A DNA stretch of 64,000 nt from Sclerodactyla briareus (lineage: Eukaryota; Echinodermata; Holothuroidea; Dendrochirotida; Sclerodactylidae). Position numbers and translations under genes: made by a program. Position 1 is the first letter of the stretch, and every line of letters begins with the position of its first letter. The notes beneath the pieces were generated by a model. It saw only the letters and a program-made list of their open reading frames with translations. It had not been told where the DNA came from and made no database searches. Location of the stretch: positions 124,001 to 188,000 of the forward strand of contig JAODTK010002888.1 in assembly GCA_026419785.1 (NCBI GenBank). Reading direction: 5' to 3'. Below, piece after piece: positions 1-64,000 of this stretch.

Positions 1-63
1 ACGGAGGTCGGAACTATATACTGTCAGGGCAAGAGGCCCTCGTTGGGGGTTTGTACGAATGGG

Positions 64-175
64 GAAAAAACCACCCTGGGCAAAGGAGAGGGGGGGGGAG
101 GTGGGAGGGGGGGGGGCCAGGCTCTATGTTTGGGTGGGGGGGCATGTTCCCTCTGCCCAACCCCCCCCCCCTCCC
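64..175. repeat. G-rich / C-rich low-complexity tract
   Basis: Long runs of G broken by single A or T bases, followed by a run of C. This is purine-biased on the + strand and could form G-quadruplexes. No coding content is visible. Homopolymer lengths here may be inexact. Confidence 0.7.
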
Positions 176-349
176 CACTGTGCCACGCTTGTATCAGTTC
201 CTGGCAAGGGTGATTTAGCTGAACCAGGCTCCTTGATGCTCATGGACAGCTGTTTGGTGCCTATGACCTGCAAACTTCTACCTTTTCCCTCTCATAAAAT
301 CCCCCTGGTTATTGGTCATGGTATCCATTGGCAATGAAGGGAAATGCCT

Positions 350-560
350 GCCGCCCCCTAGCTTGCTTGCAAAGTCAACTTTACCTTTTTGGTTTAGTGC
401 CAATAAGCCACATACAGCACACATGAGTGAGTCCTATTTACCTTTACACTTTTGGTGCAGGGTCACTATTACAGGCCAATAAGGCATATTAACTTTAAAC
501 TGTGTTCAACACCATGATGACCGATTGTAAGTGACATGATTGTAGTTGTATGTTCTCATC
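350..560 (+). repeat. Direct repeat, copy 1 (pairs with 7385-7640)
   Basis: The stretch shares an ordered set of words with 7385-7640 in the same orientation: a GGTTTAGTG block, CCTTTACA, CACTATTACAGGCC(C)ATAA(A)GGCA, and TGTAGT near the end. It is a diverged dispersed repeat. The two copies flank the C-rich block between them, but lie several hundred bases outside that block's inverted repeats, so they are not its target-site duplication. Confidence 0.6.
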
Positions 561-1126
561 ATGGTCAGAGGTCTTGTGCCCCTTAAAAAAAAAAAAAAAG
601 CCCCCTGCTAAAGCAAGATATGGAGAAGCCGTTCCTAAACAGAGGGGGCTATCCTATTTAGTACATATACCACAGTCTAAGATCACCACATATCGTCTGC
701 AGGACTTCGTTTGGCAATCCAAAAAATGGGATTTTGCTCCTTACAATTCAGGTGAGGTAGAATGTCAGTCATCAGTAGTCACACGTGTGTTGATATGGAT
801 GGGGCAAACTCTGGAGAAGATTCGCGAAAACAATCGCCCCATATTTAGGATCATGAGTATTACCGAACCTTCAATAACCTTCTAAAACACGAAAAATGAG
901 AATTTATCAAGAATGATGCATTGAAGCCTAAATTGACGAAGGCCAACGTTTCGGCTATGCGCATGGCCGTATTTTTGGTATGGCGCAGACGTTCAGAAAA
1001 TAGTAGTCCTTCAAATGGGCAAATAAAAAAGAAGTTCATCTAACTATGCCAAACTGGTTGGAGGTTTAGAAACTCAACCTTCCAATCAGACCAATTCCCA
1101 AAACTTACTGGTTTGGGTAATAACTA
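561..1126. other. Spacer without recognisable gene
   Basis: An open frame of 111 codons (550-885, +) starts near a run of lysine codons made by a poly-A tract at 586-599. I recognise no domain in it. Around 935-960 there is a GACGAAGGCCAACGTTTCGG word. It resembles words common near 3' ends of invertebrate retroelements, but on its own that does not identify an element. Confidence 0.4.
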
Positions 1127-1266
1127 GCGACCCGCCTCACCTTCTTAAGCTCATAACAATTCGCATTACCATTACCCTAGTAACAATCCATCTTACGGGC
1201 TGCTTTTCAACCCCGCCCCCAACGCATAACATACTGACACCTCTTAGGAACACCATTCTTTATTTG
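1127..1266 (+). repeat. Left arm of a 6-kb inverted repeat
   Basis: Reverse complement of 6982-7115 with scattered mismatches and small indels. Shared landmarks in order are a CTCACCTTC / CTAACCTTC block, CCTAGTAAC, GGCTGCTTTT(G)CAACCCCGCCCC, GACACCTC and AGGAACACCATTCTT. The match fades on both sides. It may be the terminal inverted repeat of a large element or the arm of an old palindromic duplication. Confidence 0.7.
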
Positions 1267-1538
1267 GCATCCCCAGTGTCCAACTACACCAACATGGCCC
1301 GAGTGAGGTCAGAAACCCCCTCAACATGTGCCCCGCTTCCGACTGCAGATTCACGATGGAATAGAGTGCTCAATGTCCATTCCAAAGACTGCCACTACCC
1401 GGAACCCCCCATACCCAAAATTAACCCCCAACGTGCTACTGTACCTCATTCCTATGCCTCCTAGCTAACAAGTCCGCCAGGACCTGGCAGCAACTGCGAG
1501 CCCAAATTCCCGCCTCCCAAGGGGGTGGGCGGGCGAAA

Positions 1539-1635
1539 TCATAAGAAGGTGAGATGGTCGCTAGTATCCGCAACAGTACGTTTTGTGAATTCACCGCGCT
1601 CCCAACTCACCTTCTTAGCTCATCTAATTAGCAGA
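1539..1635. repeat. Extra inverted and direct copies of the arm motif
   Basis: The CTCACCTTCTTA word of the left arm recurs twice just inside it: inverted at 1539-1562 and direct at 1598-1635. The direct copy (CTCCCAACTCACCTTC, then CTAATTAGC) matches the right arm (CTCCCAACTAACCTTC, then TAATTAGC) better than the left arm itself does. Subterminal motif repeats of this kind are typical of transposon ends. Confidence 0.45.
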
Positions 1636-4600
1636 CACTTCGCACCGTGCAAAAACCGTGACATCCGGTTTGGGCGGTGTAAACCTTTGGAAGGCCCTAG
1701 CATAGCCCGGACGAATGCACCCTGTAGCCGAAACCCAGCAATAGCACGACCCAACATCAAAGGAGTGACCGCGCCTCAGCCCAGGAAACACTTTGACTGT
1801 GACTCATGCGAACAGAGCCTGACACGTAGCCCCCAGGGAACCTCGGGCGCCCTGAAGCCTGAGGCTCAAAGACGCCTCGGCCAGCGATCTGGGAAGGTAC
1901 TCCCTGGAGCCGCAAAGCCTGCTTTCCAACGAAAGCTCGTGGCTGCATGCCCAGTAGGCCCCTCACCTGGGAAGTGCAAGCACAAAGCTCTGACCTGTCA
2001 CCCGAGCCGGTCCCCCGAGACCGGAATGAGCTGTGGATTCAGAAATAAGCCTGAAGGAAAACACTTCACCTGAAGAACAGAGGTGTGGTACTGGCACAGC
2101 CATATTCTGGGACCCTGTGACCACAAGGACAACGGCTTCACTGAGAGTGCCTGCAAGCCCGCGTCTCCCCTAACTGAAGCTGCACCCAGGCAGCTGAGCC
2201 CAGTCAGCAACACAACCTGCACAAGACCTTTGGGCCCCCTTGCCAAGGTCTGTGCAACCCAGAGTTCTGCCACCCAGCTGCAGTAGCTGACCAGAGTTTG
2301 CTGCCCCCCCCATCCACCCCTATAGAAAAACCATGCATAACCTCCCCTCACTATACCACTGAGGGAAGGAAGAAATGCCACCTAGAGAGGCTCCAACCTT
2401 GAAGCCTACTCTCGCATACCACACTGCCCTAAACTTGGAATTCAGAATCCCAAGTTAACACAAGCTAGTCTCCCGACTAGCGCCGCCTGGGTCATCAACA
2501 TGCGGCGAAAAACCCCACACAACACCGCACAGAGAAAAAAGGGAATCCTGAACTCTGGGTGGGGAAGACGCCCCATGCCCCGACATGTCCGTCGTGCCCC
2601 GAAGGGATCAGACAGGCAAAGCTTACTGCTCAGGTTGAGAAAGAGCAGCCAAACCCAAGATGACAACCCAGAGGGGAAAAGATTTCAAATCGCCTCACTG
2701 GAAAAACCTGGCCCTTGCAAGTACCTGATGAACCTGGCTGAAGAATGGGAGGGACGGTGAACGTCCAATCTGACCCGCGAAGGACAGCAATCCCTTGCCA
2801 AGCCGAGGGTGGGAGGAACCCTAGTGCAAAGGTCCAGGGGTTGCACACTAAAACCTGAGAGTGCTCAGCAACACTCCCATTCCACCAATCGTGGTACCAC
2901 CTGCTCCCACCCATCTTGCCTTACTCGTCCTTCGACAAGGGCTCTGCCAGCCACACTCACTCTGCCTTCATTGCAAGAAGCCTGCAGTGGAAGTCCTGCA
3001 GAGCACTCCCTCCAGCAAACCAGGCCCCAAGCATAGCTTGGGGATCTAGCGCCCCCTGCCCTGGCCCGCTGACGTTTCTACCTGAGATGTGTTGTCTGCG
3101 AAGTTCCAGGCCCTCTTTCCTCTCTCCTGCACAGCCGCTTGAAACTCACAGACCCGCCCTCCTGCTTCAACAGGCTGTACATGCTGCTCCGCCGCCGGCG
3201 CTGATCATGCTTACCAAATGATCTCAGTTCCCTCACCAGAACATGCCAACGCAACCGGAGTAATCCACTCGCCGTCCGTATGCTGGAGGCAACTTTGGTC
3301 GGACGGCTTCGCCGCAGTCCGCCACTGTTCTAGGACAGGACAAAAACCCAGGGAACCCTAGTAGAGGTTCCCCAAAAGCCGTCGTTTAAGACTGATGAGG
3401 TGGGACTAGAGAGGACACTTATTCAGAGACAGACATGGGGTACGATCGCATCCTACTACTCGCATCCTTCCCACAGGCCAACCTACATAAGTCAAGCCTC
3501 ATGGCCAAGCGAAGATTCGACATCCCTCACCTCCAGACTGACTCTCAGAGAAGGGGAGTAGGGTCAACTCGAACCCCCTGGAAGGGGACAGTCGGCAAAA
3601 CCCCCATTGCCGACCAATCATGCTATGGACTGCCTAATTAGTCCATCTCCCTGTGGGCTGCTGGCGCGACCCTGCCATTATCCGCTGATTCGGCTAGGAC
3701 TGCAAACAGTGGAAGCTTCCCTCTCGCCTTCTCTCACTCGACACGCTCGTGGCCCGCCGCCACCCGAGTGGGGGCCAGGCTGATGGGAGGGCCATGAGAA
3801 CACCAAGCTCTCCCGTCCGAACTGGAAGGGCGAGGAAGTGCTGACAAAACCCCGGGGGAACATCCCTCGAATCGATTGAGGTCTTCTATCAGTGACCCTC
3901 CGCAGGTTGGACATGACCCGCGATCTCTCCCACATGAATAAGACGTCTGTCGAACATAAGCACTCAAAGGACTGGGTTCAGAATGGAAAAAACTTATCCC
4001 CTGAAGCCACCCTTCCTCAGGCCAGGGGAAACCGGGGGTTACCCGTTCCCCTGAGATGCGATGCTATGGCAACTACACCAGCACCACCGTCGCATCCCCT
4101 GGACGAGAGCTGTCCATGCTCACCCACCCGTCTGCGCCTGCACCTGCCTCACACTGTAGGCTCTAAAAGGCTCATTGAGGGAGCTGAGCTACCGAGGTAC
4201 TGGTGCTGGGTTATGAAGCTGCTTGCATCCTCAAAACCCATCCACCAGCAATGCACTAGGAAGTTCGAGCCCGAAGAACCCAGATGAATCAACCTGGTAA
4301 GGTGATCACAATGACGCGCTCGTCTATGACCTTGAGCTACCCTATTTGGGCTTGTCACTACCACTCCCCAAAGCTCCCTTCAAAACCCCTGAAGAACCTG
4401 CCCCATCCCCCATGGGACATGGCCTGTTCCAGGTTTGTGGTACCCAAAGACTGCTGTCATCTTGCATGAGAATCAAAGAAGCTCTAGCCCCATGCACGTG
4501 GATGTATCCACCCGGGGCCAATCTTGAATCGTGTAGCGTACCCCAAACTTCCTTCAGATGTGGCGCGCGCCCTGTTCGGAACCTAACACTCCTGGTCCTC

Positions 4601-6285
4601 CCCATAGAGAATTGGGACACGAACAGCGACTCCACACCCTTGAGAAAAGGTCATGAACAGCCTACCCACCCTCGACAGGCACAGCCATCCCCACGCACCC
4701 TCGCCAACCTCCAACTGAGGCTTGAACTCTAAGGAGTCTTGCCAAGGTTGGGAGACCCACCAGGAGTTTGCGAGCATGCGTGTGTCCCAGTTACTCACGG
4801 GTCTGACTGTCAACACCCCGGCTAATTAACGCCCTCGCCCCAGGGGGATGAGCTACTCTGGTCCCAGGAAGCATCTTGCTTACACCAGCAAAACCACTTC
4901 GATCCCCCCTGATCCTCTGTCCCTCCATCCGAATCCCCCAGCGATGAATGCGATAAGGGGTCATTAGATCCGCTGGCGAAGCAAAGCCCACGCTAGCGAG
5001 GGTCGAAACAGGAGGGCAGGCGTGGTTGTCGCATGCAGGTAGCTCCAGTTGAAGGTATGAATCCCTGACTCTCGGCCTGGCACACATACCTCCACAGCGC
5101 AATGGGGTGGGATCCACCACAAGCTGGTCCCTCTGAAACGGATCTGCCAACACCCCACATTACCATGACCAAACTACCCCCCCCTGCCCTCCTGTCCGGA
5201 CGACATGCTCCATCCCCGAAAGGTTAGCGGTGCCCGGTCAAATCCCCCGGACGAGCAGGCATGACCACCCGGACCCTAGTACAATTGACCTGACTGCCCC
5301 GAAGGGACTGACATGGCAAGACGTACCAGGGGAGGCTCCCTCTGGACACAGACATCCTGGGAATGTGTAACAGCTTGGCCCGTAGCAGGAATCACCTCGA
5401 TTCCAAAGGGCTACTACACGACGACATGTCTACAGGTCGTATCCAAGCTGATACCCTTGTGGCCTGGATTCGGGGCGCTCTGGGTGAACCCAGACCTCGG
5501 TTCTGTAAAACCACCCCACAGGAGCTGAAGTTGGCCCCCCCGATGGGGCCCCGCGTCTTCTCTACTCCAACAGTTTTAAAAAACGCCGAAACGTTTTAGA
5601 CTACTCGCCGGGATCAGTGATCCCCTGTGAATTATTGACCTCTGTGCCCCAACTGAAGCATAACCAACTTGGGAGAGTCCAGGGGTGTGCACATTCGTAG
5701 ACGCCACACCCCAACAGAACTTGAATCCCCCGAGTGGGCTTCCGCACAAGTAACGGAGCTCGGACCACCTCAGTATCGGAGACAGCCTCGGGTCCCCGGT
5801 GGACCGCGCCCTTGCGTAGGCTGGGTCACCCTTCACTAATCATCCCCAACCCTACAGCACCTCATTAGAGAAGTCCTCCCCTAACCCCGTGTCCCTCCTA
5901 ATTCCTAACCAACTAGCGCTATCCTTGCCTTCCTGTACTCCCTACATCCCGGAAGCCCCTCGCCTCAGAGGATTCCATAAACAGGGCCTAGCCCTTAGGC
6001 CATAAACACTGCCGCCTAGTAGTAAAGGAACTCTAGCGATAAGCCAGGGACATGCCATATTCCTGATCCACGTGCGCTAAACTGAAACCCTGCGAACTCA
6101 CGTCCAATGTCCTACTAGTAAATCAACAGGCCCCCACCCTAAGTGGGAGTAAGAAGGCAAGAACCAAGGGGATTTTAATTGGGAGAGAGCAGCTGCTGCG
6201 CTCATTAGCTGGCAACAATGCCATACATTACGAGAAAAAGTACAACTACTTGTACAACCAACTTTTCCATGATCCTCAGAAAAAG

Positions 6286-6371
6286 GGCCCCTGCGGGCTC
6301 TGGGAATCGAACTCACGATGATCTGATCACAGTCTGTATCTCTACTTACCAACTGATCCATCCACCATTCA
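6286..6371 (-). mobile_element. tRNA-derived SINE head
   Basis: Read on the minus strand it carries an A-box-like TGGATCAGTTGG (one mismatch to TRGCNNAGYNGG) and a B-box AGTTCGATTCC (one mismatch to GGTTCGANTCC), spaced as in a tRNA gene and followed by an acceptor-like GAGCCCGC. It shares CATCGTGAGTT and neighbouring bases with the SINE at 41981, so the two heads probably belong to one superfamily. A complete acceptor stem is not visible, so I do not call a functional tRNA. Confidence 0.6.
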
Positions 6372-6981
6372 GTAAAATCACCCCTGGAAAGGACACTAAT
6401 ACACGCGAACACAAAGCCTAAACCAAAAAGTCCCTCTAGCCCAAAAGTTTAAGTAGGCAGATCCGATTACGCCAAATAGTACCCCTCCGTAATAGATCGG
6501 ACCTAACAAAAATCCGTTCAAAGCCTAAACGGACGCTATCTAGCTAGGCTTGGCCCACCAACAACGCTACCATAGCAACTGTTAGGCTAGCGGGTCCTGA
6601 AAACACGTGAAATCTGGCCAAAAACAAGGCCAAAACCTTAGCTAGGCCGAACCATACGTTTACCTCCTACTAATCAAACAACCACAATACTCTCCGCTCG
6701 CTTCCAAGCCTCATGCGAATCTGAACGCCTAAGCTAGGCCGACCACTACGCTAACTAACTCAACTCCTAGGCTAGGCGATATGGAACACTGAAATTTGGG
6801 CGATAAATTCCGGCCTAGAAGGAGATGTAGTTATCGTACCCTTCGAGAAAATTCCGTGCGAAGTGAATATTCCACACGTAATAATCCGTAATAAATCCTT
6901 ATAATCCAGTAGTGGTTCCGAAATGTGAACGATACTAGGAATCGCGAACGAAAGATAAGACGTGCCTCGTTACCGTAACGG

Positions 6982-7115
6982 GCAAATAAGAATGGTGTTC
7001 CTACGAGGTGTCAAATTATGCATGAGTTGGGGCGGGGTTGCAAAAGCAGCCGTTGATGGCGTTACTAGGTTATTGCTAATTATATATCTTTACGAAGGTT
7101 AGTTGGGAGGGCCGC
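6982..7115 (-). repeat. Right arm of the 6-kb inverted repeat
   Basis: Inverted counterpart of 1127-1266. The best-matching stretch lies at about 6984-7060. The AT-rich TATATATAATTAGC segment is longer here than in the left arm. Confidence 0.7.
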
Positions 7116-7384
7116 AGTGAATATAGTGATTTTCCAGCAGACTGGCCGCTTCCCGTAATTCATTGAAAGAGTCGAATGTCCGATTGCGCAATCAAAGTTG
7201 ACCTCGCACCGCCCACTAGTATGATTCGGCTCGACAGCGAGGCAGAACGAAGTCGCACATGCTTTTGTTTAGGCAAATCACCCATTATTAAAGGGTCATC
7301 CTGCACATATGGGTGAAGGAGGCTGATGCGAGGTGAACAAGTCAAACGCCCCCCTGTTTCATTCAACAGGCTATGTGCCTCCCT

Positions 7385-7640
7385 CCGCTTGCCCCATAAA
7401 TTTTACCTATCCCACCATTTCCTTCTTGCTAGTGAGCCGTAGCACATTGACTTTTGAGGGTTTAGTGATTAAGCCCATATAGCACGCCACTTCACAGTAG
7501 GGCACCATGGACCTTTACAATTTGTCCACTGTCATTATTACAGGCCCATAAAGGCACTAACTCGACACCAACACCTTACAAATTGTACTTGACATGGCGC
7601 TATAATCATTTGTAGTCAATAATGGCACAGTTGAATGGGC
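7385..7640 (+). repeat. Direct repeat, copy 2
   Basis: Diverged direct copy of 350-560, with the strongest agreement around ATTATTACAGGCCCATAAAG. It is followed by AT-rich unique sequence. Confidence 0.6.
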
Positions 7641-8699
7641 ACGCTGTTGACATCCATCATTCAGATACATGGAATTATATATATATCACTTTCCAAATAT
7701 GGTATATATACAGAGTAGTAATCCACTGTTATAGGTTGAAATCAATCATTTATCGGTCAATATTGGTACATTTCCAAATGCAAGGGTAGACATGGAAAAG
7801 TTTATGGTATTGAACCTATTTTGCATCTTTTTGAAAAGAGTCAATTGTAGATATCAAGCTCCAGACTCTTCCTATACAGAGTGGCAGCCTAGAATCCTTC
7901 AGTCACTCTATGTGTCATTTCTCAATTCTCGTTCAACATCATCATACCCACAAATTGGTATTGCTATGGTTTTTGTTCGCCAATTATGCCTCGGAGGTAA
8001 GCCCGCAGAGGTTTTAAGTGAATGTTGGACATGACTGGGCCTCTAAAAAAAATCTTCGATAATCCATGCAAACTTCCAAAGTTGTAAGTTCCACATCTCA
8101 GGTGGGGTCAAGTTAGCGTGTTTACAAGCCAACTAGAGAACCAATGGATCCGTAGCTCAAACCAGAAGACAATTTTCAATATGTAGTGAACTGGTACTCT
8201 ATGTGTTACCAGAGTTGTGTATTGAATTCAGTTATATATACAACAGGGATTTTGCCAAGTTTTAATGTCAAAAATTCTTTCTGAAGAGTGTGGAAGCAAT
8301 GCATATTTCTGATGACTACAATGAAATATATCATGAATAAAATGCACTCTGACATAGTGATTCCTGCTCAGCCAGTTGATGTCATTGATTTCCAAAGCAT
8401 AATGTCCAATTGTTTTTCAACAGTTAGCAATAACCATGTCCGAGAAGGGTTCTAGATTCATTTTTCTCTCACCTCCTATGACCTTCGATCTGCTCCAAAA
8501 ACAACTAGGATCATGAAATCTAAATGGCCATTTCACATATCAAAGAACATGCCATTATACATAGGTGCACTTCAGACAGGCTACTGGTTCAAAGACTTCA
8601 CTTCTCTTGACCTGATGATTAAATGTACTCAATAAAACCAACTTACCCTAAGTATATATGTGCCACAGTGACCAAATATCTTGATATTCCAAACCAGAT
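7641..8699. other. AT-rich spacer, nothing recognised
   Basis: Ordinary AT-rich sequence with a short TA tract near 7676-7690. An 80-codon frame (7792-8034, +) has no recognisable domain and no splice or promoter context that I would trust. Confidence 0.4.
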
Positions 8700-9080
8700 C
8701 TGTGTAGCAAATGTTGCCTCTTTAATGACCCTTTGACCCAAAATTGAGAAAAGAGTCAATGGTGCTGTAGTTCAACGGCAAATGAATGTGCCAGACTACA
8801 TGTAAAATGGTGTGTTGAATGGTTCAAATCATGAGGCCAAGAAGGCAGTTTCATCACAAGCCATGGGCTATTGTGCCCCGTAACAAACTTGACCTTGATC
8901 TTCATATGGCCCAAAATGTCTAAGCATCAATAACAATTGTTAGCTCAGCTTAGGCAAACATTGATCGAAGATGCCGCTATTACAGCGAAGAGGCAACTTC
9001 ACAGTCGATGAAAATTGGGTCAAGTTTGGTCAAGATTCATCAAAGAACTAGACATGTACAGCGGGTAAACCGCAACATGT
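8700..9080 (+). repeat. Fragment of the tandem-core element family
   Basis: It contains a near-copy of the start of the element at 13531: ATGAGGCCAAGAA(A/G)GCAGTT, then CCTTGATC, TCATATGGC and TGTCT(T)A. It also has the 'caagattcatcaaag' phrase seen before the right ends of the other copies. The GATA microsatellite and terminal palindrome are missing, so this is a truncated copy. Confidence 0.5.
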
Positions 9081-9683
9081 TTTTATCCCCACAGAACGGC
9101 CTCATGGACCGGCATTCCATACCAAATCGTAAATGTATAGCGTGCCTAAGACTTGCAAGGGAAAGTGGGATTGCTTGGCATTGCTAAATTGCAATTACGT
9201 ATTTTTCTCAATCACACTTTATTCCTCCTAAAGTGTGGTGGAGAGGTTGTTTATCAAGGATTTTTTTCAAAATGTACTTTCTGTGATACTTTTTATCCAT
9301 AACTGCTGCAGTACCCCTAATCCAATGATAAATTTTCTAAGGCTGTATTTACTGCATTTCTTCAATGTGTTGTTCTTCAATTCTATTCAGTTTAAGGAGG
9401 AGGGTGGGTAGACAATCTTTGTAACATTCATTCCATTCTCTTGGTGTTTATACACCTACTGCCTCTTTCTCTGCCTGAATACCCTCAACAATCGTCAACC
9501 TGCTTAGTGTGCAAAAATCTCCAGGGGCTATTTGTTTATAGGCTGGTAGACCATCATTGTGATAACAAATTGCCTGTGACATGTTTTTACCAAGACCAAA
9601 ACATGTCAAACAGAATTAGTGAATTTGATTTGATATCTATAGATACCAGTTGCATGAACATTTGTAAATTGGACATCATTGGA
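9081..9683. other. Spacer, nothing recognised
   Basis: Mixed AT-rich sequence. An open frame runs from 9441 to 9848 (+), but its second half is the tandem duplication that follows, so I do not treat it as a gene. Confidence 0.35.
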
Positions 9684-9955
9684 TGGTGGGGTGGGGTGAT
9701 TGGGGGTGCAGGCCTAGATGGGGGGCAGCAACCTCAGTTATGGGAAATAGAGAGCATTAAGGACATGTGGATCTCAAGAGGAACAAGGGGATTTGCTAGG
9801 GGAATTTTAGAGGAAATTTCAAAGCATCCGTGTGGTGTGGGTGGGTGATTGTGTGGGGGGTGAGGCTAGATGGGGGCAGCAACCCAGTATGGGGAAATAG
9901 GGAGCAATTAAGGAATGTGGATCACAAGAGGGAAACAAGGGGATTGCTAGGATTT
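9684..9955 (+). repeat. Tandem duplication, unit about 150 bp
   Basis: Two adjacent diverged copies (about 9684-9835 and 9836-9955). Both run through a G/T-rich start, CTAGATGGGGG, CAGCAACC, GGGAAATAG(A/G)GAGCA, TTAAGGA, TGTGGATC and CAAGAGG to AAGGGGATT. Differences are mostly one-base indels. The repeat shows no protein motif. Confidence 0.75.
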
Positions 9956-10289
9956 AGAATGTTTCAAGCAGGATTGACGTAACGAAGTTATTAGAATTTG
10001 GATATTTACAGAAAATAGTTATGTTATTAAGATAGAGTGTTATTTTAGCAACAAACTGGCTGCCCATATAAGTTTGCATAACTTGAAATTCAAGGCTCTG
10101 CTCCTTATCCTCAACACAGTACTTATGACTGTTTGCTTCTTTTCATTACAGTACATTTTCCTGTTTTAATTCAAACAACCATAGTGATGTTGCATCCAAA
10201 ATCTGCAAACAGCTGAAAAGAGCACCTCCAAAAGATCATTAATGCAATAAAAATATAATGTACTTTGTAGAGGAGATACTTTTGGAAAT

Positions 10290-12015
10290 TTTATAGATAG
10301 TGGCCTATGTTGCCCCTTGACCTTTACCCTGGACCTTCATAAGTCAAACAATGTCTCATGGGTCAATTAAAATTTGTCCAAGTTCGGTCGACACTCCTGT
10401 GACTGTGTGGGGGTCCAAAATGCATTGTTGACACACTGGATAGAGTAATAGGCATAGGCCCAAGTGGGACCTTGGACAAAACATTCTTGAAAAGCCCATA
10501 GGTATGACTATTCCATCATTATGGTCAAGCATCAGCATGCAGGAGGAGAAACATTTTGCTTGATTGCAACGTGATGGGCACTCGGGCCCAAACTGGGACC
10601 TAAGTCCGAAATTCCTTAGTACCCATGAAGGTAGGGTACTAAACCCTCATTCTGACTGAACATCAGCACTGTAGTTGTGCATCAAATTTGTAGAAGCATT
10701 TCGCCTGATTTAACAGATGGGCCTTAGGCCCACATGGGCCTTCATGCAGAAGTTTGCAAACAACCACCAATGGACCATAACAAGGAGGCATTATCATGTA
10801 ACTTTAAGAAAATCAATGGGAACTTGTGGAAAGAGATGGCATTTCAAGTACCATTGGTGTGAATTTTCATAGAATGGCCTCAAGTGTCCGACCTTGGAAT
10901 CAAAAATTCCTGAACACCCCAAAGGTAGGACTGTAGAACAGCCCCTCATTATTAACTCGATATCAGTACTGTGCCCATAAACAAGTAGAGGAGATAGCAG
11001 TTTGCATATTTCCACATATTGGGCCCTCAGGCCCACACTAGGCCCTTGAGTCCCCAATCCCTTGGCACCCTTACGGTACAGCTATTAGACCATCATGGTG
11101 CAAGCATGGTGTCAACTAGATTCGTAGGAGATAAGAGATTTTGAAAGCAGTTCATAAATGGGGCCCTAGGCCCCAAATTCTTGAACATCCCCCTGCCTCT
11201 ACCCAAGACTATTACATGTAAACCTTGAAGAAATCAATTGAAGCTTGTGGGGGGGGGGGGGAGATGCATTTCAAGACCATTGTGTGAAATGTCATAAAAT
11301 GGGCCGTTGGGCCCAAGTCGGACTTGGAACAAAAAAATCCTGCACACCCCAGAGGTATGTCATTTGACCACTATTATGACTGAGCATCAACACTGTGCAA
11401 CTCATTGAAGGATATAACAAGATTGTGCGGTATTTTACATAATGCAGCAACCTTTTGGCCAAACTGGGAACCTGGGGCAGCAAAATTCCTGAACAGCCCC
11501 CTGGCCCTCTACTCAAGGAGCATTACATGTAACTTTGAGAAAAAATTGAAGCTTGTGGGATGAGATGAATTCCAGTACCATTGTGTGAATTTCATAAAAT
11601 GGCCTTCGGGCCCAAGTGGGGCCTTGGATCAACCATTCTTGAACACCCCAAGGTACAGGCTGATAGACCACAATATGACCGAACATCAGCACTGTTGCAA
11701 CAAAATTTGTAGGAGAAGTGTGTTTTGGCAGTTTTCCACTTACTGCCTATCTTCTGCCCCCTTTAATAATTCCATTTGAACTTGACCTTAGGTGGTCAAA
11801 GATGAGCCATCAGTCAATGAGCATTGGTGACCAAGTCTGTTCGAGATTCATCAAAACATGACATTTTGTGGCCCCCAAAGCAAAAGTTTACAGACTGGAT
11901 AGATAGAATGAATGATAAAATGATAGATAGGAGGAGAGATAGAAGGGAGGAATAGTAGATTAGAATTACATGGGCATCACAATAGCTCAACCAACATCCT
12001 TGTTTGAGCTAAAAA
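10290..12015 (+). mobile_element. Tandem-core element A (Helentron/pearl-like architecture)
   Basis: The body is a degenerate tandem array of a unit near 260 bp. Recurring phrases are GGGCCCAAGTGGGACCTTGG, AATTCCTGAACACCCC, GTTAGACCATCATTATGAC, GAGCATCAGCACTGTGCAA and CATTACATGTAACTTTGA. At the right end a TAGA/GATA microsatellite (about 11900-11945) leads into a conserved tail, CATCACAATAGCTCAACC. That tail forms a palindrome: TAGCTCAA at 11983-11990 pairs with TTGAGCTA at 12004-12011. Tandem core, then microsatellite, then 3' hairpin is the layout known for non-autonomous Helentrons such as DINE-1 and the bivalve pearl elements. No protein is encoded. The left end is not defined. Confidence 0.6.
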
Positions 12016-13530
12016 TGGCCAAAATCTCGACTTCAAAACATTTTTTGACCAAAAATGCACCCCCGATCTGAGCCACAAACAATGGTGTTCCTATACTCTC
12101 TTCAATAAGAAAGCTAAACACTAACGCTATATCAAGATTTGAATCTAACTTGGGTGGATGTCAACTATGTTTTGTTCACTGTCCATGCATCCGAGTGGAT
12201 TGCACAGTTGGTGCAGGTTGACCTTCCTCAGCAATGTGGGATCAATCCTGGTCGCGTCAGTACCAAAGGCTCTAAAATGGTACCTCTACTTCTTCGCTGG
12301 TCCACTCAGCTCAAGGTCAGTGAGCAGCCACAAACTAGGGTGGCAATCTGTTGAGTTGTATCTTGCTGCCCCCCCACATTAGAGGTAACCCACCGACCCC
12401 CCGCCAAATATCGAGCATGCCATATTTGATTCTGTGTACATGATGAAGAACTCACAGCTGACAATATCCAGGTCTGCATTCATGCCCTCCACCAATGCTA
12501 GGGGTTGAATAACGTTCGATTCTCTGCTCTGTCTGCAAGATGTGAGCAACTCAAATGGTAGTCTGTGTGGTAATTTCCTTTCTCCAAATCAATTGTGTCC
12601 CTCCCTTCACATTTTTTATATCCCACTTTGGGGTAGCTATGACTCTGTATTTCCGTATCCACTGCTACCAGAGGTGAACATTTTGGAGGGGTTCCATTAG
12701 TGAATGTTCACTTTATAAGTGGGGCCTGCTGAAAAAGAGAATCACGAATTTTCAGAAATTTCAATCAGTTCAATCAGTAGAATTTTGTCAGAGTGCATGC
12801 GTGCCAACGTACTGAGTGTTCAAAGCCAGATCCTGGGCGAAACCAGTTGTACGCGTCCGCCCTCTAGTTTGAACAGATCGCTCATCGGAATAAGGAGTAT
12901 TTGCTAATGGATAGCTGGTGTTTTAAAATATGGAATAACCAGGTGAGAGTTCCCAAAGTACTCCCAAATGTGTGAGGGCAGTATTCGGAGGCAGTGCAAG
13001 GTACTCTCCAAGATAGGAATTTTAGCCTGAATAGTTCTATAGTTCACAGTACACACACCACAGAACACCAGCAACTAGTCTCTTTGGAGTGGGATTGACA
13101 CTTCACCACAACTCCACAACGAAGACAAAGTTTGAGACTATCCCTGTCTGGCAGGGCAAAATTGGTTTGCCCTTCCTGCTTCGCTCAAGACTCTATGGTT
13201 TTTTCCTTCATCAGAAACTGCACGGCTTCTCCACATATGGGCCTGAAAAAAATCTGCTGTTGCTTGACCCGCTCTATTTGGAATTGGAAACATATATCCT
13301 CCATAGAACATTGTTCACTCCACTATATATGTTCAACCCACTTTTAGTGGATGAGGGTAGGTGGGGGCAGGAGCAGGGCAAGGCCCCAAGCGGATCCAGT
13401 CATACTAAGAACGAGGTGGACAACTCGCCCCCACTTGGTGTGAAGAAGAGACAACTCCCTCCGCCACTACACTCAACGTACAGGAAGCCACATCCAAGCT
13501 ACAACTGAGCACCATGGTGCTGTGCTCAAA
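12016..13530. other. Spacer with unassigned open frames
   Basis: Base composition is more balanced here than in the flanking repeats. Both strands have short open stretches (for example 13089-13508 +, 139 codons). I looked for retropepsin, RNase H and integrase signatures and saw none that hold up. It may be diverged retroelement sequence or plain intergenic DNA. Confidence 0.3.
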
Positions 13531-14725
13531 CCGCACAATGTACTGCAAATGAATGTATAATTATGTTATAAATGTGTTCACGATGAGGCCAAGAAAGCAG
13601 TTCAAACAATGGCCTTTTGTGTCCCCCTGCCATGACTTTGGACCTTGATCGTCATATGGCAGAATGTGTCTTAGCAGTCATGAACATACACATTGGGAAT
13701 GGGGGCCCCAGACCCACACTGAGCCTTGGGTCCTAATTCCCGGGGCACCCTGAGAGTATGACATAGATAAAAGATTTGCAGTATTTCATAATGGCCCTAG
13801 GGCCCGAACTGGGCTTAAAATTCCTTAACCTACAATGTGCCCTCTACCACGCCCGGGACCATTAACAGTATTTTGGAGGAAATCAATTGAATCTTGTGGG
13901 AGATGCCTTTCCCAGTACAGTACCAATGGTGAAATTCATGAAATGGGCCCTCGGGCAACATTTCTGAACACCCGGATGGTATGGCTGTTAGACCATCATT
14001 ATGACTGAATGTTGACTGGCCACCAAATTCGTAGATAAGTATGTTTGTAACTAACTCCCGCATGATGTGGCCTCAGGGTCAACACTTGACCTTTTCAACT
14101 CCGAATCCCCCCCCTGGGCACCCTGAAGGTTAAGCTAATAGACCACCATTACGACCGAGCATCAACACTGTGCAACAAAATTAAAGGAGATTTTGCAGTA
14201 TTTCATATGACATGGGCCCTTGGCTCCAAACTGCATGGGCTCTCTCAGCCCCAATTGCCAAACACCCCAATTGCCCGCCACCAAGACCATTAATATGTAA
14301 CTTTGAAACAAAATAAATCGACGCTTGTGGGAAGAGATGCATTTATACATACCAATTGTAAAATTTGCATAGATGGGCCCTTGTGCCCAGTGGGATCCTT
14401 GGACCAAAAATTCCTGAACACCCCCGAGGGCACGGCTGTTAGACCATCATTATGGCTGCACATCAGCACTGTGCAAGAAAACTTTGTATGAGGAGATCAT
14501 CTGAAGTTTGACCATTTGGCCTATATTGCCCCTTAATGACCTCTAACCTTGAACTTCACAAAGCAAACATTTCTCATTGGTCAATCAACATTGTGTCCAA
14601 GTTTTTTGACATCCTCCAGAATAACTGTGTTGGGCCAAGAAGCAAATGTTTACAGACTTGATAGAATCGATAGATAGATGCAATTCTAATAACTCAACAA
14701 GCACAGCTGGTTTGAGCTGACAAAC
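13531..14725 (+). mobile_element. Tandem-core element B
   Basis: Same family and orientation as 10290-12015. It holds about four units marked by GGGCCC, CCTGAACACCC, TTAGACCATCATTATG and CATCAGCACTGTGCAA. The end is complete: GATAGAATCGATAGATAGATG, then a terminal palindrome with AACTCAA (14691-14697) opposite TTGAGCT (14711-14717). The start phrase ATGAGGCCAAGAAAGCAGTT matches the fragment at 8700-9080, which suggests that this lies near the true left part of the element. Confidence 0.6.
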
Positions 14726-17700
14726 CCAAACTAAGCCTATGAAGGCCACGCTAAGAAAAAAAAGTTGCAAAATGAAACTTTTTCGGTGGGGCTTCCACCC
14801 CCCCGAGAACCCAAATGTAACTGAAGAGTTGTTGCCAAGTGGGCTTGCCGTTGTCACAGCTCTCTTTCTCCTTTTTGCCAAGATTTGAACTAGGAATTGT
14901 AGCTTAGCTGGTGTGTACAGGCTAATGACGAGCGCAGTGAATTAATGTCAAGGGAAGAGCAAACAAAGTGGATAACGATCTTAGAAAGGTAATGATTCAT
15001 AGGACAAATCTTTAAATTTCCGGCATTCTTGACATCTAATTAACTGCTGGAAGACTATCAAAGGCAAGATATCGCAAGCTTTGTTGTTTCATGCTAGTTC
15101 GGAGTACTTACTAACGACTCCCCACCTGCCCATTAATTAACATCATTCAAATTCTGTACCAGTGCAGACTAATGCAGAGGGTGTGAGCGCATTCATTTAT
15201 AATTTGCATGATGTAGAATGAGGGAGCACAGTATCCATACGTCTGGTACTCGCTCATGACATCTAGGCACCATTGGCTACAATGAAAGTCCTTTCCAGGT
15301 GTTAATGTTATCGACCACTGATTCGATTCTGAATGATGTCCTAATTGTCCGCAAGCTGTTCTGGTTTGTATTGGCCACTATAGTCCCTTTCGGATTGCCA
15401 ACGATTTTTCCCCCCGCTGGCCGGAGTAACCTTGCAGTTAAAGATCCATTCACGTTTATTTCATGTCTTCCTTTCAGTTCCAGCCATGAGCTACCCTACA
15501 GTAACTATCTATTGTATTACATGAAATAAATCTACAAATTGAAAAAAGGCGTTTTGGAATTAGGGTCCAAATTTGGTGATTTTTGTGGATTAGGTCCCTG
15601 TGGGTGCAAAACATATTTGTTACTGCCAGCCAGCCTGGTCTGAAATTTTTGTCAACTATCACCATTTTTCTCTACAATTAGAAATGATTCGAGTACTGAA
15701 TTCTGACTGAAGTTCTTCTTGTATATGAGGTAACGAACGATGCAATTTCATTGTCCATTTCAATTTCGCAATTGATGCTTAGTTTTTCTCAAATATTTCA
15801 AATGCTGAATGGGAGCTTCAAAGGCCAATCGTTGTGTGAAGATGACTGGACTTTCAATTTATTACAAATCATGACACGCACCAATACCCCGACCGGAATT
15901 TCAGTCACACCAAGTCTAGTCACCGATGTGGCGCAATTCGCTGCAGCAAGCAAATTTGCCTGTGACATACGGGGGAACGCAGACTTCCCTCTAATAACGA
16001 GTCATGTAGTAACGTCAAAGTCCAGTTGCTTTCACAAGAATCTTGTGCCAAACAAGCTATAGAATGGGATTCCAATAAAAACCTTCGACATTGTTCACAA
16101 TATTGGAGAATAAAAGCATTTGAATACCTGTTTTCCGACTTTCTGCTATCATGATGCAACATTCAGGTCTTTACAGTGTAGATGGCTAAGGGCTGCCTTG
16201 CATCATTATTTCCCCTTAATGTTCTAGATTTTTCTTGAATTTCTCAAAGCAAATCTAAAATATCTTCTAGCAATGTTGCCTTGTTGATTTACAAAATGGG
16301 GGTAATTTTTTCACCTGATCTTTGATAAAATAAACCATATGCAGAAAATGTTGCAATGTTTAAATGGGAAATGGGAATTCACATAGAAATTATCCTTGAT
16401 TATTGAGAATTATCCTGTTATCTCCAAGTTTTATTTGAATCCAATCTATAGTTTGTTTTTGTCTTTCGATGTTACACTTTTTACAATGACTTTGAATACA
16501 TTATGCCCCTCTCTGTGCCCCCTCTGCCTTCTTCCTCACCCCCCTTCCTGTGACCTCAATGAGGAAGATTATAATAGCTGATTTTGACCATTTGGCACGT
16601 TCGGTCAGTCTGGGTAAAAAAAATTCAGCCCACTTCTCATACAAAAAAATTATATTTACTTATGTAATATGTTTTTTTTTATATCATATGTTATATATAA
16701 CACCTACCAAACCATCAACACAATTCACTCCTGTAGACTAATTATTTTTTAGCGAACTAAATTCAGTGGATTTTATTATAAAACCAAAAATATTCACCGT
16801 GTTTTGCAGATATGACATTTACAATTGCATGAGGTACGTTGGGAAAAGTTAGCTGCATGGAATTAGGATCCCGAACCACTTGGCTCGAGCCACACCTCTT
16901 TTGCGAAGACCAGACGACAGGGTCAGTGCTGCCTGGACAGGAGTTCCCCTCCCCGATTGCGAACTACAGGTACTCATTAAGCTGAGTGGCTGGGGGGACA
17001 CACGGAGCCAGAATGATCGGTAGTTATTAAAGGGTTTTACTGATCCCCCTTAATAATGGTAGGGGTATTCATGAGGAGCATATCACCTGTATATGCCCTT
17101 TGAATGAGGAAGGAGGGATTTAATTGCCGAATCCGACACAAGAACTTGAGGACGATGCTTCATCTTATTGTCGGTGTGTGAAGGACACACTCTCGAAGGA
17201 AGGAGGAACCTTCTCACTCTCCGAATTGTCGCGTGCATGGAAAAGCTCCTGCGCACACCGCAAATTTTTCCCATCCCCTTCCCCCCCTTCACCCACTGAT
17301 CGGAAGAGGGTTGGGAAGGCACACCCAGGGGGGGAGGGAGGAAGTAATAGGGGGTGGGGATAAGGAGCGAGAACGGGTGTTAAACGGACCGAACTACACA
17401 ACAAACACCCCCAAACACAACGCCAAAGCCCAACACCAGAACCTCTGCAGAAGAGGCGGAGCGAAAACAAAAGGCTCATGTGTGCCATGCAATTGCCAGC
17501 CAATGAGTGTTAGGCACGGAGACATGCACCCAAGCTCTTATGTTAGGCACAGCTTAGATGTTAGCTGTTAGGTATGAACTTGTGCAAGATGGCCATCCCA
17601 AACCCTTCAATTTTTCCAAGAATATATCTACTCAGCCAAATACATGAACACGAATACGGAGATCACCAGGAGAAAAGACAGCTCCTGAACGGGTGTGTTT

Positions 17701-17884
17701 GTTAAACTCAGTATCTCAAAAAATTTACAATATGTTTGTTGCAAAACACTCGACATGCAGGCCAAAAGAAAAGGGCAATGCTGGTAGCAAACCAATTACT
17801 GTGTAGTTACCAAATAATCGTGACCACTAATGGTAGCATATCGGGGCGGTGTTGGTTGATAAGGGTAAGTGGAGTATGTGAAAT
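14726..17884. other. Gene-poor stretch
   Basis: AT-rich sequence with several short frames on both strands that carry no recognised domain. A G+C-richer patch at 17240-17400 has C runs (17278-17290) and G runs (17328-17360). I see no exon with convincing splice sites. Confidence 0.35.
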
Positions 17885-18075
17885 AGATTACAAAACTCGG
17901 CTGCTAGACTAGTCAATTCACAACCCTCGTTGAAGGTGTTGTCTACATGAAACCAATACTTTGTTTCTCTACTGGCTCCCTGTCCCTTTCCCCACGCATT
18001 AATCTTTCAAGGCAAACCCCACTTACATATCCGTTATTCATTACCTTGCCCTGGATGTGAATAAGTTACTGATTC
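17885..18075 (+). mobile_element. Non-LTR retrotransposon fragment (RT C-terminal region)
   Basis: Conceptual translation at 17885-17914 gives RLQNSAARLV, the near-invariant phrase downstream of the catalytic core in CR1/L2/Jockey-type LINE reverse transcriptases. In a shifted frame, LYWLPV (17967-17984) follows at the expected distance, corresponding to the family's LHWLPV. Further on, traces of FKA and IHYLALD match the following conserved phrase. Stops and frameshifts separate these pieces, so it is a dead, truncated copy. The catalytic YADD segment lies outside it. Confidence 0.75.
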
Positions 18076-20110
18076 TGTTGACTTTCTCTCCCCACTTCAT
18101 AAATAAGGCTCTCAACTTCAAATTATTATTATTTAAAAGCATAGCCTATACCTAGAGCGAACCAATGCTGGAGTAAGCTCAAACCTGGACAAATATTCAA
18201 TTTGAAAGTGACTGTTATGATGTGTTAATGAACTGTTGTGCAACATTCTCTCTGCACAGTGTCCACCAAACTTGGGGATCTGTTATTAAAGGTGGCAGTA
18301 TTTCACATTAGCGAGCAGTCCTGCACTTTTTTTTATTAGCCTGCATGAGAGGCAAGCTCTACTACAGTCCATCATGTCTCCTCCTCCGTCCGTTCTTTCG
18401 TATTCGTTATTCGTCCCTATCTTTTTGTCACTTTCATGTCAACACTTCGAACCATACATGCGAACTCAGGTTGAAACTTGTAGTGGAGAAGCTTGCTACT
18501 GTCTAGCCTAGCTACATTTTATGTTCTCATAGTGTTATTTAGATTTTAATTACATCCATTTAATTACCACCACCCCATTTCCAACTTTATTTGAGCTCTG
18601 TCGAACTGCCAGACAAGTTTGTTTACATTACTCCACCCTCTGCTGAGCAGGTTTACCTATCTGTCAGAAGGTCCGGTCTGCAGCCTAGTTGACAATAAAA
18701 CCTATTGTCCAGAGGAAGATGATTTGTCTTACATCACATCTCGCCCTAGTTCACATTAGTCCCCCTGCCTCTGCAGGATTTGTTTAACATACATCTCGGT
18801 CCAATTTCTGCAATTGGTGACCTAGAAATGTGTGGTGGCACAAAAATCTTTCAATTGGCCAATGGGGGCTTGGCCCTCCCCACCCCCCCACCTAATACGG
18901 TTTAATGGTAACTTGTGAGTGGTTCACCGATAACTATGAGTGTCACCAGGTTCAATATTCATTTCTGTGGGAAGTGGTTTCCCCTCCACTGTTCCGTCTG
19001 CCAAGCTTAGAATGAGTTTGTGCTGTCTACTTGTTGCTGGGCACTGATAGCAAATATTGGCCAATGTGAGGACATGTCAAGTCATTCCATGGTATGACAG
19101 ATTCATAGAGGTCAGTTAATGCTGAACCCACAATAATGTGACAGGGCAAGAAAATGCAATGTATTCGCCACAGGAATTTTGCTGTCCGAGCTACAAGACG
19201 TTTCAACTTGCACTTGTTTAGAGAGAGGTTTTGTATCCCATTTTGGGCCTTTATGTCTCCTGGGAAAGAAATATTGAAAAAATAGTCTACAGATACACAC
19301 AAGCACTGCTGGAAGATGCCATTAACCAATTTAACCTAATACAGTACAATCCTTGTCAAATTTAACCCACAATGTCACAAGCATGTGTTTTCAGAACTCG
19401 TTGAAGAGACTGCACGTCTCACGTATATCTACAACTACAAATACATGCATGCTACTCCAACGGAGTGTGTTATGCATTCAATTCACTTTGAGGGGTCCAG
19501 GATTTTTTGCAAATTCTTCACACAATTTCAAAATATTATATTTCTGACAGGGCGCCCCAGTGTCTCTTTAATACTCTTCCGAAGAGTCTCCCGACCAACA
19601 TTGGTACATGCTTATATTTATTTTAGGTATATGTACACTGGGAAGAGTGTAGGGGACTACGTTAGGGTTATTTGGGGAGAGTTTAGCCCACGTGGTGGGA
19701 TGGTGGTAGTTACTAACTGTTGTTTTGAGAAGTTTTTAGTGAGTTTGTAGTATGGCTAACTTGGTTTTGGATCATTCGAGCGTGCATCGCGTCCCGATGC
19801 CGATGCAATAGAGAATATAAAGACACTGTCCAGTGTTAGCGTTACTCTGTATTCATCTATCTGGATTCTCAATGATGTTTCCACCCTTGGCATATTCGAA
19901 GGCTGCCCAGCTGGGGAAAAATCCCTGCGGATATATAGGCTCAAATCCCTATATCATGCACCCGCATAGTGAGTGAATTCAGCGAGTTGTCCATCCATTT
20001 TTACTGACGTCACTTGCCTCATTTTCATGGAATAAACATATTTTTTTCTAAGATAAGCGAATCAAAAAAGTTTATTTATTATTATAGGTACTTTTGTGGA
20101 TTACCTTTAG
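18076..20110. other. Gene-poor stretch
   Basis: No supported gene. Open frames at 19027-19329 (-, 100 codons) and 19385-19750 (+, 121 codons) have no recognisable domains and atypical composition. C/T-rich patches occur near 18370-18420 and 18870-18895. Confidence 0.35.
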
Positions 20111-20111
20111 G

Positions 20112-20414
20112 CTGGGGCGGCCCAGGCACAAGCCCCCCCCCCCTCCCCCAAGCGGAGAAAGAAACGTTGGGGGCAAAGTAGTAGAAAGAAATAGTGCGTT
20201 GAATGCACGTTTTTAATAGTATTCATGCTCGGATATTAACTAGGATAATACCATTTTGGTCTAGGGGGTTCCGGTTGGCAAAATTCCCAAAGGGAAGGGG
20301 GAACCCTGAGACCCTCCCCAGATAAGTTTCTCACAAGATCAATAATAAAACAAACCCCCTCCCCCATCGGGACCCCACAGCCCTCCACAACCAGCGCCTG
20401 GCGCCGCCACGCCT
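20112..20414. mobile_element. Short inverted-repeat element (MITE candidate)
   Basis: The left end GGCTGGGGCGGCCCAGGC is an imperfect inverted match of the right end GCCTGGCGCCGCCACGCC. These G+C-rich ends enclose about 300 bp of AT-rich, non-coding sequence with internal G and C runs. Such ends resemble those of small hAT-type elements, but no target-site duplication is clear. Confidence 0.4.
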
Positions 20415-20599
20415 CAGGACTACCAATTGGAGGCCAGACACTGTGGCCTGATATTTGAGCAGTCCTGTTGAAATTTTGTATTTATTTCAGGAACAAAATA
20501 TTATCAGGAAAGAGAAATGGGAGAAGAATCCGGTTCAAGTAATTCAAATGTCATTTGGCATAGAGTCGGATTGAGTGTCTTGAAATGCGGTCAGTCACG

Positions 20600-20870
20600 G
20601 ATCCCCACTCCGGGAAAATACTGGCGCACCACTATTTTTTTTTTGGGGGCGGGGGCGAGGATATAAACATGGTAACTGTATTTTGAGGTGGAGACATACC
20701 AGGCTTAGAACAAGTCATGAGTTGCCGTTCCGGGCACCGGGGCGGTAAAAACCCTGAAAATGAATTCCTTTCGCTCCGAACCCAACCGATGGTGGGCTCC
20801 GACTAGATAGTAATCTCAACATTTTTCGGGCAAAAAAATCTATGCCCCCCTTCAAGTTACGTCAACCCGT
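20600..20870 (+). repeat. Partial copy related to the hAT-like family
   Basis: It contains the phrase GTAAAAACCCTGAAAATGAATTC followed by a CGAACCCAACCGATGGTGGGC block. This matches the internal repeat unit of the element at 25698-27565 and its relative at 27930-28100. The ends are missing. Confidence 0.45.
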
Positions 20871-20999
20871 TACGCATATGGTTCTGATATAATTTCAAAT
20901 TTATTAGCAACTTCCATGGGAGATCACGTTTATTAATAGCGCACAGGAACCATCAATGACCTTTGAAATTAATAAATCCTTAAAAATCCCAAATGTTGT

Positions 21000-21845
21000 A
21001 ACACTGGTTAATGATTAACCAACCAAGAAATATCCCGGGCCATATAGTCCACTTTGTAGCAGAGAAAATAGTATTTAGATTTGGGCCAGCTTTGCCACAA
21101 TTGACACTATGGCCAGCTTTTTCACATAATGACCCACTATGCCCCTTCAATATCGACCTGAAATTCCCGAATGCCCCATAGGGTCCAATGCCAACACTGA
21201 CCTAAGTGAGCATCATGAAAATCCACCTTTATTTGTAAGAGGAGGTTCATTTCTAGTTGTTCACACAACTGCTCATTAGACTCCTTTAATGCCATTTGAT
21301 CCGCCCTTTTTTTTTTTGACCTTTGCCTTGACCTTTTGGGTGTCAAAGATCACCCATCAGTCATGAATATATGTCAACTTTGGTAGACATCCATCAAAGC
21401 ATGAGTATTTAAGGGCCCAAAAAACAAGCAATTTGCATATTATTCTACAACTGAACAGATGGCCTACTACTTCCCCCCCCCCCCATTTTACCTACCTTTT
21501 CCATCAACCTTCAACTCTTGTGGGATGCATCGTACCACTATCACGATTACACTAGTCCATGTATCATGGCAATCCGACCTATCTGCAGAGGGAGTAAGTG
21601 TTTCCAAGTTTTCCTCCCCATAATGGTCCATTGTGCCCCTTTTGACCTGAAAGTGGTCACAATGACCCATCAGTCCAATAAACATTGTAGCCACAGTTGA
21701 TCAAGATCCATCAAAGCACAACATATGGTGGTCAAAAGCCAAGTTTACAACTGCATAGAATAGATATAGGATGGTGGACTGATAATAGATGACATGGGCA
21801 TCACATAGCTCAACCAGCATAGATGTTTGAGCCTCAAAAGTACCA
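21000..21845 (+). mobile_element. Tandem-core element C
   Basis: Shorter and more diverged relative of elements A and B. It has phrases such as CCTGAAATTCCCGAATGCCCC, GACCTTTTGGGTGTCAAAGATC, CCATCAGTCATGAATA and CATCAAAGCA. The right end keeps the family signature: a decayed TAGAATAGATATAGGAT microsatellite, GACATGGGCATCAC, then a palindrome (TAGCTCAA 21806-21813 opposite TTTGAGCC). The strong sharing of the last 40 bp with element A marks this as the conserved 3' end. Confidence 0.55.
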
Positions 21846-23238
21846 AAACACTTTGACCTATTAAGATCGAGGGGTTGTCACTATAACACGGGACATAGGC
21901 TGGTGAGATTCCTAGGGACGGACAAACTTTTCTGTATGCAGGATTTGATTGGAGGCTTGTATAAACCAAGCAGAGGCGACTATGGAGGGGTCCCTAGCCT
22001 AGAGCATATGAAACATGTTTGATCTTGAAACCAATCAAGAACAATGAAGTTGCCTGCATGCATTCAGCCCCTAGGACTGAAAGGCTTGAGCAGCAAACAC
22101 GTTCACCATTACAACAGGGCATAACTGCTTTAGTCTTGGGGTATCATTTGAGAATTTCAAACTGTGGGTTTGTCCAGAATTTTCCAAGCCTTTTACTGGG
22201 TTTGGATGTCTGAGGGGCGTTTTCCTATGTGCGGTTTCAGCGAGCTACAGAAGGTCATGTGTGCATTGGACCAATGTGCTGAGATATCTATCTACAATGA
22301 CGGAATGACCAATCGGCAAAGATCTGAAGAATACGGCTATAAGGCTGCAGGGTTCCAGCGCAGGCCAGAAAAGAGTGGGATTGATAGGCAATTGGCTGGA
22401 TGTGACATAATTGTACACCATCGACGATTTTAGGCATTAAAATGTATACCACTTATGCCTTGCTCCCTACAAAAAAAAGTATGAACCTACATGCTAAATT
22501 TGTCACATCTATTTTGTTCACTTCTCTGATTCATGGGTGAGAAGCCATGCCTCCTATCCCCCCACCCTCCTCCACCGACCCCTCAATGTCACATGTCAAC
22601 TGTGTTGTAATAACATCTTGCAGTGGATAGCATAAGCATACGCATCGGGCGAGTGCACTGGTTTGTGTCAACTTTGAGATTACCATGCAAGGTCAAGAGC
22701 CAAGCTACACTTACGTGGGGTTGTGTACACCTATCAAAACCCAAATAGTGGGTCGGGAATCCTAAGAAGACCAATCTCTGTTTACTCACCAATAGGGCAG
22801 TCATTTACCTACCTAGGGTGTACAGGCGGGTGTGGGGGCTGCTACGTAAACATGGCTTGTTATCTTAAAAAAAAGGTATCTCAGAGGAAATATCAAAGAA
22901 TTGAACTTGGAGGTTATGCAAGATGGGGAGGGATATAAGCCCTTTGCTCAGATGTGTCAGTGAGTGGCTAACAATACTCTGTGTCAAATTGGATTTCCGG
23001 CCAAAGAAAACCAGGGATAGGCAGGGCTGTGCTATCCTCAGGGTAGCATGGTCAGTTTCTTTGGGGATTGGCATCCCTCCCAGAGTTCTAGCCTAGGGGT
23101 GGGGCTGGCAGCCCACTTCTCCCTAGTATCACTAAGTATTAAAAAGCGAATCCACAAAACAGAATGGTTTGTGAATCTGTGAACTACGACATATATACCA
23201 CTTATGACAAACCGCATTCCTCCCCTATCAGTGTTGTG
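21846..23238. other. Gene-poor stretch
   Basis: No supported gene. An 89-codon frame (22164-22433, +) and a 123-codon frame (23038-23409, -) lack recognisable domains. The latter runs into the palindromic element that follows. Confidence 0.35.
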
Positions 23239-23370
23239 AGTCGAGGCCGTCGTCGAGGCCGAATTTTGCCGGCCTCGCCACGTTCTTTTTACGAGGGCCA
23301 CCATACTACAGTGTACAAGGTGAAAAGAGAGCCCGGCCTCGGCCTCGGATGTTGCGGCCGGCCTCGCGAC
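23239..23370. mobile_element. GTCGAGGCCGGCCTCG-type MITE, copy 1
   Basis: G+C-rich inverted ends (GAGTCGAGGCCG at the left, CGGCCGGCCTCGCGAC at the right), each with nested GGCCTCG words, enclose a short AT-richer centre with TGTACAAGGTGAAAAGAG. The copy at 37244-37392 has the same design and a similar centre. Non-coding. Confidence 0.6.
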
Positions 23371-24290
23371 ATCCCTGCCCCCGATGTGACAAGTATCTGG
23401 CATTAACAAATCCGGGTGGCCACCCCAACCGTCCTTCTCATTTTGCCAGCCAAAGGGTTGATCGGTTTGACGTTTGGCTCACCAAATTTTCATCAGTTAC
23501 TATAACAAACAAAAACATCACGAGTCACGAAATAGAAAAAACGCTGATAAAAAATCAGGTTTGCTGTTAAGGGGGGAGTTGGGTATGTGAGTAGCTTCCA
23601 CATAGGTTAGTGGATACAGGAGGTGGGAGCAAGTCACGAGAATCTGTTCAAGTCACATGATCACAAACATGACCGTGCAAGCGAGAATTTAAGGGCAAGT
23701 CAAGTACCAATCGATGGAAGCAAGTCATTCGATCATGGGCGAGTCACCAGCAGGCTGTGCCTGCGAGAAGTTCTGGAAACAGGAAGAGGGGGGACCGATG
23801 TGTATGTTTTAAATCATGTACAAGTCCAGCAGACAAGTGTGCAGAAACCATGCAGAAGAAGAGAAGGCCGACAGAACGAATGGTATTAGGGAGATAGGAT
23901 TTCACGCACCGGCAATGGCAACGGCAACGTACGACGCACTGGTAAACCTACTGCTACGATGCGGACAACCTCACCCACGGCAGTATACGCCGATTCACGA
24001 AGGGAGTCACTCACTTTTACGTTGTCCCTACGATGTTAACTTGGGACTCAGCGCGTGGCATCATTCACAGGCTAAACAATGGAACTCGGGAATTTTGCGG
24101 TCAATAATCGAATGCGAAATCGTAAATTGCGGCGCATATACATCACGCCACTGCACTGACACGTCATAGAAATCTAAAGCGCCCCTTACGGTCAGGCGGC
24201 GAGGTGGTCTTACAACATTACGTCATACTTGACGTTGCCGTCTGAAATCTAAAGCTCCTAATATCAAGCGAAGAGCTTCGAATTATGGAC
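23371..24290. other. Spacer with recurrent CAAGTCA words
   Basis: Between 23628 and 23750 the word CAAGTCA/CGAGTCA appears about five times at irregular spacing, perhaps a decayed minisatellite. A 117-codon open frame (23816-24169, +) has no domain that I recognise. Confidence 0.35.
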
Positions 24291-24445
24291 CACAAAGTGA
24301 TGTTGAATTTTCAAGGAGCACTGGTTAAGCCTCATCTGGGTAACTGAAGCAAAATCTGGGAACCATACCTAAAGAAGGGTATGGGAATATTCAATCAATT
24401 GCAAGAGAGGTGCCAGACTCGAATAACGAAGAATATTGTCCTGAG
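24291..24445 (+). mobile_element. Non-LTR retrotransposon fragment (RT C-terminal region)
   Basis: In one frame the sequence reads ALVKPHL (24318-24338), a stop two codons later, then KIWEPYLKKGMGIFNQLQER from about 24351. This is the CR1/Jockey/RTE-group phrase usually written as LVRPHLEY followed by VWSPYLKKDI and VQRR. Spacing and frame are both conserved, so the identification is firm. The single in-frame stop and the lack of upstream catalytic motifs show a dead fragment. Flanking sequence does not extend the match clearly. Confidence 0.78.
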
Positions 24446-25103
24446 AGGCGGTGAGCGAATCAGGTCTAACGCATATACTCAGGATATAATTTCTTCATCT
24501 GTCAGCTTATGCTCCTATTTCAAGTTCGCATGCCCAAAACCCAACACTGCAGAATATTGAGTGACTCAAGAGTAGTAGCAGTGAAGGATGTAGATGCCTT
24601 GGTAGGTTGCACACTCTAGTCTATTGTTTAAACAGATTATTTGTCTATGTAGCGCCATGGTACCAGTGTTGGTGCATTGGCATATAAATGTCTGTTATTA
24701 TATATATTATATGATAACATGACCAAGGAGAAATGGAACATCAAATTGAGAATACATGGAGATTTGACGGATAGCAATCCAGAGGACAGCAATGAAAAGG
24801 GAGTCCCTAAGAAGTACCGTTGGAGAAATGATGGAAAACGATAGTCTATAGTATTTGGAAGATAGGGAATCTCACTGTCACAGGAAGGTGAGTCACCGCC
24901 GGTTAGTATATTCAGAACAAATGGAGACCTGAAGGCGATGTGGGGGATCTTGGAGAGTCCCGACCTCCTATTCCGAGGAAGCTTTCTCTCTGACAGACTC
25001 CAACGGAGCCAAGATGAGGAGATGGCTGTCCAAAGATAAACTTCATGGAGATTTCACCCACGGAGGGCAATATAGCAACTCCAGGGTCACGATGCCTCAA
25101 CTG

Positions 25104-25192
25104 AGGTAACAAAATTCTATGTCGAGGAGTTAACAAAATCTCTAAATGTCGAGGAGTATAACAAAATCTCTATGTCGAGGTATCTGACAGAT
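25104..25192 (+). repeat. Three-copy minisatellite, unit about 29 bp
   Basis: Three successive copies of AACAAAAT(C)TCTAAATGTCGAGG, separated by AGT or AGTAT, at the edge of unique sequence. Confidence 0.8.
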
Positions 25193-25507
25193 CTGCATTT
25201 GCAATGAGCAGACAAATCAGGAAAAATAAATGTGTCAGGGGGACCGCGGAGACAGAGGGGCCCCGCACTTTTATTCTGGCATTTTGGCCGCCTAAATTTG
25301 GGCCACCCTGTGACTGGGTAAAAATTATGTTTAGCCTACTAATTTCGGTATTACAAAATAAATATGACACTAGAAATTTCCTGGGACTTGTCGGCTAATC
25401 ACAAGTCTGCAAAAATTGAAGAACAATCATTCGTAGGATTCCCGCTACGATAACTACCGAAATGCAGCACTGCAAATCTACGTTGACCTATGATTTGGCG
25501 CACACCA

Positions 25508-25578
25508 CTCCGGCAGCCCACAATGTAACAACCACCTCCGGCAGCCAACAATGGTAGTAGCATTGTTGGCTGCCGGAG
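25508..25578. repeat. Perfect 18-bp hairpin with an extra upstream half
   Basis: Arm 25536-25553 (CTCCGGCAGCCAACAATG) is the exact reverse complement of 25561-25578, with a 7-base loop. A third, nearly identical direct copy of the arm lies at 25508-25525 (one mismatch). As RNA it would fold into a stable stem-loop. It could be a miniature inverted element or a mutational product. Confidence 0.85.
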
Positions 25579-25697
25579 TCGAGTAGGCCTATATAGTGTA
25601 CAGGAACAGGTTCAACCGTTTGTTGTGCACTGCAAGTAGCGGGCATGCCACGATGCGTTCAGATATGTACGCACCACCTTGAGAATGTAGTAGTAGT

Positions 25698-27565
25698 CAA
25701 TGGGCGGCGATCACGGGGGGGGGGGGGGGGATGGGGGCGAATTGCCCCCAATAGTTGGGGGGGGGGGGACATAATATCAAAATCCCCCCAATATTTGCGA
25801 GAATGGCGAAACACAAATCCATAATCATATGTACCGACGGCAAAACTCCCCCTGTGAGAAGGTAGAAATGCAAAAAAAAAATTCGCTCGCGCGCGCTGTA
25901 TCCTATCCTTTTCCGTTAAAGCATAATACAGTGGGCCCACGTGTACAATAAATTTTTCAGATTCTGGCAAATATGATTTATGTCCATACGTGTCATCCTT
26001 CAAGTGTGGTGAACATTAGGTAGGGCACGAGGAGAATTTGTTTAGGAATTGATTCATGTTCACCCCCCATTCCCCCTCCCCACTTACAACAATGCCAAAG
26101 TCCAACTTGCCATTTTCTTAACACTTTGCACACATGTTTAGTCTACTGATCCCTATGTTCAGTGGCTTTGCCAGCCTGACGTGCGTTTTTAATAAGAGAT
26201 GAAAGCTATATGTAAACGAAAACAACAGGCAGGGGATCGTGCACGTCAGTATGGATCGGTTTACGTGATTGCCGTATGGAAAAATAATACAGGTGCGAAG
26301 CGGGGCGAAACAATTCTGAGACATAACAGTAATTTGGACGAAAAATTTGGCGAGAACTAATCGAAAAAAAAAAATGACAAATGTATGCCTTGACTGGCTC
26401 AATTCCTTGCAAGGAATGCCCGAAAAAATTGCACCACATTTTCTTGACTGATGTTCAAGAAATTTTCAATCTGCGGCAACCTCCAACCCAGTGGAAGGGT
26501 CTCGGAGGAATATCTCTAAGACATGGTATAGCAGGGAATGGAGACCACGATGGAAAAAGAAAGGTAAGGATTAACATCGATTCAGTTTTCGGGCATTTGA
26601 CTTTCAATTTCAGTGATTGCATACTGCAATGAAAGTCCGGGGAAGGGCCGCTCCCTGCAATCTGGGGAGTGGGTGGTTCTTGTAAGACTATCTCTTGTAC
26701 GGTTTGGCGCGAATTGTAAGATAAACGTTTAGACAGTTTATTTCAAGAGTGTTTCTTGAAATGAAATATAATTTCAGAAAATTTATTGTCAATTTTGGGG
26801 ATGTTGCTTACGCAATAAGACATGGGAAGTACCGTTTCCGGCAACCGGGGGATCATTAAGGCTCAAAAATTCTTGTAACCTATACGAGACCACGATTCTG
26901 GCCCAAAGTAGTGAAGGAAAAATAAACATCAATTAGTTCTCCAAGAACGTTTCTTGAATACAAATTTCTGACAATTATTGCCAATTTAGAGACGTTGCTC
27001 ACTGCCATACAGCGAGGTATCGCCATTCCTTCAATCTTAGTGGTCCTTTGAAAAACGAAAATTTTTCCCTTGTCCCTCGCCTCCACTGATGGTGGCCGCT
27101 TGCCCAAATTGTAAAGAATTACACATCGATCAGTTCCCTTCAAGACCGTTCTTTCTAGAAATATGAATTCTGAAATTTATTGCCATTTTTAGGGACGTTT
27201 TTTTGCTTACGTCATACGGTCCATGAAATGCTGTTTCCTTTCATCTGGGGTGTCGGAAACAAAAAATTCTTGTAACCTCTACGCGTCAAACCCCGTCGGT
27301 GGCCCGACTGTAACGGAATAAACATTTATCATTCCTTCAAGATGTTTCTTGAGATAAAAAAAAAGCGGGAATTGTATTGACTATTAGTAGAGATGTTGCT
27401 ACTGCCATATGACCCCAGGCGTGCCCGGTTCCCTGCAATCTGGGAGTCCTGTAAAACTGAAAATTCCGTTTAAAACGCTACGCGCCAACCCATGGGGTGG
27501 CCGCTCTGCTTAGATTGCTACCCTCATATGTCCCCCCCCAATATTCAACACAGTCGCCGCCCCTG
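25698..27565 (+). mobile_element. hAT-like non-autonomous element, copy 1
   Basis: The ends are CAATGGGCGGCGA at the left and CGCCGCCCCTG at the right, an imperfect terminal inverted repeat of the CAGGGGCGGC type. They are flanked by GTAGTAGT (25690-25697) and GTTAGTAGT (27566-27574), an 8-bp target duplication with one extra base. The left part holds runs of G and C with GGGGACATAATATC. The centre has a long unique block shared with 57177-58751, and the right half is a tandem array. No transposase is encoded. The hAT assignment rests on the ends and the 8-bp duplication only. Confidence 0.65.
26560..27510 (+). repeat. Internal tandem array of the hAT-like element
   Basis: Four to five diverged units about 190-200 bp apart. 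Each runs through AATTGTAA(C)GAATAAACAT, CGAT(C)AGTTCC, an AACGTTTCTTGA block, TTATTGCCAATTTTAGGGACG, a TTGCTTAC..CATA block, CCTGCAATCTGGGGG, and CTACGCGCCAACC plus GGTGGCCGC. The same array occurs inverted at 34540-35300 and in short form at 20600-20870, 27930-28100 and 62590-62760. Confidence 0.7.
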
Positions 27566-27929
27566 GTTAGTAGTGGTTAGTAACTCGGCAGTCCGACATG
27601 CGCAGTGATTAATCACCCTGGTAATGGCACGCCCGTTAATTCTCGATACCGACTGGCCGGCGCGGCCCGTACTACACTAGACTCGACTGTATCAAGGACT
27701 GTTAAATATACATGTACTGTTCATTATTTCCGCAGATTTCTCATGGTCTATGTTCGGCCTAACTATACGTATGCGGCTATTCTTATTTTTGTGGGGGCCT
27801 TAATAATGACTTTTTCCAAGTTTATCTTTAGATCAGGTTTTACTTACTTGATGTTAACACCTTGAGTAGAAGAGTAATTAATCGTTTGTCGCGAAATACA
27901 AAAAAATGTGGTACATGAATTCAGTTTTT

Positions 27930-28100
27930 AGGATGTCAGTTAATGCCTGAAAAACGCACGAAAGGTACTTCTTCCCTGCGATCTGGGGGGTCTGTTCCTA
28001 CGAAAATTTTCTTCGCTGCTACGCGCCAACCGATGGTGGGCTTCTCCGCTTAAGGTTGGCCCCAAAACAGTGAATTAGCCCCCCCACTCACTTCTCTCCC
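27930..28100 (+). repeat. Truncated hAT-family end
   Basis: One unit of the family's tandem array (CCCTGCGATCTGGGGGGTCTG, then CTACGCGCCAACCGATGGTGG), then CCCCCCACTCA and loss of similarity. No terminal inverted repeat remains. Confidence 0.5.
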
Positions 28101-28899
28101 CGCTTCCCGGATTTATTTGTTGAAATTAATTTTATCAAATGCTCATTTTTTTAGAGGATGTAATAATTTATATTTTTATGAACAATCTACTATATTTCTA
28201 GTTGCTAAAAGTTAAAATATAAAATAATAATAATCATATATCATATAATAATAATAGCATTTAGACGCTATTCACAGAAGCATCACAGCGTTTACAAAAG
28301 CAAAAATCAATACCGATGGGTTTTTAGGGCAACACCTCTTAAAAAATTGACAGTGCTGCCGCGGAACGCACTCACGGGAACTTATTCCCTCGTTGAACAG
28401 AGTTAAATGAAGTTATTAGCAGGGATGTGCCTCCTCACCCAAAAAAGCCCCCGTTTAACCCGTCACTCATGAAAATTTTGCTACTCATATCGACACAGTT
28501 CTTCCCTAGTTTAGGGGTATTCCATCAGGAAATTGGACATGATGGTGTAATTTTTCAAATAACTCGTATGCACCTGTGGTTGGTCAATTATTTAAGTGCA
28601 CAAGCCATAGTTCCAGGTTATGAACTTTTTTTTTTCTGGAAAAAAAATCACTGCTATGGTAAATCCTTATGGATACAGTTGAAAAAGAACCTGGGAATAG
28701 CCTGCCGACTGGACATTGTCTTTACTAATATTCCAGTGATAAGTTAGCATTGAGGTAGCAAACCAATCCCTACTTGTCCATCAATCATTTTAAAAACATG
28801 TAGCATGCTATGAGGCATATCATGTAACCAGATCAACTGCAACATCTAGGCAGTGCTGATAATTAATACCAATTGATTAGCATCTGGCCTTAATTGGAC
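28101..28899. other. AT-rich spacer
   Basis: It includes a very AT-rich patch at 28130-28255 (ATAATAATA-type). A 106-codon frame (28427-28747, +) has no domain that I can recognise. Confidence 0.35.
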
Positions 28900-30837
28900 T
28901 GTCCCGTCCGCAACATTTTTGAAACATCTTTCAACATCCTTCACAATGATTGGCATACTCCCTTGTTTTTTTTAGGTTTCTCATACTGACTACAATATAG
29001 CACGACCCTAAATGGAGTTTTAAGATTGATCTGAAAGCTTGGTGCACATGTCCACTCCTGGGGAAATATCGGATGATTTTGAAAGTGGGCCATCACTGCT
29101 CTGCTGGGGGCCTCTTATTTGCATAATTAATTGCCATATTTGTCACGTTAATTATTATTATTCGGATTTAAAACTGAAACTTTGGGTAGGACGATAGTTA
29201 TATCCCGAAAAATTTTGGAGGTGGTCATTTCAATTTCAAGGCCTCAAGGTCAATTTTGCAGATTTATTGCGATTTTTTTTCCCACTTTGTTAGATTTGAA
29301 TGCAACTTGGTTGGTAGGTCTATAGTTGATCCAAAAAAATGTGGTGGTCCTTTTTAAGGTCATGGAGGTCATCAAATTTGCGGAATTTTTGCGATTCTCA
29401 AAACTTTGTCAGATTTGAACAAAACTTGGTGGATGGGGGGTACATTTTTAAACAAGCCATTTCCCAAAGCAGCGTGGGTCAAATTGGCAATAACATCATG
29501 TGACTATTAACTTTCATGGATTATAACCAAAAGTGGTGGATGAAGTTTTTATTGGTTTTGGACCAAAATGGGGGAGCGCTTTATGGGGGGTTAGATTCTT
29601 CTTCCTAATGATTGCTCATAAGCGGGGTTATAAAGTGGGCGGTTATTCGCCCTACACATGTCTAGTTCAATTATGAAACGGTTGCGGAGGGCCAGTTTCA
29701 GTGACAGCAGCTAGTAGGCTAACTCCAGAAACTCACGTCCTAAATCCACATGGATCATTCAAATCAAGTTGAGACGGGATAGTTCGTACTTACAACCTCA
29801 TTAAGGTCTATTGCTATAAATCTAGAGAGAACTACAGTAGGCCTATTAGGTGACATGATGATGCCTGGACTGGCTTTGTAGAGTGTTGATACTAGTATTA
29901 GTCACACCAACAGGCGTACTTGATGAGCTACGTAGCCTCATCAAGTTGCCTTATGACCAATAGCCAAGTATGATTCCTTTGGCCACAGTAGCGTTATTTT
30001 GTGATCAGAAACTTACTCAGCTGAAAAACAATCTCAGAGACTGTAGTAGTTTCTCGGGAGACGAGCCTGAACTAGAATTCTCATGTGATTCTATGCTCGA
30101 CATGTCGACCTGATGGTAACCAAGCATTCCCAGGAGTTGCAAACAAGGGCAGCATAGAGAATATAGAGGGCGATCAGGTCTTGGAACCACTAGAAAGTGG
30201 TGATTTTGACCTCATACTACTGGGTTTACTCAGTCTAATAAGTCACGGAGACATCAAGGAAACTGTATGCTGTACGGTAACCCAGTTCCATGGGGTTTCC
30301 ACAAACGGGTCTGTGGGGGGGTTTGGGGGGGTACTGAACACATTCTCTCCCAGTGAAGACTGGGGACTCCATAGCCCTGCACTGTTGGTCATTTACGTGT
30401 TAATTAAGTCACGGTGGCGACCGGAGAGCTGTATATATTATCACTGTATATATATCCGTCCACAACATTGGGAATGTCCCGTCCGCAACACCAATTTTCT
30501 TGAAAGTTATTTCTTTCAAAGTTGCATTGCTATTCTCAGTTGAAAGGTGTCCAAAAGTCATTGACTACCAAACCTTACCCTGACCTATCCAGACTCAGAG
30601 CAATTCCTGTTTAACTTTTAATTCTTGAATATCTATTTGTCCTCCCCTGTCCTGTCTGCAACGCACATTAATTATGCTTAATTTACAACATCACCGTTAA
30701 TGTAAATCCCTTGAAAATGGAAATACTTAGAGGGGTATTTCAGGGGGGTATCAGCATATAATATATCACATCGCCATGGAAGGCCATCTATTTTGAGTAA
30801 TGATGTTTAATCTTGCAAAAATGTCCCGTCCGCAACA
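28900..30837 (+). repeat. Dispersed 16-bp word TGTCCCGTCCGCAACA
   Basis: The word is exact at 28900-28915, 30475-30490 and 30822-30837. Degenerate versions lie near 30454 (TCCGTCCACAACA) and 30648 (TGTCCTGTCTGCAACG). All are in the same orientation. The surrounding AT-rich sequence is not obviously repeated. The coordinates span the whole set, not one continuous repeat. Confidence 0.7.
29020..29670 (+). repeat. AGGTCA-rich repeat family, copy 1
   Basis: Homologous, in the same orientation, to 55600-56140. The copies share TTGGT(G/A)CACATGTCC, TTTGCATAATTA, internal units running ATTTGAA(T/C)GCAACTTGG through ATAGTT, GATCCCGAAAAA and GGAGGTCATTT to GAGGTCAA, then ACCAAAATGGGGG, CTTTATGGGGTGTTAGAT and GCGGGTTATTCGCC. 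A DR3 arrangement, AGGTCATGGAGGTCA, sits at 29357-29371. Non-coding. Confidence 0.75.
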
Positions 30838-31474
30838 GCAAAATACCATGGAACGCCCCCTTTAATTTACTTACAGTACTGTGGCTTAAACAGCTGTCTC
30901 TGTTCTTCATGATCAAAGTTCACCCGGCACTCTTGAGTTTTCTCGGGCACATCCCTATATCATGATTGTCTATTTTCGCCAGTCCCGGAATCGACAAAAT
31001 TCAAAGAGAATAAATACTCACTTCAAAGGTTAACCTTCACAGGAGAAATTCCATGACACCGTGCAATACCCAATGTAAATCTTTCCAACACCACATTTGC
31101 TCAAGTTCCTTCATGATTCGTTTGGTTATATAAGACACTGAGACGCTCGAATGCACTGTGGTGGTGGAACTGCCCTCATTTCTTCTAGAGAATTACCAAG
31201 TGTGAGCATATAAAGAATTGTTTTCAATAGTGGTACCGTACCGCCAGGACAATGACAAAATTTGAACCCACTCAGACCAATGCGTAAGCCCCTAAATAGC
31301 CAGAGTGCAGGCCTTTAAGGTTAGAACCAAGGTGAATGGTTAGCCACCTGGCATTTAGGGTAATTTCCTCAACTCGAGAGTTGCTCCATTGCAGCTCAGT
31401 GTGCTATAATAGATACTATCTAACCACAACACCTGATAACGTGAGGCACTATAGCGGTAGTACTGCATATAACA

Positions 31475-31517
31475 TGCAGGCATGGGTCCCGACTCGGCCG
31501 CCTGACCCATGCATGCA
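31475..31517. repeat. 14-bp near-perfect inverted repeat
   Basis: TGCAGGCATGGGTC (31475-31488) pairs with GACCCATGCATGCA (31504-31517) with one mismatch across a 15-base loop. Confidence 0.7.
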
Positions 31518-31929
31518 GCAATAACAGTTTAACGGGTGATAACAATGAGCCCTGGCATCTGTCTTTAATTACCTGCGAGCCCAACACCGTGGAAATAAAT
31601 GGGCACATAGCTGAAGGTCATCGGAGCACGGAGGAAACTTGAGGGGGTGTTTTTACAAATAAGGGCAATCGAAGTCCTGCCTTGAATTTGATCCACTAGG
31701 CGGGGATACCACAACCCGCAACTAGGGCCAATCATAACTGTTAGCCCAACCCTGTCTCTGGCAGAATAAACCTGACTAGAGGAGGCCAATTTGAGGAAAG
31801 GAATTGAGAAAGACCCTCGAAATGATTAAAGAAAGATGAGAGGTCTATCGTTTTCAGAAAAGTACAAGACACATCCAGGATCATATGGAGGGATGATGGA
31901 GGTGGCCTATAGTTTGCCAGCCCTAGTAT

Positions 31930-32625
31930 TAAGTGTTTTGCATAATGGCATAACCAGTTACAAGAGTCCAGCTTTTCAATTTGTCAAGACTGAATGTTGA
32001 CCGTGTGTACCAAGTTTCGTGAAATTGGCAAAAACAAGGCGATTGCCCCAGTGTCTCACCTGTTGAGTGATCAGTGGTTTCTTCTATTAGTCACCATGCA
32101 AACAATTACGAGGCATTCCATGTGCTGCTTCCAGATTTTTGTATTAGTTTTAACAGAAACAGCTTACTAATCAGTGACCAATTTCAAATTCATATTATGA
32201 CTGATTATTGACCATGTCTACCAAAGGAGTATACAGTGTAAGTTCGGTGGAAATATGAATGAAATTGCTAGATACAATTCATGGGAATCCAGCCCGCCCC
32301 CGAACTTGAACATTTGCATGAATGAAGCCAATTATACACACTGAGTAACCCCCAGTGACTTGACTCAATGTTAAAATATATCCTGCATCTATGTGGCAAA
32401 CCAAGTCACTATAGTACACCTACGGTTCATCCATATTCTTGCTAACGAGCCTAAACAATAAATTACATAAAATAGGCTAATTACCTTACTTACCCTAAGC
32501 AGATTGTGTTCACCCAACCCCGATAATACATACAAAATTTAATCAAAATTGGTCTTACTGTTTCAGAGAAATCTGCTAACGAGCAAGTGGGACCCACTAC
32601 ATACACATGCACACACACACGACAA
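31930..32625 (+). repeat. CA-tailed tandem repeat family, copy 1
   Basis: Diverged units of roughly 110-130 bp with phrases such as GACTGAATGTTGACC, ACCAAGTTTCGTGAAATTGG, CCCCCAGTGAC and AATAGGCTAATTACC. It ends in ATCAAAATTGGTC, a GAGAAATCTG block and a CA microsatellite (about 32602-32621). The right half is clearly shared with 44640-44855. Relatives lie at 46830-47300 and more weakly near 41110-41300. Confidence 0.65.
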
Positions 32626-33680
32626 AGTGATTGCTAAGTCTCTTCCTGAACTTTGTTCAGGCGAGACAATAAATAGATAGTACCAAACGCTGGGTCTCAT
32701 GCACATTTTCCCCCGTGCCCCTTCAAGAGGTGCTAAACAGTCAGTAAGTGGCCTCAGCCTCTCCAACTTTTACTTTTAAAATAGTTTGATCAAAGGTGAC
32801 AGTAGTTCATGATCTCCCCTGATACTCACACGAACAACTCTAGCAGACAGTTATTGCAAAGCTTAGTAGCGAATCAACTAATTAAAATCCAGCAATATCC
32901 ACAATAACAGATAGCTGGTCGTAATATGACAATTTTTTTAATGATTTTGGGAAATTTTATTTAAACTATACCAGTCTAGAAGGAAATAAACAGCCCTTGG
33001 TGACTATCAATGCCTTTGCAGGAGTGTGAAATAAACAACTAAAATGGCTCCATAAGGATTAAAATACTCTTTGATTCCGAATTAGATGGGTAATGATGTG
33101 AACACAGTACGAACAAATGGTGTGGATGGACTGTTCCATGGACCAATAAAGGCAGCAGGGTGGTTATACAGGAAACCAATACAGACAGGGCCGAGGTAGG
33201 CAATCATTTGAAAGTGTCTGGTAAAATAATCAAATGCCTTGTTCTGATCATTCGGAAGAAATAATCCCTTTCATAGATTGACCTCCAAGTCCAGTGGAAA
33301 GTAAAAACGGAAATAACTCCGGTGGACTACCAAACACTTATATGGAAGAGCCCACATTATTGTAATCATGCTTCATTCATTATTGAGTCATAGATCTGAT
33401 CGTCAAAGATAAGCCAAAATTCCCACAAACAGTTTCACTAGAGTTTATGTGCTTATTACATTGACTTTGTTTCAAGGGGATCCTGCGTTTCCCCCGTGAT
33501 GGTCACAAGGAAGGAAAATTTTGCAATAACTGATTGCGCCTTATCGGACACTCAAATCAGCTGCTGAAATTCGGTCTGGGGTTTGGAAACTTACTGTCGT
33601 CAGATGTCACAATATAGGTACAGTTACTGCTTTGAATGGTCCCATTCAATATGTGATGCGACAATAGAAAGAGGCTGAGT
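32626..33680. other. AT-rich spacer
   Basis: No gene or repeat that I can name. Ordinary AT-rich sequence up to the edge of the foldback element. Confidence 0.35.
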
Positions 33681-34195
33681 ATGGAACGCCAAAAACGGAC
33701 ATTATTCGATCTCTATTTGATGCAGTTCTCCATTATGCAAGACAAATTTTCTGTGGCATAATGACAAAAATATGTATGCACTCATTATGCGACTTGGAAG
33801 TCGTCGCATAACGGCAATTTATTTTATTTTATTCTTAAACAAACGTCTCTGCACATTAATGAGTGCCATTTCGGACATATTGTTCCTTTATGTGAATGTA
33901 CTCTTAGTGAAGCCATCGCCGCCGCAAAATGACTTCTGTACGTATTATCGGGCAGCTCATCTTGTCACATAATGATAATTTGCTCATTTATCGGCAGCGA
34001 ACACTAGCGATTAATGATTATTTACTCATTATTGGCATCATTACTGCCACAGGAATGACTTGTTTTGTCATATCGACAAACCAAAGACGCAGCATAATAA
34101 CATTGATTTTTTTGTTTTGTGTCGAACGTTATAGCAGCAGCATAAGACTTCTTAATTTTGTCATTCTGCGCCAGTTCTATTGCATAATGAGGAAA

Positions 34196-34300
34196 ACTCT
34201 GCAGGAATGAGAAACATGAGAACGAGTAACCTCTGCAGAATGAGAAAGAAAGAACTCTGCAGAAGGAGAAACCTGGCAGAACGAGTAACCTCTGCAGAAA
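34196..34300 (+). repeat. CTCTGCAG minisatellite in the left foldback arm
   Basis: Four to five CTCTGCAG/CTGGCAG words alternate with GAGAA(A) and AACGAGTAA. This array has no obvious counterpart in the right arm, so it may have grown after the element inserted. Confidence 0.65.
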
Positions 34301-34441
34301 TCTGGTAATCTGAATAGTGTCCGTTTCGGCATGCAAATTACCTTACGGTCCTCCTCTGCCATTGACGAATTGTACGGAAGCCGACAGGTACAGTGGGGTT
34401 ATGTTGGAGTGGCGAGATATTAGGTGTCAAGTTAGTGGTAG

Positions 34442-35345
34442 TCAGGGCGGATCAGGATTTGGTGTTAATTTTTTTTTTTTTTTTTTTGGGGGTGGGGAAC
34501 ATTGAGGGAGCACTCTAAGCGGAGCGCCACATGGGTTGACGCGTTAGCGTACAGGGAATTTTTCGTTTTACAGAGCCCCCAGATGCAGGAGGAAACTGGC
34601 ACTTCTGGGGTCATATGGCAGAGTAAAGCAACTATCCCCTAAAATGTCAATAAATTCACGTGTTTCTATGTCAGAAAACATTCTTTGAAGGGGAACTGAT
34701 CAATGTTTTTCCGTACAATTCGGGCCTTCGTCAGTGTGACGAGTAGGGTACGAAAAAAAAAGTTTTACAGAACCCTCTAGATTGCAGGAAACGGCAATTA
34801 CCGGACCGTATGGCATAAGCACACGTCCCTAAAATTGGCAATAAGTTTCAGAATTCTGTTTTCAAGAAACGTCTTGAAGGAACTAATCGATGTTTATTCG
34901 TTACAATTGGGCCAGAATCAGTGGGTTCGTATAGGTACAAGGAACTTTTGAGCCGTACGAATCCCCCAGATTGCCAGAAACGGTACTTCCCATTGATACT
35001 TATGACAGGTAAGCAACATCCCCAAAATTGACAAAAATTCTGAAGTGTAATCTCAAGAACACTATGGAGGGAGGAACTGATCTACGTTTAGTTTCATTAC
35101 AATTCGCGCCACCATCAGTGAGTGTACCGCTAACAAGAAAATTAGTTTTACAGACCACACCCTCCCCCCTCCCAGAGTCAGGGAGCGGCACTTCCGAGAC
35201 TTTGGCAGGAGGTGGCAATCAATGAAAATTGACAGTAAATATCCGAAAAATGATCTATTGTGATCCTTACATTTTCTTCATCGTGGTCTCCATTCTACCA
35301 TAGCCATGTCTTAGGATATTCCATCGAGGACCCTTCCAATTGTCA
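34442..35345 (-). mobile_element. hAT-like family copy inside foldback 1
   Basis: On the minus strand it carries three to four units of the same 190-bp array as 25698-27565, preceded by the family phrase GGTCCTCGATGGAATATCC, an AGACATGG block and a GGAGACCACGATG block. The + strand start, CAGGGCGGATCAGGATTT at 34442, resembles a hAT terminal sequence. The matching opposite end is not clear. Either it inserted into the foldback or it is an original part of the loop. Confidence 0.6.
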
Positions 35346-36212
35346 CTGAAATGCCAACTTGAACGGGTTTAAACCGCCAGCTAAATTGACACTCAACTGC
35401 CACCAATTGCCACTGAAATTGCCAGTGAGATTTGCCAGTCGAACCGACAATCACATAAACAGATAACACGGACACATAATGGGTGTTTACCGGACACCTA
35501 ATATTTCGCCACTCACACATAACACTCCGTAACTGTCAGCTTCCGTAGTTTGGTTCTACCGAGGAGTCATGAACTAGCAGAGCGCCATCTTATTCCGAAT
35601 TGTCCGTTTCGTGACGAACGAATTGTGCAGTGTTTCTAGAACAGTAGGTAGGTGCTCATTATCTGCGCCTTATTGCCTTGCATGCTGTGAGAGCCCTTGC
35701 AAAAAATTTTCTTTAATCATTATTTGGCAGTATCGGCGGCAGAAATATGAGGAAAGAGTAATTATGCGTCAGGGTTTGCTGCCGAAAATGAGTGAAGAAT
35801 CATTATTTGCGGAGCTGGGTGGTGCCGAATAATGGCGTAAAGGAAGTTAGTAATTATGCGTCAGTATTTGATGGCGAGGAATAATGAGTGAAGAAATCAT
35901 TATGCGGCGCTGGGGTGGCGATTGCCGAATAATGCGTAAAGATATCATTATGCGGTAGCCAAGTTGTGAATACTGGAGTTGGGATCCACAACGAAAGAAA
36001 GTTAAGCAATATGTCCGAAACGGCACTCATTATGTGCAACGGACATGTCGTCCAGAAAAATAAAAGTAATATGTCGTTATGCGACAGACTACCCGAGGTG
36101 CATAATGAGTAAATATGTTTTTTGGGTAATTATGGACGGAGAATTTGTCTTGCTTGCATAATGAGGAACTGCATCAGAATGAATAATCGAAAATGTTGTT
36201 GGGCGTTCCATC

Positions 36213-37243
36213 GGTCCATAGCTTGAGGGACCTGAGAAAGAGGCTTTGTACTGTTTGAACCAGTGGGAAGGTGAATGGGATGCATTGGTATGGACAAGGT
36301 TGAGGAGGGATGGTGATCATGTGTTGAGGAAAGCGTTGGAGTTAAAGTGGGGGGACGAAGAGGGCTCAGGAAACTTGGCAGAGGCAGGTGGAGGAGGGGA
36401 CACGGAAGGTTGGTGCGAGAGAGGAGGATGCCCCCCCAAATCGACCGAGGTGGAGAGACAGTGTGACGGCTGTTGCTATTGGTGTAAAATGATCCCGGCC
36501 ATCACCCTGCCCAGAAATGGAAACGGATTATAACTGGACATAGAAGTTGAGATTTTGACCCCCCTCCTTCAAACATTCCGGATAGTGGTTGCACCCTCCA
36601 CAGTAACTTGAAGGTGGGTAACTAAAAAACGGCCCGATGATGATCCCATAATCAATTGGACCTATGTATGCACTGTAAGTTGTCTTGGTAGCGATATTCT
36701 GACTGATTTCTCGTCGCTGTGTACAAGAAACTAATAACGGGTGATTTTTACCCCATGGATCAATAAATATCATTTATCATAGATGCAGTCAGGAGGATGG
36801 AATGTTATTGAAACTTGTTGATGAAAATGTTTTGACTTTTCAGTTTGCAAAACAGCCAAGCTAGTAATAGTATCCAGCCAACATAATATTCCCTCTTCAG
36901 GAATGTTATTTTTTGTGGGATGCGTGATGTTTACCTTCCCCAACACTAAGTTTACAAACTTGGCGTGCACGCTGTTTTTTACTATTAAAATTTTTTTTTT
37001 TTTTTGACCTCCTTTATGAAGAGCACCCTGTGAACTGTGCCAATCACATCAGGGGGGTGACACCGTGGCAGGCATCACCTAGAGGAGGGTGGGGGTAAGG
37101 CAAGAGTTCTGGGGGATGGCATACATTGCGCAGCATTTGGCCTCATCCCTACAGATAAACCATTCAGCAAAATTGTGAGGACACCAACCATTTTTCCTTC
37201 TCCCCAAGTTATTCATCGGTCCCAAAAGCCACCAATCGCGGTA
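36213..37243. other. Spacer
   Basis: A purine-rich stretch (36260-36430) is open for 95 codons (36246-36533, +) with a biased, low-complexity translation. I do not regard it as a gene. AT-rich sequence follows. Confidence 0.35.
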
Positions 37244-37392
37244 GTAGTCGAGGCCGGCCTTGAGTCCGAATTTGCATGGCCTCGGCCCGGCCCTCGTTTG
37301 GCTCGAGGTCCGCCCCATCACCATAATGCTACATACCGCTGTACAATAAAGAAATGTGTCCGGCCTCGCCTCGCTTGGCCGGCCTCGGACTA
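37244..37392. mobile_element. GTCGAGGCCGGCCTCG-type MITE, copy 2
   Basis: Ends GTAGTCGAGGCCGGCCT and GGCCGGCCTCGGACTAC form a near-perfect terminal inverted repeat. Inside are further GGCCTCG words and a short AT-rich centre with TGTACAATAAAGAAATGTG. The same family is at 23239-23370. Confidence 0.75.
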
Positions 37393-37619
37393 CAGTACTG
37401 CCCCGATGAGATATTTAGTCAGTTTGCCATTCACCCCTATATTTACTGTTGCTGATGCTTAGCAACAGTTGCTATAGTAGCCATTGAGATAATGATGGTT
37501 AAGAACATCCATGGAGGCGGTACCCAAGTAACCACCTACACTCAGTGTGGTACCCACGGGTGCCGGGTGATTCAGCATCGAGGTGCACTCGCAAAAGTGT
37601 CCATTTGTGTGTGCCCGAT

Positions 37620-37652
37620 TTGTGTAGTATGTGTGTGTGAGTGTGTGTGCGT
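37620..37652 (+). repeat. GT microsatellite
   Basis: Interrupted TG/TGAG repeats immediately left of the 630-bp tandem duplication. Confidence 0.8.
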
Positions 37653-37668
37653 TCGCATGTCCGTCAGA

Positions 37669-38935
37669 TTTTTTATGGTTTTTTAGCAAATATCTTCACT
37701 TTGGAGCAGCCAAACAGAGTGAAATTTTGCACACGGCCTGAATAGTCACAAAACACATAGTATCAAGCTATCAAAATTGTGAAATTTTGGGGCAATGTGA
37801 TATTAAGGCACAAATTACACTGAACTTTCACCATGCAATCAGCCCAAAATTCCTGAAAATATGGATTTTAGGGGTGGAACTCTATTTTTGGCCAAATCTG
37901 AGAATTTTTGGAAATCTGTTCTTTCTTAGCATATATATGGATGGACTGAATGGTTTCAAATTTCAGAACACGGTACAAGGTATCAGAACGAAGGGTTTCC
38001 CAGCATTCTATATGCTGAGGAAAAAAAAATTCTGAATATTTTTGGGGGCAAATGGCTGTTTTCAGACATATTTTGATAAATTTCAACTCTGGGGATTTTC
38101 ATCTTTCAGAGGGTTTTTCCAACTTTTTGACAAGTTTTGACACGGGGTGGAATTGTGGTGATTGGTGCTTGTGCAGCCTGTAGAAGCTACCTTGATGGCC
38201 TTGGATCTGAACAGGCCTACTCACCTGTAGAAGCACTCATAGCCGGACCTGGGCATAAATGTAAATGGGTGACCTATCAAGACATGGTCTAGACTGTGAT
38301 TTTTTATGGTTTTTGGCAAATATCTCCACTTTTGAACAGCCAAACAGAGTAAAATTTGCACACGCCTGAATAGTCACAAAACACATACTATCAAGCTATC
38401 AAAATTGTGAAATTTTGGGGCAATGTAATATTAAGGGCTTTAAGGCACAAATTACACTAAACTTTCACCATGCAATCAGCCCCAAATTCCTGAAAATATG
38501 GATTGTAGGGGGAACTCGATTTTCGGCCAAAATTTGAGAGTTTTTGAAAACTTTCCTGTCGTAGCATATATATGGATAGACTGACTGAATGTTTTCAAAT
38601 TTCAGAACACGGTACAAGGTATCAGAACGAAGGGTTTCCCAGCATTCTATATGCTGAGGAAAAAAAAATTCTGAATATTTTTGGGGGCAAATGGCTGTTT
38701 TCAGACATATTTTGATAATTTCAACTCGGGATTGCCATCTTTATCTTTGCAGAGGGTTTTTCACCTTTTTGCAAGTTTGACACCCCGGTTGGATTGTGGT
38801 GATTAGCCGTTATGCAGCCGGTGAAGCAACCTTGAGGGGCCTGGATGTGAACAGGCCTACTCACCTTGAGAGCACTCAAGCCTGACCTGGGCAGAAATGT
38901 TAAATGGGTGACCTATCAAGACATGGTCCAGACTG
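37669..38935 (+). repeat. Tandem duplication of a ~630-bp unit
   Basis: Copy 1 starts at about 37669 and copy 2 at about 38299. Both begin TTTTTATGGTTTTT(T)AG/GGCAAATATC and end GACCTATCAAGACATGGTC. Long stretches are identical (for example the ACACGGTACAAGGTATCAG region), while other parts differ by substitutions and indels, including a CTTTAAGG insertion near 38437 in copy 2. Neither copy is open for translation. Confidence 0.85.
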
Positions 38936-41900
38936 GCCACATGGTCGAATTGGCTGTAATCGTTTTGAAAAAAAGGCCTTATGAAGGACTTCTGAATGTA
39001 AAGAATGTCACTAACATATGTACCTGAAGCGTGCTCTAACTAACTTTCCAAGGGTCTAGGTGTTGTGCACTACCAGTATACTAGCTAAGCCACAGAGCCT
39101 CGCAAATTAGGCAACATAAAGAAAGCCATGAAAAAATTAGTAAACAAAACGTTTGGAACATGATATCAAAAGTGGCTTTCCACACATGTGGAACGATGAA
39201 GAATTTTGGAACTGACACTGAATGGACCAGATTCAGCCTATAATGTCATATTTTGAAGGTCAGAATTGTGAAACTGACTCTGAGATAATGATTCCTCCCG
39301 AGTATACCAACAAAATCCAACCTGCAAGGGAATTATCCAATCAATAGTGAAATTATGCAGTGTATTTAGGACATCACGGGGAGGAAGAAGAAGACCTGCT
39401 CAAAGCAAGGCCAATGCAAAATTCAGAACTCCGAGAGTGGAGATCCTGAATGAACAACATATCACTGAATTCTTAGCGATAAATTCTTTGCCCTTTCACT
39501 CATAAAAATGAAAATCAGCAACTACGTCTAAACTCTATAGCAGATTTAAATTCATTCCCCTTGATGAACGCCATCGCAGGCGTCGTACCGAGGGATTTGT
39601 CTCTCGGAGGGAAGTGGCCCCTCCTATTCTATTGGCGTATAAGTACAATTTATGGGTCCCCTATACCATGCTGCTGCAATATTGGTTAAAAACAAAGCAA
39701 AACCTCTACTTAACTGCCAAAATACTCAATTTATTGTGTTAGAAATCTCATTGATTCCCTTACGTGGGTCATGGGAGGTTCTGACGGCACCTCCCACAAT
39801 AAACACATGCCCCACTACCACCAGATCATTTTAATACCGGGCGATTCCACTGCTGCTGTCGGTCCCCGTCTCAATCCAGGGTCCACGATCCTACTTGCCT
39901 TGACTGCCCAGGGACCAGCCTCCACCCTCCCAGGGTAACTCGGTCAAACAGTACCACCTAACTCCTCTTCGCCATATATGGTGGATGTGAAACACCTCCA
40001 ATGAGGGGCAAGCAATTACCATCTAAAACAAAATGGCTTTCTCTGACAGCAAGCTGACCCTATTTGTTTATGCACAGCTTTGCTGATATCAGTCACACCT
40101 ATAGCATCCTGTCCCCAATGATCCAGTTCTTAATTGTTAACACCGTGGAGATCCTAGCAAAAATGGAGAAAACATTATATCAACCACAGAACTTTCTCAA
40201 TGGTTTGAAGATTCACTATTCTAGTAGGCAGTGGGTTTTGTGTGGAACTTCCAGGATACCATCGATATGAACTCAAAGGCTCATATCACAAGACCCATTG
40301 TGCTGGCGTATCACACAGAGAAACATTAAGCTGTCCATTGGATTCCCCTGAAACAATAGTTGATATTACTGTACTCAGTGAGCTTGTAGGGTTTACGACC
40401 ACGGGATTGATAGACAATTCTCGCTGGAACCATCGAAAAATCCACAGAAACTCTCATACTCTTGAAGCTCCCAGACTGAAATTGAACCAGACCTACACGT
40501 TCATCAGTACAGAAATGAACGTCGAAGGAAATGTTACCCGAATTGGGGAGCACCAGATGCCTATCACGTACTAGTGTACACTATCCCCTTAACCAGGGAA
40601 ACAGCAGATCATTAACGGTGCGCGCCCCTATCGTCCTCCGAATATATACCACAAGTCGGTCTGATGACATCCTGGCCGCTAGTGCCCAAGTACCCAGGAA
40701 GATATCCTGAATGCCCCATCCCAAACAAACCCTATGGAGTCGGTTGACCAGATAATTGAATGTATACAGAATGGGGCCCTCGTCTCCCCGATGGAAAAGC
40801 ACTGCCGGAAAAGAATAGTGGCTACTAAGAGCTTTCCGGCAAACTAAAAGTGGATTAATTGGTCGAGCCGCAATGCCAGCCATTCAGCTAATTAGGTTTG
40901 CATCACCTGTTAAGAAAAGGTGTCATCCCTCACACAATTTTCTAGGGAAGATCCGTATTTTGGTTTTCCCAGGAAGAATCTCTCCAGGCTATTTTCTTTT
41001 CTACTGCTGTATATACTCGAAAAAATAAACCATAAACTACGAACAAATAAACCAGACATCAGCTGGCGGGAAAACCCTGCAATTTATCATAACATTTGAT
41101 CTATGAGTCATGAAAAATGTGTACTTGTAACCTCATTGGTATAAGAGGGGTTCCCATAACCTAAAGAACACTGTCCAATAGTCTTGTTAAAGTCCGACAA
41201 AGTTCAGTAAAAAACAATAAATTAGGCAAATTGATCAAATCAGATGAACTCAAAACTGCTGAAATTTTCATCTAGACTCAGATGTAAAGTCCACAGAGAG
41301 TATACTCACTAATGTTGAAATCCACCATGGGGGGGGGCTTTTCAAAAACCGGAAATTTATGCAATTAGTGGTGGCTCTTGTCATTTTTTCAATCCCTACG
41401 CTATTCCCTCTAAAAGTATATAATGGAAGCTCATGCCCTCAAAATAAAAGTCACCTGCTTTTTTATCATCTTTGTGTTTTTTGTGTCCTTACAAGAAATT
41501 GAGCAACAAAGAAAACCAGACCAAGTTGAGTCTCTTCATCAAGATAGACGACAAGACATTGACATAATGGATTTCTTTTGTGTTATTTTTCGTTGTGTGG
41601 GCTTTTTGCTCCCGAAGCCAGCGTGGACATATGCTTTTCCATATACATATTTCCACAAATCATGTCTCTAATATAGAGAATCCTAAAGTTTGCATTGTAA
41701 TAAAGATTATAACAGTTTCAAGATCCACATGGATGTGTCCCACGTTTTCGTTCAATAGACCGAACAATGTTGCAAGCTCTTCAATTATTGGACTTTATAA
41801 TGCAAAAATCATCCGACGGATGCACATAGGCAGCGATAAGCCTGAAATATATCTGACGTTGGGGATATGATCAGATTGTGAATAATGAATCGACCATGTA

Positions 41901-41980
41901 GCAGGGGGTCATTATGTTTACCTATGTGAAGAAATGTTATTTGGATTCGAGAAGATTCCAACATAATTTGAGTATTGAGG
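38936..41980. other. Gene-poor stretch with one short dispersed repeat
   Basis: 39607-39690 shares CCTATT(C/G)GC, AAGTACAATTTATGGGTCCC and GCTGCAAT with 56985-57065 in the same orientation. An open region at 40242-40574 (+, 110 codons) overlaps another on the opposite strand (40326-40553). Neither has a known domain. An 82-codon frame at 41423-41671 (+) begins with a hydrophobic stretch like a signal peptide but has no supporting context. Confidence 0.35.
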
Positions 41981-42330
41981 AGGCAGATAGCTCAGTCGGC
42001 AGAGCTCCAGCCTTGTGATCCTGACATCGTGAGTTTGAATCCCACAAACCCCTGGCCCCATTTCCTTATTGCCCTTAACAAGGCTGCTCCTCAACTGTCC
42101 CACTTTACCCACGTGCCTAAAATGGGGACCCTGTGAGGTGCACCCGTGATTAGTGGGTGTGCGTCGTATGTGGCTGCACCCTATTGGGAAGGCCCCCGGG
42201 AAGCACAATAATGGCGCACTGATGGTGTGTGTTATAGAAATCAATACAAGTGTAACCAGGCACTGATGATCAAGGGGTATATCTGTGAAGCACTTTGACC
42301 ATCGAAACAGCGCTAATCTAGGCCTAGATA
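41981..42330 (+). mobile_element. tRNA-derived SINE
   Basis: The head has an A-box TAGCTCAGTCGG (41988-41999) that fits TRGCNNAGYNGG exactly, and a B-box-like AGTTTGAATCC (42032-42042, two mismatches), spaced as in a tRNA gene. A tRNA-unrelated body of about 250 bp follows. The tail GTGAAGCACTTTGACC..CGCTA resembles the conserved 3' ends of the V/Deu-type SINE superfamilies. Promoter boxes this intact suggest a younger insertion than the one at 6286. Confidence 0.75.
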
Positions 42331-43734
42331 TTCTAGATATCATGTAATTTGAATTCACAAAAGCCCAACAGAACAGGTTTTGAACCTGGGAACTAGGAGA
42401 ACTCACCCCTTAAGAGCTGTTCACACTAGTGGTAGATACAATATTTCATAGGACCGTGCACGTTGAAAAACTTTTCATCAATGTAACATTGGATGCGATA
42501 TATTGTGCAATTTAGCGAAGGATGTGGAATGCCAAACGTGATATTGGGGGACGTTTGGCACCTGAACACTGGGGTTTAGTTATAAAATAGGTTCAACGAT
42601 TATGGTTATAATCTGATTATACCGATATCGGATTATGAATCTCATAATTGAGCCGATTCGATCACCGATTCCTATATCCGGTGTCTTACATTCCCTCACA
42701 TTTTGACTTCAATGCTTCAAAACTTTTTTTTCAAAATTTGTTGTACGTAAGCAAACACGTATTGAAAAACCTATTTGTTGGCATTTATTCTTGTGGTTTT
42801 ATACTACCCCATTTATTTGTTTTGATTGGTTATTCGTCTGTACATATTGATAGATAATGTAGGACATAAAAAGGTGTTTATACATGTATTGGTTAAATTT
42901 TCAAATAGTAAATGATCTGTCAAGCATGACCTGGATTTCTTTTTCAACTTTGGTCTGTTTCCTCCGTTAACATACCGATTGTGCAATAATCTGCCTGGTT
43001 CCGATTTTGATACCCGATAAAATAAGGGGCAGTGACTGTACCATAGCAGACATGGCCTAGCTGCTCTGCTCGACCCTATTTATAGGACCTACAAAACCAT
43101 GACTTCAGTTTGCATCCATTATACCCTCCTCATACACAATAGTAGCATGACCAATCAGGGCATGAGAAGGGGCGTGTTTGCATGGATCGTCCACCAGGTA
43201 TCATGTAACATGCAAAGGTAGGCGCAATGCAGTCAATTGTGAGTGCCCAAGGAGGGGGGGGGATGGGTTGTGGCCGTTTGAGAGGGGGCAGGAAGGCGAT
43301 AGATTTTTGGATGGGAGGTGGTATGGAAGTTACCGGAGGGGGTCGATCCACAGCCTTGACTTTTCGTACGAGAACTTCACCCTAACTCTCAATGTATATA
43401 AATATAGATTCGGAAAAGAACAAGACCAACAGTGATAGGACGGTGGAGAGATGCAAAGCAATCTAATGCATAGTAGTAAATGTCTTGTAGGTCAGTGAGT
43501 AGCAGGGTACACATGCCCCTTTTTTTTTTTTGTTCTGAGCAGAGTACCAAGCTCCGTGTTTTCAGCTAATTGTGCCCTCCAGTTCTTCCTATACTCTAGT
43601 GAGACTGGATGCTCACTGTTGGACTGATGCGGAGACTGAAGCTTCTTGCTACCTCACTTTGCTTGACCCTTGAATATCGCTCTCGGGACTGGTGTCCACG
43701 ACAGGGTTACCTGGGGAGGCAGGGATGGTGAGGT
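42331..43734. other. Spacer
   Basis: AT-rich, including a patch of interleaved GATTAT/ATAATC words at 42600-42660. G-rich sequence at 43250-43320 and a poly-T at 43521-43532. No gene recognised. Confidence 0.35.
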
Positions 43735-43990
43735 CCAGCTGCCTATTCCTGATCGTCAACTGTGCTTCTTTGGGCATATGGCGAGCCTTCCGGCGGACGA
43801 TCCACCGTGTTTCTGTCTTCACAGGATTCTCTTGGGGTAGGTCGTTTGCCAAGAAAATAAAAAGTGGCCACTACAGTAGCCATCTTGCGCAGCTGGCAGA
43901 GTTAGGGGAAGGAACGTCTCAGGCCTGGGAAACCTGTTCGGTGAAGCTGGTGATTGGAACTTGGACGCCACAGGTGGATGCGGCTGAGTG
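43735..43990 (+). mobile_element. Non-LTR retrotransposon fragment (C-terminal part)
   Basis: Translation from 43754 gives RQLCFFGHMASLPADDPP, which matches the LINE phrase usually seen as RRLRLFGHVARLPDDDP near the C-terminus of ORF2. The phrase is clear, but sequence on both sides is frameshifted. A different frame is open from 43692 to 43991, and another is open on the opposite strand. Both are by-products. A dead fragment of a CR1/Nimb/RTE-like element. The clade cannot be settled from so little. Confidence 0.55.
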
Positions 43991-44354
43991 AGAACGAATC
44001 TCTGAAAATGTTTGTTATTGAAAATGTATTTCCCAAACTTTTTTGGTCCTGATTGCTCTCTTCATTTTGGTTCCTAAAAACTGGGGGGGGGGGATCTCTC
44101 CTGAAACCATAAACTTTTGAGAGACAATGATATTCCAACTGGCACTGAGAATGTTCTGAGTTCATCAAAAATCCACTTTCTTCATACCATCTCAATTAAT
44201 TAGACAGGACTCCAAATCTCTCTCTTTTAAAATTCACAAGAGATGACAAATGGAATAATATACAGTCCCTGACGAAGGATCCTGACTATCAATAGAATAA
44301 CTAACATACAATAAACTTCTTCAACCTACCCTTCAGGAAAGCATAGTCTGAATG

Positions 44355-44482
44355 AGCTTCGCTGACTCAGTGACTTTGTTCTTCGCTGACTATGTCTCGC
44401 TGTCTCTGTTCTTCGCTGACTCTTTTCTCTTCACTGACTGTTTTCCTTCTTGACTCCTTTCTTTGCTGACTGTTTCTCGCTG
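44355..44482 (+). repeat. Minisatellite CTTCGCTGACT
   Basis: About eight degenerate units of 15-22 bp, each containing (T)TCGCTGACT or a close variant followed by T/C-rich sequence. Confidence 0.8.
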
Positions 44483-44548
44483 AAATTTGCATAAATTATA
44501 TGGCATATATTACTCTGACTATTTTAATCAGTCCATCTAACCTAATAT

Positions 44549-44611
44549 CCTATATATATATATATTATATAGTATATATATATATATAGAATATATATAT
44601 CTATGTATTGT
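44549..44611. repeat. TA microsatellite
   Basis: Nearly pure TATATA with a few interruptions. Confidence 0.9.
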
Positions 44612-44639
44612 ATAGAACCACATTCCATGGTAGTCCCCT

Positions 44640-44855
44640 GGCTTCTCCTGATCTCGCTAACATGTTAACAATACAATGAATAAATAGGCTAATTACCCCG
44701 GTACATTTTCCTGCCCAAAATCTATCAGATCATGTTCACCCAACTCGATACCAAGTACAGAAATTTATCAAAATCGGTCATACGTTTTGGAGAAACCTGG
44801 CTCACTGGAAGTGCGAACGTACATCATGCACAGCACACTACACACACACATACGC
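44640..44855 (+). repeat. CA-tailed tandem repeat family, copy 2
   Basis: Matches 32430-32625 base for base in several runs: AATAGGCTAATTACC, GATCATGTTCACCCAAC, ATTTATCAAAATCGGTC and GGAGAAA. It ends in the same position in a CA microsatellite (44842-44855). The constant junction between unit and microsatellite suggests that the microsatellite is part of the element. Confidence 0.7.
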
Positions 44856-45169
44856 CACCAGTGTCCTAATAGAAGAATAGAGTGAAAATCAGACTGAGGT
44901 GTAAGACAAAATTTTGTCAATTTGGGTCTCTGGCAACGCGATCAGATAATGCTACCTTGTTTACATTGAATGGGAGGGGGTGTTCTTCCATATGTTTTGC
45001 ACAGCCTCTCTGCTCCAATTCATTTTGTTGGTAAAAGGGTCTTGGACTCGTGTGATTTATACATGTTTTTTATATATGTTATACATGTAGTAGTTCCACA
45101 AATCAATCTCTACAGACAGCATGCTAGTTGGTTTCCATCACGCAGTGCATGTTTGGCAAAATGATTAAT

Positions 45170-45245
45170 AATTATAATAATAAATAGTGCATTTATATAA
45201 TGCTAAAACGACTCAATAGGAGCACGATCTAAAGAGCTTCATAGA
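45170..45245 (-). mobile_element. SINE 3'-tail fragment
   Basis: Read on the minus strand: GAAGCTCTTTAGATCG, then TTATATAAATGCACTATTTATTATTATAAT. This is a decayed form of the 'GCGCTTTATAAATGCACT' tail with an ATT-rich 3' end typical of many SINE families. No head is present. Confidence 0.45.
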
Positions 45246-45525
45246 TAAAAAAAACAAAAACATGAGTTGCCCATGGCACGTAGCTCACTCTGCCAATATA
45301 TCCTAACTATAGTATGCTATGCAAGTAAATGTGTGTTTTTGATTAGCGTCCATTTCCATGAGCTCATAACTGAGTTATATTGACAGATCATACTCTCTCG
45401 AGTCATCATAGTTCAAAAAATTCCAATAGACTGTTTCCTTGTCCCACACCTTTGTTACATTCATGTAGAAGAAACATTGTCTTGCAAAACCCTGGTGAAT
45501 AATTGGACGGACCCGCTTGCAACGG

Positions 45526-45580
45526 ACCGACCGACGAGACCACCGGCGTGCGTCGGTCGGTAGGTAGGTAGGTAGATCTG
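45526..45580. repeat. 11-bp perfect hairpin beside a TAGG microsatellite
   Basis: ACCGACCGACG (45526-45536) pairs exactly with CGTCGGTCGGT (45551-45561) around a 14-base loop. The right arm runs straight into GGTAGGTAGGTAGGTAG. The left arm is the complementary ACCG repeat, so the palindrome is probably an inverted microsatellite. Confidence 0.8.
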
Positions 45581-45639
45581 TGGTAAGCCCATAACCTATT
45601 GGTAAGAGTAATCAATGTCATTATTATATTCCTGGAGTC

Positions 45640-45930
45640 AAGTTTACAACGTTCTCGATGACCTTCGAGATGAAAGGGAGATTTGAGACAAATCTGTAAT
45701 TTTCCAAGCATTGTCTGTCAGAACCTACAGTGTAGTTTCTTGAGAATCGGTGTGACCACAGCATGTTTCAATGCAGAAGGGAAATTTCCCACTAGACAGT
45801 GAAAAATTGACGATGTTTGGATCGCGGGGCCAGCACGTCATACATTCTTCAGTCCTCCAGCAGGGATGGATCTGAACAACAGATTGGGTAGGTGATTTAG
45901 GATCTTCGATGCGTTTCATCAATTTCAACT
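45640..45930 (-). mobile_element. Non-LTR retrotransposon RT-domain fragment
   Basis: On the minus strand three frame-shifted pieces give the start of a LINE reverse transcriptase: NFSLSSGKFP (about 45800-45775), ALKHAVVTPILKK (45774-45736), then LENYRFVSNLPFISKVIENV (45710-45650). These equal the family phrases IVNxSLxxGxxP, LKxAxVTPLLKK and LxNYRPVSNLPFISKxIExV. Each join needs a one-base shift. The fingers/palm start is present, but the catalytic FADD region is absent, since similarity stops at about 45640 before the hairpin and microsatellite. Confidence 0.85.
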
Positions 45931-46159
45931 GGTTCTAATACGGGTTTTTGTGAATGTGTGCAGTTTCATTTTGGGGATAAGTGTTCCTATAGGTATACAA
46001 TGAGTCTGAACTATAGTCCAGCAGTTTGTGCATCATTGGTTGTTCTTATTGGCCTTAGTTATTGTCAAACCTGATCTTTGAGGTCGAAGGGGAAGCAAAT
46101 TGGGAACGGTACGGTTATTATAGCACACTACGCCGGTGTTTCAAATGACAGACCCTAGG

Positions 46160-46300
46160 ACCCACACTGGTGATTGGGTCAGCAATTCGCACACATCCCC
46201 AATGGACCACTACCCGAAGACTGTTACATGTACTGTAACTTTGAAGAAAGGCAATGGAGTCTCAGAGGAAATGCATTTTAAGCACCGAAGGCAGCAGTCA
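46160..46300 (+). repeat. Fragment of the tandem-core family (A/B type)
   Basis: GACTGTTACATGTACTGTAAC, TTTGAAGAAAGGCAATGGAG and GGAAATGCATTTTAAG correspond to the CATTACATGTAACTTTGA and GAGATGCATTTCAAG phrases of elements A and B. It lies inside a 154-codon open frame (46136-46600), which is therefore unlikely to be a gene. Confidence 0.5.
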
Positions 46301-46829
46301 AGGCCTCACGGGTCGTCTTTCCCCAGTGGGCTTATACTTGCAGTTGCGATGGGTGCCGGGCGAGGTTTTGGTCTTTCACTTCATGGTTCCGCTTTAATGC
46401 CGTTGATTTCTGGTTACTGGGTTTGTACAGAGATTTGCAATAAGTCCTGTGAATCGGCTGTGAACAGTCAAATTGAACTACCACTCCCTCCAGATCTGAG
46501 AGTGGTCTGGTCCTGGCGTTCACTGATAGTCCTTTCCGATGAGGACATAAAATGGCAGTCCCTGGAGCAGGTTGGGAATCGTGACACCTGCATCATTTGA
46601 CATCAGTCGGGAGAGAAGGCGAGTTATCGCAAGTGGCTCATCACGATCGATACGCAAGGGTTGCCTAGATCATCCTCAATCCGTCCAGTACTCAAAGAAA
46701 TCAATCCAGGCCATATAAAGTACTTACGTTTATCTGAACAACGTAATGAATGTGAAAGCCCATAACACATTGAATGACTACAGCCCAGTGATTCAAATTT
46801 ATGTTAAATTTCTGGGGACTGAAGGTAGC

Positions 46830-47300
46830 CTAGGTAGACCATAGCATCAAGTTCATATGAAAATCAAACCAGTCTCACATATTGCATAGTCTGCAAATTA
46901 GCGAGACAACTAAATGACATCCAGTGACCTAAACTAAGTGATATTACGATAAAACAATACTACAAAGTTTTTCATGAGCATCCAACAAACTTCAAGATCG
47001 AATGAATCAGGCAAATTAGACATTGATAACCCCCAGTAACCCCAAAATCTCTGTGGACAATTGAGACTAAAGCCTAGGTGGACAGAGGCCAGGGGCTATT
47101 CACCAAGTTTTGTGAGAATCTGTGACGAATATAAAGATGACTCAATTAGCATATTATTTTCCCCTTAGTTTTTTTTTTATCAGTTCATCCACCTGACCTC
47201 CTAGTTAAGCTCCCTCGTGGAGATTCTGGAGGAAACCAGCAAAGTACAAAGTACCTTATATCCTGTATCTTTGTGCCAAACCAAAAAACGTTACAAAAAA
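46830..47300 (+). repeat. CA-tailed tandem repeat family, body units only
   Basis: About three diverged units with GCAAATTAG, GATAACCCCCAGTAACCC, CACCAAGTTTTGTGAGAATC and TATATCCTGTATCTTTGTGCC. These parallel 32320-32410. The CA tail is lacking. Confidence 0.5.
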
Positions 47301-48454
47301 TTGTCTGGAAGAGGCGGACTGATAATGAGACCGACTTCTTCTTGCCAATCAAGAAGCAGAAACTGAAAACTTCCAGTGCATCGAGAATGTGACTCCACTA
47401 CAAGTTACTGCATTGAAAGACACACTGTAATCGTCCATGAAGATCAAAATCTCTTTGGCAAAATCTTGATCGGGAATACCACTGATGTCACAGTGACAAG
47501 AAACGAATTATCCCAGTACTTCCCTGCATACCTATACCCATATTCACTTGCACCAATTGAATCTCTGGTAAAGACCAACAAGCAAAACTTATGGTGAGCA
47601 TGGGAAAGGGGGCTTGATCTTGTGACTGAACTTCTATCAAGACAAATTGCTACAGGTAGTGGTTTACACTTGGGGGAATACTATTCTGTGGGTTGTCAAG
47701 CAAATAACTGCAGATACTTATCCAGCAATGAACATCGTGTTGCCGAATGTGCAGCGAGAGCAGCATGTGGCAAAGTGTCCAGTGAATCAAAATTTTTGCC
47801 CTGGTCAAGAGCCTGTTCCTGAGGAACAGTTTCTGTCACTGCCCTGCCCTATGAATCGAATTCCCCCTCAAGGAGTGATTGTTGTCTGCATATTCCACTG
47901 AACTGAAGAGAGTTTGTGACACGTGGCATGGATTGTCATCCCATCTCGAGACTTGATGGAAATGAATCAACCGTCCGCGATGTACCCTCGGCTGAACTAG
48001 GTCATGAGAGGAAGCAGGCTGGGGCTCTCCCGAAATTCTTTTGCATGCCGATCCGATGAACGATTTTTTCATTTCCAATATTTAACGAATGTTCGGCTCT
48101 GATCCTGATGTGATGGACAGCATAAACTAACATACACCTACGACCAGATATTTTGTCCCATTGGGTTCGTGTATGCCTATATTCTTTGAGATCTCTTATG
48201 GATGTGGGACCTCACACCCTTCAATTGTAAGCCATCCTAAAAGAATTATTGCCAAAACAATTCTGTCGCATATCAGCTGAAACCTTTCTCAACAAGTAAA
48301 CGAACAAGAGTGCCAATGGCACAGTAGCCATCCTGCCACTAAATCATTACCAATAGTATGCTATTACAAGTAAATGTGTGTTTTTTTTTAGTGGTCATTC
48401 CAATGTGCATCAGAACTGATTTTGTATTGACATGTCATACTCGCTTGTGAAGGA
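47301..48454. other. Spacer with overlapping open frames
   Basis: Several frames of 60-85 codons lie in succession on the + strand (47376-47597, 47622-47822, 47647-47901) with balanced composition. I could not match them to a family. They might be frameshifted remnants of a mobile-element protein. Confidence 0.3.
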
Positions 48455-50160
48455 TTATTTTTTACCTAAAACTGCTGAACACCCCATATTTACTGGTACT
48501 CAATGGTTTACTGACCAACTTCAATGATCGTCTATCTGTCCCAAAGCAGAAAAAGCAGCTTGACCGTTTGAACAAAATGGCCAAAATTGACCCCTAGATG
48601 ACCTTTGACCTTGAATTCCTGAACACCCCATAAGTACACTTATACGCACCAATTCTTGGTTCTAACGTCCCACAGGAAAAGAAGCCGCTGACCATTTGAA
48701 CAAAATGGCCAAAATTGACCCCTAGATGACCTTTGACCTTGAATTCCTGAACACTCCATATGTATCACTGGTCAATGCTTACACTGACCAACTTTCATGA
48801 GCACCTCCAATCTATTCTTTAGAGAGCAGCTTGACCTTGAACAAAATGGCCAAAATTGACCACTAGATGACCTTTGACCTCTAATTCCTGAACACCACAT
48901 AAAGTACCACTGGTCAATGATCATACTGACCAATTTTTATGATCGTCTGATCTGTCCCATAGAGAAGAAGCCGCTTGACCGTTTGAACAAAATGGCCAAA
49001 ATTGACCCCTAGATGACCTTTGACCTCAAATTCCTGAACACACTGTATGTACCAGTGACCAATGATAATATTGACCAGCTATCATGGTCATCCAATTCAA
49101 TCTCTTGGAGGAGAAACGTTTCGTTTGTTTGACCCAAAAAATGAGCTTTTTGGAAAAAATGACCCCTAGATGACCTTTGACCTCAAATTCCTGAACACCC
49201 CGTATGTAATATTTGTCGCCGATAATACTGACCAAGTTTCATGAGCATCCGATTGAACTGTAGAGAAGAGGCCGCTTGCCCATTGAACAAAGACAAAAAG
49301 TGACCCTAGATGACCTTTGACCTCAAATTCCTGAACACCCTGAATGTACCATTGGTCAATGATAATACTGACCAACTATTACGATCATCCAATTCAATCT
49401 CTTGGAGGAGAAACGTTTCGTTTGTTTGACCCAAAAAATGAGCTTTCTGGCCAAAATGACCCCTAGATGACCTTTGACCTCAAATTCCTGAACACCCCGT
49501 ATGTAATATTTGTCGCCGATAATACTGACCAAGTTTCATGAGCATCCGATTGAACTGTAGGAGAAGAATCCGCTTGTGTTTGAATGAAATGACGCAAAAT
49601 TGACCCCTAGATGACCTTTGACCTCAAATTCCTGAACACCCCGTATGTACCATTGGTCAATGATAATACTGACCAACTATCTCGATCATCCATTCAATCT
49701 GTGGGAAAAGAAGCATTTTACTTGTTTTACCACAACAATCACCTTTTTCGACCAAATGACCCCTAGATGACCTTTGAACTCAAATTCCTGAACACCCCGT
49801 ATGAAACACTTGGTCACCGAGATACGACAAAGTTTCATGAAGTCGATTTGAATGTAGGAGGAGAAGGATTTTGCAGTTTTTCGCAAAATGGCCGAAATTG
49901 ACCTCAGATGACCTTTGACCTTGACTTCCTGGGAAAAGCCGGATGCCCCTTCACTGCAGTGATCATTGTGACCAGTTTATGATCCACCATAGCAATTTTA
50001 ATTCATCTGATAGACAGACAGACAAGGACGACAGACAGACAGACAGAAAGACAGAAAGATAGATAGATGATACGATAGATAGATAGATAGAGTAGATAGA
50101 TAGATAGATATGCAGGATCACAATAGTTCATTCCAGCTCAAGCGGGGTGAGCTGAAAATG
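48455..50160 (+). mobile_element. Tandem-core element D (ten ~146-bp units)
   Basis: A well-preserved array of ten units running GACCCCTAGATGACCTTTG, CTCAAATTCCTGAACACCCC, (C)GTATGTACCATTGGTCAATG, ATAATACTGACCAA(C)T, TCATGA(T/G)CATCC, GAGAAGAAGCCGCTTGACC and GAACAAAATGGCCAAAATTG. Unit starts are 128-157 bp apart. After the last unit come GACA and GATA microsatellites (50030-50110) and the tail GATCACAATAG..GAGCTGAAAATG, the same 3' signature as elements A, B and C. AATTCCTGAACACCCC is shared with the longer units of A and B. Non-coding. Confidence 0.75.
48599..49921. promoter_or_regulatory. Array of DR1 nuclear-receptor motifs
   Basis: The DR1 consensus (AGGTCA, one base, AGGTCA) is present on the minus strand as perfect TGACCTTTGACCT at 48599, 48727, 48868, 49014, 49171, 49311, 49468, 49612 and 49909. 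The copy at 49768 has one mismatch. DR1 is the known binding arrangement for RXR homodimers, HNF4, COUP-TF and PPAR/RXR. The motif's presence is direct observation. Binding or enhancer activity is not shown and may not exist. Confidence 0.6.
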
Positions 50161-50514
50161 GGAGGTGATTGATCCACTGGTTGTGTTTTAATAGCACTAT
50201 GCGCTAAGCTAACAATTATCATGTGGTATTATAGCTGAAACTTGTTGTAACATGTGCTGCACTGAATTAACTCAATTTCGAGTGCTCAAAAAAATATTGA
50301 CAATGTTTTGCACTACCTCTACTACACAGTACTGTATAGTTATACACAGGTCTGCTATTGAATCAATACATCTTGAGTGCTCCAAAAAATAGCAAGATCA
50401 TTTACAAAACGTTCATCAGTAGCATAATGAGTGCCAAAAAAGTTAATAGTGAGTTCTTAAAAATTGTTGATTTAGGCGATTTTCAAGGAATTGTATGGAT
50501 TTGTCACCAAAATA

Positions 50515-50910
50515 ATTATAATAATAATAAATAATATATATACAGTGCTTATAAGCGCTTTTTCCCACAGGCTCAATCGCTTCACAGATATTACCCCTAT
50601 CATTAGGATTGTCACCCGTACTAGTTAGCACGCATTTCTGGCTTGTTCACTCGTGACGCCCATTTCCAGTACGTCAATCGTGTCCCCCGGGGGACTCCCC
50701 AATAGGGCCAGCCACTACAGCGCTCATACTATTCACAAGTCACTAACACAGGGGACCCCTTTTACAGTAACATGTGGGTCGTGGGGACAAGTTCCGGAGA
50801 CATGCTTGCCAACAGGCACGAGAGAAGCCTTGGGCTTCGAATGGGCATCCGAACTCGCAATCAATGGTTTTGCAGTCTGGAGCTCTACGACTAAGCTCTC
50901 GCCTCTCGAT
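50515..50910 (-). mobile_element. SINE with tRNA-like head and AAT-rich tail
   Basis: On the minus strand the left end has AGCTTAGTCGTAGAG (decayed A-box) and GAGTTCGGATGCC (decayed B-box). A body of about 270 bp ends in GAAGCGATTGAGCCTGTGGG, AAAAAGCGCTTATAAGCACT and an ATTATTATT tail. The 'GCGCTTATAAGCACT' end is a familiar SINE 3' tail. Box decay implies an old copy. Confidence 0.6.
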
Positions 50911-51074
50911 TAGCAAAGAGTCTATCACTGCGGGGGCTTAAACCCTAAATTGTGCTAGCTCAGCTGACTTGTACAAGTTGTATGTTGTACTGCAACTGTG
51001 CTAGCTGCACACTCCTCTGCAATGCAGTTACGAGTGCCGGGAGTGCCCGTGTGGTGACTTAGTAAACAGTACTT

Positions 51075-51350
51075 AGCAAAAACATGGTAAAATTGGTAGA
51101 TTTCTCTGTCGATCCAATCTTTTCATCCCACGTGCAATTAAACATTACAATAACAACTTAAGTCTCTAGTCTTTCCCAGCAATTGTTGGGGATTCTGTTT
51201 ATCTTTCTTATCGTCTTTTGTATATACATGATAGTCTTTTTTCTATTCATATAATTGTTGTACATTGATGAAAACTTTTATGTGCGATATCATAATTTCC
51301 ATTACTGGAGGCATTAAAGTTTACTTACTTCTTACTACTTACTTTTTTTT
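51075..51350 (+). mobile_element. Non-LTR retrotransposon 3' end
   Basis: Translation of 51098-51166 gives RFLCRSNLFIPRAIKHYN and a few more residues before a TAG at 51167. This is the terminal phrase of CR1/L2/Rex-like ORF2 proteins, usually RxxRFxNSFIPRAIxxxN. After about 170 bp of T-rich 3' untranslated sequence, the element closes with GGCATTAAAGTTTACTTACTT, i.e. an ACTT-type short-repeat tail. ORF end, 3' UTR and repeat tail together make this a genuine LINE 3' terminus, truncated on the left. Confidence 0.8.
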
Positions 51351-51944
51351 TTTCAGTCAGTAGTGCCAATATTCGGCCCGATTCGATGGCAATCAGATTT
51401 ATCAGTAGTGCCCTAAAGCAGGCCACTTGTACGGCTTTTTTTTATGCCGCAACAATCAGCCAGTGTGGTCATCAGAAGTCCCGATAGAGATGTAGCTTTT
51501 GGCAGTGGCGCTCAAGCCGACAAATAAGCTGAATGTATTTCGACACTGGTGTGAGAAATTAGGAGGTTTATGACTTCCTGACTCGTTTCTCTTCACTCAG
51601 CCCTTTCTGTGTGATTCTCCTGTTTTGTCTTGTTGTGTGTTTCGTTTAGGTCTGTTAAGTGCCTGGAGGCTTCTTGCATTAGGCCCTTATCAAGTCCTCA
51701 TTATTCGATTATTATATTATTATTAGGAAACATTAATAATCAGCTTGGTGAAATGAAATCAGGAGGTATGTTACTATCCTTGCCTTCACTGGCTCCGACA
51801 GACCGACACCATGAGTGTTTTTTCTAGGAAAGGATAGAGGAAGGGCTGATTGGAATAATGATCAGTCAGATAGTAATAACATGGTCCATCATAAATTGTG
51901 CACCTAGGCTATCTCAAAGTCACTGCACTATTTTCTTTTTCATG

Positions 51945-52600
51945 AATCAGATAGATAGATGTAACTTTATTGTCATTTCATTTTAGAAAACGGAAAATTT
52001 GATTCCGCCGACCAGTACAACATATGGTATAAACAACAGTACAGAATATGGAAACAACATAAAAAACACTTAAAACCGTATAAAAAAAGATGTGGCTAGC
52101 GTATGGAGTTGAGGGTATGGAATCCAGGAGAAAGGGAATCGGGATGTAATGTGGACAGCGACCCTGGGTCGGATGCCTGACCTGCGTAATTAGAAGGGTC
52201 ATTTGAAAAGTGTGTGGGGACACTTCAAGTTTGGTGAGCTTCTGTCTGTAGATTTATGCTAATACAAATCATTGAGAGTGGCAAGAGGTAGGCCGATACA
52301 CTGCAAAGCTGGACTTCCTAACATGATCCAAAGATCCAACTACGTTTATGTGACATGCTGCCAAAAAAGCAATAAGGTAAAGGTAAGAACACCTTTAATA
52401 ACGGAATGGTAAAAAAGCTGCTTAGAGATCTTCAAGTTTACATCCTTCAATTTCCTAGAAAGTTACAGGCGTTGGGAGGTTTCATTTTCACGTCCTTAGC
52501 ATGAGCATTCCAGTTAACTTTGCTGTCGATATATGTCCACGTCTTGTAATTTTCCACCTCTCAACAACTCCCCTATGAATCGTGATAGGGTTGTTGAGCG
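51945..52600 (-). mobile_element. Non-LTR retrotransposon 3' part, abutting foldback 2
   Basis: Read on the minus strand, frame-shifted translation gives, in order, NYKTWTYIDSKVNWNAHAKD (about 52550-52490), the LKDVNLKIS and LFYHSVIKGVLTF region, ALQCIGLPLATLNDLY, and RVAVHITSRFPFSWIPYPQL. The order equals the C-terminal third of Rex/Daphne/L2-type ORF2: KYLGxxID..LxW..H, VLTF, IxGxPLxSLxDLY, then SFIP. It finishes with ATGACAATAAAGTTACATCT and an ATCT repeat. Similarity runs up to the terminal repeat of the foldback at 52601, so the foldback probably interrupts this LINE. Confidence 0.8.
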
Positions 52601-53923
52601 TGGGACAGCCCGATGTTCATAGGGTTTTTATTATAAGGTCCGTTGTCATAAGGCCTTTTATTCAGAAGGCCTTTTGTTTATAAGGCCCGTTATTAATAAT
52701 GGGCCGAAAAGGTTTTATTCATAAGGTCGATATCATAATAACAATACAAGAAGGTACGATATTCATAATAGTAAACCGGTCCGTTATTCATACTAGTGAA
52801 AAAGGTCCGTTATTATAATAGGAAAAAGGTCCGTTATTCATCGTAGGAAAAAAAGGTCCATTATCAAAAAAGCGTCATATCATAATGGGAAAAAAAAGGT
52901 CCGATATTCATAATAGGAAAAAGGTCTGTTATTCATATTAGGGCAAAGGGTCCGATATCAATAATAGGAAAGAGGTACGTTATTCATAATAGGAAAACAA
53001 TACGGTCGTGGATCTGCCAGGACGCAGTGACAAAAAGGTGCAGTTTAGGGTTTGCATCCTTGACGGACCTCGCAGCGGGTGGAATCATCTGCTTGGCAGG
53101 TAGCATTGAAGAGAAAACATTATGAATTAACTGACCATTTTCGCGATTATGAATAACGACCTCTTTTGCTTATGAATACGAACCTTTTCACTATTATGAA
53201 TACCGGGCCTTTTCTGCGATTAGGAATAAGGCCCAAGTAAATAAAAAAACTAGTGTAACTTGTCATAAATTGCTGAAAGTTTGGGCATGAGGGCCCTTTT
53301 TTTTTTTTTTTTTGCTCTCAGACCGTCAGATACCCATATTTAGTTGTATTCGCGTACAGCAGTTCTGGAATGAGCATGAGGTTCTTTTTTTTCTTTTTTC
53401 CCTGAGGTTATACCCACTAGTGGCCACAAGACATCCCAAATGTCCTACTAGTTGCATGGACATCAGTGTAAAGCTTTTTACTTTAAACCATATTTGGAAG
53501 GAAGTTATCAAGTGAGGGGCAAAAAAAAGAAATTTGACAAATTCTAAAAAGCGTGGGGGCGGGGACGAGAACTGCTTTTTTTTTTTACTTGGCCTCCTAA
53601 CGGACCTCTTTGGCTATTATGAATAACGGTCCCCTTTCGCTTTTATTGAATTACGGGACCATTTTCCCATTATGAATATCGGCCTTTTTCCTATTATGAA
53701 TATCGGACCTTTGTGCTCTGTTTATGAATAAAAGGACTCTTTGATCAAATGAAAAAAGGGCCTTTTTGGTAATTATGAATATCGGGACCTTATGAACAAA
53801 GACCTTTTTTTGAGAATATAGACCTCTTGCGTCATTATGAATAACGGACCCTTTTCCGAAAATTTGCAAGTTATGAATAACGGGCTTCTGAACAAAAGGC
53901 CTATGAAACATCGGGCGGTCCCA
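52601..53923. mobile_element. Foldback element 2 with minisatellite arms
   Basis: Terminal inverted repeats TGGGACAGCCCGATGTTCAT (52601) and its counterpart (53900-53923, RC TGGGACCGCCCGATGTTTCAT) enclose two inverted minisatellite arms. The left arm (52620-53000) has about fourteen units of GGTCCGTTATTCATAATAGG plus an A-run. The right arms (53119-53235 and 53600-53900) carry about fifteen units in reverse complement. Between them lie unique sequence, a poly-T run and TAGTTGTATTCGCGTACAGC. There is no coding potential. The design fits a non-autonomous foldback transposon. Confidence 0.75.
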
Positions 53924-55599
53924 GTGGCAGGATTACCTCTCTAGACCTGAATACTAACGCAACTATGATATCACCTTCTCACGATCTTCAAAATAATAAA
54001 AAACAGGTAGGCCTAATAGTCGGGCCAAGTCCGTAGAATGTTAGAGAACTGTGTACGAACAAAATTAATTGATATTTCATCGAACCACCACCTCAGTTTG
54101 CACACTTAGGCTAGGCCTAGCTACAACAAACAAGGGGTAAACATATGCAATCAGCCCTAAACGTACTACAAGCGTGTGGATTTGTCAATAAAAGAAGTCA
54201 CAAAGACTGAAAACAATTTGCTGATTCTCGTACTGGTAGTTAGGCTACAGGCGTAGGCTACGAACTAGGCTATTTAGTGGTTGCTAGGTAGGCCATATAG
54301 CCTAAGGTCCAGCCTAGGGTGATATGCCTAACTTTTAGTGTGCTAGGTAAATTAATACCCTTGGCCCGAGGCTATATAGGCCTAACTGTGTCTAAGACAG
54401 ACCTGTCTTGGGACTCTATAATGTTAAATTAACTGAATAAGTTAACATGATACTGACATGCCTCAAGTCATTTGGACCGCGATCATAGTAGATCTTATTG
54501 GAAACGCAGACAATTCGGATCATCAATCAGATACACTATTTTGGGATTGAAAGCCCACGGCTCATAAGTTACACCTACGCAGACATACAGCAAAGCGTAT
54601 CGCTAATATAGGCCTAGCTAGCTCGCTACTAGCTGCGCTGTCACTGTACCTGCACCATCACTGACCTGATAATACACAGGTCCGTCATCTAGCTGCAGAT
54701 GGACTTGCAGCTTAGAGACCCCTGCTGGCGCGCTCTGCCTTATTATATCCCCGCGACACTGGAAGTGTCTGCGGGATTTATGGTTTGAGGAAGCCTGGCC
54801 CCCCTTAGACCCTGATCGGGACCCAGCTAGGCCTATTGCATACGTATCTGTTAGTACGCAGTGTAACGGAATATAACGGACTTGGTACGATCTCGGCCCC
54901 CCCGTCGGGGGAATTTTCCCCATCTCGTTCGTGTATCTCGAGTGGGTACGCTAAAATGTACAAACCCCGACAGGGCTTTTTTGCCCCGACAGTATAATTT
55001 TCCAACCCTTTATTGTGAAAATTCCTATATGGAGCTGAAAAAATTTTCGGCGCGCCTTCGCGTGCCTCATGTACTTAGTAATGCCAAGTTTCCTCTCTCG
55101 AGATTAAAATATCAGGGTAATCATTCTTTCCTACAGCTATACACTCGTTAATATATAGATAGGATACGCAAGCCTCAATGGATAATCTTCGAATGTCCCT
55201 GCAAGAGATTAAGGTACAATTACAATTTGGGGAGGATGCTCGTTTCTTGCATCTACACTGTTTTGGCAAACCCACTGTGTGTAGAGTGGTGGTGCTTTCA
55301 CGACGCAGTGCACCCAAAAGTATTTCCTGTGCAGTTATTGGGGAATACCTGACCCTATGCTACTAATAAGGCGTCTGATTGAGTGGGGAACTATTGAAAG
55401 AAAACATTGCCCTCCACATGTGGTATTTCAGTTTTGTCGTTTTTTTTTTTCCCTTCAGAAAAATTTCAAAATGAAACATCAAAATGCAGGTTTTGACTTA
55501 GGGGGTAGGGTGAGCCTCGTCTGGGATCTTGCCCCCCCCCCCCCCCCGTCTGGAACCGAACCCCCGTCCGGGGAAATCCACGCACTGGGTTTTGGTGTG
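53924..55599. other. Spacer rich in TAGGCCTA-like words
   Basis: 54010-54400 and 54600-54620 hold dense TAGGCC/AGGCTA words. A G+C-richer patch (54650-54990) is open on the minus strand for 101 codons (54618-54923), with a possible donor CAG/GTCAGT near 54680 on that strand. See findings. C runs occur near 54896-54910 and 55532-55546. Confidence 0.35.
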
Positions 55600-56140
55600 T
55601 AGCCGCCGCCGTCTCAGCTCCGGCCACCGCCGGAAACTTTTGGCGTTAGCGCAATAACTCTGTTAACGCTTTATCCGATGACCCGAAACTTGGTACACAT
55701 GTCCGCCCTAGTGAAATCTCGGAATCTGTGGCCGCTAGTTTGCATAATTACGCAAAATTTTCAAGTAGTCGGATTAACCAACTTGTGGGTAGGGACTATA
55801 GTTTTGATCCCGAAAAATATGGAGGTCATTTCAAGGTCATCGAGGTCAAATTTGCGACTTTTAATGCAATTTTCCAACTTTGTCGATTGAACGCAACTTG
55901 GGGGGGGGGCGGTTGGGACTACATTGGTTCCTAACAAAGTTAAAGTCATTTCAAAGCCATCGTGGGTCAACTTTGCATAATTTACTTCCATGGATTACAC
56001 AAACTTGTGGATGATGTTCTTGGTTCTGACCAAAATGGGGGTCCTTTATGGGGTGTTAGATACTTCTTCCCAATGATTGCTCAAAAGCGGGGATATACAC
56101 GTGGGCGGTTTACCCGCCTACACATGTCATAGTTTGTTTT
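55600..56140 (+). repeat. AGGTCA-rich repeat family, copy 2
   Basis: Same family as 29020-29670 and better preserved. It holds AGGTCA at 55823, 55834 and 55843, i.e. DR5 followed by DR3 in a 26-bp stretch. It ends with ACCAAAATGGGGGTCC, GTGTTAGATACTTCTTCC and the GTGGGCGGTTTACCCGCC palindrome. Non-coding. Confidence 0.75.
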
Positions 56141-56339
56141 TAGGTAGGATGATAGCGGGGTGCGAGATCTCTCAAAATCGTTCCAAATCAGGGTTAGGGT
56201 CCAACATATCAGATTGGGATCACGTCCCAGTGTAATTCATGTTCGTTCTTCCGTAATCCGTCCTCAGAATTGTGGGCACAAATAGTCATTTGAAGAAATA
56301 TGCAAGACGTGCATAATGCAATCGATCATGGTTTGAAAT

Positions 56340-56640
56340 ATAGCTCCATGGTGACCCCCCTAAGAAAACCTCCTCATTTGACCTCAGATGACCTCCAAAG
56401 GACCTTAAACATTTTTGGTAACAAAAGTTGACGTAAGCCGTCGAAGTTTCGTTCGAAAAATTCATTCAAAAGACCTTCCAAAATGTTGCCAATTAATGTT
56501 GACTCTGTATCCAAACTAGCAACCCCCATATCATCTATGGTTCGGGTGATATTAGCATATTCAAGTGATCTGACGCAAATGACCTCGAATGACCTCCATA
56601 TGACCTTCGAAAATTCCGCCAATACCGGTAGATGTTGACT
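56340..56640 (+). repeat. Two-unit repeat with TGACCT clusters
   Basis: Two units about 200 bp apart share TGACCTC(A/G)GATGACCTCCA, GACCTT, GCCAAT and GTTGAC. The TGACCT pairs at 56379-56394 are DR4. At 56580-56606 three TGACCT lie at spacings 4 and 5. Confidence 0.6.
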
Positions 56641-57176
56641 AAATATCCCAACTTTTCAAAGTCATAGCATGTACGATGTTACATATATGAACATTCACGG
56701 TGGTGGTCGTGAATATGTAGAAGCAGTCATTTAGAGGTCGACCGAGGTAAATTTTCCTGTAGTTACCGAGACGGTTTCCGATCGAGCTTGTTTGCAGGCC
56801 GTCTTCTATTATATAGTACTTCAGCTGTACAAAAAAACTTGGTCATTCACAGATCCCAGACAGGAAAGCCCACTTCATCTGGAACATAGGTTATAAGTTT
56901 TATACCTGTTGGCAGGCAGGGGCCATTAGATTGTTTCATGGGGGGGGGGGGGGGGTTGAGGTTGGAACCCAAGTGAAGTGCTCCCCGACATGGCCTCACC
57001 CTCCCTATTGGCAAATAGGTACAATTTGTGGGCCCCTAGACACATGCATCTGCAATCGTGCGTTCGCCCTGGGCAGAGGGAATAACTACTAACCATCACC
57101 TATCCAAGCATAGAGTCATAGTTATTGCAGTTATTCATTAACTGCATGTAGTTCGCTATTTTTCAATCAGGGTTAC

Positions 57177-58751
57177 CAGGGGCAAATCAGAGGCACGGCC
57201 AAATTCTCATTCCACTTCCCGGGGCTGACCTATGGCAGTAAGCAGCCTATTGGAGAATTGACAACAAATTTTCCGAAAACTGATCGATTTCAATCCTTAC
57301 ACCGTAAAGTGGGGGTAACTTTGGCAGATTTCTATGGGTTTTGCCACTAATTTTGAAAGATGCAATGAATAACCTGTATTTGTAAAGTTAAAATTTACAA
57401 TGGCAGTCTTAGGTGTTTATAGCAATCGAATTTGATATAAATTTGTGGTGCTTATGAAACTTAGGGCGTATGTTTGACAAAAAATAGATTTTTAATTTTG
57501 GGGCAACTTTGGCAGGTTATACAAACGAACAGTGTAAAAAAATGAAAAAATATATAACATTTACTTTTTGCAAACTTGGATTTTTGATACATAACAGGGG
57601 CTGGGATTCACAGCGAAACGTTTAAAACTAAATAAAATATAAAAATTAAAAAACCTAAAAAACCTTTCACAAAATATTAAAAAACACAAAAACCATAAAA
57701 CATAAAAAAAATAAAAAGTATCTATCATATTACGTACTCATATTTGAAAAATGCTTTACCGTTTATAACCTCACAACACCACCCAAAAACACATTATTAA
57801 AAAGTTTCAATAATAGAGGGCAGTCTGCCCGGGATAAAAAAAAGAAACACGTAACTGCCAACTTTACCCCAGGGTGCCCCAATTACCCAGTTTCGCATCT
57901 GCATCGTGGTCTTCATTCCTACAATGCCCATTTAGGGTTCTTCCATCGAGAACCCCTTCCAATTGGGTTAGGGTTTGCCCGGCGCATCTTTGAAAATTGC
58001 TTGAACATCACTGTCATGGAAAATGATTGCTGGCATTTGATTGAAAGGAATTGAGCTAGTCAGTTGAACATCTCGTCATTTTTCTCCAATTTTTTCCGTT
58101 TCCAATTTTTTCTTCCGCAATTTCTCATGTCTCCATAATATGTTCACCCCGCTCCGCGCTTTTATAGTGTCATGCGTCAATCACGTGAGCCTCCATACTG
58201 ATGTGCACGATTCCATTTCCCTGTATTGTTTTTCATTGCATATAGCTTTCACCTTTTATTAAGAAACGCAGTAGCTGGCAAGCCAGTCTGACAATAAGGA
58301 TTAGAGATAGACTAAACTCTAGCCATTGGTTATGCAGAGTGTTAAGAAAATGGCAAATGGATTCAGCAATGTTTGCAGTTGGAAGGGGGTGCAACATGAA
58401 TCATGTTTCAAACCAAATCCTCCTTGTAATCGTGCCTACCCATAGTTCACCATATTTGAAGATGACACGTCTAGAAAATCATATTTGAATCAGAATCTGA
58501 CAAAGTTACATGTCGGATTCATTGTATACATGGCCTACTGTATTATACATGTAACGGGAAGAATGAACCAGCGCGCTCAGCGTGATTTACTCGCAAAACA
58601 TTTGAGCAAACTTATAATAAATATGATTTTATACCTTCACCAGTCGCAATATTGAGGGTGGGAGGGGGGGGGGACATTTGATATTATCATTCGCCGCACA
58701 AAATATTGGGAGTATACCATCACCCCCCCCACCCGGATCGCCGCCCACATG
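57177..58751 (-). mobile_element. hAT-like non-autonomous element, copy 2 (interrupted)
   Basis: In reverse orientation it follows the element at 25698 from its start (CATGTGGGCGGCGATCC at 58751) through the C/G runs, GTGCAC(A)TCAGTATGG, TTGCCATTTTCTTAACAC and GATTCATGTT blocks to GGTTCTCGATGG and CATCGATTCAGTTTTC. It ends near 57177 with TTTGCCCCTG instead of the normal array, so the tandem array is largely deleted. A separate insertion splits it at 57303-57888. No convincing target duplication. Confidence 0.65.
57303..57888. mobile_element. MITE-like insertion inside the hAT-like element
   Basis: Comparison with 26545-26575 shows continuous family sequence on both sides of this block. It starts GTGGGGGTAACTTTGGCAG and ends CTGCCAACTTTACCCCAG, an imperfect inverted repeat. 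A third copy of the word, GGGGCAACTTTGGCAGG, is near 57499. The centre is very AT-rich (57580-57790) with repeated ACATAAAAA-type words. Confidence 0.55.
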
Positions 58752-58929
58752 AACGAGACAATGGCAGGAGAGTAATATACTCCGGAAGCCTATTTATGGT
58801 TCCCGTCAGTGACAACACCTGGCCCTACACAGCGCTAAAGCCGAGTCGAGGAGACTAAAGCCAGGATCTCCTCCCTCGCCATCCTCTCTCTAGCTCTGGT
58901 CCTCCTACTCCACCCTCATACATCTTCTC

Positions 58930-59040
58930 ATGGTGAAGACCCAACAATCCTGTCCGTTGGCCTTAGATCCGCAACCTTTTCCCCTGAAGTTGCAGGTGAG
59001 TTCGAATCCTGACGACGGTATCCAGCATCTTAGTCTGCAG
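58930..59040 (+). mobile_element. tRNA-like fragment (SINE head?)
   Basis: AGTTCGAATCC (58999-59009) differs from the B-box consensus by one base, and GGCCTTAGATC upstream could be a shortened A-box. CAACCTTTTCCCCTGAAGTTG forms an anticodon-arm-like stem. There is no intact acceptor stem. Possibly a SINE head or a tRNA pseudogene. Confidence 0.35.
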
Positions 59041-60116
59041 ACGATTCCGCTGTCTTGCGTCACATTCGTGACCATGGAGAACATCCTCTCGATCTCGACG
59101 ACGGCGTATGCTTGTCGGTGTTGCCATGTCAATAGTGCGTACACTATGCAAATTCATTGAGAGGCTGCACGCCATTGCTGCGGATGTACCACAGAACGCC
59201 CTGATTAGGAAACTGCACTTTCCATGGACCCCCACCCCGAAGACTGGCTCCTCGCTCCAATACACATGGAGGGTGACCTCATACTGAGATTCCAGTATAA
59301 GTTCATTTTCAGTTCCATGTGATTTATAGCCTATTCTACGCGATTCCGTGCAACCTAGGTATGGATTTGAGAATTCGGCCAGGAATCGGTATGGCCCAAC
59401 CTTTTCGTCCTCAAACTTCTCTTTCACGATTCTGGCCGATATTTCGGTCAGTTGGCAACCCTGCTCTCATTGATATAAGAGTTCGTCCTCTTCTTGCTTG
59501 ACTATTTATTAACATGTCACGAGTTCGCGAAGACACAAATGGCAGGCAAAGTAGTGTTTTTTTTTTTGTTTTTTTTTTTGGTGGGCACAACCCATTGCTC
59601 ATCCACGTGTTTTCAATTAAAGGAAGAACAACTGTGATATATATTTATTAAAACATCATACAATGAACAGTGCTTTCAATAGGTAAATTTATTATCGTAC
59701 ATATTGCGTTGTCATTGGCAACTTTTCAATGTATCCAAGCAGTTTTATTCAGCAGGTTAAACATGAGGTTGGCTGATCTCAAGTGGTTTGAGGAGAAAAC
59801 ATTTTACACTCGTTCCCAAGAGTGGCAGGCTTTCCACTATGCACCTCTTCAAAGATCTTTCATTCAAACAACCAGGTTCTATTGGAACTCGTGAAACTTA
59901 CCGAGAAGAATTACACTTTTCTCTCGAAACTGCACTAGGCTGACTTTCCCTCAATGAAAATCATAACCCTGAAACCAGAATACCCTATATATACGTATCC
60001 CCAACCCACATTGGTCAATATATTCCCGACAAACCTCCACAATCATACCTCCCCTAAATTCGGGGAAATCATGGTTTATGGCCCTAATTACGGAGTGCGA
60101 AACGTAGCAAAATCAT
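59041..60116. other. Spacer
   Basis: No supported gene. The longest frame here (58963-59427, -, 154 codons) runs through the tRNA-like fragment and is not recognisable. T runs at 59558-59579. AT-rich sequence after 59600. Confidence 0.35.
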
Positions 60117-60253
60117 CAAATTGGAATCAACCCATCGAAAAAGGAATCAACCCATCGCACAGAAGCAACCGATCGAAAAAAGAATCACCCATCGAAAACA
60201 GATCAAGCCTTCAAATAAAAAATCACCCTTGAAAAAAACGGAATCGCCTATCC
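60117..60253 (+). repeat. Minisatellite AATCAACCCATCGAAAAA
   Basis: About seven units of 18-22 bp: GGAATCAACCCATCGAAAAA with progressive decay to the right. A single extra unit, GGAATCAGCCCATCGATG, lies at 60388-60405. Confidence 0.85.
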
Positions 60254-60340
60254 CAACAATACTCTTACGTCATAAGATACTCCATGACCTCCAACCTTGA
60301 CAAGATTTTCATTGTATTGCCGTGCTCCTTTAAGTGTGAT

Positions 60341-60372
60341 ACACTCAGCGCATTCCTGGTTGCGCTGAGTGT
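60341..60372. repeat. 12-bp perfect hairpin
   Basis: ACACTCAGCGCA (60341-60352) pairs exactly with TGCGCTGAGTGT (60361-60372) around an 8-base loop. Confidence 0.85.
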
Positions 60373-60974
60373 AACAAAGTCATCACGAATGGAATCAGCC
60401 CATCGATGTGAGGACGCACCTCTGGCGTAGTTGATTCCTTGACGGGTGATTTCTTAGATCTGAAGCAAGCTTACATTGGCAGTTTTTTGCCATTTTTTCG
60501 GCTAATACGCACTATTTTTGAGAGAAATGTTGGGATTGTGCGGTCCAGCGAGGCGCTGTTTTGTTTCTTCCCTCTTGCATTCATTTTAAATGTGAATTGG
60601 GCAAATAGTAGTGTTGGTTTAATGGTTAGGGCGATGTAGACGTCTTTAAGGAAATCGAAATGTCCCTCACTATGGTACGGATCACAATCGGCGATAAGGT
60701 TATTTTTGTGTCTCTTTCCTTCTGTATTTGTTCTGGCGAGGCATGGAAGACATGCATGCTCTTAGTAGCGCCTTTCTAATATTGTCTAATTATTGAATCG
60801 GCCTAAGATGACTATCGTCGTGGTGATACTCGTCTTTTTAATCACCTGTTCGGTAGAACTGGTCTTTTAACTATTTATTTAAACCTTTTCCTATAGTGTG
60901 GTCCACTTTGCCACCTGATGTCAGAGAGTTGCTCCTCTTCGCTCCCTCCAGTTATTCTGCAGAGTTGTAAGAAC

Positions 60975-61440
60975 CCTCCGAACACAAAAAACGTTTAACA
61001 AAAACATTTTAAACATGTTTCGCTTTTGTTTCGAAAACATTTTTTGTTGAGTAACAAAAAGGTAGGAAATGTTTTTAGCAGAATGTTTCCAAAACGTTTC
61101 ACAAACTTTTTGAAAACGTTTTGAAACATTTCCAACAATTTCTGAAAGTGTTCTAAGTGGGTTTTGGTGGCAAGAGATCTGCGTCAAAACGGGTGTCACT
61201 TATGTTATGTTTCTCAAAGTATATTATATTATCATTTTGTTTCCCTAGGTTTGCTATAACCTCTAAATTAAAATAAAATTGAAATGTTTCTAAAATATTT
61301 TCCCAAAACATTTTTTTGAAATGGTATGGAACTGTTCCGCCCCCCGTAACATTCATTTTACTACTCACCATAACATATGTCGAACTTATGATAACAACAG
61401 TTTAAAAACGTTCCCTGTTTTGCTGGAAAGACATTTTCTG
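60975..61440. repeat. AAACGTTT/GAAACATTT-rich repeat
   Basis: Many short palindromic words (AAAACGTTTT, GAAACATTT, AAACATGTTTC) recur about every 12-25 bp in both orientations. The region closes with AAAACGTTCCCTGTTTTGCTGG. It looks like a decayed palindromic repeat. No coding. Confidence 0.55.
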
Positions 61441-61673
61441 TCTTTATCCTACTATATTTGATTTGTGTTTTATTGTTCTTCGTTTTTTCTTTACTAGGTG
61501 AACAGCCTCAGGGCTATAATGGAATTTAGTTTCTTTTGTTCACCTGATCCTTTATTTGTTTTATGTTTGTTTGTTTGTGATGTTCCGAATCAAATATATA
61601 AATAATGAAATAATTGCTCTATGAATGAAGTTCTTTGGGGTCCTAAGTCAGTTCTACATGTCAGGTGTTTATC

Positions 61674-61675
<2 letters not shown>

Positions 61676-61746
<71 letters not shown>
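61676..61746 (+). repeat. 71-base poly-A tract
   Basis: Uninterrupted A. It may be the 3' tail of a retroposed sequence whose body lies to the left (61495-61675, including a CAGGGCTATAATGGAATTTA phrase), but no gene or LINE motif is visible there. Exact length is doubtful in any assembly. Confidence 0.8.
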
Positions 61747-61747
<1 letters not shown>

Positions 61748-61825
61748 CAATTTGTAATAATCTGTTGGATCGTTGAATGAAAGTCCGCTATCAGGGAAGT
61801 GGTGACATACCCATTACGCCCATAG

Positions 61826-62816
61826 CATGGGCGGTCACAGGTGGGGGACGGGGACAACTCCCCCCACGTTCAAAAGTGGGGGTATCATAATCGTTTGTCC
61901 CCCCCCCACTTTTCGAACCTTGATAAAAAATAATAAGCACAGCCTGATTTTGTATCACTCTAAACTATTTAATTTTTGTTCTAACCAAACATAATCTCGT
62001 TGAAATTGTCTTAAGTCCACTAATTCCAGGTTGCGTACCCCAAGGTGAAGATCTAGACCCAACTAGAGCCGAAGTGGAAGGATTACCAAGGTTTCATCGG
62101 TTCTCGAAGTCAAATCGAAATAGCAAAAGTGCCTAGTTCATCAAATGTTTCGGCGCAATGGCGTTTTTCTCCAGCGTTGTAAGCTAAATATGCGATTTAT
62201 TTCTCGAATTATTGTTGTTCACTCGAGTGATTTCAGAAGCCTGAGGGCAACTCCCTCCCCCCCCCAATTTTTCTGAATTAAAAATTCGGCGAAAATTCAT
62301 GGAAAATTTGGGCATGAAAACAAAGTGATTTTTCTTTGCAGACTTTTTTCGATAAATGGCTCGGAAACTTGCAATTTTTTTCGCGCGCTCCGTGTGCGCC
62401 GGTAGTTTCCAATGAGTGACTTGTAATTTCGGGTACAAATTTTTCTGCTCCCAATTGGAGTGTCCCGTACGCCTGTGGCTTTTCCCTTCGATCCACCATA
62501 AAAAAACCGTTCGATAGACCCCTCGATCCCACGAACACAGCCCAGAGTGAAAAGGTGTAATAAACATCAAGTGAATAAATCGGTAATCATCTTAGTATGC
62601 CAATGACAACTTTTTTGTCTGTCTTTTACTCAAATCACACATGTAGATGGGTGAAATTGAGCCTGGCAAGTGCGGTCTCCGTCGATCTGGAGGGGTATTA
62701 ACATCTGAAATTTTCTTTGCCGCTCCGCGCCAATTCGTGGTGGCGCTCGCTAGTTGGTCATTCGCGTTCGATATGTCCCCCTCCCCGGCCCTTTTTCGAA
62801 CGCTCCGACGCCCCTG
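61826..62816 (+). mobile_element. hAT-like non-autonomous element, copy 3
   Basis: Ends CATGGGCGGTC and GACGCCCCTG form an imperfect inverted repeat. The flanks are CGCCCATAG (61817-61825) and CGCCATAG (62817-62824), an 8-bp target duplication differing by one extra C. Inside are the family's C/G runs with GGGGGTATCATAATC, a TTTTTTTCGCGCGCTCC block, and near the right end CGCGCCAATTCGTGGTGGCG followed by ATATGTCCCCCTCCCC, as in copy 1. Non-coding. Confidence 0.65.
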
Positions 62817-62824
62817 CGCCATAG

Positions 62825-64000
62825 TGAACACTGTTTCTTTCTGAATTCGGTCAGTCGAGACAAAACATGATATCTCGATGAGTTAGGTGTGGCCTAAGAT
62901 TAGTTTGTTGTTCAGGTTGTTGAAAAAGTGTGTCTAGTTAACCAGTTTTTGTGTGTTGTTTTTTGGTCTATAGACCAAGAGTAATTTTTTTAGGAATAAA
63001 TGGGACATTCAGAAAAATCATTATTTTTGAACCATTTTAGCTTGTTACATGCACAAATCCATTCCATGTGGATCTATGTAGCGTTTACTGATTAGTTCAT
63101 GACATTACACCAAGAAATTACAGGCTCCAGATGGCCTACCATACTGATTAGTTTCATTACCTGTATTTAGGCCGTCCTAATCCATCCAGAAAATAGTACC
63201 TGTTCAACATCCAGGCCAATAGTACCTTGTTAATTATCATATTAACCACACTCTCCCACCTTCACTGCTTGTAGTTTTCAGAATGTATGCAAAGATTACA
63301 GAATGATACAGCAATCAATACACTCGATGACTACTGTATAACCAAGTGAGTCCATACAAAGCTACTGTTTGGTTACTGTCAGAAACCAGTTGGTAGACAC
63401 TTTCGGGAGGAGGTTTCATCCCCCACAGAATTGTAACGTTGGGGACATTCCAAAGATTCCATAAAACGTGTACAGCCCGCTACGGTTGTATAGTTTGTAG
63501 GTTGATAGGTGGATGTATACACTGATCCTAAACGTAAAGGTAAAGTCCAGCCAAAGTATTCAAATGTCATATGATTGTGCATTGAAATCATGCCCTCAAA
63601 CTTTGTTTCATGTTCAGTTCATGTTCGGTTATAAAGTTATGAATTTTAAACATTATTATTTTTTTTTTTTAAATCACTGATGAGTTGGCAGATTTGCAAT
63701 GGCACATATGATGACGTCATATCTAACCATTTTTGAAGAAAAGGTTAGGAAATATTTCTTTACCCTTATAATTGGTAGATATGACATCATAAAAAGGCTG
63801 CCAGTTTGCCCAAATCAGCAAATTATATGAAAACCGAGAAAGCCATATCTTCTCAATTGAACAAGCTCTAAACCTGTGACAAATGATAATTTGAATGATT
63901 TTTTTATTCTCTTCAACATTATAACACCAAGAAGAGTGTTAATAGGCGGAAGTTTCCTTTAAGCGAAGAATAGGATATTAGATAAGAGCCGCGCGAATTC
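62825..64000. other. AT-rich terminal spacer
   Basis: No gene recognised. Includes a poly-T at 63659-63670 and an inverted repeat around 63708-63730 / 63772-63790 (ATGACGTCATATCTAACCA against TGGTAGATATGACATCAT) containing the palindrome TGACGTCA at 63712. Confidence 0.4.

Follow-up and report, generated by a model that had tools for sequence, protein, structure and literature searches.

Is a perfect nuclear-receptor word that recurs in nearly every unit of a tandem array held there by selection, or does it belong to something larger that carries it? The question is raised by a locus in a 64,000 nt stretch of genomic DNA from the sea cucumber Sclerodactyla briareus (contig JAODTK010002888.1, positions 124,001 to 188,000), termed the window below.

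The tandem array

The array contains the AGGTCA-N-AGGTCA (DR1) pattern. The word TGACCTTTGACCT is found in exact form nine times, at 48599, 48727, 48868, 49014, 49171, 49311, 49468, 49612 and 49909, and a site at 49768–49780 has a single-base variant, TGACCTTTGAACT. The nine exact sites in a ten-unit array had been predicted and are borne out. The predicted single change is also present, but it is in the ninth site in order and not in the tenth. With up to two mismatches, the DR1 word has 17 matches in the window, compared with a mean of 2.07 and a largest value of 9 in 100 dinucleotide shuffles. An extra degenerate unit is situated ahead of the array, at about 48453–48562.

Spacings from one DR1 to the next are 128, 141, 146, 157, 140, 157, 144, 156 and 141 bp, with a mean of 145.6. 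A unit length close to that of one nucleosome had been thought to place the sites in regular register. Since the spacings range from 128 to 157 bp, a strict nucleosome register is ruled out. In animals, moreover, the nucleosome repeat length exceeds 146 bp.

There is also a higher-order period of about 297 bp in the array. Copies one dimer apart are 98% identical over an ungapped 121 bp and 95% over an ungapped 257 bp; units 5 and 7 share 91% and units 4 and 6 share 88% identity, and other pairs share 49–80%. With this period, and with these two pairs of units especially alike, the ten units do not represent ten independent tests of conservation.

The bases next to DR1 had been described as varying freely. 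This is not so: from −7 to −1 and again from +15 to +26, counted relative to the 13-mer, nine or ten of the ten units have the majority base. The near-invariant stretch of the window array extends from about −7 to +26, except for offsets +13 and +14. Other words are repeated as well, AATTCCTGAACAC and CTAGATGACCTTT nine times each and TGACCCCTAGATG seven times.

Structure of the element

The array is bounded by two end modules, and the whole reads on the minus strand (Table 1).

Table 1. Coordinates of the probable Helentron-type element, its parts and a second 3′ module in the window
Feature	Position	Strand	Remarks
Probable non-autonomous Helentron-type element (HINE), whole	48303..50158	-	5′ end of the element at the high coordinate
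5′ (left) module	50111..50158	-	5′ subTIR TTTTCAGCTCACCCCGC, one mismatch from TAGCTCACCC, together with its inverted-repeat partner
Tetranucleotide microsatellite	50009..50110	-	element strand: (TATC)n and (GTCT)n; plus strand: GACA/GATA
Segment between microsatellite and array	49944..50008	-	recurs in other copies
Central array, ten units of 128–157 bp and one degenerate unit	48453..49943	-	dimer period about 297 bp
DR1 words (AGGTCAAAGGTCA), from the first to the last	48599..49921	-	nine exact and one with one change
3′ (right) module	48303..48447	-	recurs in the genome and at 45259–45398 in the window
3′ palindrome GTGCCA-A-TGGCAC	48310..48322	-	7 bp inside the 3′ terminus
3′ subTIR remnant	48325..48337	-	4 mismatches to TAGCTCACCC in the window copy
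Second 3′ module copy in the window	45259..45398	-	78.6% identical

The minus-strand consensus starts with TTTTTAGCTCACCCCAGC..GCTGGGTGAGCTA, followed by the TATC microsatellite, and ends with ..GGGTGAGCTACTGTGCCATTGGCACTCTTGTT. The consensus ends can be read as a 5′ subTIR with its partner inverted repeat and, at the other end, an inversely oriented 3′ subTIR with a palindrome just inside the 3′ end. The sequence TAGCTCACCC is found inverted at both consensus ends; the agreement extends over 10 bp, and by eye the next bases differ. In the window copy the partner of the 5′ subTIR has decayed and shows three mismatches. A stem, CAGCTCA/TGAGCTG, is at 50134–50154, beyond the microsatellite on the right.

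Of 142 sites compared in the right module of the window copy, 8 (5.6%) depart from the consensus, which is that of 16 aligned copies with the window row included. Parts of 49925–50002 recur at 80–89% in 21 of 39 places fetched from the genome. A different microsatellite, of the GACC/GGTA type by eye, is found near 45520–45575 after the second 3′ module, and no array unit was reported there.

The element is apparently non-coding: the open reading frames listed include none of at least 110 aa, counted from stop to stop, within 48303–50158. A Pfam search with 10 of the 35 listed open reading frames found nothing, and both an Rfam search at gathering scores and a tRNA scan were empty.

Dispersed copies

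The genome to which the window belongs (319 Mb, 3171 contigs) was searched with the array unit, as the original prediction had proposed, and 247 matches were obtained when 40 of the 1114 candidates were scored. For the 3′ module there were 223 candidates, and the 40 that were scored yielded 40 matches. Of the 39 right-module matches listed besides the window's own, 27 start no more than one base away from 48303, and left-module matches of at least 40 bases stop at 50153–50163. The 25-bp host flanks outside both ends differ between copies by eye.

Thirty-nine array places were picked among the best unit matches listed, a choice that leaves older copies under-represented. The right module is recognizable in 29 of these places, in some by the terminal 26 bp alone, and the left module in 25 at E values up to 1, 13 of which are at E values up to 0.001.

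Right-end rows (n = 29) consist of 27 copies from 26 of the 29 places together with the two in the window; L049, L063 and L071 were omitted, as their matches stop short of the end. The left-end set represents 20 of the 25 places, with L041, L043, L048, L049 and L055 omitted as short weak matches. The end words that were counted derive from the consensus of the same rows, whose positions were set by hand, and on this basis the palindrome GTGCCAATGGCAC is exact in 11 and has at most one mismatch in 20 of the 29 right-end rows, the window copy being exact. The 3′ subTIR likewise has at most one mismatch in 20 of the 29, a level reached by 4 of 5800 shuffled rows. On the left, the 5′ subTIR is within one mismatch in 17 of 21 rows and the inverted repeat GGGTGAGCTA in 15 of 21.

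Thus the predicted mobile element that spreads DR1-bearing arrays is supported by unit matches elsewhere in the genome and two mapped ends, and it scatters perfect hormone-receptor-type words through the genome. A plain satellite, with tandem units confined to one locus and not carried by a mobile element, would account for the tandem organization, the higher-order dimers and the lack of a long open frame, but not for short arrays on many contigs that are bounded by the same two end modules. It is extremely improbable as an explanation, and in its simple form, with no carrier, it is ruled out by the shared ends.

Outside this genome, the core pattern had one match in a viral contig collection, which led nowhere, and seven in general genome contigs; these are bacterial or archaeal by title and are about the number expected by chance on our own estimate. 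A literature search with TGACCTTTGACCT found no earlier description of the repeat, as judged by title.

Relationship to known HINEs

The end anatomy, the mapped ends and the dispersed copies all point to a Helentron-type identity. The element is very probably a non-autonomous Helentron (HINE, or DINE-1-like rolling-circle transposon) with a satellite-like array as its central cargo. What was a suspected regulatory array thus becomes, with high probability, an identified transposon with mapped ends, and this predicts the places of other copies and their spread.

Cg_HINE of the oyster Crassostrea gigas consists of a 5′ subTIR, an inverted repeat, a GTCY-type microsatellite, a satellite-like array and a right module (PMC7492417). 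The S. briareus element resembles it in having the 5′ subTIR with inverted repeat and GTCY-type microsatellite, the monomer array, and a right module with 3′ subTIR and palindrome. The host genome is a different one, however, and the monomers are likened to Cg170 by description, not letter by letter. Cg_HINE monomers are mostly 140–180 bp (PMC7492417).

DINE-1/HINE elements of Drosophila, a mite and other hosts display subTIRs, a microsatellite, optional central repeats and a 3′ stem-loop, and an inverted repeat beside the 5′ subTIR is a DINE-1 feature (PMC4067079). The S. briareus element shares each of these properties. It differs in the length of the subTIR, which is 10 bp in the consensus as opposed to 12–15 bp in the mite and 13 in DINE-1; the same source gives a subTIR identity of at least 11 bp as the family criterion (PMC4067079). 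The sea urchin Tsp and the bivalve Pearl are cited as DINE-1-like or HINE elements in two sources (PMC4067079, PMC7492417). Pearl central repeats are described there as about 160 bp, and the likeness to the window element is by description only.

The array is an ordinary, well-explained kind of sequence, very probably a HINE central repeat. Helitron_like_N domains (PF14214) have three matches on two contigs of the genome, and no autonomous partner with matching ends was found in two stretches (5.1 kb) beside one of these matches.

From what is known of the family, a Helentron Rep/helicase supplied in trans would recognize the subTIR and the 3′ palindrome and copy the element. Array length would change by unequal exchange or replication slippage, such that units become homogenized in pairs. 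HINE/DINE-1-like elements insert into TT or T-rich targets without a target-site duplication. DR1 would be inherited by the copies as part of a conserved monomer core of about 35–40 bp. It may be clean in the window array because the array is comparatively young or homogenized, and not because the 13-mer alone is selected.

Conservation of DR1 within the unit

Outside the window, 359 units were recovered with a profile built from the window's units. With loci weighted equally, the mean consensus share is 0.904 for the DR1 columns and 0.783 for the whole unit, and thus the predicted lower divergence inside the 13-mer is found relative to the unit average, but not relative to the rest of the core. 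Two 13-mers that overlap DR1, AGATGACCTTTGA and ACCCCTAGATGAC, have shares of 0.920 and 0.913, and the non-overlapping AAATTCCTGAACA has 0.894. In the copies examined, DR1 is therefore not the most conserved block, contrary to what had been proposed.

Counts of intact words give a similar picture. DR1 is intact in 139 of 338 units from the 39 other places. The upstream word TGACCCCTAGATG, which overlaps DR1 by 2 bp, is intact in 150 of 329, and the downstream AAATTCCTGAACA, which is fully separate from DR1, in 126 of 345, i.e. 37% compared with 41% for DR1. A more distant 13-mer is intact in 16 of 342. Offsets −11 to +26 form one conserved block. Consensus shares and intact counts together show DR1 to be part of a conserved core in which it does not stand out. 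It had been argued that the array is either very young or the motif is held; of these, DR1 itself as a held block appears unsupported, since its neighbours in the core are equally kept and no constraint above the immediate surroundings is seen.

The words do not always vary together. Across 38 loci, intactness of DR1 correlates with that of the upstream word (rho 0.56, p 3e-4) and hardly with that of the downstream word (rho 0.10, p 0.54). DR1 is intact in 8 of 9 units at L052, 5 of 9 at L055, 5 of 7 at L058 and 2 of 3 at L075, where the downstream word is intact in none. L051, L062, L068, L069, L070 and L072 have the opposite pattern, with no intact DR1 and some intact downstream words.

The right-end modules, which have no DR1, are 5.6–19.1% off consensus in 16 rows (from 14 of the 29 places and the two window copies), which is about the scale of the 10% loss in the DR1 columns, gaps being counted only in the latter. 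As the right end of the window copy has diverged by 5.6%, about seven changes would be expected in the 130 DR1 positions of the window array; one is seen. Young age or array homogenization, along with subfamily variants, would explain both this excess intactness of DR1 and loci of the L052 type.

Variants of DR1 with a single change (n = 83) comprise 57 substitutions and 26 deletions, 16 of which remove the spacer base. The half-site rule RGKTCA comes from one of two reports on Alu repeats (PMC3252374, PMC1785376). With any spacer allowed, 12 of the 57 substitutions are compatible with the rule, compared with 7 of the 39 that are possible, which is about the chance share. The substitutions in DR1 thus fit receptor tolerance no more than chance.

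DR1 and TGACCT pairs across the genome

Exact DR1 is present 3845 times in the genome and the reversed word 28 times; for AATTCCTGAACAC the numbers are 1770 and 6. Sixty DR1 sites were sampled by going down the first 100 of the 3845 as listed and skipping close neighbours, and they are by choice conditioned on an exact DR1. Sixteen of the 60 match the window unit at E below 1e-5. When DR1 is masked, the sites fall into clusters of 16, 10, 9 and 5 and 20 singletons, and DR1 is accordingly shared by at least four clusters of repeats that cannot be joined through their flanks.

Twenty AATTCCTGAACAC sites were taken in the same manner from the first 100 of 1770. An exact DR1 is at the homologous place in 1 of the 20, and one with up to two mismatches in 3. 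In the reverse check, AATTCCTGAACAC is exact at +15 of DR1 at one of the 60 sites, and three of the 60 have it with up to two mismatches. Exact pairing being rare both ways, neither word is privileged across families. In the array of one other family, family B, with a 309-bp period, there are six homologous DR1 sites; one is exact, the same one that had served to select the place.

Perhaps the core of about 35–40 bp, DR1 included, serves the element itself, e.g. by binding an element or host replication factor, and would be held as a block. The single conserved block from −11 to +26 is consistent with this, as are oyster monomers of otherwise dissimilar clusters that share two conserved segments (PMC7492417). 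However, the loss in the core columns is about as large as in the end modules, and 17 of the 20 AATTCCTGAACAC-anchored sites have three or more mismatches at the DR1 place, so that the core does not stay whole across families. We regard such a role as unlikely.

The genomic excess extends beyond DR1. Pairs of the form TGACCTN{0,8}TGACCT number 42,516, compared with 979 for the reversed pattern. This 43-fold excess of direct repeats is a measurable oddity in its own right. Among the first 100 pairs listed of the 42,516, a spacing of 4 is found in 35, 1 in 17, 5 in 13 and 0 in 12. A spacing of 4 corresponds to a 10-bp period, or about one helical turn, and is twice as common in these 100 as the spacing of 1. 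Pair counts and spacing shares show that the excess is not confined to DR1 but concerns TGACCT direct repeats as a class. Single hexamers are also biased: in the 60 DR1 stretches (21.7 kb), with DR1 excluded, there are 65 TGACCT and 15 AGGTCA as against 1 and 6 for the reversed words, and in the 62 kb of the window outside the element the numbers are 44 and 16 as against 18 and 12. A (TGACCTT)n heptamer microsatellite was considered as the source of most DR1 words and rejected; by eye, few of the 60 sites reach a third heptamer.

Binding by host nuclear receptors might be the reason why several mobile repeat families have, independently of one another, retained or gained TGACCT direct repeats. 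On the sequence data there is little likelihood of this. If true, the more than 40,000 pairs, dispersed by Helentron-type and other repeats, would constitute a reservoir or sink of receptor sites across the genome.

The nuclear-receptor reading

The original prediction considered a role in gene regulation, in which DR1 would be held by selection and receptors of the RXR, HNF4 or COUP-TF type would bind the array, making it an enhancer or a receptor sink. Nine units do carry the exact canonical word, the changed site has a half-site, AGTTCA, that still fits RGKTCA, and DR1 has one change in the window array while the right end has diverged further. The large excess of DR1 over its reversed control and its presence in clusters with unrelated-looking flanks point in the same direction. 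These facts have to be set against others from the same sequences: better-kept 13-mers within the core, substitutions that fit the half-site rule at about the chance share, variants without the spacer base, the preference of TGACCT pairs for spacing 4 over spacing 1, and the family-B array. On balance, selection for receptor binding seems very unlikely, and DR1 as a uniquely held block is ruled out by the intactness of its neighbours, the substitution pattern, the spacing and family B. The sequence evidence does not show that DR1 words are preserved for a receptor role.

Nuclear-receptor DNA-binding domains are encoded in the genome (seven matches on five contigs), and therefore proteins able to bind these words may exist. 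There is also a precedent: Alu repeats carry HNF4 sites or DR2 elements with binding reported from ChIP (PMC3252374, PMC1785376). As with Alu, a mobile element spreads AGGTCA-type direct repeats. Unlike Alu, the element is of another class, and it is known from sequence alone. Because receptor sites are indeed dispersed by Alu elements, a receptor role is still of some interest. A search for literature that joins transposable elements, AGGTCA direct repeats and nuclear receptors in invertebrates found none.

The case carries a caution: where the words next to it are just as intact, the recurrence of a perfect binding-site word through an array is no evidence of selection.

Other repeats in the window

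Degenerate repeats, some about 300 bp apart, are found at 10457–14665 (e.g. TGCCCAGTGGGATCCTTGGACCAAAAATTCCTGAACACCCC at 14384). They look like a relative of the array unit, with the downstream word partly kept and DR1 absent. At 52682–53856 there are arrays of a 24–26-bp unit (AAGGTCCGTTATTCATAATAG..) inverted on both sides of a centre; the arms are 71–88% complementary, and the whole resembles a foldback-type element. A direct tandem duplication of about 630–640 bp, 87% identical, is present at 37667–38935, and an inverted dispersed repeat of about 0.8 kb, 72–73% identical, is at 26492–27539 and 34491–35338. A run of 71 A is at 61676–61746.

Primers used for qPCR of sea-cucumber unigenes without gene names include ACCCCAGATGACCTTTGACC and AATGACCTTTGACCTCCACC (PMC7161275). 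These primers suggest that an echinoderm may have transcripts with a similar core.
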